A DNA stretch of 38,316 nucleotides, taken from an uncultured Clostridia bacterium (GTDB lineage Bacteria > Bacillota > Clostridia > UBA1381). The stretch is from the NCBI GenBank assembly GCA_947628155.1, contig CANQYQ010000005.1:1-38316 (forward strand), in the 5' to 3' direction. The position numbers and the translations under genes were made by a program. The notes below the pieces were generated by a model. It had not been told where the DNA came from, searched no databases, and was given only the letters and a program-made list of their open reading frames with translations. Of the stretch, positions 1-38,316 are shown piece after piece. Each line of letters starts with the position of its first letter. Position 1 is the first letter of the stretch.

Positions 1-44
1 ACGGCTTATTTATGCGATTTTTGAGCGCCTTTATAATGGTACGT

Positions 45-1580
45 TTACCCTTCAATCGGCTTCATTGTCGGGAACAGGAGTACGTCGCGGATGGCGGGGG
101 AATCGGTCAGGAGCATGCACATGCGGTCGATACCAAAGCCGATGCCGCCGGTCGGGGGCATACCAATCTCCAGCGCGCGCATGAAATCCTCATCCGTCGT
201 ATTCGCTTCCTCATCGCCCTGCGAAAGCAGCTCCTCCTGAGCTTTAAATCGCTCGCGCTGGTCAATGGGGTCGTTCAGCTCCGAATACGCGTTTGCCATT
301 TCCCATCCGTTCATGAAAAACTCGAACCGTTCCACATACTCCGGATTATCCGGCTTTTTCTTCGTGAGCGGCGAGATCTCAATCGGATGATCCATCACAA
401 ATGTCGGCTGGATCATATGCTCCTCCGCGAACTGCTCAAAGAACAGATTCAATATATCACCCTTTTTATGGCGCGCCTCGTATTCCACATGATGTGCGTC
501 CGCCGCGGCACGCGCGTCTTCAAGCGTGTGGATCTCATCAAAATCCACGCCCGCGTATTTCTTCACCGCGTCAACCATTGTAATCCGCTCAAACGGCTTA
601 CCCAAATCCATTTCAACACCGTTATAGACAATTTTAGTTGTACCAAGCACGGTTTGCGCAACATGGCGATAGAGGTTCTCCGTCAAATCCATCATACCGT
701 GATAATCCGTATACGCCTGGTACAGCTCCATAAGCGTAAATTCGGGATTATGGCGCGTATCAAGACCCTCATTCCTGAACACGCGGCCTATCTCGTAAAC
801 CTTGTCGAATCCACCGACGATAAGACGCTTTAAATATAATTCCAGCGAAATGCGGAGCTTGAAGCCCTCGTCGAGTGCGTTAAAATGCGTCTCGAACGGC
901 CGCGCCGCCGCACCGCCAGCGTTTGACACAAGCATGGGCGTTTCAACCTCCAAAAATCCACGCTCGTTTAAATACGCGCGAATCGCCGCAATAATCCTCG
1001 AGCGGTTCATAAACGTCTTTTTCACATCCGCGTTCATTATGAGGTCGATATAGCGCTGGCGGTAGCGCAAATCCGTATCGGTCATGCCGTGGAATTTTTC
1101 CGGCAGCGGCAAAAGCGATTTTGATAAAAGCGTCAGCGAATCGACGCGAATTGAAATCTCGCCCGTCTGCGTTGTGAATACCTCGCCCGACGCGCCGATT
1201 ATATCGCCGATATCAAGCTTCTTGAATCGGTCATATTCCTCTTCCCCCAAAAGATCGCGCTTCACGAAAATCTGTATCTGCCCGCCTATATCCGCGATAT
1301 GGCAAAATCCGACCTTGCCCATGCCGCGCTTAGACATAATTCGTCCCGCGACTGTTACTCTCTGACCGTCGAGCGGCGATATTTCAGCGATAACTTTTTT
1401 CGTTTCGCCGCGCATCGTTACCTCGCGTTCCTCTGTCGCGCAGTTTTCGGTTATGTCCGATGATAGATGCGTTCTGTCGAATTTTGTAATCTTAAACGGG
1501 TCGCGCCCATCGTTTTGCAGTTCCTTTAACTTGTCCCGTCTCACCTGTAAAAGCTGTGACAGCTCTTGTTCCTGAGCCAT
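45..1580 (-). CDS. lysS: Lysyl-tRNA synthetase (class II)
   Basis: 511-aa ORF; class II aaRS motifs such as [23 protein letters not shown] and [30 protein letters not shown]. Confidence 0.97.
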
Positions 1581-1668
1581 ATTTATATTCCTCCGATTTA
1601 TAAATTCATATTATCCTGTTGATTATACACCATAGCGGGAAATTTTACAACAATTTTTTCAAAAATTT

Positions 1669-2448
1669 TTAAAGCCCGGCCATATGATTAAGAGGCCCGC
1701 TTCCATGACCTAAGTTTAACCCGGCCGATATCGCGCGGATAATGTATTTTTTCGCGTCCGCGGCCGCCGCTTCAATGCTTTTCCCGGCCGCCAAATTACA
1801 CGCTATCGCCGACGATAACGTACAGCCTGTACCGTGGGTATTGGGATTGTCTATGCGCGGCGCGCCGAACCATATTTCCCGCCCGTCTTTATACAGTAAA
1901 TCGTCGGCGGTATCCGCAAGGTGTCCGCCCTTTATAAGCACCGCGCCCGCTGTCGCCGCCGCGATTATCCTTGCCGCCGAAATCATATCGCCGCGAGACA
2001 TGATTTCCATACCGGACAGCGTTTGAGCCTCCGGTATATTCGGCGTTATTACCGAAGCGAGCGGGAACAACCGTTCAACAAGCGCCCTGACACTGCCGTC
2101 CTTCATAAGATCAGAGCCGCTTGTCGCGGTCATAACGGGATCGATGACAATATTTTTCGCGTCGTATTCGGTAAGCTTATCGGCAATAGCGTTGATTGTT
2201 TCCGCGTTTGATACCATACCGATCTTTACCGCGTCGGGACGGATATCGGAAAATATACAGTCGAGCTGCAGCGCCGTAAATTTCGCGCCCGCGTCTAAAA
2301 TTCCGTAAACACCCGTGGTATTCTGCGCCGTTAGCGCGGTCACTGCGCTCATCGCGTACATTTTATGCGCCGTTATCGTTTTGATGTCCGCCTGTACTCC
2401 CGCGCCGCCGGACGAGTCTGAGCCGGCTATCGTCAAAATTTTATACAT
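1669..2448 (-). CDS. thiD: Hydroxymethylpyrimidine/phosphomethylpyrimidine kinase
   Basis: 259 aa; N-term ILTIAGSDSSGGAGVQADIKTI and C-term NTHGTGCTLSSAIACNLA typical of ThiD. Confidence 0.95.
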   Translation of the reverse strand: MYKILTIAGSDSSGGAGVQADIKTITAHKMYAMSAVTALTAQNTTGVYGILDAGAKFTALQLDCIFSDIRPDAVKIGMVSNAETINAIADKLTEYDAKNIVIDPVMTATSGSDLMKDGSVRALVERLFPLASVITPNIPEAQTLSGMEIMSRGDMISAARIIAAATAGAVLIKGGHLADTADDLLYKDGREIWFGAPRIDNPNTHGTGCTLSSAIACNLAAGKSIEAAAADAKKYIIRAISAGLNLGHGSGPLNHMAGL

Positions 2449-2573
2449 GACAATTCTCCCTTCGGTTTATACCGATATAATACCATAAATATACACGGTT
2501 TGCAATGCGGAATATTTACAAATCCCGCGTAATATGGTACAATATTAACAAAACATGCGGTGGAGGGGATACT

Positions 2574-3512
2574 GTGAAGCTGTTGATTACGGGCGGCGCG
2601 GGCTTTATAGGCGCGAACATGGCGAGGCACGAGCTTTTTGCGCACCCTGAGGACGATATAATTATATTTGATAAGCTGACATATGCGGGCAGGATGGAAA
2701 ATCTCGCGGAAATAGCCGATAAAATAAAATTTATAAAGGGAGACATAGCCGACAAAGACACGGTATTCGCGCTGTTTGCGGCGGAAAAGCCGGATATCGT
2801 TATGAATTTCGCGGCGGAATCGCATGTTGACCGCTCAATTGATAATCCCGGCATATTCCTGCGCACAAATATACTCGGCGTGCAGACGCTCATGGACGCG
2901 TGCCTCGCGTACGGTGCGCGGCGGTTCTGTCAGATCTCGACGGATGAGGTTTACGGAGAACTTCCGCTTGACAGACCGGATCTGAAATTTACCGAAAGTT
3001 CGCCGCCCGCGCCGTCAAGTCCGTACAGCGCGTCCAAGGCGGCTGCGGATCTGCTGGTACTCTCGTACAAACGCACGTACGGACTTGACGCCGTAATATC
3101 ACGCTGTTCAAATAACTACGGGCCGTATCAATTCCCCGAAAAGCTGATACCGCTGATGGTACAGCGCGCGGCGAATAACCTTTCGCTGCCCGTTTACGGC
3201 ACCGGTAAAAATGTTCGCGATTGGATCTTTGTCGGCGACCATTGCCGCGCGGTCGATATTATCGCGCGACGCGGCGGAGCGGGAGAAATCTACAATATCG
3301 GCGGCGGGAATGAAATTGCGAATATCGACATTGTACGGCGAATATTGGACATACTTAAAAAGCCGTACAGCTTGATAGAATACGTCGCGGACCGCAAGGG
3401 GCACGATTTGCGCTATGCTGTCGATCATTCGAAGCTCACCCGTGAGCTGGGTTGGAGACCGGAGGCGGATTTTGACAGCGAATTTGAGCGTACGGTAATG
3501 AGCTTTGTCTGA
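2574..3512 (+). CDS. rfbB: dTDP-glucose 4,6-dehydratase family (extended SDR)
   Basis: GGAGFIGANMARHEL Rossmann motif, NFAAESHVDRSI, STDEVYGELP, YSASKAAAD; GTG start at 2574 after a GGAGGGG-like RBS is more likely than the 2505 ORF start. Confidence 0.9.
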   Translation: MKLLITGGAGFIGANMARHELFAHPEDDIIIFDKLTYAGRMENLAEIADKIKFIKGDIADKDTVFALFAAEKPDIVMNFAAESHVDRSIDNPGIFLRTNILGVQTLMDACLAYGARRFCQISTDEVYGELPLDRPDLKFTESSPPAPSSPYSASKAAADLLVLSYKRTYGLDAVISRCSNNYGPYQFPEKLIPLMVQRAANNLSLPVYGTGKNVRDWIFVGDHCRAVDIIARRGGAGEIYNIGGGNEIANIDIVRRILDILKKPYSLIEYVADRKGHDLRYAVDHSKLTRELGWRPEADFDSEFERTVMSFV

Positions 3513-3628
3513 GGGAACAGCGTCTCGGAGGCGGCATTGCTCGGAAAAGTTAACAATTCGTTCATTTGACACCGGTGCTTCGCTGTGGTAAAATAGATAT
3601 AAAGATGTATAATAGGGAGGTCGGTTAT

Positions 3629-4993
3629 GTGAAAAGAGATTATTCCGAGATAACGCCCGAGATTTACGAGTTGGCGGAATTGTGTGAACGCGACGGACAA
3701 ATTGACAAGGATTTATATACAAAATACAAGGTAAACCGAGGTTTGCGGGATTTGTCCGGAAACGGCGTACTTACGGGACTGACGGAAATTTCGGAAATAC
3801 ACGCCAAGGAAAAGATAAACGGCGAGGATGTGCCGTGCGCGGGTGAACTGTACTATCGCGGATACGACATAAATGAGCTTATAAAGGGTACGATCCGAGG
3901 CAAACGATACGGATTCGAGGAAATAACATATTTGCTGCTGTTCGGTGAACTGCCGAACAATGAGGAGCTGAGCCGTTTTAACGGACTGCTGTCAAGCTAC
4001 AGGAGCTTGCCTAATTCATTTGTGCGCGACATCATCATGAAAGCGCCGAGTGACGATATAATGAATTCGCTTGCGCGTTCTGTGCTCACGCTGTACTCGT
4101 ACGACAATAATGCAAATGACATAAGTCTGCCAAACGTTCTGCGGCAGTGCATACAGCTTATCGCGCTGTTTCCGCAGCTTGCGATATACGGATATCAGGC
4201 GTACAATTATTATATCAAGGATTCTAACAGCTTTTTCTTCCACAATCCCGACCCGAATATTTCAACGGCCGAGAATATATTGTACATGCTGCGTCCGAAC
4301 ATGAAATATACGCCGCTCGAGGCGCGTATACTCGATATGGCGCTGATGATTCACGCCGAGCACGGCGGCGGCAATAATTCCGCGTTTACCACGCATGTCG
4401 TAACGTCTTCCGGGACAGATACATATTCGGCAATCGCGGCAGCGCTTGGCTCGCTGAAGGGCCCGAAGCACGGCGGCGCGAATTTGAAGGTCTGTGATAT
4501 GTTCAGACATATCAAGAGTGAGGTCAAGGACTGGAATGATGACGAGGAAATAAGCGCGTATTTAAACCGCATAGTCGGAAAGGACGCGTACGATAAAACC
4601 GGACTTATTTACGGTATCGGACACGCGATCTACTCCGTTTCCGATCCGAGAGCGCAGATTTTCAAAACCTTTGTAGAGAAGCTGGCCGAAGAAAAGGGCC
4701 TGTCTGATGAGTACAGGTTGTATGAGACGGTTGAACGTCTCGCGCCGGAGATAATAGGGAAAAAGAGGAAAATGTATAAGGGTGTAAGTGCGAATGTTGA
4801 TTTTTACAGCGGATTCGTATATCAAATGCTTGGCATACCGGAGGAAATGTTTACGCCGATATTCGCGATAGCGCGCATATCGGGGTGGAGCGCGCACCGG
4901 CTTGAGGAGCTTATAAACGGCAATAAGATCATACGTCCCGCGTATAAGGCCGTGCAGCCGCGCCGCGTATACACACCGTTGAACGAACGTTAA
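3629..4993 (+). CDS. Citrate synthase
   Basis: Citrate synthase motifs: GELYYRGYDINELI, LMIHAEHGGGNNSAFTTHVVTSSGTDTYSAIAAALGSLKGPKHGGAN, GIGHAIYSVSDPRAQ, ANVDFYSGFVYQMLGIP; GTG start at 3629 preceded by AGGGAGG is plausible (ORF opens at 3566). Confidence 0.93.
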   Translation: MKRDYSEITPEIYELAELCERDGQIDKDLYTKYKVNRGLRDLSGNGVLTGLTEISEIHAKEKINGEDVPCAGELYYRGYDINELIKGTIRGKRYGFEEITYLLLFGELPNNEELSRFNGLLSSYRSLPNSFVRDIIMKAPSDDIMNSLARSVLTLYSYDNNANDISLPNVLRQCIQLIALFPQLAIYGYQAYNYYIKDSNSFFFHNPDPNISTAENILYMLRPNMKYTPLEARILDMALMIHAEHGGGNNSAFTTHVVTSSGTDTYSAIAAALGSLKGPKHGGANLKVCDMFRHIKSEVKDWNDDEEISAYLNRIVGKDAYDKTGLIYGIGHAIYSVSDPRAQIFKTFVEKLAEEKGLSDEYRLYETVERLAPEIIGKKRKMYKGVSANVDFYSGFVYQMLGIPEEMFTPIFAIARISGWSAHRLEELINGNKIIRPAYKAVQPRRVYTPLNER

Positions 4994-5016
4994 AAAGGGG
5001 CCGAAGCCCCTTTTTT
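4992..5016. terminator. Bidirectional Rho-independent terminator between convergent genes
   Basis: AAAAAGGGGC-CGAA-GCCCCTTTTTT between citrate synthase (+) and GH88 (-). Confidence 0.9.
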
Positions 5017-5064
5017 AATGCCGTGACCGCGGCATGACATGTCACCCGTTACCAAATATCACTG

Positions 5065-6204
5065 TTACCAGAACAGCATATCAAAGCCCTTGAGCTTATA
5101 AATGGCCTCGGTAAAGAAATAATCGCCGTAAATTATCGAAATGTGCCGCCCCTTTTCATCGTCATAACGTTCCGTACCCATAAGCAGTATCGCCTGATTA
5201 TCATCCGACCAGTCGCAGAAATTTTCTTCCATCGCCTTTAAAATATTCAGCGCGGCATCAAGATAATTACTGTCGCCCGTAATTTTATACAGCTCTATAA
5301 AGCCGCATGACGCGATTGCCCCGGCGGTCGAATCGTAGTACACCGGCTCGGCGGGTGCGCAAAAATCGACGCGCGGCAGCCAATCGTCCTTTACGCGGCT
5401 GATGAAATAATCGGCGCATTTTTTCGCTGTATCGAGATATTCCTTTTTTCCGGTATGGATATAGCTCAGCGTATAGCCGTAAACCGCCCATGACTGACCT
5501 CGCGACCACGACGAGCCGACCGCGTATCCCTGGCCGCCGAAGCTTTCTATCGGCTCGCCGGTTTTTGCGTCGAGGTTCACAATATGGTTTGACGACCCGT
5601 CCGGGCGTATATGCGTGCGCATAACGGTGTCCGCGTGATTCATCGCCATATACTTAAAGCGCGGGTCGTTAAATTCCTCCGACGCCCAGTAGAGCAGGTT
5701 GATATTCATCATGCAGTCGATTATGACCCAGCCGACCTTGTCCTCGTTCCACGCGCGTATGTATTTGCCCTCGCAGTTATAGCGCGACGCCAAAATATCG
5801 GCCGCGACAGCCGTTCTGACCTTTGACTTGTGAGAGCCGAACAGGCGGTAATTTACGCCGCTCGAAATATGCCACATGAATCCGACGTCATGATGCAGAC
5901 GGTCGTAATCGGCAAACGCTTCGTCAAGAATTTCCTCCGCATCCTCCGCCGCCGAACGGTATAATTCATTTTTCGTACCGATGTACATAAGCCACATCAG
6001 CCCGGGCCAAAATCCATTCGTCCACCATGTTACGTCAAGCTCGCGCATATCGCAGTAAACTCCCTCCGTCATGCCGTCAAATTTTTTCGCGCTTGTCGTG
6101 TACGGTATTTTCCCGCGCTGCGTCGGCGCGGTTTTTTTGAGCTTATTGTCTATTTTCTCCCAAACGCCGTCAACCCAGCGCTTGTCCTCCTTAGTTAATT
6201 CCAT
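5065..6204 (-). CDS. Glycoside hydrolase family 88 (unsaturated uronyl hydrolase-like)
   Basis: DVGFMWHISSGVNYRL, VIIDCMMNINLLYWASEEF, DGSSNHIVNLDAKTGE, QGYAVGSSWSRGQSWAVYGYTL; ATG at 6204 with upstream GGGAGGGAGG on the minus strand preferred over the 6309 ORF start. Confidence 0.85.
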   Translation of the reverse strand: MELTKEDKRWVDGVWEKIDNKLKKTAPTQRGKIPYTTSAKKFDGMTEGVYCDMRELDVTWWTNGFWPGLMWLMYIGTKNELYRSAAEDAEEILDEAFADYDRLHHDVGFMWHISSGVNYRLFGSHKSKVRTAVAADILASRYNCEGKYIRAWNEDKVGWVIIDCMMNINLLYWASEEFNDPRFKYMAMNHADTVMRTHIRPDGSSNHIVNLDAKTGEPIESFGGQGYAVGSSWSRGQSWAVYGYTLSYIHTGKKEYLDTAKKCADYFISRVKDDWLPRVDFCAPAEPVYYDSTAGAIASCGFIELYKITGDSNYLDAALNILKAMEENFCDWSDDNQAILLMGTERYDDEKGRHISIIYGDYFFTEAIYKLKGFDMLFW

Positions 6205-6297
6205 AGCTCCTCCCTCCCTTGGTATAAGGATACCATACGCGCCGTATTTATGCAAGCACAAATTTAGCCGTATATGGTCAAATATGCCGACGCCTGA

Positions 6298-6332
6298 TAA
6301 AAAAAACATACCGCGTGGATTTTGCAGTATGT
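6298..6332 (-). terminator. Rho-independent terminator downstream of the stalk-domain protein gene
   Basis: Minus strand ACATACTGC-AAAATCCAC-GCGGTATGT followed by TTTTTT. Confidence 0.75.
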
Positions 6333-6363
6333 CTTTTTATATAATTTTAGCTTTATAAAATTT

Positions 6364-8643
6364 TTATTTCCATATCATATAGTCGGCATTGTTTATTTTC
6401 TGCAATTCTTCTCCGAGATAATCCTTCATATCCTTTCTTGTAAATAATTCCCGCATACTCTCATATGCCTTTTTCTTTACGACCTTTTGCAAATTAAACA
6501 TATGCATATAATCTGTGATCCTGCTATAATCCCGATTTACAATTTCATTTCTTACTGTGTCATACGCGCTGTCAAGAGGCCCATTAATACAATAAATAGT
6601 TTGGAACGTCTTTACGGCATCACCTTTTTTTGCCGCTCCGGACAACCCGTTTACAGTATCCTTAGCAAACGTAACAAACCCGAAAGCTCCGCCTGTTACG
6701 GTGTTCATAATTTTCCCGCCTCCGATTGCTGCCGCCGACTCCGCAAGATTATGCGCGGACATTAGCCATTTAGAAGAATATTCGTCTTCTATGGAATCGA
6801 GTACATCATATAGAGTATCGTCTGTTATATCAGCCTCCTTGAGACTGCTTCTCATTGATTCTATGTAACCAATTCCGTTAGTGTAATCAGATAACATGGT
6901 GCATATTACATCATTGCCAAGCTTCGCTAAATCTAAAACATTCCCGGATACACGAGCGGCCTCATTTAACTTGTATAATGCGGAAGCAGTCCCAACAGAT
7001 AAATTCCCGAAGCGTTCCGTATCGGATAAATCAATAAATTTGCCTGGTTGACTAGCTAATGATTTAACATAATTTGCAACCTTGATTTCCCCGGATAAAT
7101 CAACAGCGCTGACCTCGGGAAGCTCAGCGAATATTTCAAGCAGCATATTCTTTATCATATACTCGTCATTATCCATGCCGGAGAATAAATTTTTAACAGA
7201 TAACCACGTATCGTTCCAGGAAATAGCCGCAGCGTCAATATACGGATTTCTTCTTTCAAATTCTTCATTTATGTTGTCAGAATAACTACTAAAATTGCTT
7301 GCTTCAAAAATAACACTATACATTGCATTCAGTTTTGCAACATCAACATCTGTGATTATTTGTTTTGGTTTGTCAGTATATTCGATAGATACAACATATG
7401 CATCCCCGTCCCACGATACTTCCGCACCTAAGCATTCCGCAACCGCGCGAAGCGGAACGAGGGTCCTATCCCCGATTATTTGAGGCGGAACATCAGACGA
7501 AACATATTCCCAAGTATCCATGGGAAGCTCTCTGATAACATTGATAGTGTTTTTATTAATATCCAATTTCAGTATGCGATCAGGATGCTGGATCAATGCG
7601 GACTGCAGCCTATCACACCACGTAACTTTATCACCCATAGCCTCCGCAATGGCACGAATCGGTACCATAACTCTATCATTGATCATAACCGGCGGTTGGT
7701 CAAACGATATTTCAGAGCCATTTAATTCAACTTTAATTGTTCTGCTTATAGGTACTTCTTCATGTGTATTTGATATGTATTCATATTCCGTGTCAGGATC
7801 AAAAAAAACTTTTTCTCCGTCAGGCAGATGTGATAAAGCATCATTGAAACGCTTATCAACATATACCCAATTTGAATCTCCACTTTCATGATGAAAAGTT
7901 AAAATATTGTTGTTCAATGAATATCTTTGCCCTTGCGCATATATATTCCCGGCAGAATCATACTCTATATAAGTACCATCTTTATTAAACTGATACTTTT
8001 TATAATCTCCGCAGTCGTAATACCAATAATATCTCGTTAAATAATCAATGTCAATATCTTCCGTTTTTATATCTGATCCAAATTCACCTGTTGTTTCATC
8101 GTAAAAATACTCCACTCCCGAATAGTCCGTTATATTATAAGCATAATAATGGCCTGTTTCAGCATGAAAATTTGTCACCTTTTCAGATATTGCCGGGAAA
8201 TAAGCTTCTCCGTTTCTGCAGCCGCAAATCAGAGAAACGACCCGCCTGTCTTGCTCTTGATTGCATACTAAAAATATTTGATCGCCGGCATAGACCAGTT
8301 CCGGTTCAAGCAACTCATCTCGACAATATAGTCCTTCTTTAACAAGCTTATATGTACCATCCGAATTGATAAACCACAATTTACCGTTTTCTATGCCTTC
8401 TTCCCAAATACCTGATATTGCATAACCCTCTTGCCGGCCGTCTCCATCATAATCATAAGCATAACAAAATCTACAATTGATTACATTGTTGTTTAGATCC
8501 GTATATCCTTGTTCTACCAAGCTTGTATTATTAAAAGCGTCCTTTGTTGCTTTTTGGGGGTTATCGTACGCAAAAATATGCGTGTTACAAAGAAAACAGC
8601 ATATTAAAGATAATATAGAAAACCTTAAAATTCTTTTCTTCAT
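6364..8643 (-). CDS. Secreted protein with copper-amine-oxidase N-like (stalk) domains
   Basis: N-term signal peptide MKKRILRFSILSLICCFLCNTHIFA; two stalk-type segments (MINDRVMVPIRAIAEAMGDKVTW... and IIGDRTLVPLRAVAECLGAEVSWDG); long uncharacterised helical C-terminus. Confidence 0.8.
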   Translation of the reverse strand: MKKRILRFSILSLICCFLCNTHIFAYDNPQKATKDAFNNTSLVEQGYTDLNNNVINCRFCYAYDYDGDGRQEGYAISGIWEEGIENGKLWFINSDGTYKLVKEGLYCRDELLEPELVYAGDQIFLVCNQEQDRRVVSLICGCRNGEAYFPAISEKVTNFHAETGHYYAYNITDYSGVEYFYDETTGEFGSDIKTEDIDIDYLTRYYWYYDCGDYKKYQFNKDGTYIEYDSAGNIYAQGQRYSLNNNILTFHHESGDSNWVYVDKRFNDALSHLPDGEKVFFDPDTEYEYISNTHEEVPISRTIKVELNGSEISFDQPPVMINDRVMVPIRAIAEAMGDKVTWCDRLQSALIQHPDRILKLDINKNTINVIRELPMDTWEYVSSDVPPQIIGDRTLVPLRAVAECLGAEVSWDGDAYVVSIEYTDKPKQIITDVDVAKLNAMYSVIFEASNFSSYSDNINEEFERRNPYIDAAAISWNDTWLSVKNLFSGMDNDEYMIKNMLLEIFAELPEVSAVDLSGEIKVANYVKSLASQPGKFIDLSDTERFGNLSVGTASALYKLNEAARVSGNVLDLAKLGNDVICTMLSDYTNGIGYIESMRSSLKEADITDDTLYDVLDSIEDEYSSKWLMSAHNLAESAAAIGGGKIMNTVTGGAFGFVTFAKDTVNGLSGAAKKGDAVKTFQTIYCINGPLDSAYDTVRNEIVNRDYSRITDYMHMFNLQKVVKKKAYESMRELFTRKDMKDYLGEELQKINNADYMIWK

Positions 8644-8900
8644 TGTGAAAATCCTCCTTGGTTAAGTGGAAATATTAAAAAAATCATAGCCGCATTACAC
8701 AGCTAAAAAACATTATCTTGATTTAATGCTGCCGCGCACATCATACACAAATAAAAATCAGCCAAGTATGATTGTAAAAGCGTGCGCCTTTAACAAAAGC
8801 ACAGGCTTAAGTTGATTTCTATTCAAAATGTACTTTGCATATATAATATATCATATACAGCATAATTTGTAAAGATGCGAAATTGGTATTTTCCCCGATT
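8644..8900 (-). promoter_or_regulatory. Promoter plus 5' leader, copy A of a duplicated element (homologous to 16865-17124 on + strand)
   Basis: Minus-strand blocks TTCGCATCTTTACAAA (8866-8881), TAAAGGCGCACGCTTT (8777-8792), GCAGCATTAAATCAA (8718-8732) all recur in the same order and spacing upstream of 17125. Confidence 0.7.
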
Positions 8901-8986
8901 TTTGTAATCCTTGACTTATACATAAATCAAATAAATCCATTCCAAAAACCGGTTTTCCTTGATTGTATTCCATACCTCCGTCATGT

Positions 8987-10069
8987 TTATAATGTCATCG
9001 GGTCGATGCTTATTTTCATAATAGCACTCGACAGCGCTATAATCGCAAATAATATTCCGAGAAGCGCCGTTTTTGACACTTCAATGTGCAGCTTGCGTGA
9101 TACTCGTATACTTTTGATTCCACAGCACAATGCCGCAATCCCAAGAATCAACTCAATAAAACCGATTCCTCGGTACATACCTGTCAAGCCGTATATAATT
9201 ATCGAACTAAATGCAATAATTAAACTGAAATTTGCATACTGTTCGACGCTTTTGTCTGTTCTTACAACCTTGTTTTTGCTCTTTACCTTCGGCCGGCTGA
9301 CGGCCCGATTGGTAATTGATTCAAGCTTATGCGCACACGCCGGGCACAAACCGTCCGTCAATTCGTCTGACGGGAAAGCTCCCGCACACATTCGGCACAC
9401 CGCATGCCCCGGCTGTATTTGCGCCGTCTGCGTTTGCACCGTCTGCGTTTGCACCGTCTGCGTTTGATTTGTTGTTTTGTGTATATCTGTCGAGGTGTTG
9501 TCCTTTTGCTCGGTCTGTAAAGGCGTATCTGAATCAGTTTTATTGTTTGATTCACTCGGCTGATCGCAAAAATCCGCAACGGATAAAATAAGCTTCGTTC
9601 CATCTGTGATAAATTCGTTTATACCGAGTCCGGCTGCCGATTCCCAAAACGATGAGCCGGGATCTGCAATCTCTTTTATATAAAACACTGTTTCACTGTA
9701 TTTATGCGTCAGCGCTTGAACTGCCTTCTCGGCCGTCGGCTGCTCCGTGTATACCAGCATATATTTATCTTTATACAAATACGGTGCTTCAGCCTGCTTT
9801 TCATAAATCACATATTTTTTCTCATTCGTTGTTTTATAAATAACTTGTCTGCGAATATTACGCATATTTTTTATGCAGAGGTCTCTTTTTTCATCGGATA
9901 CGTATGTTAAATATCTATCCGTGTTGCAGTAAATAACAGCTAATTCGCTGCAGGAAAGATCGTTGAGCTCTTCGGCTCTGAGCTCCATACCGTTGTCGGT
10001 TGGTTTTTGTATGTATTTTTCGCATAAGCTTTGTATTTTTTCATTGGAAATTTCCTTAGCTAAACGCAT
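8987..10069 (-). CDS. Putative membrane protein: N-term SseB-like domain, TQTVQ repeat, zinc ribbon, C-term transmembrane segments
   Basis: APYLYKDKYMLVYTEQPTAEKAVQAL and GINEFITDGTKLIL resemble SseB-like domains; CRMCAGAFPSDELTDGLCPAC zinc ribbon; hydrophobic FSLIIAFSSIIIYGLTGMYRGIGFIELILGIAALCCG and TALLGILFAIIALSSAI. Confidence 0.5.
   Translation of the reverse strand: MRLAKEISNEKIQSLCEKYIQKPTDNGMELRAEELNDLSCSELAVIYCNTDRYLTYVSDEKRDLCIKNMRNIRRQVIYKTTNEKKYVIYEKQAEAPYLYKDKYMLVYTEQPTAEKAVQALTHKYSETVFYIKEIADPGSSFWESAAGLGINEFITDGTKLILSVADFCDQPSESNNKTDSDTPLQTEQKDNTSTDIHKTTNQTQTVQTQTVQTQTAQIQPGHAVCRMCAGAFPSDELTDGLCPACAHKLESITNRAVSRPKVKSKNKVVRTDKSVEQYANFSLIIAFSSIIIYGLTGMYRGIGFIELILGIAALCCGIKSIRVSRKLHIEVSKTALLGILFAIIALSSAIMKISIDPMTL
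9422..9465. repeat. Short 15-bp tandem repeat, about 3 copies
   Basis: Repeat unit ACCGTCTGCGTTTGC on + strand, encoding TQTVQ on - strand inside the 8987-10069 ORF. Confidence 0.9.
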
Positions 10070-10158
10070 ATAAGTTCACCATTCCTCCATAAGTTTATAG
10101 AATGCCGAAAATGTTTTCATATATCTTCTGATTTCATACGGCTTTACCTTCTGACGCA

Positions 10159-11193
10159 TTATTCGAGGGAAAAAAGACTCATAACAGCATCCGCTGACTT
10201 TTTAAACCTTTCCTGATAATCTCCCGAAATACAGATATAAGCTTTATTATGCTCATCCAAGATCTGCTTGATTCGATTTGAATATTTCTCCCTGTTATCC
10301 CGGATCTCGTCTCTTCTGTCTCCGTCCTGAACAAAAGCGACGTCCGGCTCTAAAAACATAATAAGGTCATATTCGTTTAAACCGTCGATCGCATCGGATA
10401 ATGCCTTATTTTTCTTAATAAGGGGATCCTTCAGAAACTCCATATAAAACTGCGTCACCAACGCGTCTGTGTCTATAAATAAAACCTTATTGCTGCAGGC
10501 TGCGGCCTTCAATTCATTAAGCTTATGCTGCAGCAGTATTTCCGTGAAGTCCTCCGACAGCATCAATAGATCCGTCCCGGATCTCTCGGACAAATCACGC
10601 CCCGCCTCGTCAATATAATTGGTATTGAAATAATTGGAAAGATTGATGGTCAGCGTGGATTTTCCGGTGCTCTCGCTGCCGATAAGCATAACCTTTTTCA
10701 CATAATACGGTTTTACCAGGTTCGGGAGCCAATCCCAGTGCTTATACGGGTTCTTTCTGATTTCCGTGGACGACGGTTCGCTTCTTTCGAAGATATACAG
10801 CTCGCTTTCCGGATAACACACATTCCAGAAGCTGTGTTCGTCATAATCGCTTCCGCAGAATACCACGTCAATTTTTTCCCCGATTGTTTTCTTTATTTTA
10901 GCGGCGTCGGCCATCCAATATTCTTTTGTATATTCCTCTTTTGTCGCCGCGTTATCGGTCAGCGTAATAATTTTCACATTTCCTATATGCTTTGTAAGCT
11001 GATACAGCCAGCGATACCGTATCCGCGGATCAATTTCCTTTCTGTTTGTTCCTATGCTAAGAACAATATATAATTGTTCGCACATATTCGCCGCTTGAAT
11101 TATGCAGCTAACATGCCCTGTATGCAGCGGATTGAACGCTCCGCCGTACATTCCTGTTTTATATCTCATGATTGCTTTGCCTCCCTGTTCCAT
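10159..11193 (-). CDS. nadR: NadR-like bifunctional NMN adenylyltransferase / ribosylnicotinamide kinase (no N-terminal HTH)
   Basis: GMYGGAFNPLHTGHVSCIIQAA (HxGH nucleotidyltransferase) plus C-terminal kinase Walker A LIGSESTGKSTLTINL; adjacent to pnuC. Confidence 0.88.
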   Translation of the reverse strand: MEQGGKAIMRYKTGMYGGAFNPLHTGHVSCIIQAANMCEQLYIVLSIGTNRKEIDPRIRYRWLYQLTKHIGNVKIITLTDNAATKEEYTKEYWMADAAKIKKTIGEKIDVVFCGSDYDEHSFWNVCYPESELYIFERSEPSSTEIRKNPYKHWDWLPNLVKPYYVKKVMLIGSESTGKSTLTINLSNYFNTNYIDEAGRDLSERSGTDLLMLSEDFTEILLQHKLNELKAAACSNKVLFIDTDALVTQFYMEFLKDPLIKKNKALSDAIDGLNEYDLIMFLEPDVAFVQDGDRRDEIRDNREKYSNRIKQILDEHNKAYICISGDYQERFKKSADAVMSLFSLE

Positions 11194-11858
11194 TTGATAA
11201 ACATAATAACTGCGTTAATTAAGTAAATGCTCCACATCGCAAGCGTGGCAATGCTTTCTCCGCCGGCGGCAAAATTTACTCCCCACATAATAACCGTCAC
11301 TACATCCACGATAATCCATAAAATCCATTGCTCCGTGAGTCTGCGTACAGACAAAATCTGCGCCGCAACGGATACTACAGTACTCATGCTGTCAATATAC
11401 GGCAGATTGCCGCCGAGCGATTTTAAAACAACACCGTATCCGTAAATGCATGCGGCCGTGATGATATATATAACCATCCCTTTTTTCAATGGAAGCTTTT
11501 TCTTTTCCACCTCTCCCGTTTCTTTGTTCATATGCTTTTTCCATGCCGCCCATCCCACAAAATTCATCGGGAAATAATAAATCAGGTTTAACATGACTTC
11601 ACCGTAATACTTTGCGTTAAAAGATACGTACGCGTATAACACGACATTGGCAATGCCGAACAAAAAAGACGAGCGTTTTCCCTTTCCGGTAAAAATAACG
11701 CACCATATTCCGGTAAGAGCGGTCATAATACCGATCAGCGAATCGTGCCAGTAAAGCGACACGCCAAGAATAACCGCGGTGGCAATGATAAGCCATATGA
11801 TGTCAATGCGCTTCCATCCCGTTATCTCATCCTTAAAAAATTCCTTAAGCTGTTTCAT
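11166..11858 (-). CDS. pnuC: Nicotinamide riboside transporter PnuC
   Basis: 230-aa membrane protein; FLFGIANVVLYAYVSFNAKYYGEVMLNLIYYFPMNFVGWAAWKKH and LTEQWILWIIVDVVTVIMW match the PnuC family; overlaps nadR. Confidence 0.9.
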   Translation of the reverse strand: MKQLKEFFKDEITGWKRIDIIWLIIATAVILGVSLYWHDSLIGIMTALTGIWCVIFTGKGKRSSFLFGIANVVLYAYVSFNAKYYGEVMLNLIYYFPMNFVGWAAWKKHMNKETGEVEKKKLPLKKGMVIYIITAACIYGYGVVLKSLGGNLPYIDSMSTVVSVAAQILSVRRLTEQWILWIIVDVVTVIMWGVNFAAGGESIATLAMWSIYLINAVIMFIKWNREAKQS

Positions 11859-11861
11859 ATA

Positions 11862-12992
11862 TTATTCCATCTCCCACATTGCAAGCCATTTTCCGTCTGT
11901 AGTTTTTTCGTCTGTATCAAGTCCCAGCGCATAGCTGTTTTTTTCAATAAATGTCATAATATCCGCATTATCCTGCTGTAAAACCAGATCCTTTGCTACT
12001 ATGCGGTTCAGCTCCAAAAGATTTTTAAGACCCATTATAACATATTCCGCTTTAGGCAAACGAAATATCGCCGCGATAATTTCATCCGCAAGCTTTTTTT
12101 GTTCAATCGTCAATTCCTCGGCGCTTTCCATATTCTTTATAAACATCATTTTGTTTATTACAGCATATATGAGAACAGACACTTCCTCAGGGGAATTCGG
12201 AGCGGGCGCTCCAGAGAGATATGCGTCCGCCGTTATAGGCTTATTTTGTTTTTTGCAGTACTCTATAAATTGTCTCCCCTCCGTTTCACCGACATTGCCT
12301 ATGATTTTATGCTTGATTACGGGCATTGAAATGTCAGAATTAAATTTTAAAATATCACTTACCCTGACCCACGAACGCGGAGTTGCAAATATCATATTAT
12401 TCTCTCCTTCCGCCTGATTATGCAGAGCCGAGGGCTTAAATGTCAGATATTCTATTACCCATGGATGCACGTCATTTTTCAGAGCGAAGTCATACTTCCA
12501 ATCATGAAAATCCGGCTCGATATAGTGAATTTCAAAGCGATCCGCCAGAGGACCCGCAAGCTGTATGTAAACCCCGTCATCATCTTCTCTGTTTCCAAGC
12601 GCCACTACAAAGGTTCCCTCCGGCAGCTTATACTGACCGACTCGCCTGTCCAGTATCAGCTGATAAGCGGCAACCTGCACGCGCTTGGTGCAAGACGTCA
12701 GCTCATCAAGCAAAAGAATTGTATTTTTTCCGTCGCGCTCCTCATCAGGCAGAATTTCGGGCGAGAGCCATACTGTTTTTGTCCGGCTTTCATTCGGATA
12801 AATAAGTCCTCCTATTTCCACCTCGGACATTTGCGCCAGCCTGATATCGATCACCTTATAACCGTATTTTTCGCCTATTTGTTTTATTAGCTGGGATTTG
12901 CCCACGCCGGGCGCCCCAAGCCCAAGAATGGCATGTTTAATGTTATGTTCTATATTGTATTCTACGCATTCTCCAAATTCCTTGATTGTCAT
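11862..12992 (-). CDS. MoxR-family AAA+ ATPase
   Basis: Walker A GLGAPGVGKSQLIKQI, Walker B NTILLLDELTSC; ALGNREDDDGVYIQLAGPLADRFEIHYIEP typical of MoxR-like ATPases. Confidence 0.88.
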   Translation of the reverse strand: MTIKEFGECVEYNIEHNIKHAILGLGAPGVGKSQLIKQIGEKYGYKVIDIRLAQMSEVEIGGLIYPNESRTKTVWLSPEILPDEERDGKNTILLLDELTSCTKRVQVAAYQLILDRRVGQYKLPEGTFVVALGNREDDDGVYIQLAGPLADRFEIHYIEPDFHDWKYDFALKNDVHPWVIEYLTFKPSALHNQAEGENNMIFATPRSWVRVSDILKFNSDISMPVIKHKIIGNVGETEGRQFIEYCKKQNKPITADAYLSGAPAPNSPEEVSVLIYAVINKMMFIKNMESAEELTIEQKKLADEIIAAIFRLPKAEYVIMGLKNLLELNRIVAKDLVLQQDNADIMTFIEKNSYALGLDTDEKTTDGKWLAMWEME

Positions 12993-13001
12993 ATTTTCCT
13001 C

Positions 13002-14309
13002 CTATAATCTTACTATTCTGCCTATTGCCTTCAGGTCCTCTTTCTCGTGTATATCGCCTAACGAATCGGATATATCGCGGCTGAGCACCATAATTGTCTT
13101 TTGTTTATATTTTCTCACAATTGAATAATCGGATATCGTTCCGAAGAACCCGTCTGTGAGAATCAGCATTAGCGACGGTTTAACGTTATTGGTTCTTATC
13201 CAGTGGTAAATGCAGTTAATATCTGTTCCTCCGCTGTGATGCGGTACGCATTCCAGTACGCCCTTTTCGCTCGTTACGTTTTTATACACATCGGTCACCT
13301 GTGTATCCCAATAGCATATATGAAGCTTACAATGAAAGCTTTTTACAATACGGTAAAGCTGTGTTAAAAACTGATTGAGTTCATTATTCCCTATCGAACC
13401 GGACGAATCAACAAATGCCCATACCTCTTCAATTGTTTCTTCGCTCATGGAATGTCCGGGCAAAATCAAATCCATATGAATATATTTGCGTTCGGGAGTC
13501 GTATACGACACATCGTCGCTGATTTGTTCCGTAAGAAAGCTTTTTAATAAATCGCTCCATTTTATTTGCCTGCTCTGCACCAGCTTAAGAAAAAATTTAG
13601 GAATAAAATAGTTCCCCGCGTCGCTTCGATTTTTCGCCATCGATTCACGTATAATAGTTTCGATGTTATTGAACGCATCTTCCGCATCTTCGGCTCTTAA
13701 TCCGTTACTCGTCTGTTTCCTGTGTAATACGTCTGTTTTTTCATTGCCGGAACGCGGATATACAATATCGTGTTGAACGCGTACCTTTTTGGGGCTGTTA
13801 TATTTATCTGTCAGCCACAGATATTTGTAGCTTGCTGTTTCCTTGTTGCTTTCGCATATTTTTGCGTATATATTTTCCGCATCATCATCTGAAGAAATGT
13901 CTTCAAATATACCGACTCGCGGTCTTTCAAACGGAATGTTATGCCGCCGAATGCTGTACTGCAGTTCCGACAGAATACCGTTTACCATTATATCACAGGA
14001 TATATTCCATATATCACGATTTTTGCCTATGCCGCGCTTGCAATGCAAAAGCATAATGTGTAGGATTTCGTGCATCAGCACAAAATTTTGCTCCCCTACC
14101 GCAAGATGATTCATATAATCCGGATTATACATTATGTCCCGTCCGTTTGTCGCGGCGACGGGTACGCTTGTTGTTTCAGTAAAACGCAAGCGCATTACAA
14201 CATCGCCGTAAAATGGCATTTTACGCAGCAAATCGAATTTGAATTTTTGAATATTCTGTTCCAATGACGCCATATGCTTTATATCCCCTCCGTTTTGTCC
14301 CGGTGTCAC
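13002..14309 (-). CDS. Metallopeptidase-like domain plus VWA-like domain protein (DUF2201 type)
   Basis: HExxH motif in FVLMHEILHIMLLHCKRG; MIDAS-like DSSGS in EEVWAFVDSSGSIGNNELNQFL; immediately upstream of moxR in the same operon. Confidence 0.85.
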   Translation of the reverse strand: MTPGQNGGDIKHMASLEQNIQKFKFDLLRKMPFYGDVVMRLRFTETTSVPVAATNGRDIMYNPDYMNHLAVGEQNFVLMHEILHIMLLHCKRGIGKNRDIWNISCDIMVNGILSELQYSIRRHNIPFERPRVGIFEDISSDDDAENIYAKICESNKETASYKYLWLTDKYNSPKKVRVQHDIVYPRSGNEKTDVLHRKQTSNGLRAEDAEDAFNNIETIIRESMAKNRSDAGNYFIPKFFLKLVQSRQIKWSDLLKSFLTEQISDDVSYTTPERKYIHMDLILPGHSMSEETIEEVWAFVDSSGSIGNNELNQFLTQLYRIVKSFHCKLHICYWDTQVTDVYKNVTSEKGVLECVPHHSGGTDINCIYHWIRTNNVKPSLMLILTDGFFGTISDYSIVRKYKQKTIMVLSRDISDSLGDIHEKEDLKAIGRIVRL

Positions 14310-14321
14310 TCGTATTCGCTT

Positions 14322-15278
14322 TTACTCATATATAACCTGACCTTGAAATCCGTTCCTCAAGCGATTGTCCGCCCCGTATACCAGCCCGCGGCAATAGGAG
14401 CATGCCTGCGGCTCTGTCGTTCTGCCGTAAAATTCAACTATATCGCCTTTGTCGGATACATATATGCCGTCTTTGCAGCGGCAGACGTCAAAATCATGAT
14501 ATCCCCTTGTAAACAGCAGCGACGAATCATCTTCACGTATAACATCATCAAACCTGATTCTTTGCTCGGCGGCAAATTTATTTACAGGCATACACGTAAT
14601 AAACGATATCTTGGGTACGCCAAGGTATATTGCGTAGTCCAGCATTTTATGCGCTTCCGCGGGAGTGGACACCGCATTTTTTAGCAGCAGGCAGTTAATG
14701 ACGAAAATGTCTCTGTATTCCACGCTGTGGATGATTTCTCTTAGCTCCTCCGTACCTGGCATATGAATTCCGAAAAGACGATCGTTAACGGCGTCGTCAT
14801 AGTGATGGCGACTTATATGTATCGTGTCGATTTGCGGCAGATATTTGATTTTATGCATGTCCATTAATCGTATTCCATTTGTTTTAACCGATACCTGCAT
14901 ATCAAATCCGAATACTCCGAACACGACCGAAACAGCCTCGTCAAGCAGTTTTATGTCATCAAACGGTTCCCCGCCGGTGAATGACACGCACAGAATACGA
15001 ACTTCCTTTTTTATCTCCGTCAGCACGCGTTCAAGCTTTTTCAAATCTATTTTTTTCTCCTCATTCGTGTTCCCCGCCGAACAAAACGGACAGCTTGCCA
15101 TACAGCGGCTTGTCAAGCACACGGACAGCTGCAATACGGTTTCCTTCGGCTTGCGGCGGTAATATATGCCGTCCTCCGAACATATATAATTTTTTACCGC
15201 GAGCTCTTTTCCAAACAAATTAATTGTTTTTATTTTACCCGCGTTATCATAATATGGAAAGTAATTTGTATTTTCCAT
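14322..15278 (-). CDS. Radical SAM protein
   Basis: CX3CX2C in CLTSRCMASCPFCSAGN, GGEPFDD motif, TIHISRHHYDD; extra C-terminal cysteines DVCRCKDG and ACSYCRG. Confidence 0.88.
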   Translation of the reverse strand: MENTNYFPYYDNAGKIKTINLFGKELAVKNYICSEDGIYYRRKPKETVLQLSVCLTSRCMASCPFCSAGNTNEEKKIDLKKLERVLTEIKKEVRILCVSFTGGEPFDDIKLLDEAVSVVFGVFGFDMQVSVKTNGIRLMDMHKIKYLPQIDTIHISRHHYDDAVNDRLFGIHMPGTEELREIIHSVEYRDIFVINCLLLKNAVSTPAEAHKMLDYAIYLGVPKISFITCMPVNKFAAEQRIRFDDVIREDDSSLLFTRGYHDFDVCRCKDGIYVSDKGDIVEFYGRTTEPQACSYCRGLVYGADNRLRNGFQGQVIYE

Positions 15279-16218
15279 ATACTCTCTGCGCCTCTTTTCT
15301 GTCTGTCACTAAATTAGTTCCGCAGTATACTGCTGTATCAACCTGTACATATTCAGTATCCTTTCGCGAAGACAAATAATTCCTTTGGTAGATAAAATAT
15401 TCTTTCTTATCACAAACTACTCGACGGGCGGACTGCCAAAAGAAATATCCTATTCTGAAGCTTGATGTTATTTTTACCGTATAATCGCCCTTTTTGGTAC
15501 GTGAATCATCAAAAGAAAACAAAAAAGTTTTTTCCGGATCTTTTGTCCTATTTTCCCTGGCAAGCTTGTCCGCAAGATTTTCGGCAGTGTGTGAATACGT
15601 TTCGGACGAACCGCTTTTGATATGCTCCTGAAATGCTTTATCCTCCCAAACGGAATCGTTACGCTCTTTGCTTGATATGTATTCGGAATTCTCATACAGC
15701 TTTTTTGCACCCTTATTATGTAAATTATCCGAAACGAACAGAAGCGGCGCGTTTTGCGGTATAGCCGCCGCCTCTTCAATGTCGAGTGCTTCGTCTAAAC
15801 CGATTTTATTGAAAAATTCCGGTATATAATGTGATATATATTCACCCCGCGCGTATGGGAATGCTCTTTCTTTAAGCACTGTATATTCACGCATCGTTAG
15901 CTCTATATCATAAAAAACCATTTTTCCCAGCGCGTTACATCCGCAGAAAGCGTTTTTACCTATTTTTTCAATTGTTCCTGGCAGGGCTGCGCTTTTCAAT
16001 TTGCCGCTGCCGTAAAAGGAGTTTTGCCCGATCGTCTCCACGCCGTACGGAATATGTACATCTATCAGCTCGGCAAGCTCCATAAACGAGCCGTTTCCTA
16101 TGCACCGTACCTTCATATTATCCAGAACACCGGGAATATCGATCTTATCCTGTGACCCGGTGTATAAAACGATTGTGCCGTCGGCGGCGAGATATTGATT
16201 ATCAATACATGTATTCAT
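15247..16218 (-). CDS. BspA-like leucine-rich repeat protein, no evident signal peptide
   Basis: LRR_5-like repeats VRCIGNGSFMELAELIDVHIPYGVETIGQNSFYGSGKLKSAALPGTIEKIGKNAFCGCNALGKMVF; start overlaps the operon neighbours. Confidence 0.75.
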   Translation of the reverse strand: MNTCIDNQYLAADGTIVLYTGSQDKIDIPGVLDNMKVRCIGNGSFMELAELIDVHIPYGVETIGQNSFYGSGKLKSAALPGTIEKIGKNAFCGCNALGKMVFYDIELTMREYTVLKERAFPYARGEYISHYIPEFFNKIGLDEALDIEEAAAIPQNAPLLFVSDNLHNKGAKKLYENSEYISSKERNDSVWEDKAFQEHIKSGSSETYSHTAENLADKLARENRTKDPEKTFLFSFDDSRTKKGDYTVKITSSFRIGYFFWQSARRVVCDKKEYFIYQRNYLSSRKDTEYVQVDTAVYCGTNLVTDRKEAQRVYGKYKLLSIL

Positions 16219-16500
16219 TTAACACCTTCCATATGCTCGCAGACTTGCCTCATATTGTTTTCGTTTTTCCGCGCGTATTCTTGCATTTTCAAGCGCTGTG
16301 GGCGTAATCGTATCTGATGCGGCGGCTTCCTTGGCCTCCGGCAGAGACTCAATCGCCCAGTCAATATAGTTTATGAGGTACTCCGGAGTATGCTGCATTT
16401 CCAGTATATCTCTGAGCTGCCTCAATACCTTTTCTGATTTGTTTCCCGACCCGTTTTTTAGTATTTTCTGTATAAACACCATTAATTTTTCTTCATCCAT
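16219..16500 (-). CDS. Small hypothetical protein (93 aa), first gene of the operon
   Basis: ORF directly abutting the 15247-16218 CDS; preceded by GGGAG-like RBS (minus strand GTTGGGAGTAAAAAATG). Confidence 0.65.
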   Translation of the reverse strand: MDEEKLMVFIQKILKNGSGNKSEKVLRQLRDILEMQHTPEYLINYIDWAIESLPEAKEAAASDTITPTALENARIRAEKRKQYEASLRAYGRC

Positions 16501-16692
16501 TTTTTACTCCCAACGGCGATCATATCATATTTTTTACATATTATACCAATCGTAAATCTGTACGGCAGATTTTTTATGCGCCTGCATGGCAAATGTCACT
16601 CGTAATATCCGCGGTGAAAGCCTTTGACCGGCGTCCTGTGAATCAGATTGTATATCCCATAGAAAAACCGCCATAGTCTGCATACTATTTAT

Positions 16693-16721
16693 TATAGCAT
16701 ACAATCTCCAAAAAGTCCATA
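16693..16721 (-). promoter_or_regulatory. Sigma70-type promoter for the 16500->10159 operon
   Basis: Minus strand TGGACT-N17-TATAAT (tggact ttttggagattgtatgc tataat). Confidence 0.55.
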
Positions 16722-16864
16722 TGCGGGCAAAAAATACTTGCGAAAATGTTTATTCACGTATGGCTTGTAATTTTCTCCGAAAATTCCCACCGCTCCACCT
16801 TGACAAGGGAACATAATCTTATTTTTTAAGAAAAATGTCTCACATCATTGACTTTTATACACAA

Positions 16865-17124
16865 AAATCAGAAAAATGCCAAATTCGCATCTTTACAAAA
16901 TGCGGCATGTATGGTAATATAATATATGCGACATACTTTAATAAGAATATTAAAACGGTTTGCGCTTTGCTAAAGGCGCACGCTTTGATTATCATACCGT
17001 TTTTGATATTCTTGTATGAAAGTGTGTCGCAGCATTAAATCAAAGTGGCGTTTTTGGAGTGTGCCGCTGTGGATTTATGCGGCGCACTTTTTATATTGTA
17101 TACAATATTATCGGAGGAAAAGTT
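16865..17124 (+). promoter_or_regulatory. Promoter plus 5' leader, copy B of a duplicated element
   Basis: TTCGCATCTTTACAAA (16884-16899), TAAAGGCGCACGCTTT (16971-16986), GCAGCATTAAATCAA (17029-17043); same order and spacing (within 2 nt) as copy A; hairpin TGCGCTTT-GCTA-AAGGCGCA. Confidence 0.7.
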
Positions 17125-19608
17125 ATGAAAAAGTTATTAAGTATGATCACGGCAGCAGCAATGCTGATCTGCGCGGTATATACCGCGCCGGTATCGGCGG
17201 ACGAAACGATTACGATATCCACGCTCGCGGAGCTTGAAGCGTTCCGCGACAGCGTAAATGAAGGCGATACGTACGAGGGCAAAATCGTTAAGCTGGCAGC
17301 CGATATTGATATGTCGGAAAAATACGGAGCGGACAAGGGATCGTGGACGCCGATAGGAACAAAATCCATGCCTTTTTCCGGTACATTTGAAGGCGATGAA
17401 CATGAAATAAAAGAGCTTTACATAAACGGTTCGGGATCGGATAAGGGTTTATTCGGCTATGTCAAATACGGAACGATTAAAAATCTCAGCGTATCCGGAG
17501 AGATTATAAGCAGCGGCGACAGCGTCGGCTCAATAGCCGGATATTGCGGAATCAGTACAATCTCCGGCTGCAAAAGCAGCTGTGCGGTATCCGGAAGATA
17601 CTATGCCGCGGGCATAATCGGCTGGGCCGCGGGCGGCTCTGTATCGAACTGCGTCAATGTCGGCACGGTTTGCGCTGAGAAGGGGTATGTTGGCGGCGTA
17701 GTCGGAGAAAGCAATCTCTCTTCATTGGAAAATTGCCGTAACTCGGGTGAAATTTCCGGCAAGGACTATTACACGGGAGGCGTGGCAGGCTGGAATAACG
17801 GGCCGATTGCGAATTGCTCTAACACAGGCAATGTAAACGGCCATTATATTACCGGCGGTATATCGGGAAATAACGGCGGCACGATCGAATACTGCTATAA
17901 TACCGGTTCGGTTTCCGCCACGAGCGGCACGACCGGCGGCATATCCGGAGACAATGACAATACCATTTCCGACTGCTACAACACCGGAACGGTTCTGGGC
18001 TTGAGCACGGTCGGCGGCATAGTGGGATATAACGGGCGCACAGTCAAAAATTGCTATAACACCGGAACGGTGTTCGGCACAAGAGATGAGGAAATTGGCG
18101 GCGTAGCGGGAAGGCACGCTATATCTGAATTTGTGAAAACCGAATTGTCAAGCTGTTACTATCTTGAAGGAGCCGCAAACGGCGGAGCTGCGGGAACAGA
18201 CGCGGAGGGTATGGCGGAGTGCATGACCTTAAGCGATTTTTCCGATATATCTAATTTCAAAAGCTGGAATTTTGAAAGCGTATGGAAAATAGACGCACTG
18301 CTCGGCAGGCCCGTTCTTCGCTCACAGCCGGAAATTACGAATATCATCGAAATATCCACGCTCGCGGAGCTTGAAGCGTTCCGCGACAGCGTAAACGAAG
18401 GCGACACGCACGAGGGCAAAACCGTTAAGCTGACAGCCGATATTGATATGTCGGAAAAATACGGCGCGGACAAGGGATCGTGGACGCCAATAGGAACGGG
18501 CAATAAAAGCTTGATGTATGAAAATCTCACGAACCCCTTTTCCGGAACATTCGACGGTCAAGGGCATAAAATAACAGGTCTTTACATACAAGGTTTAAAT
18601 GACTGTGCCGGACTGTTCGGCGGCATTGACGGAACTGTTAAAAATCTTGCTGTTGACGGCATTGTTTCAGGCGGCGAATGCATCGGCGGAATAGTCGGCG
18701 GCAATCAGGGAACTATTGAAAAATGCCGATTTTCCGGCAGCGTTTCCGGTACAGATTTTGTCGGCGGAATAGCCGGGCAGAGCATGGGTGTTCACGACAG
18801 CAATTGGAATTACTCCCACACGGAGATTGCCGACTGCTACAGCACGGCGGAAATTACCGCGTCGGGTCATGCCGCCGGCGGCATAGCGGGCAGCGGAGGC
18901 GGAAACGATACCGCAGCGCGCTGCTATAATGCGGGAAAAATAACAAGCGAAGGCGCGTCTGATTTTGCGGGAGGCGTATACGGCATCGCGGACGGCTCGG
19001 GTGTCACGGATTGCTATTATCTTGAGGGAACCGCCGACAGGGGCTTCTGCTCCGAGGGCGGCGCGGATCCCGTAAAAGCTCTTACAGCCGCGCAGCTTGC
19101 TGATAAGAGCAGCTTTGCAAATTGGGATTTTGAAAATACATGGGCAATGGACAATTCGCTCGGCAGACCGGTTTTGGCGTATGAGTTAGATTCATCCACG
19201 ACGGAAACACCGATACCAACGGAAACGCCGACAACCGAGCCTACGTTAACGCCAACTGAGCAGCCGACGATTAGGCCGACGGAGCAGCCGACAGCAGCAC
19301 CGACAACCGAGCCTACGGAAACACCGAAGCCGTATAATTATCCGTATAAAATAGTGTCGGCAAAAACCGATAACAACACTGCTGTATTCAGCATAGAAAA
19401 GTATGAATCCGCTTCGCCCGCACAGGTTATTTTTGCCGAATATGATGGCGGCGCGCTCAAACGAGTACAGATTGAAGGTATTTTGCCCAATGAAGAAGAT
19501 AATTTCACAAGGACGTTTGAATATTCCGGCGGCGATTATAAGGCGTTTATCTGGGACGCTCCCGGCACAATGACGCCTCTTGCCGAAGCGTGGGTGTATA
19601 AGGAGTAA
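17125..19608 (+). CDS. Secreted GLUG-motif repeat protein with Pro/Thr-rich linker
   Basis: Signal peptide MKKLLSMITAAAMLICAVYTAPVSA starting at 17125; repeated GGIxGxNxGTIxxCYNTGxV GLUG-like units; PTETPTTEPTLTPTEQPT linker. Confidence 0.85.
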   Translation: MKKLLSMITAAAMLICAVYTAPVSADETITISTLAELEAFRDSVNEGDTYEGKIVKLAADIDMSEKYGADKGSWTPIGTKSMPFSGTFEGDEHEIKELYINGSGSDKGLFGYVKYGTIKNLSVSGEIISSGDSVGSIAGYCGISTISGCKSSCAVSGRYYAAGIIGWAAGGSVSNCVNVGTVCAEKGYVGGVVGESNLSSLENCRNSGEISGKDYYTGGVAGWNNGPIANCSNTGNVNGHYITGGISGNNGGTIEYCYNTGSVSATSGTTGGISGDNDNTISDCYNTGTVLGLSTVGGIVGYNGRTVKNCYNTGTVFGTRDEEIGGVAGRHAISEFVKTELSSCYYLEGAANGGAAGTDAEGMAECMTLSDFSDISNFKSWNFESVWKIDALLGRPVLRSQPEITNIIEISTLAELEAFRDSVNEGDTHEGKTVKLTADIDMSEKYGADKGSWTPIGTGNKSLMYENLTNPFSGTFDGQGHKITGLYIQGLNDCAGLFGGIDGTVKNLAVDGIVSGGECIGGIVGGNQGTIEKCRFSGSVSGTDFVGGIAGQSMGVHDSNWNYSHTEIADCYSTAEITASGHAAGGIAGSGGGNDTAARCYNAGKITSEGASDFAGGVYGIADGSGVTDCYYLEGTADRGFCSEGGADPVKALTAAQLADKSSFANWDFENTWAMDNSLGRPVLAYELDSSTTETPIPTETPTTEPTLTPTEQPTIRPTEQPTAAPTTEPTETPKPYNYPYKIVSAKTDNNTAVFSIEKYESASPAQVIFAEYDGGALKRVQIEGILPNEEDNFTRTFEYSGGDYKAFIWDAPGTMTPLAEAWVYKE
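17215..17360 (+). repeat. Intragenic direct repeat copy 1 (second copy at 18352-18497)
   Basis: 146-bp segment atatccacgctcgcggagcttgaagc...ccgataggaac, about 7 mismatches to the second copy by eye. Confidence 0.9.
18352..18497 (+). repeat. Intragenic direct repeat copy 2
   Basis: Nearly identical to 17215-17360; encodes ISTLAELEAFRDSVNEGDTHEGKTVKLTADIDMSEKYGADKGSWTPIGT. Confidence 0.9.
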
Positions 19609-19632
19609 ACAGTTCGCAGTCGTATGCTTTTG

Positions 19633-19661
19633 GGGTACGGTCAATTTGGCTGTGCCCTTTT
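19633..19661 (+). terminator. Rho-independent terminator after the GLUG protein gene
   Basis: GGGTACGG-TCAATTTGG-CTGTGCCC followed by TTTT. Confidence 0.65.
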
Positions 19662-19919
19662 AAGCTCTCACTCGTCAGACTGCTTACGGCGGTCTTATCT
19701 TTATAGAAAAGGTATGGGTATTTTTAGGCAAATTTCTCGGTTCTTAGCTTGTAAAAATCGCTGATTTTCAAATAGAGAACACTCACATGAACCGTACGTT
19801 TGGTGCGCTTTTGTCGTTAGATTTCCATTTTCACGGCTCTTGACCGTTATGACGATTTTTTTCGCGCACATTTTAAAACGCATTTTCGCGGGTAGGAATA
19901 GAAACATATTTCAATTAGG

Positions 19920-20690
19920 TTATTCCTTCCGCGCGATAAAGAAAAATCTTCGAAATCTGAATATATACTCCCCATTTTTCTGTTTTGCGTAAACCTCGGC
20001 GGCGCGGGCGATTATTTGCGCCTCAAGCTCCGCGGCGTTTTTCTCGTCCAAAACACTGAGATACGGACGCAGATTTGTTCCCTTTATCCATTCGACCATC
20101 GCCTTTACGGAAGGCATACGATGATAATATACCGTTTCCCAAATGTCAAAATCATTTGTGCACGAAGCGAGTATATCAAAATATTCCTCCGGCGGCAGGG
20201 TGGAGATGGTTCTGATTTCCTTACCGGCAAATCCCCGGCGCGGGTCGGATAAGATCTCATTTTCAACTACAAACAGCGGCTCTTTATAATTCATCGGTAT
20301 TTGCACAGCCAGTACGCCGTCGTCATTCAGCTTGCCGAACAGCACGGGAATCAGTGCCCTATGGTCGGGAACCCATTGCAGGCAGGCGTTAGAGAATATC
20401 ACATCATAGCTCTCCAAATTTTCCATATCCGCCGCAATGTCACATAATTTAAATTCCATATCCGGACATGACGCTTTCGCTTTTTCTATCATCTCCGGCG
20501 AACTGTCTATTCCGACAACGCGAGCCGTAGGAAATGTATTTTTCAGCACGGCCGTACTGTTTCCCGGACCGCAGCCGACGTCAAGAACCGTGCGCGGATT
20601 TTTACCGGCGATTCTTTTCGCAAGGTCAATCGCAGGCTGTGTCCGCTGATTTTTAAATTTTAAGTATTGTTCTGAATCCCATTCAGACAT
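19920..20690 (-). CDS. SAM-dependent methyltransferase, trans-aconitate 2-methyltransferase-like
   Basis: VLDVGCGPGNSTAVL, IGIDSS-type motif, DVIFSNACLQWVPDHRALIP; Tam-like N-terminus EWDSEQYLKFKNQRTQPAIDL. Confidence 0.85.
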   Translation of the reverse strand: MSEWDSEQYLKFKNQRTQPAIDLAKRIAGKNPRTVLDVGCGPGNSTAVLKNTFPTARVVGIDSSPEMIEKAKASCPDMEFKLCDIAADMENLESYDVIFSNACLQWVPDHRALIPVLFGKLNDDGVLAVQIPMNYKEPLFVVENEILSDPRRGFAGKEIRTISTLPPEEYFDILASCTNDFDIWETVYYHRMPSVKAMVEWIKGTNLRPYLSVLDEKNAAELEAQIIARAAEVYAKQKNGEYIFRFRRFFFIARKE

Positions 20691-20780
20691 AAAATTCCCC
20701 TCACATAGCTGATTAATTTTATTTAATATTATAGCACAGTTTCAGTGAAATTACAATATGAAACAAGTTATTTCCTCAAA

Positions 20781-20818
20781 AGCCGCAAGGAAAAACATGC
20801 TTCCCCGCGGCTTTTTTT
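20781..20818. terminator. Rho-independent terminator-like hairpin (possibly bidirectional)
   Basis: AGCCGCaaGGAA-aaacatgc-TTCCccGCGGCTTTTTTT; lies downstream of the minus-strand hydrogenase gene. Confidence 0.6.
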
Positions 20819-20911
20819 CGTTTTAACAACAAAACAACAGAAAAAAATTTTATTCTAATTACATTAGGCTTTACTGTTTTATCTCACGCCGCTCTACGGC
20901 GGTTTTTTGTA

Positions 20912-22399
20912 TTACTCATCAACGAATTTGCCCCTTGTCATATTTGTGTCGATAAATTCCTGATTCGTAAGCATTTCGGTAATATTATCCTCGTCTCTGC
21001 CCTTGATCTTCTTCATGCGCGCCATTCTAAGCTGCTGAAGAGTATTGATCGAACCGGGGCCGGCAATACAGCCGCCCTCACAGGCCATGCCCTCGATAAT
21101 GTCCTCCTTAAGCTTACCGGCCTTGAGCATCGCGAGCGCAATTTTACATTCGGCCACGCCGCTGCACGGCTTTGCCGCGAGCTCGTCTTCACAGCCCAAT
21201 TCCTTCGCCGCCTTTAAAACCGCCTCGCTTACGCCCTGCGTTCCGGAAAAACGGCGGCCGAACGATGTCGCGAACGTCTCATCCTCCTCACATTCGCAAG
21301 GGTCAATGCGCCGCGAATCGAGCAGTGCGTTCAATTCCTCAAACGTCATGACCGCATCCGGCGCGGTCTCCGGCTCAAACGTCGCCTCAGCCTTTTTCGC
21401 AATACACGGGCCTATAAACACAATTTTCGCATCCGGATCACGGCCGCGCAGCCAGCGGACCACCGCGCCCATAGGCGACAGCGTCTTTGACATCTTCTCC
21501 GCCAATTCGGGATAATGCATTCTGATAAGCGCGACAAATGCCGGGCAGCATGACGTTGTCATCTTCTCGCCGGCCTCTTTGTGTTCGATAAGCTCCTTTG
21601 CCTCGTTATACGCTACCGCGTCGCCGCCAAGCGCTACCTCGTGCACCTCGTCAAAGCCGAGTATTTTAAGCGCGGTCGCCAATCTTCCTATGGTAGCCTG
21701 CGGCCCGAACTGACCCTCGGCGGCCGGGGCGGGAATAGCTATGGTCTTTTTATCCGATTTTATGTAATCTATAACCCTTAAAATCTGAGACATATCCGAT
21801 ATCGCGCCGAACGGACACGCCTGCGCGCAATGGCCGCAGCAGATGCATTTTGAGTCGTCTATGACCGCGAGCTTTTCCTCGTTCATTGAAATCGCGCCCA
21901 CGTCGCAGCTCCGCTTGCACGGCCGCACAAGGTCGGCTATAGCGTGATACGGGCACGCGTCCGCACAGCGTCCGCATTCGCGGCATTTCGACTGATCTAT
22001 ATGCGCGCCTTGGGGACTTATCATAATCGCGCCGAACGGACACGCCTTCTTACAGCTTTTTTCCATGCAGTTCTGGCAGTTTTCCGTAACGTGAAAACGA
22101 TTGATCGGGCAGCCCTCACACGCGGCGGGAATTACGTGGATCATCTTATCCGAACGCATTTTGATATGCTCCGCGTTTTCCATCGGCAGCGGAGGCCTGT
22201 TCATCGCCAGCCTTATACGCTGCCTGATAATTTCTCTTTCCTTGTACACGCAGCAGCGGTAGCGCGGCGTGGTATTAGGAATAAGCTTGTACGGAATATT
22301 AATTAACGTTTCCTGCGTAAGAGTATCGTTAAAAGCGTTTTCCGCGACCTCGCGGAGTACCTCGTACTTGATCTGCTTTGTCGCTGTATCTCTCTCCAT
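20912..22399 (-). CDS. Monomeric [FeFe] hydrogenase with multiple 4Fe-4S clusters
   Basis: Ferredoxin-type CRECGRCADACPYHAI and CICCGHCAQACPFGAI; H-cluster motifs TTSCCPAFVALI, FIGPCIAKKAEATFE, GMACEGGCIAGPG; ATG at 22399 preferred over the 22459 ORF start. Confidence 0.93.
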   Translation of the reverse strand: MERDTATKQIKYEVLREVAENAFNDTLTQETLINIPYKLIPNTTPRYRCCVYKEREIIRQRIRLAMNRPPLPMENAEHIKMRSDKMIHVIPAACEGCPINRFHVTENCQNCMEKSCKKACPFGAIMISPQGAHIDQSKCRECGRCADACPYHAIADLVRPCKRSCDVGAISMNEEKLAVIDDSKCICCGHCAQACPFGAISDMSQILRVIDYIKSDKKTIAIPAPAAEGQFGPQATIGRLATALKILGFDEVHEVALGGDAVAYNEAKELIEHKEAGEKMTTSCCPAFVALIRMHYPELAEKMSKTLSPMGAVVRWLRGRDPDAKIVFIGPCIAKKAEATFEPETAPDAVMTFEELNALLDSRRIDPCECEEDETFATSFGRRFSGTQGVSEAVLKAAKELGCEDELAAKPCSGVAECKIALAMLKAGKLKEDIIEGMACEGGCIAGPGSINTLQQLRMARMKKIKGRDEDNITEMLTNQEFIDTNMTRGKFVDE

Positions 22400-22513
22400 A
22401 AAAAATCCCCCTTTGTTTCCATATATAACTCTCTGATTTAAATATACACCAATTTTCACAAAAAGTCAACGAAAAAAGGAAGAAAATGATAACTTTTCAA
22501 CAAATTTTCCTTA

Positions 22514-23650
22514 TTATATCACGTCTGCTACGCAAAATACAGGCTGCTCTCCAAACTCCGATTCATATACAAATCTTGCAGCCTTTATTACCTCGTCGCA
22601 CATATCTTCATCCGCGACCGCAATTACGCCCTGCTCAAACATCCTCGCGCCTATAACGCCCTCCGACCGAGTCAGTTCATCCGCGAGAACCACGCGCTCA
22701 TCCTTCTGCGCGCATATGCGGCGCTGTGAATAATACGACTCGTTCATCAGCCTCGCAAACGCTTTTATATCACATCTCGTAAGCGCTTTGATTCCGTCGC
22801 TCACACGCCTGCACTCATCCGTAAGATGCTTTGCCGCAAGCCGTATCTCCTTTGGACGCAGTCTCGGCGCGGCGACGTCAAGCATCTGCGGCGATACGTC
22901 CGCGAAGGACGTTATATGCGGATACAGTTCTTTGATATTCATATATGCCCTGTCCGCGACCTTCGGTTTTACGGGCGGCGCGTTTTTCTTTGGCGCCGAT
23001 ATGATGAGCTTATACCCTGTCATCGGCAGCGGCAGTCTGCGCGCCGCCGCGTTATACGCGTACACCGCGTACCCCTTATCCGACGCAAAGACCGTGAGGT
23101 ATTCGTTCAGCCGGCCCTTCTGCGAACACAGCGCAGCGCATAATTCATCGCGTGGTTTTCCGTATTTTGACAGCTCCAAAACCGTGTGCGCGATTGCCGC
23201 GGTATACGGTGTTTCGATGTTAAAGCACTCAGGGATCGCATTATCGCTTAGGATCTGCATTCCGTTTATCCCGCGCGCGCGGGATAAAAATACCGAAACA
23301 GTATCCGTCCCCATACCGCCGTTAATTGGATAAGAACGGCACGCGTCAGTTTCCGTGGACGTAATAACTACGGTTCCCGACCCGATCCTGCGCGCCGCCG
23401 CGCGAACGCTCATTGACGCGGCGCATCCGATCGACGGCATATGCTCCGTGTTGATATATCCCAAAAGCGAACACGGCAGACCGGCGCGCGCAAATGTCAC
23501 AATACCGCTTTCACCTGTAAATCGTTTATAAAAATGCGCCTTTAGTTCAGCCGCGTTCATTGCCATTACCTCCCGATTCGAGTATTCACTTAAAGCTTTC
23601 CCGTATCGGGCGGAAATTATCACATCCGCGCCCATTTTTTTAGTGTTCAC
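22514..23650 (-). CDS. Divergent galactokinase-like (GHMP-family) protein, possibly catalytically inactive
   Basis: C-terminal region (VSDGIKALTRCDIKAFARLMNESYYSQ ... EGVIGARMFEQGVIAVADEDMCDEVIKAARFVYESEFGEQPVFCVADVI) and N-terminal region resemble galactokinases, but the expected GxHTDH and GGGF-type motifs are not evident. Confidence 0.4.
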   Translation of the reverse strand: MNTKKMGADVIISARYGKALSEYSNREVMAMNAAELKAHFYKRFTGESGIVTFARAGLPCSLLGYINTEHMPSIGCAASMSVRAAARRIGSGTVVITSTETDACRSYPINGGMGTDTVSVFLSRARGINGMQILSDNAIPECFNIETPYTAAIAHTVLELSKYGKPRDELCAALCSQKGRLNEYLTVFASDKGYAVYAYNAAARRLPLPMTGYKLIISAPKKNAPPVKPKVADRAYMNIKELYPHITSFADVSPQMLDVAAPRLRPKEIRLAAKHLTDECRRVSDGIKALTRCDIKAFARLMNESYYSQRRICAQKDERVVLADELTRSEGVIGARMFEQGVIAVADEDMCDEVIKAARFVYESEFGEQPVFCVADVI

Positions 23651-23776
23651 ATAAAATAGATTTGCATCTCAGACAAGGCGAACATCCGCGGTCTTACTGA
23701 CGTAAGTCAAGGAGCTTTAACAAAGTATAGGCAAAATTTTGCCGAAAAGACGCGATTTTATTTGAACGCGCTCCGT

Positions 23777-24862
23777 TTATATGTGTGAAATATCCTCGTC
23801 GATATCAGCCGGAACGCCGCCCACGCCGAGCGTTTTAAGCCGCTCAAATTCCTGCGCGTTCGTCTCGAACGGCGCATTTGGGTCGGGTTCGATTTCCTCG
23901 ATCTCCGTTCTGTCCGCGAGCACCTTGTCAGACAGTCCTTCAATTCCCGCCTTGGCAATAAGTCCCGCGCAAAGCCGCGCGGCTATCCCGCCGCCCAAAT
24001 CGTTAGTGTGCGTATAATCCTGCTCCGCGCCGTCGTGACGGAAATATTTTTTCGACGTGTAAAGCCCGAGCGGTTCGAAAAAGTCCGTCGTCGCCGTCCA
24101 CATATCAATAAACGGCACGTTAAATTCCTCCGCGACCCGCTCCGCCGCGTCGCGGTAATCACCCAACAGGTTGAATATTTTTCCGTTACTGCCAAAAATT
24201 ATACGGTTTATCGGCGAATTGACAATCGGCTTAGCGCCTTTATCGAGCGCGTATTTTACAAAATACCGCAGGCCGTCGGCATATCCGCCGAACGCGTCAA
24301 GCTCGGGAAGCTTTTGGTCGTTGTGACCAAATTCCATCATCAGGAAATCGCCCGCTTTGATTTTGTCCTTTATCGCGTTAAAATGCACCGCCTTTGTTTC
24401 CGCGCTTGTCGCGCCGGACTCGGCGTGGTTTGACACCGCTATCTCTTCCGACAGCAGCAAAGGCATTACCTGACCCCAGCCGCAGTACGTCTTTTCGGGG
24501 TCATAGGGGTATTCGGCAGGCTGGTCGGTCACGGTGGAGTCGCCTATGATCCACAGCGTCGGCACATCTACGGGCGATATTGCCGACGTCACCGTAATAT
24601 CGCCGTCGCACGCGATATAAATTTCAACGCCGTCAACCTTGTGCGCCGCGTCACGGCGGATATAGTCGCATACGTTTACGATAAATTTGATCTCCCTCTT
24701 CTCCCCCGCGCGCATTTCTATATCCTCCGCCATAAAACGGCGGTTCTGCGAATATACGGTCAAGGATGTGTCCGAATGCGCCGTTATATCGAGAGTAACC
24801 TCGTAATTACCGTTAGGAACGGTGGATTTTATTTCAAGCGGCTGATGTTTATATTTTATCAT
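23777..24862 (-). CDS. SGNH/GDSL hydrolase, rhamnogalacturonan acetylesterase-like
   Basis: LWIIGDSTVTDQ block I, SNHAESGATSAET, MMEFGHNDQK, C-terminal DYTHTNDLGGGIAARL (catalytic D/H context). Confidence 0.85.
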   Translation of the reverse strand: MIKYKHQPLEIKSTVPNGNYEVTLDITAHSDTSLTVYSQNRRFMAEDIEMRAGEKREIKFIVNVCDYIRRDAAHKVDGVEIYIACDGDITVTSAISPVDVPTLWIIGDSTVTDQPAEYPYDPEKTYCGWGQVMPLLLSEEIAVSNHAESGATSAETKAVHFNAIKDKIKAGDFLMMEFGHNDQKLPELDAFGGYADGLRYFVKYALDKGAKPIVNSPINRIIFGSNGKIFNLLGDYRDAAERVAEEFNVPFIDMWTATTDFFEPLGLYTSKKYFRHDGAEQDYTHTNDLGGGIAARLCAGLIAKAGIEGLSDKVLADRTEIEEIEPDPNAPFETNAQEFERLKTLGVGGVPADIDEDISHI

Positions 24863-24873
24863 CTTTGTCTCCT

Positions 24874-26829
24874 TTACTTTACTGTACCTTTTCTGTACGC
24901 CTCAACGAGCGCGTGAAGCGCGTCTATCCGGCGCTGTATTTGCTTACCGGTGTCTGTATCCTCGACGAGCAGCCGTGACGGCGCGAAATCGATCGTGTCG
25001 AGCGTCGAATACATATCCTTCTCGTCCTTGATCGCGCGCTCCACAGACTCAAACGCCTCGTGCGCCGATAAGAGCAGTCCGTGCGAGTTAAACAGCAGCG
25101 TGTATCCGGCTATGCCCGTCTGAGGCTGATACGCCTTCGCCATGCCGCCGTCGATTACAAGCAGCTTGCCGTTCGCCTTTACCGGACTTTCCCCCTTTTT
25201 AAGCTTCACCGGCACATGCCCGTTTATTATATGGCTGTACGAGTCCGGGTCTATGCCGAACTCCGCGAGTATTTTATCGCATATCTCCGGGTTCTCATAC
25301 AGCTTGTAATACGCGTCCTTTATCTCCTCCTTCGGCTCCTCCTCGTCAAGGAAGTACCGCTCGAAGGTGGTCATCTTATTCTTGCCGTAAAGCGGCGAGA
25401 ACCGTCCGCACCACAAAAACCACAGAAAATCCTGGCCGTATTCGTGCTCGGGATTGCCGCGGCGGACGTAATACGCGTCGCGCGCGAATTTCTCGCATAT
25501 ATCGAGCAGCGATTTACCGCTCACCCTCTTTCCGCAAAGCTCGACCTCGGTAAACGTTCCATCGGGGTTCATAGGCACGCAGCCGTGATAGAGCAGGTTA
25601 TTGTTCGTGCACAAATACATACTGCCCGAACGGTACAAAAACCGCACATGCTGCTGTAATTTATCCGAATGCAGGAACGACGTCCGAAGCGAATCCATAA
25701 GCTCCGTTTCCTCGTTCGTAAGCTTATACGGGTCGGCGGGGTCAATCGTCGGGAAATTCATGTCCTTCATCTTGTATGTATGGCCCTCGAAGCCGACCGT
25801 ACCGTCCTCGAAATTGATCTTATCGAGCCGCAAATGATTATCCATCATAAATTCCGGGTGCCGCTTTATCGCCTGTCCCTCAAGCTTAAACTGAATGATC
25901 GCGATCGCCTTATGCATCTTTGCCCAGATTTTTACATCATGCTGCGAGATCGACACCTTGTTGACATTCTTTGGCATAAAACATTCGCACGGGTCGTCGC
26001 CGTATGTTTCCATCGCGAACACCGTAAGCGGACGCATGATGATCCCGTAGCCGTCCTCGAGGCAGTCGAAGTTCATGTACCGCGTCGAAATGGACAGCAC
26101 GTTCGCGATACACGCTAACGACCCCGCCGCCGCGCCCATCCACTGCACGTCATGGTTCCCCCACTGTATATCGACGCTGTGATAACGCATAAGGTGGTCG
26201 AGGATAATGTCGGCACGCGGCCCGCGGTCGAATATGTCGCCGATAATATGCAGCCTGCCTATCGCGAGATTCTGTATTAAATTGGAAATTTCTATGATGA
26301 AGGCGTCCGCCTGCCCGAGCTCCACAATGCTCGAAATGGAACGGTTATAATAATCGACCCTGTCGGCCCCGTATTCGGTGCTGATGTTTATAAGCTCCTC
26401 GATCTGGTCGCCGAACGTTTCCGGCAATAGGCTTCTCACGCCCGCGCGCGTGTATTTTGACGCAACACAGCGGCAGATCTCGATAAGGCGGTTCAGGGTG
26501 ATCCTGTACCAGTCGTCGGTACATTGTCCCTGACGCTTCAGATAATCAAGCTTGCGCTCGGGATAATATATGATCGTCGCAATTGTTTCACGGTCGCTTT
26601 CGGATAAGGTATAGCCGTATATCGAGGTAATTTTGTCCTTGATAACGCCCGACGCGTTTTTTAAAATATGCAGAAACGACTCGTATTCGCCATGGATATC
26701 GCTCATGAAATGCTCCGTAAGCTTCGGCAGCTTCTGCCGCGATTGTAACCGTATTATCTCCGATGACGCGGATTTTATCGACGGATACTGCTCCGATAAA
26801 AGCCGCAGGTATTCTATGTCATAGGTCAT
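24874..26829 (-). CDS. fbp: Fructose-1,6-bisphosphatase class III
   Basis: Metallophosphoesterase motifs HIIGDIFDRGPRAD and WGNHDVQWMGAAAGS; class III features MSDIHGEYESFLHILKNASG, IINGHVPVKLKKGESPVKANGKLLVIDGGMAKAYQ; ATG at 26829. Confidence 0.96.
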   Translation of the reverse strand: MTYDIEYLRLLSEQYPSIKSASSEIIRLQSRQKLPKLTEHFMSDIHGEYESFLHILKNASGVIKDKITSIYGYTLSESDRETIATIIYYPERKLDYLKRQGQCTDDWYRITLNRLIEICRCVASKYTRAGVRSLLPETFGDQIEELINISTEYGADRVDYYNRSISSIVELGQADAFIIEISNLIQNLAIGRLHIIGDIFDRGPRADIILDHLMRYHSVDIQWGNHDVQWMGAAAGSLACIANVLSISTRYMNFDCLEDGYGIIMRPLTVFAMETYGDDPCECFMPKNVNKVSISQHDVKIWAKMHKAIAIIQFKLEGQAIKRHPEFMMDNHLRLDKINFEDGTVGFEGHTYKMKDMNFPTIDPADPYKLTNEETELMDSLRTSFLHSDKLQQHVRFLYRSGSMYLCTNNNLLYHGCVPMNPDGTFTEVELCGKRVSGKSLLDICEKFARDAYYVRRGNPEHEYGQDFLWFLWCGRFSPLYGKNKMTTFERYFLDEEEPKEEIKDAYYKLYENPEICDKILAEFGIDPDSYSHIINGHVPVKLKKGESPVKANGKLLVIDGGMAKAYQPQTGIAGYTLLFNSHGLLLSAHEAFESVERAIKDEKDMYSTLDTIDFAPSRLLVEDTDTGKQIQRRIDALHALVEAYRKGTVK

Positions 26830-27080
26830 GTTATCACCTCTCCGAATATATTTTGTTATATCCATTATATAAAATTCCCGCCGAAAAATCAATACGGCGT
26901 TGATAAAAAATGGGTTGAAATAAATTTATGTTTATCGCAGCAACGCTTACGGCGGTGCGGCACAGCAGGGGACGGTGCTCCGGTCTTCTCACGCTGCTGC
27001 CGCCGCCTATACGACCTCACGTCCGCTTATAAAAATACACCCTTTACATACAAAATTTTTAATATTTTCCAAAAAACATA

Positions 27081-27130
27081 TTGACAGATCTTATGCATAG
27101 TGATACTATATACATAGATTACATATGTAT
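27081..27130 (+). promoter_or_regulatory. Promoter with overlapping PadR-type operator
   Basis: TTGACA (27081) N17 TACTAT (27104); perfect 7-bp inverted repeat ATACATA-N7-TATGTAT at 27110-27130, just upstream of AGGAGG and the TTG start. Confidence 0.75.
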
Positions 27131-27144
27131 AGGAGGCGCGGAAG

Positions 27145-27474
27145 TTGAAAATAGGAAAAGAGCTTATAAAAGGAAGCATACCGACTCTTTTGATAGCGCA
27201 GCTATCGAATGAAGATATGTACGGATATCAGCTTATACAGCGGTTAAAGCTGGTTTCGGACGGAGCGTTTGACTTTAAGGAGGGTACTATATATCCGATC
27301 CTCCACGCTCTTGAAAAAGCCGGCGAGGTTGAAGCGTATTGGCAGGACAGCGCGGACGGGCGGCGGAGAAAATACTATAAAATAACCGAAACGGGCCGTG
27401 CAATGCTTACGGATAAGCGGCGCGAATGGGAAACGTATTCCGAAGCGATGTGGAAAATTCTGGGAGGTGCTTAA
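27145..27474 (+). CDS. PadR family transcriptional regulator
   Basis: LIAQLSNEDMYGYQLIQRLKLVSDGAFDFKEGTIYPILHALEKAGEVEAYWQDSADGRRRKYYKITETGRAML. Confidence 0.95.
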   Translation: MKIGKELIKGSIPTLLIAQLSNEDMYGYQLIQRLKLVSDGAFDFKEGTIYPILHALEKAGEVEAYWQDSADGRRRKYYKITETGRAMLTDKRREWETYSEAMWKILGGA

Positions 27475-27475
27475 A

Positions 27476-28225
27476 ATGACATTATATGATTTTTTGGAAG
27501 AGGTATGCCGGCACGTAAAATACCGTAGTATACACAATGATATACGTGATGAACTATCGTCACATATATACGAAATCAAGGAGAGCGAAGGTTTTACGAC
27601 AGAACAGGCTGTGGCAATGATGGGTGACCCGGCGGAAATCGGGAAAAATATAAATAAAGCCTATCGTATGCCGTTTAACTGCCGATACGGTATTGAAATT
27701 TGGGCGGCAGCCGCGGCGGCGCCGTTATGCCTTGCGTATCCGTTCCTGAAAGCCTTGTCGGACACAAATATCGGATTTGCCGCAATGCTCATAATCATCG
27801 CGGCGTACGGATCACTGTGCGGATTTATTATACGCCGTTCAAATGTGCGGCTTACGCTTCGCGATATATTAAGCGCGGCCGCCGGCGGTTTATGCGGAAC
27901 TCTAATAACGCTCGCGGCCGTGTATGTCGCTTCGCTTCTGTTCACGAAGGGTGTTTATCCGTATTGCCAAAATGTTCGCATACTGTTTGGAATTAAGCTG
28001 ACAGCGGTTATATTTGCGGTTATAATGATGATGTGGAGCGTATTTGTATATTTCTGCTCGTGCAAAGCAGCTTCAAACAAGCGGTTCGGCGGACATGTTC
28101 CAATCAACGGCGGCGCGGTTGTTTATGATGACGATATTATAGTTGTACCTAATATTACGGGCGGCGCGGCTTGGATATATAACGGCAAGTACAGCGATGA
28201 ACTGCGTAAGCTCAAGAACCGGTAA
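27476..28225 (+). CDS. Membrane protein with N-terminal HAAS/permease-prefix domain, PadR partner
   Basis: N-term LYDFLEEVCRHVKYRSIHNDIRDELSSHIYEIKESEGFTTEQAVAMMGDPAEIGKNINKAY followed by multiple TM segments; start at 27476 immediately after padR. Confidence 0.8.
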   Translation: MTLYDFLEEVCRHVKYRSIHNDIRDELSSHIYEIKESEGFTTEQAVAMMGDPAEIGKNINKAYRMPFNCRYGIEIWAAAAAAPLCLAYPFLKALSDTNIGFAAMLIIIAAYGSLCGFIIRRSNVRLTLRDILSAAAGGLCGTLITLAAVYVASLLFTKGVYPYCQNVRILFGIKLTAVIFAVIMMMWSVFVYFCSCKAASNKRFGGHVPINGGAVVYDDDIIVVPNITGGAAWIYNGKYSDELRKLKNR

Positions 28226-28395
28226 ACCGGAATGGCGGATTCGCCGGAGCATTATTTATTTGAATATATTACAGAAGCAAGTTATGATCAGAGCGTATAT
28301 GATTTCGCCGCGCTTTTCGTATCAGCCTACTTTGGCTTTTCGCCAGTCTGATGGAATAGCGGCGGCGTTTCTTTTTTCTATTTCACAAAAATGTG

Positions 28396-28438
28396 TTGAC
28401 ATGGCCTTCATTTTAATATATAATAGGATTAAGTCCTA
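28396..28438 (+). promoter_or_regulatory. Consensus promoter with overlapping Fur/PerR-type palindrome
   Basis: TTGACA (28396-28401) N17 TATAAT (28419-28424), then TAGGATTAAGTCCTA (28424-28438). Confidence 0.75.
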
Positions 28439-28473
28439 ATAGTGGCATATCGTGACGGAAGGAGGGGTGCGGA

Positions 28474-28872
28474 ATGAAGCAAAAGCGGCGTACGCGGCAG
28501 CGGCAGCTTGTGCTTGACGCGGTGCGCGCGAGACGCGACCATCCGAGCGCGGACGAAATTTATCTTGACGCGCGCGGCAAGGATGATAAAATAAGCCGCG
28601 GCACAGTATACCGCAATCTTAGCGTACTTGCCGGAGACGGGGAAATTCTGCATGTTAAGGTCCCCTCCGCAGACCGTTATGATTTGCGTACCGACCGCCA
28701 TTATCATATGTTTTGCACCGGCTGCGGAATTGTTATCGACGCGCCCATCGAGTATCAGGATACGTATGACAAGGCGGTTGAGACTAAAACCGGATTCAGT
28801 GTGGAGCGGCACAGAACGATTTTCGAGGGTCTGTGTCCGGAATGCGTAAAAAAGGCGGAAAAATCACATTGA
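28474..28872 (+). CDS. Fur-family transcriptional regulator (PerR-like)
   Basis: [60 protein letters not shown] and CPEC metal-binding cysteines; upstream of rubrerythrin. Confidence 0.92.
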
Positions 28873-28975
28873 ACGCGGAGTTCGTATTCCGCGCGGCCGC
28901 AGATGCGGTAAACGGCGCGGATATGCCGGAAAGACGGCCATTGTAAAACACAAAATAAAGGAGGACGGTAAAAAG

Positions 28976-29629
28976 ATGAAAACGTACAGGTGCAAGGTAT
29001 GCGGCAAAGTATTCCAAGCCGCTGAGGGCGAGGCGGTTTGCCCGCTGTGCAAATCGACCGGAGACAAATTAGAGGAGGTAACGGAAATGAAAACAAACAA
29101 GTATGCGGGAACACAGACGGAAAAGAACCTCGAGGCGGCGTTCGCGGGCGAGTCTCAGGCGAGGAACAAGTACACCTACTTCGCGTCGAAGGCGAAGAAG
29201 GAGGGTTACGAGCAGATGGCGGCGCTGTTCTTAAAGACAGCGGACAACGAGAAGGAGCATGCGAAGATGTGGTTCAAGGAATTGTACGGCATCGGCTCTA
29301 CGCCGGAAAATCTGAAGGACGCGGCGGACGGCGAAAATTATGAATGGACGGATATGTACGCGGGCTTCGCGGATACGGCGGAGAAGGAAGGCTTTACCGA
29401 GCTTGCGGAAAAATTCCGCGCGGTAGCGGAGATTGAAAAGCATCACGAGGAGCGTTACCGTGCGCTGTTAAAGAATATCGAAACTGCGCAGGTATTTGAA
29501 AAGAGCGAGGTTAAGGTTTGGGAGTGCCGCAACTGCGGTCATATCTGCGTGGGCACAAAAGCGCCGGAGGTATGTCCGGTTTGCAATCATCCGCAGAGCT
29601 TCTTCGAGATCCACGCTGAGAATTATTGA
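28976..29629 (+). CDS. Rubrerythrin with rubredoxin-like domains at both ends
   Basis: N-term [24 protein letters not shown]; central [43 protein letters not shown]-term [31 protein letters not shown]. Confidence 0.95.
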
Positions 29630-29672
29630 TTTAAGAGTGGACAGGACAGTTTAAGATCGTCAGATATAACGC

Positions 29673-29704
29673 AAAAATGGGGCTGTAATTACAACCCCAT
29701 TTTT
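29673..29704. terminator. Bidirectional terminator between convergent genes
   Basis: AAAAATGGGGCTGTAATTACAACCCCATTTTT. Confidence 0.9.
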
Positions 29705-29741
29705 CAATAAAAGCAATTCATCCTATAATTTTCAGCTTTTC

Positions 29742-31160
29742 TTATCTTGTAATAACATCAACCGGGACATTGAAAATCTTGGCGACCTTCAAAATCGTGT
29801 CGATATGTCTGCCGGCGGCCGCCGCCATATGATGCGTCGGGCCCGCCTCGCTCCACTTGTTGCAGAACTCTCTAGCACCGCATGTGAAGCGCGTACGCAT
29901 ATTCGTATCGCCGAATGTGAAGATCGGACCCTCCTCATTTACGCCCTCGGCAGCGACGAATTTAAAATTGCCGTCCTTGTCCTGCGTGATTCCGAGATAC
30001 GTAACCGGACCGAGATGCGGGTAGAACTGCGTCAGATAGCCGCCGCCCGTCTTGCCGTGGAACACGGGAACGATCTTCATCGTCGGCTTCTTCGCGGAAA
30101 TGTCCGCGTCGCCCGAGCCGCTGTGGCCTATTATACAGATATCCTTGTCAAAGTCGATCGAGTACATCTCGGAAAGCTGGCCCATGCCCGAAATGGTTTT
30201 CAGAATGCTCATCGCCATTGAAACCTTAATATCGCCCTCAACGGCACATGCAACGCCCTGCTTTATAAGCATCGAGAACGCGGGGATAAGCATACTGTCG
30301 AGCACGCCCGCCTTGCCCTGCGCGAAGCCGTCGTAGTGCGAAGCGATAAACGCGATCTGCTCGTCCTTGACCCACTGCTCGAACGCGACAACGTACTTCG
30401 CCATATCCCAAACCTTTTCGATCGTGCCGCCGCCCTCGATATCGAAGGTGTCAAGGATATCCTGCGCCTTCGCGCGGATAGCGTCCTCGTCGGTGATATC
30501 GTCGGCTATTGCCCACATCTTTTCCCAGTCAAACTGCTTGGTATAGAGGAACATTCTGTGGTACAGATTTGTTTCGTCGATATACAGATCCATCATGCCC
30601 GGGTACGGACGGCCTATTTGCGCGAGGTTAGTGTCGCGGAAGCGGCGGCGCACCTGCGCGGCGCGGCACCAGTCCTCAATTTCAGCCTGAACATAAGGAT
30701 CTCCGCCCTCTACAACGCCTGTGATTACGGCGTGGCGCTTGCCCGCGCGCTCAAGATCCGCCACCATTTCGCCCACGGCGCCGCATGCGTACAGCTCGCC
30801 GAGCCATGTCGCGGTGTCGGTATTCGCGTAATCGGGAGCTTTCTTCTTCTGGATGTTTACCAGCACAACCGGCACGTCAAGATCGCGGACAGCCGGGAGC
30901 ATATTATATGAAGTGGCGTATGTAAGAAGCTGAACGATAACGAGGTCAACATCGGCCGCGCGGAACTTGTCGCCCGCCGCCTGTGACAGCTCCTTCGTCG
31001 TAACCATGCCGCCGTCAATAATTTCAACCGAATCCGGAAGAGTCTTTTTGAACGCGTCATACTGCGCTTCAAATTCCGGTACGAGCGACGGGAACTGCGG
31101 CAAATACGCGCCCAGCGCGATCGAGAACACACCGATTTTTGCTTTTGTTTCAACTAACAT
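29742..31160 (-). CDS. L-arabinose/L-fucose isomerase-like protein
   Basis: 472 aa; DVDLVIVQLLTYATSYNMLPAVRDLDVPVVLVNIQ, ICIIGHSGSGDADIS, GPTHHMAAAAGRHIDTILKVAKIFNVPVDVI. Confidence 0.75.
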   Translation of the reverse strand: MLVETKAKIGVFSIALGAYLPQFPSLVPEFEAQYDAFKKTLPDSVEIIDGGMVTTKELSQAAGDKFRAADVDLVIVQLLTYATSYNMLPAVRDLDVPVVLVNIQKKKAPDYANTDTATWLGELYACGAVGEMVADLERAGKRHAVITGVVEGGDPYVQAEIEDWCRAAQVRRRFRDTNLAQIGRPYPGMMDLYIDETNLYHRMFLYTKQFDWEKMWAIADDITDEDAIRAKAQDILDTFDIEGGGTIEKVWDMAKYVVAFEQWVKDEQIAFIASHYDGFAQGKAGVLDSMLIPAFSMLIKQGVACAVEGDIKVSMAMSILKTISGMGQLSEMYSIDFDKDICIIGHSGSGDADISAKKPTMKIVPVFHGKTGGGYLTQFYPHLGPVTYLGITQDKDGNFKFVAAEGVNEEGPIFTFGDTNMRTRFTCGAREFCNKWSEAGPTHHMAAAAGRHIDTILKVAKIFNVPVDVITR

Positions 31161-31284
31161 AATTTTTATACTCCTTTCATTGTATCGCCGATATACGGCA
31201 TCAATACAAATAATTTACTGTATTATATATAATAACATCAAATACGCCCTTAGGTCAATACATTTTTGTTGGATTTTCACATAA

Positions 31285-32634
31285 TTATCCCAAAATCCGC
31301 TCAATCATCTCCGCAAGCTCCGCGGCCTTTTGTGTTATGTATTCAATATCATCGCCTTCGATCATAACTCTTACAAGCGGTTCCGTGCCCGACGCACGTA
31401 TAAGCACGCGTCCGCTGTCGGCAAACTCCTCCTCAAGCGCGCGGCACGCGGCGCTTATCTCGGCGTTGTCCATATAGTCGATTGTATGCTCCGGCTTAAC
31501 GACCGCGTTTTTAAGCACCTGCGGCAGTACGCGCACGATCGACGCCGCCTCAGACGCCCTCTGACCTGTCTTTTTAAGCACCGATAAGAATTGCAGCGCG
31601 CTTACAAGTCCGTCGCCCGTGGTGTTATAATCAAGGAAAATAATATGTCCCGACTGCTCGCCGCCGATATTATATCCCTTCGCGAGCATTTCCTCAAGCA
31701 CATAGCGGTCGCCGACTTTGGTGCGCGGAATGTTTATGCCCATCCTCTTGCCCGCGTTAAACAGACCGAGATTGCTCATAACCGTCGCGACAAGCGTATT
31801 CTGTTTTAATTTTCCCTGCTTGCGCATAAAATCGGCGCAAACGGCCATAACCTGGTCGCCGTCGATAATGCTGCCGTTTTCGTCAACCGCCAGCATTCTG
31901 TCCGCGTCGCCGTCGAACGCGATACCCACATCCGCGCCGATCGACGTAACGTACGCCTGCAAGCTCGCCATATGCGTTGAACCGCACTGGTCGTTGATAT
32001 TTACGCCGTCGGGCGTATTATGGATCGCCTCAACCTGCGCGCCGAGCTTGTTTAAGGCCTTGAACGCCGTCTGATACGCCGCGCCGTTTGCGCAGTCGAT
32101 TGCGATTTTCATACCGTCGAGACGACAGTCGATCGTCGAAATCGCGAACGAAACATAATCCTCGACCGCGTTATGGTTCGCGCTTACATAACCTATTTTA
32201 CCATGCGTGGGCAAATCGGTTATCTGATTTTCACCGAGTATGTACGACTCGATCTCGTTTTCAATGCCGTCGCTTAATTTGTAGCCGTCGCAGTTGAAAA
32301 ATTTAATGCCGTTATACTCGCACGGATTATGCGACGCGCTTATAACTACGCCCGCGTCCGCCTTGTACTTGCGCGTAAGATACGCGACCGCCGGCGTAGG
32401 AATAATGCCGAGCGGTATTACCTTCGCTCCGACCGAGCACAGACCCGCCGTCAAGGCCGCCTCAAGCATATCTCCCGATTTTCTCGTGTCCTTGCCGATT
32501 AAAATTCTCGGACGCCGCGACGCGTGCTTTGTTAATACGTACGCGCCCGCCCGGCCTGTTTTGAATGCCAGATCCGCCGTGAGCTCCGTATTCGCCACGC
32601 CGCGTATTCCGTCCGTTCCGAATAGCTTTCCCAT
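31285..32634 (-). CDS. glmM: Phosphoglucosamine mutase
   Basis: GKLFGTDGIRGVANTELT, VISASHNPCEYNGIKFF, FDGDADRMLAVDE, RASGTEPLVRVMIEG. Confidence 0.97.
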   Translation of the reverse strand: MGKLFGTDGIRGVANTELTADLAFKTGRAGAYVLTKHASRRPRILIGKDTRKSGDMLEAALTAGLCSVGAKVIPLGIIPTPAVAYLTRKYKADAGVVISASHNPCEYNGIKFFNCDGYKLSDGIENEIESYILGENQITDLPTHGKIGYVSANHNAVEDYVSFAISTIDCRLDGMKIAIDCANGAAYQTAFKALNKLGAQVEAIHNTPDGVNINDQCGSTHMASLQAYVTSIGADVGIAFDGDADRMLAVDENGSIIDGDQVMAVCADFMRKQGKLKQNTLVATVMSNLGLFNAGKRMGINIPRTKVGDRYVLEEMLAKGYNIGGEQSGHIIFLDYNTTGDGLVSALQFLSVLKKTGQRASEAASIVRVLPQVLKNAVVKPEHTIDYMDNAEISAACRALEEEFADSGRVLIRASGTEPLVRVMIEGDDIEYITQKAAELAEMIERILG

Positions 32635-32812
32635 TTTTGCTACCTCCGTTATTTTTGGTACTTATAAAATTATATACCATTTATGAGAAAATGTAAATGG
32701 TTTTATGTTATAAATTTCCGCGGCTTCGGTTTGTCGGAAAATTTGCCGATTTATATTGACATAATATGCCAAATTAACTATAATATAAGGAAATCGTCAA
32801 AGGAGAAGTCAA

Positions 32813-35800
32813 ATGGATAAACAAGCGTACGATTTACGAGTGAATAATATGGTAAATCCCGTCGGCATAGACGCTAAGCCGGTTTTTTCATGGAAGACGA
32901 GCTCGAAGGAAACGGGCGCGGCGCAGACGGCGTACAGGATAATCGTATCGGACAGCGTGGAAAATATAATATGGGACAGCGGTACAGTCGCTTCAAATGA
33001 GCAGTTCGGCATTGAATACGGCGGCGAAACGGCGCCGTCGCGCCGTTATTTTTGGCGCGTCATATTAACCGACGAAAACGGCGCGGAATATAAAAGCGAT
33101 ACCGCGTATTTTGAAACGGGCCTGCTATGCTCCGATTTTGGCGCGTGGAGCGGCGCGGAATGGATCGGCGCGCCCTATAAAACATACAACGTCGGAGGCG
33201 TGCGCCGTTACCGCGTAAACGTCGATTTCTCCGCCCCGGACGGGCGCTGCGGAATTATAATCGCGGCGCGCAGCTTCGAGGACTACTTCCGGATCGATAT
33301 TGATTTAAACACGCGGCGCGTGTATGTATACGAAAACAGCGATAATGTGCGCGACGGCAGCTATGGATCCGGCGTTCGCGAAACGCATGTTATACGCGGG
33401 CGCGAAAACGGTTACGAAATTCCCGGCAGCGCTATATCCGGCGGGACTGCCGGGGAAAACCGTCTGACAATAGACGTCGATAAGGAAAATGTTACGGTTT
33501 TGATAAACGGCGAAGCCGTGATAAATTCCGAGCCGCTCATCCCCGAAGCGGATCCGCTGAAGCCGTATCGCCAGCGCATGTTCCTATTCGGCTTTAAGCA
33601 GGACGAGGGTACGGCAATATATGATAACTTAAAAATCGAAGCGCTTGAAGACAAGCCGGTGACACTTATCGAGGACGGATTTGACAATGACCGTTCAAAC
33701 TGCGCGTATCTGGGCCGCGTTCAAAACGGCAAGCTTTATGTGGAGAACGCATTTTCACTCACAAGCGCCGTTCCGGCCGTAAATGTCGGAAGGGAAATAA
33801 ATGTGTCGGGGACACTAAAATCGGCGCGGGTTTACGCGGCGGCACGCGGCGTTTATGATTTGTTTGTAAACGGCGGCCGCGTAAACGAAAGCTTTTATAA
33901 TCCCGGGTTTACCGATTACCATATGCGGATAATGTATCAGACATACGATATTACGGACAAGCTGAAAATGGGCAAAAATATCATCAGCGCGGCGGTCGGC
34001 AGCGGTTATTACAGCGGTTTTGTCGGCTACGGCGGAATGCCTATGGTTTACGGCACGCAAAATTCGTTTATTGCGAAAATTGTCCTTACCTATGAAAATG
34101 GGGACACTAAAGTGATCGTCACCGACAATTCATGGCTGTTTACCGACCGCGGCCCTGTTTTGTATGACGATTATTTAAACGGTGAATTTTACGACGCGCG
34201 TCGTGAGCTTGACAGTAACGATTTAGATGAAAGCATATGGCAAAAATGCGGCGTGATACCGAATGATGATTTTGTGTCCCCGGTCAACGGCAGATTTAAA
34301 GAACCCGAGACGTTTAAGCTCTGCGCGCAAAACGGACCTCTGTCAAAAATATACGCGCGGCAAAGAGCCGATTATATCGGCGAGCATCCGCGGGGCAGAC
34401 ATATATACGACCTCGGTCAGAATATCGTGGGGACAGTAAAAGTCCGCCTGAAAGGGAAACGCGGGAGCGTAATTAAGCTGCGCTACGCGGAAATGAGGTA
34501 TAAAAACGGCGAGGTTTATTTAAGAAATCTCCGCGCCGCGTATAACACGGATATATATATAGCGCGCGGCGGTGATGAGGAAACGTTTATACCGTCGTTT
34601 ACATCCCACGGATTCCGTTATATCGAAATAAGCGGGGACACTAAAAATATCGAAATAATAAGCGTTGAAGGATTCGCGCTGTCGAATACATGTGAACAGA
34701 CAGGATTTTTCGAGTGCTCAAACGACAGCGTGAACCGGCTTTATAAAAATATTGTCTGGGGGCAGGCCGGCAATTCCCTGCTCGTTTTTACCGACTGTCC
34801 GCAGCGCAATGAGCGCATGGGTTGGACGGGCGACGCGCAGGTTTTTTCACGCACCGCGGCATATAACATGGACGTGCTTGCGTTTACCGGCAAATGGCTT
34901 ACGGATATTGCCGACGCGCAAACGCGCTATAACAAAAACGGCGCGGTGCCCGACACCGCGCCGTTGGGCGGCGACAACCGCCCTGACGGATGTCTGGGTT
35001 GGGGCGACGCGTCGGTAATTATTCCTTGGGAAATGTACAGAGCTTACGGGGACACTAAAATCCTGGCCGATAATTATCATGTTATGCAAAAATGGGTTGG
35101 TTATATTATGGACCGCGCACACAGAAACAACGGTTTGCGGATTGTTGACGGGATTAGTGTCCCCGAGGGGTCCGACCTCTCCCGCGAGCCGTACATTCAA
35201 ATACAGCAGCGGCGCGGCGATCATCTCACCTTTGACCAATCAACCCCGTTTATCCTTACCGCGACGGCGTATTCCGCGCACACTTTAAGCCTTATGCACA
35301 AAATTGCGGACGTGCTCGGCAAGTCCGGGGACAGTAAAATGTATTCGGACTTATTCAAAAGGGTGCGTCAGGCCTTTTGCGACGCGTGGGTAAAGGATGA
35401 CGGTTCGATCGCGTATTGGGGTGAGATGTCAAAGGACGGCATAAACAGAACCTATTACGCGGAAAACACACAAAATCCGCCGAGTCAGACAGCGTACAGC
35501 GTCGCGCTGAGGTTCAACCTTGTCGATGGGGACACTAAACGGAAAATGGGCAAATTCCTTCGCGCGGCTGTCGAGCGGAGCGGCGGTACGCTTACCACCG
35601 GATTTTTGGGCGTGGCGCATTTAAATCCCGCTTTGACGGAAACAAAAAGCGCCGATACCGCATATTCGCTTCTTCTCAAGGATAAAAATCCGAGCTGGCT
35701 TTACAGCGTGAAAAACGGCGCGACGACCGTATGGGAACGCTGGGATTCATACATTGCGGAAACAGACACATTCGGCAAAGCGGAGATGAATTCGTTTAAT

Positions 35801-36136
35801 CATTACGCCTACGGCGCCATCGGCGAATGGCTGTTTGAAACGGTTATCGGAATATCGCCGATCGAGGCCGGGTATAAAAAAATCGGGATCGCGCCGATTA
35901 TCGGCGGAAGCCTGAAACACGCGAAAGGATATCACATTTCGCCGTACGGGAAAATCGAAAGCGCATGGGAGATAAACGGCGATACCGTTACGCTCAGATG
36001 CACCGTTCCGCCAAACTCCGCCGCCGTAATCAAATTCGGCGGCAAGACGCATGAGGTCGGCGCCGGGCGGTACGTTTTCTCGGCCCCATCGGATGACGAG
36101 CATAAGGATCAATATGTCCAAAAAATTTTAGTTTGA
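32813..36136 (+). CDS. Alpha-L-rhamnosidase, glycoside hydrolase family 78
   Basis: 1107 aa; GH78 motifs VFTDCPQRNERMGWTGDAQVFSRTAAYNMD, DTAPLGGDNRPDGCLGWGDASVIIPWEMYRAYGD, ATTVWERWDSY, SFNHYAYGAIGEWLF. Confidence 0.92.
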   Translation: MDKQAYDLRVNNMVNPVGIDAKPVFSWKTSSKETGAAQTAYRIIVSDSVENIIWDSGTVASNEQFGIEYGGETAPSRRYFWRVILTDENGAEYKSDTAYFETGLLCSDFGAWSGAEWIGAPYKTYNVGGVRRYRVNVDFSAPDGRCGIIIAARSFEDYFRIDIDLNTRRVYVYENSDNVRDGSYGSGVRETHVIRGRENGYEIPGSAISGGTAGENRLTIDVDKENVTVLINGEAVINSEPLIPEADPLKPYRQRMFLFGFKQDEGTAIYDNLKIEALEDKPVTLIEDGFDNDRSNCAYLGRVQNGKLYVENAFSLTSAVPAVNVGREINVSGTLKSARVYAAARGVYDLFVNGGRVNESFYNPGFTDYHMRIMYQTYDITDKLKMGKNIISAAVGSGYYSGFVGYGGMPMVYGTQNSFIAKIVLTYENGDTKVIVTDNSWLFTDRGPVLYDDYLNGEFYDARRELDSNDLDESIWQKCGVIPNDDFVSPVNGRFKEPETFKLCAQNGPLSKIYARQRADYIGEHPRGRHIYDLGQNIVGTVKVRLKGKRGSVIKLRYAEMRYKNGEVYLRNLRAAYNTDIYIARGGDEETFIPSFTSHGFRYIEISGDTKNIEIISVEGFALSNTCEQTGFFECSNDSVNRLYKNIVWGQAGNSLLVFTDCPQRNERMGWTGDAQVFSRTAAYNMDVLAFTGKWLTDIADAQTRYNKNGAVPDTAPLGGDNRPDGCLGWGDASVIIPWEMYRAYGDTKILADNYHVMQKWVGYIMDRAHRNNGLRIVDGISVPEGSDLSREPYIQIQQRRGDHLTFDQSTPFILTATAYSAHTLSLMHKIADVLGKSGDSKMYSDLFKRVRQAFCDAWVKDDGSIAYWGEMSKDGINRTYYAENTQNPPSQTAYSVALRFNLVDGDTKRKMGKFLRAAVERSGGTLTTGFLGVAHLNPALTETKSADTAYSLLLKDKNPSWLYSVKNGATTVWERWDSYIAETDTFGKAEMNSFNHYAYGAIGEWLFETVIGISPIEAGYKKIGIAPIIGGSLKHAKGYHISPYGKIESAWEINGDTVTLRCTVPPNSAAVIKFGGKTHEVGAGRYVFSAPSDDEHKDQYVQKILV
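33808..35539 (+). repeat. Cluster of nine dispersed GGGGACA(C/G)TAAA-like words within the GH78 CDS
   Basis: Forward: 33808, 34100, 34429, 34634, 35048, 35327, 35528; reverse complement: 34271-34281 (TTTGTGTCCCC) and 35153-35164 (ATTAGTGTCCCC). Confidence 0.9.
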
Positions 36137-36187
36137 AAAAATGAAATAATATGATAAAATAAATATATCAAAAAGGGGGAATACAAA

Positions 36188-36886
36188 ATGAAAAAGGCAC
36201 TGACATGTTTGCTCATAAGCGCGGTGCTTATGGGACTAAGCGCCACTGCGCAGGCATCGGAAGCGGAACAGCCTCTGACCACCATTTTATATGAGGGCAA
36301 AACATATCAAATAAAATCCGTTTCCTTGCAGGAAACGGCTCCGGATTATTATAATATATTAAAAAAAATAGCTTTGGAAAAATACGGCCTGGACTCTCCG
36401 CCGATATTCGTATACTCACTGTATGACGATGATTTAAGAGAGACATTATACGGTTTTCAAAAGAACTTTTCCGACGGAAGCAACGCCATATATCTAAACG
36501 GTGAAAAGACAAAAGAAAGAGGTAAAATGGTATTCATACATGAAATGGCTCATTTTGTATATGATACGCCGCAGTCTATGATATATTCAAAAAGTCAATT
36601 CGGCAATTTTAGATACGATATACTCATGGAAGCGCTGACTGACGTGGTTGCGTCCGAAAAATACGGAACGGGATATGAGAAGGCCTATTCATACAGTAAT
36701 CTTAACAAGCTGCTGGACGAAGATGATTTTCTGCTCTCTCTGTATAAAGGCGAAGTACAATTAGAATCATCGTCCGAGGCTTGGGACACTATGGACGATT
36801 TGGAGCTTTATATAATTTACCCCCAGTATGAATCCGAAGCGCGCGAGGCGTACGAGAAATTAAAAAGCATGGTAAGTCCGGCATAG
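36188..36886 (+). CDS. Secreted putative zinc metallopeptidase (HExxH) of unknown family
   Basis: Signal peptide MKKALTCLLISAVLMGLSATAQA; HEMAH in KMVFIHEMAHFVYD with downstream ILMEALTDVVASEKYG (possible third ligand region). Confidence 0.6.
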   Translation: MKKALTCLLISAVLMGLSATAQASEAEQPLTTILYEGKTYQIKSVSLQETAPDYYNILKKIALEKYGLDSPPIFVYSLYDDDLRETLYGFQKNFSDGSNAIYLNGEKTKERGKMVFIHEMAHFVYDTPQSMIYSKSQFGNFRYDILMEALTDVVASEKYGTGYEKAYSYSNLNKLLDEDDFLLSLYKGEVQLESSSEAWDTMDDLELYIIYPQYESEAREAYEKLKSMVSPA

Positions 36887-37011
36887 ATCCCGGACTCATC
36901 AACAAATTGGCCGGGCCGCACATGAAGCATGGAATATTGATTAATTGTAATTTTATCTTTTGTCTTTTTTCTCCGGCCCGTGAAATGTGAAAACGATTAT
37001 GTAATACTATT

Positions 37012-37049
37012 GCTCCGATTACGGCATAATACGCCTAATCGGAGCTTTT
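37012..37049 (+). terminator. Rho-independent terminator
   Basis: GCTCCGATTAcGGC-loop-GCCTAATCGGAGC followed by TTTT. Confidence 0.8.
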
Positions 37050-37282
37050 CATTTATGAGAAAGCTACCCGTTAACGGCGGCGTCCCGGCACACCCAAAAT
37101 TGCCGAAACGGCGCTGGATTTGCGTATTCGGATACGGAAGTGATTTACATATTATGGATTTTGTTGTCCGGTTTGGGCGCATTGCACATACAGGATATGA
37201 TATTATTTACACTTATGTCAATAGACGCGGCGCAAAAGAAAGTGTATAATTTTATCAGAGAGAAATCAGGGGGGAGATTTTT

Positions 37283-38316
37283 ATGAAAAAATTAGCTGCT
37301 TTAGCATTGGCGCTTTTTATAATTGCGCCTTTAATTCCACATGGAATGACAGTTTCGGCGGCAGACCCGCTTCCGGCGTTTCCGGGCGCGGAGGGCGGCG
37401 GAAAATTTGCCACTGGCGGACGCGGCGGCACTGTCGTTCACGTCACAAATTTAAACGATTCCGGCACGGGCTCGCTTCGCGACGCGGTGGCGCATACGGG
37501 AAGAATAGTCGTATTTGACGTGGGCGGTACGATCAATTTAAAATCCGACATCTCATGCGCCGGGAATGTAACGGTCGCGGGTCAAACCGCTCCGGGCGGC
37601 AAGGGCATTACGCTCAGAGGCGGAAAATTCGCGTTCGGCGGCGATAATACAATAGCGCGGTTTATCGCGTCGCGCCCCGGCGAGAAGGGAAAGGACTCGG
37701 ATTACGACGCGTGGGGCGGCTCGAAGGGCTCAAATTCCATAATCGACCACTGCTCCATAGGCTGGGCGAACGACGAGCAGTTCGGCTTGTATTCATCAAG
37801 CAGTCAGACGGTGCAGTACACGATTATCGGCCCGTCAAACTGCGTATCGTACCACTCCAAAGGCGCGCACGGATTCGGCGTTATGTTCGGAAGCAACAAC
37901 AACACATGGCACCACAACATACTCGCGCACAGCCTTTCACGTAATTTCCGAGGCAAGGTGGGCGGCTCCAATACGATGGATTTTGTAAATAACGTGATCT
38001 ACAACTGGGGTTATCAAACCGCCTACGGCACACTCGGTCATCTTAATTATGTAAACAATTATCTCAAAGCCGGACCGTCTACGCGCAAAAGCTACAATTT
38101 CTTAAATATAAACAGCGGAACAGCGCCGGAAAATTACAGATTTTATCTGACCGGCAACAAGGTTATGAAGCCGGACGGAACGCCATACAGTGACTCGCTT
38201 AACGCAAACAACTGGGCGGGCGGCGTGAGTTATGGCAGCGCGGGTCTTACCGAGGCAAATTATCGCGTAGACTCGCCGTTTAATATCAGCGCGTCGAACG
38301 GCAGCAATCAGTCGTA
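37283..38316 (+). CDS. Pectate lyase-like secreted protein (PL1-type), truncated by window end
   Basis: Not in the ORF track because it runs off the edge; MKKLAALALALFIIAPLIPHGMTVSAADPLPAFPGAEGGGKFATGGRGGTVVHVTNLNDSGTGSLRDAV..., IIDHCSIGWANDEQFGLY, RNFRGKVGGSNTMDFVNNVIYNWG. Confidence 0.88.
   Translation, partial: MKKLAALALALFIIAPLIPHGMTVSAADPLPAFPGAEGGGKFATGGRGGTVVHVTNLNDSGTGSLRDAVAHTGRIVVFDVGGTINLKSDISCAGNVTVAGQTAPGGKGITLRGGKFAFGGDNTIARFIASRPGEKGKDSDYDAWGGSKGSNSIIDHCSIGWANDEQFGLYSSSSQTVQYTIIGPSNCVSYHSKGAHGFGVMFGSNNNTWHHNILAHSLSRNFRGKVGGSNTMDFVNNVIYNWGYQTAYGTLGHLNYVNNYLKAGPSTRKSYNFLNINSGTAPENYRFYLTGNKVMKPDGTPYSDSLNANNWAGGVSYGSAGLTEANYRVDSPFNISASNGSNQS

Follow-up and report, generated by a model that had tools for sequence, protein, structure and literature searches.

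A promoter–RNA–terminator cassette upstream of surface-protein genes in Clostridia, probably acting as a transcription attenuator

A leader present twice in one window

Why do two unrelated genes for secreted proteins share a long upstream region in an uncultured Clostridia bacterium? The window, that is, the whole 38,316-nt stretch of DNA analysed (contig CANQYQ010000005.1 of assembly GCA_947628155.1), carries one copy of this region on each strand, here named A and B. A preliminary description made from the sequence had placed three blocks upstream of both genes, with distances of 89 vs 87 nt between TTCGCATC and TAAAGGCG (copy A vs copy B) and of 60 vs 58 nt between TAAAGGCG and GCAGCATT. 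Blocks and spacings lie where it placed them, and the two copies align with 73% identity (E=2e-17). The promoters read in front of both leaders were also recovered (TTTACA-N17-TATATT in A, TTTACA-N17-TAATAT in B), and an intrinsic terminator lies 3' of the RNA.

Homologues were collected using two covariance models, R1, built from 32 copies, and R2, built from 99. Pairings were additionally assessed by partner swapping in two copy sets: the stability of each native pair was compared with that of pairs formed between one of its strands and the partner strands taken from other copies. The features of the two copies are as follows.

Copy B, intact, and its gene
16892..16920, plus strand: promoter TTTACA, 17-nt spacer, TG before the -10 element, TAATAT (sequence)
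16926..17092, plus strand: complete RNA unit, from P1 to the U-tract of the terminator (R1, 164 bits; R2, 146.9 bits, E=8.4e-23)
16928..16938, plus strand: 5' strand of P1a, GCGACATACTT, partner 17020-17030 (fold, covariation)
16945..16958, plus strand: 5' strand of P1b, partner 16997-17011 (fold; P1b partner-swap z=-33.6)
16961..16980, plus strand: P2 hairpin, TGCGCTTT-GCTA-AAGGCGCA, with a GNNA-type loop (fold, loop conservation)
16972..16990, plus strand: strand b, the 3' strand of P2 plus CGCTTTGATT, able to pair with c (b:c covariation, partner swap)
16997..17011, plus strand: 3' strand of P1b (fold, partner swap)
17020..17030, plus strand: 3' strand of P1a, AAGTGTGTCGC (fold, covariation)
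17038..17055, plus strand: strand c, AATCAAAGTGGCGTTTTT, partner of b or d (covariation, partner swap)
17059..17068, plus strand: strand d, the 5' arm of the terminator and also the antiterminator partner of c (c:d partner swap)
17079..17092, plus strand: strand e and U-tract, the 3' arm of the terminator (d:e partner-swap z=-20.4)
17125..19608, plus strand: downstream gene for a secreted GLUG-repeat protein, starting 32 nt past the U-tract

Copy A, decayed, and its gene
8845..8873, minus strand: promoter TTTACA-N17-TATATT (sequence)
8677..8840, minus strand: decayed member of the RNA family (R1, 76.4 bits, E=4.7e-11)
8783..8803, minus strand: P2 hairpin TGTGCTTT/AAGGCGCA, kept
8687..8705, minus strand: residual terminator hairpin TAGCTG...CGGCTA, followed by T7
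6364..8643, minus strand: gene 3' of copy A for a secreted protein with a stalk (copper-amine-oxidase N-like) domain, its ATG 33 nt past the unit

The preliminary description had centred on copy A. This copy does belong to the family, but it is degenerate, with P1b and the pairings b:c and c:d largely lost; the intact copy is the one at 16926-17092. Compared with shuffles, the fold of copy B has a z-score of -7.4, and that of copy A only -1.9. Copy A has the weakest P1b and b:c of 98 copies; its P1a, c:d and terminator rank in the lowest 3%, while P2 and the promoter are retained. Its gene, whose product was assigned the stalk domain by reading of the sequence and not by a listed family match, is probably no longer under the control of the leader. 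Because copy A is decayed, the conclusions below rest on copy B and its homologues.

Just upstream of copy A, a gene at 8987-10069 (minus strand) encodes a protein with a short run of TQTVQ repeats, possibly variable in length. Further on, at 10159-11858 (minus strand), the genes for a NadR-like adenylyltransferase/kinase and a PnuC-like transporter overlap; as read from the sequence, they look like an ordinary NAD salvage pair.

Each copy of the family is organised as a cassette, consisting of an extended -10 promoter, an RNA running from the start site, an intrinsic terminator and usually then a ribosome-binding site. Promoter scores of at least 9 out of 12 were obtained for 88% of 216 upstream regions, compared with 27% of shuffles, and 95% of the regions reaching this score have TG at -15/-14. 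In 177 out of 190 scored promoters, the distance to the unit is 4-5 nt. Given this fixed spacing, the predicted RNA starts essentially at P1; transcription thus probably begins upstream of the conserved blocks, and not downstream of them.

The long helix P1 consists of two parts, P1a and P1b, and contains a conserved A/U-rich bulge. The hairpin P2 lies within the loop of P1 and is capped by U-GNNA-AA in 167 out of 220 copies (13% of shuffles). P1 is followed by GCARCA, by strand c, which ends in a conserved U-tract, and by the strong terminator d:e. The RNAalifold consensus of alignment A2 missed P1, because the variable middle of this helix was misaligned; R1 was therefore given a hand-set structure of P1, P2 and terminator, which was afterwards tested on copies from other families. 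In 46 such copies, 26 of the 30 pairs showed two-sided changes, 96.9% of the cells were paired and 286 cells changed on both sides, compared with 70 in shuffles; this alignment was fitted to the tested structure and thus favours it, with slid controls giving 25-50% paired cells. The hairpin first noticed as TGYGCTTT/AAGGCGCA corresponds to P2 and covaries, with two-sided changes in five out of five pairs. The CAUAC...GUAUG pair, also noticed at the outset, gained independent support from partner swapping (z=-7.9 in 98 copies and -5.5 in 46), and in many copies the GUAUG strand has the 5' strand of P1 as an alternative partner. Promoter distance, start-codon distance and covariation together show that the leader 5' of the gene concerned contains a conserved RNA structure, as riboswitch leaders do.

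Competing pairings and a proposed switch

The helices, the position of the promoter and the placement before genes are accompanied by a chain of competing pairings, in which b pairs with c, c with the 5' arm of the terminator (d), and d with e. Strand b comprises the 3' strand of P2 and the neighbouring GCUUUGAUU, and is complementary to c across the base of P1, as in locus L267, where AAAAAUGUAUGCUUUGGU faces ACCGAAGUGAUACAUUUUU. Since the long P1 encloses strands a and b, b:c forms a pseudoknot with P1. An example of c:d is found in locus L110, where CAAAGCUGCG faces CGCGGCUUUG. Neither pairing is part of the structures of R1 and R2, and they were therefore not fitted.

In alignment A6, 90.6% of the b:c cells were paired and 43 changed on both sides, compared with 15.3 in shuffles; all 500 shuffles stayed below 43. 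Native pairs were more stable than swapped ones in both copy sets, for b:c (z=-14.1 and -10.2) as well as for c:d (z=-16.4 and -5.7), though shuffles and swaps correct for relatedness only in part. Four control combinations showed no effect in the partner swap, namely S1:T5 (+2.4), a:c (-0.1), b:d (0.9) and P1a5:c (-0.5). The fifth, c:e, was not clean (z=-4.2), probably as a consequence of c and e each following d. In A6, columns 99-103 covary with the 5' strand of P2 and also with strand c, as alternative structures predict, and c:d covaries too. In the wider families c:d is weaker, with 74% of its cells paired and two-sided changes not above those of shuffles. In 99% of the copies, the c-d segment that precedes strand e is predicted to form a hairpin with an energy of at most -5 kcal/mol; addition of e shifts the median energy of the segment from -15.0 to -19.2, making it about 4 kcal/mol more stable. 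Hence b:c, c:d and d:e share strands while their complementarity is kept, which is the arrangement of a mutually exclusive expression platform.

We propose that the leader attenuates transcription in cis and represents a new RNA family, deployed as a promoter–RNA–terminator cassette; this reading is probably correct. RNA polymerase would start at P1 and first transcribe the 5' domain, comprising P1, the P2 hairpin (a:b) and the conserved junction. If b then paired with c, the terminator d:e could form and transcription would stop about 165 nt from the start, leaving the gene off. If b were held in P2, c would be able to pair with d, the terminator would be blocked and the gene would be read. 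The 5' domain may sense the signal itself, in the manner of a riboswitch, the most likely signal being a small molecule or ion. We infer both that such a switch operates in cells and which of its states is on. Taken separately, attenuation in cis is quite likely, whereas direct ligand sensing by the RNA is put forward with slightly less than even confidence. Several observations speak against the attenuator: its targets share no metabolic theme that would name a ligand, tandem copies mostly carry promoters and terminators of their own, which would be superfluous for simple tandem riboswitches, about 14% of the copies lack a clear same-strand gene, and c:d loses strength in the wider families.

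The chain a:b, b:c, c:d and d:e follows the logic of trp attenuation, where translation of a leader peptide and the position of the ribosome would choose between a:b and b:c. A loose scan detected some Shine–Dalgarno (SD)-led frame of eight or more codons in 87 out of 220 copies, which is less than half of them. The 5' strand of P1 begins within a few nucleotides of the inferred start, leaving no room for an early ribosome-binding site. We regard control by a translating ribosome as very improbable here.

The main rival of direct sensing is a protein. An RNA-binding protein settling on the 5' domain, for instance on P2 and its GNNA loop, could hold b and free c for the antiterminator. The small loop of P2 is indeed highly conserved in most copies, a regulon with as many as some 20 unrelated genes in one genome would suit a global regulator protein, and the small conserved proteins among the targets recall binders that regulate their own synthesis. 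Conservation nevertheless extends well beyond P2, to the bulge of P1, the UCAUAC junction, the GCARCA after P1 and the long-range pairing b:c, and none of the genes accompanies all copies. We regard protein-dependent antitermination, of the LicT/RAT, LoaP or ANTAR type, as unlikely, yet as an alternative to be taken seriously; direct sensing by the RNA remains our first choice because the conserved parts are spread over the whole 5' domain.

Distribution, novelty and the nature of the signal

The expectation that this element would have further homologues was borne out, as hundreds were found by the covariance-model searches. A DNA search matched 19 out of 70 genomes of the family to which the window belongs, and R1 raised this to 56 out of 70, a single genome having as many as 23 copies, and matched 75 out of 95 genomes of the order. 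With R2, 99 out of 392 genomes of the class were positive, from 56 of the 222 genera and about 18 families; the class-wide copy numbers are minima, as seven candidates were scored per genome. The window's own genome has a third copy (C) on another contig (C170) and nine places in total at E<=0.1, even two weak ones among them being followed by a gene, after 36 and 19 nt. In a phylum-wide sample of 399 genomes the sole match was the window's own genome. The family therefore appears to be confined to the class Clostridia, bearing in mind that the phylum sample was scored with strict filters, under which the class members drawn in it likewise gave no match.

The named relatives are uncultured Clostridia, in part carrying the label Monoglobus sp. 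or Oscillospiraceae, and mostly metagenome-assembled genomes (MAGs) named 'Lapin', which we take to be of rabbit gut origin. One pattern match among the named relatives belongs to Omnitrophota and may be due to chance.

If the RNA were a selfish or mobile structured repeat, spreading within genomes without regulating any gene, this would account for the many copies per genome, for near-identical copies at unrelated loci and for tandem duplications. Against it stand the strand-specific placement before genes with a ribosome-binding site, the compensatory changes in competing helices and the recurrence of the same target families, such as a Cys-rich small protein, in distant Clostridia. Phages and plasmids yielded no match to the RNA family, and viral contigs none to the exact pattern. 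We thus find an explanation by mobility alone scarcely credible.

Tandem copies do occur, mostly each with its own promoter and terminator. Three tandem cassettes lie close together at each of three loci (L119 in G027:C59, L256 in G359:C138 and L208 in G077:C9). At another locus (L040, G022:C3), two near-identical cassettes are found within about 2 kb; the gene behind one of them starts like the genes of loci L038 and L041, and its frame breaks off after 91 aa. This shared start suggests a duplication or gene conversion of the leader together with the beginning of the gene.

The preliminary description could not match the leader to a known riboswitch class. Rfam 15, which includes c-di-GMP-I/II, T-box and 6S RNA, likewise gave no credible match at E<=5 for the window and a further 17 copy-bearing loci; the same search detected a tRNA in one of these records (L263). 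The proposal of a cis-regulatory RNA or shared regulon element is thus supported, and none of the findings named beforehand as speaking against it (missing homologues and covariation, an exact Rfam match, a transcription start downstream of the blocks) came true.

Several known systems resemble the family in part. The c-di-GMP-I/II riboswitches are present many times in a genome and, in Clostridia, often precede genes for surface proteins. Their regulon is similar, but the new family has no match to them in Rfam and is abundant where GGDEF proteins are absent. T-box leaders are multi-copy transcription-antitermination leaders in Firmicutes; the new family differs in having no Rfam T-box match and in targets that are, as a rule, not amino-acid genes. 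Trp-type attenuators share the overlapping chain of strands (1:2, 2:3, 3:4) that decides on the terminator, whereas here b:c is a pseudoknot with the P1 that encloses a and b, and the family is not tied to one pathway. Transcription-terminating riboswitches, among them orphan candidates (PMC11109978, PMC8632094), are alike in their 5' leader position, their conserved covarying 5' domain and their mutually exclusive antiterminator and terminator. In comparison with these riboswitches, the new family has a promoter at a fixed distance, no Rfam match, and up to some twenty copies per genome before unrelated genes, largely for surface proteins. No fitting description was found in the literature, with published candidate sets, notably that of PMC8040213, compared by description only. 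On this comparison by description, we rate the leader as a previously uncatalogued structured RNA family with an unusual copy number and a promoter-fixed cassette.

As a signal, c-di-GMP is unlikely, because genomes with many RNA copies lack GGDEF proteins. No GGDEF match was obtained in the window's own genome (seven RNA copies at the threshold used there), nor in G004 (8), G008 (8), G050 (7), G036 (5) and G074 (9), whereas G058 and G088 have GGDEF and no RNA match; some of these genomes are incomplete.

Downstream genes

An SD-led start codon was found within 130 nt in 100 out of 153 copies with enough downstream sequence, at a median distance of 33 nt, and a crude rule classified 69 of these 100 gene products as secreted. 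No clear same-strand gene followed 21 of the 153 copies (about 14%). Pfam matches among 142 first downstream proteins were led by LRR_5 (38), copper-amine-oxidase N (14) and SLH (7), followed by DUF6273 (5), CHAP (5), DUF6809 (4) and HTH_3 (2). The targets are mostly surface proteins (BspA-type leucine-rich, stalk, S-layer and CHAP proteins), together with small regulators.

Small proteins that belong to no family also recur behind the RNA. When a 41-aa downstream protein was used as bait, the RNA lay directly upstream on the same strand in 26 out of 30 loci, one of the other four having too little upstream sequence. Such a protein could be a partner or regulator.

These placements bear on whether the product is a stand-alone small RNA of about 165 nt that is terminated and acts in trans, its nearness to genes being a by-product of cassette copying. 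Almost all copies, including those in tandem, carry a promoter of their own and a strong terminator, the RNA starts at the promoter and some copies lack a same-strand gene, all of which would fit. But a ribosome-binding site and start codon typically follow the U-tract (median 33 nt), the association with one small-protein family holds in 26 of 30 loci, and the complementarity that c keeps with b as well as with d would be purposeless in a simple small RNA. We therefore judge action in trans improbable, and return to attenuation in cis.

If the attenuator senses its signal directly, it is possible, though we hold this more tentatively still than direct sensing as such, that the family is a new riboswitch class confined to Clostridia, which responds to an unrecognised general signal (a second messenger other than c-di-GMP, or a widespread metabolite or ion) and governs a large regulon of the cell surface, with as many as some 20 genes in one genome. 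The RNA is present in about a quarter of the sampled genomes of the class and yet absent from Rfam, so that a sizeable regulon has been overlooked. It would place under one signal the adhesin-like leucine-rich, S-layer and stalk proteins, the small regulators of transcription and a number of uncharacterised small proteins, and naming this signal would show which cue these gut bacteria, for the most part uncultured, answer to at the cell surface. The logic of the strands allows direct and cheap tests.

Three groups of small proteins stand out. The 41-aa bait belongs to a family of small, probably helical proteins of about 40-60 aa with the sequence MENYKEMYLKLFDAVSDAIETLQ... (L282-L311, e.g. 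L282:1501-1623, minus strand), the member tested having no Pfam match. A Cys-rich small protein (MIIDVTGIELTPGNGG...ECCCDEC) is encoded directly behind the RNA at L240 (contig C216 of the window's own genome), L252, L267 and L268, and is thus a target in this genome and in other families; its L267 member had no Pfam match. Proteins of 80-86 aa ending in SDFDAIEEIVNIFEKY...RHDF, one member of which was tested and had no Pfam match, lie behind the RNA across families (L279, L277, L107, L151 and L109), and an 86-residue family has the RNA upstream in about 12 out of 30 loci.
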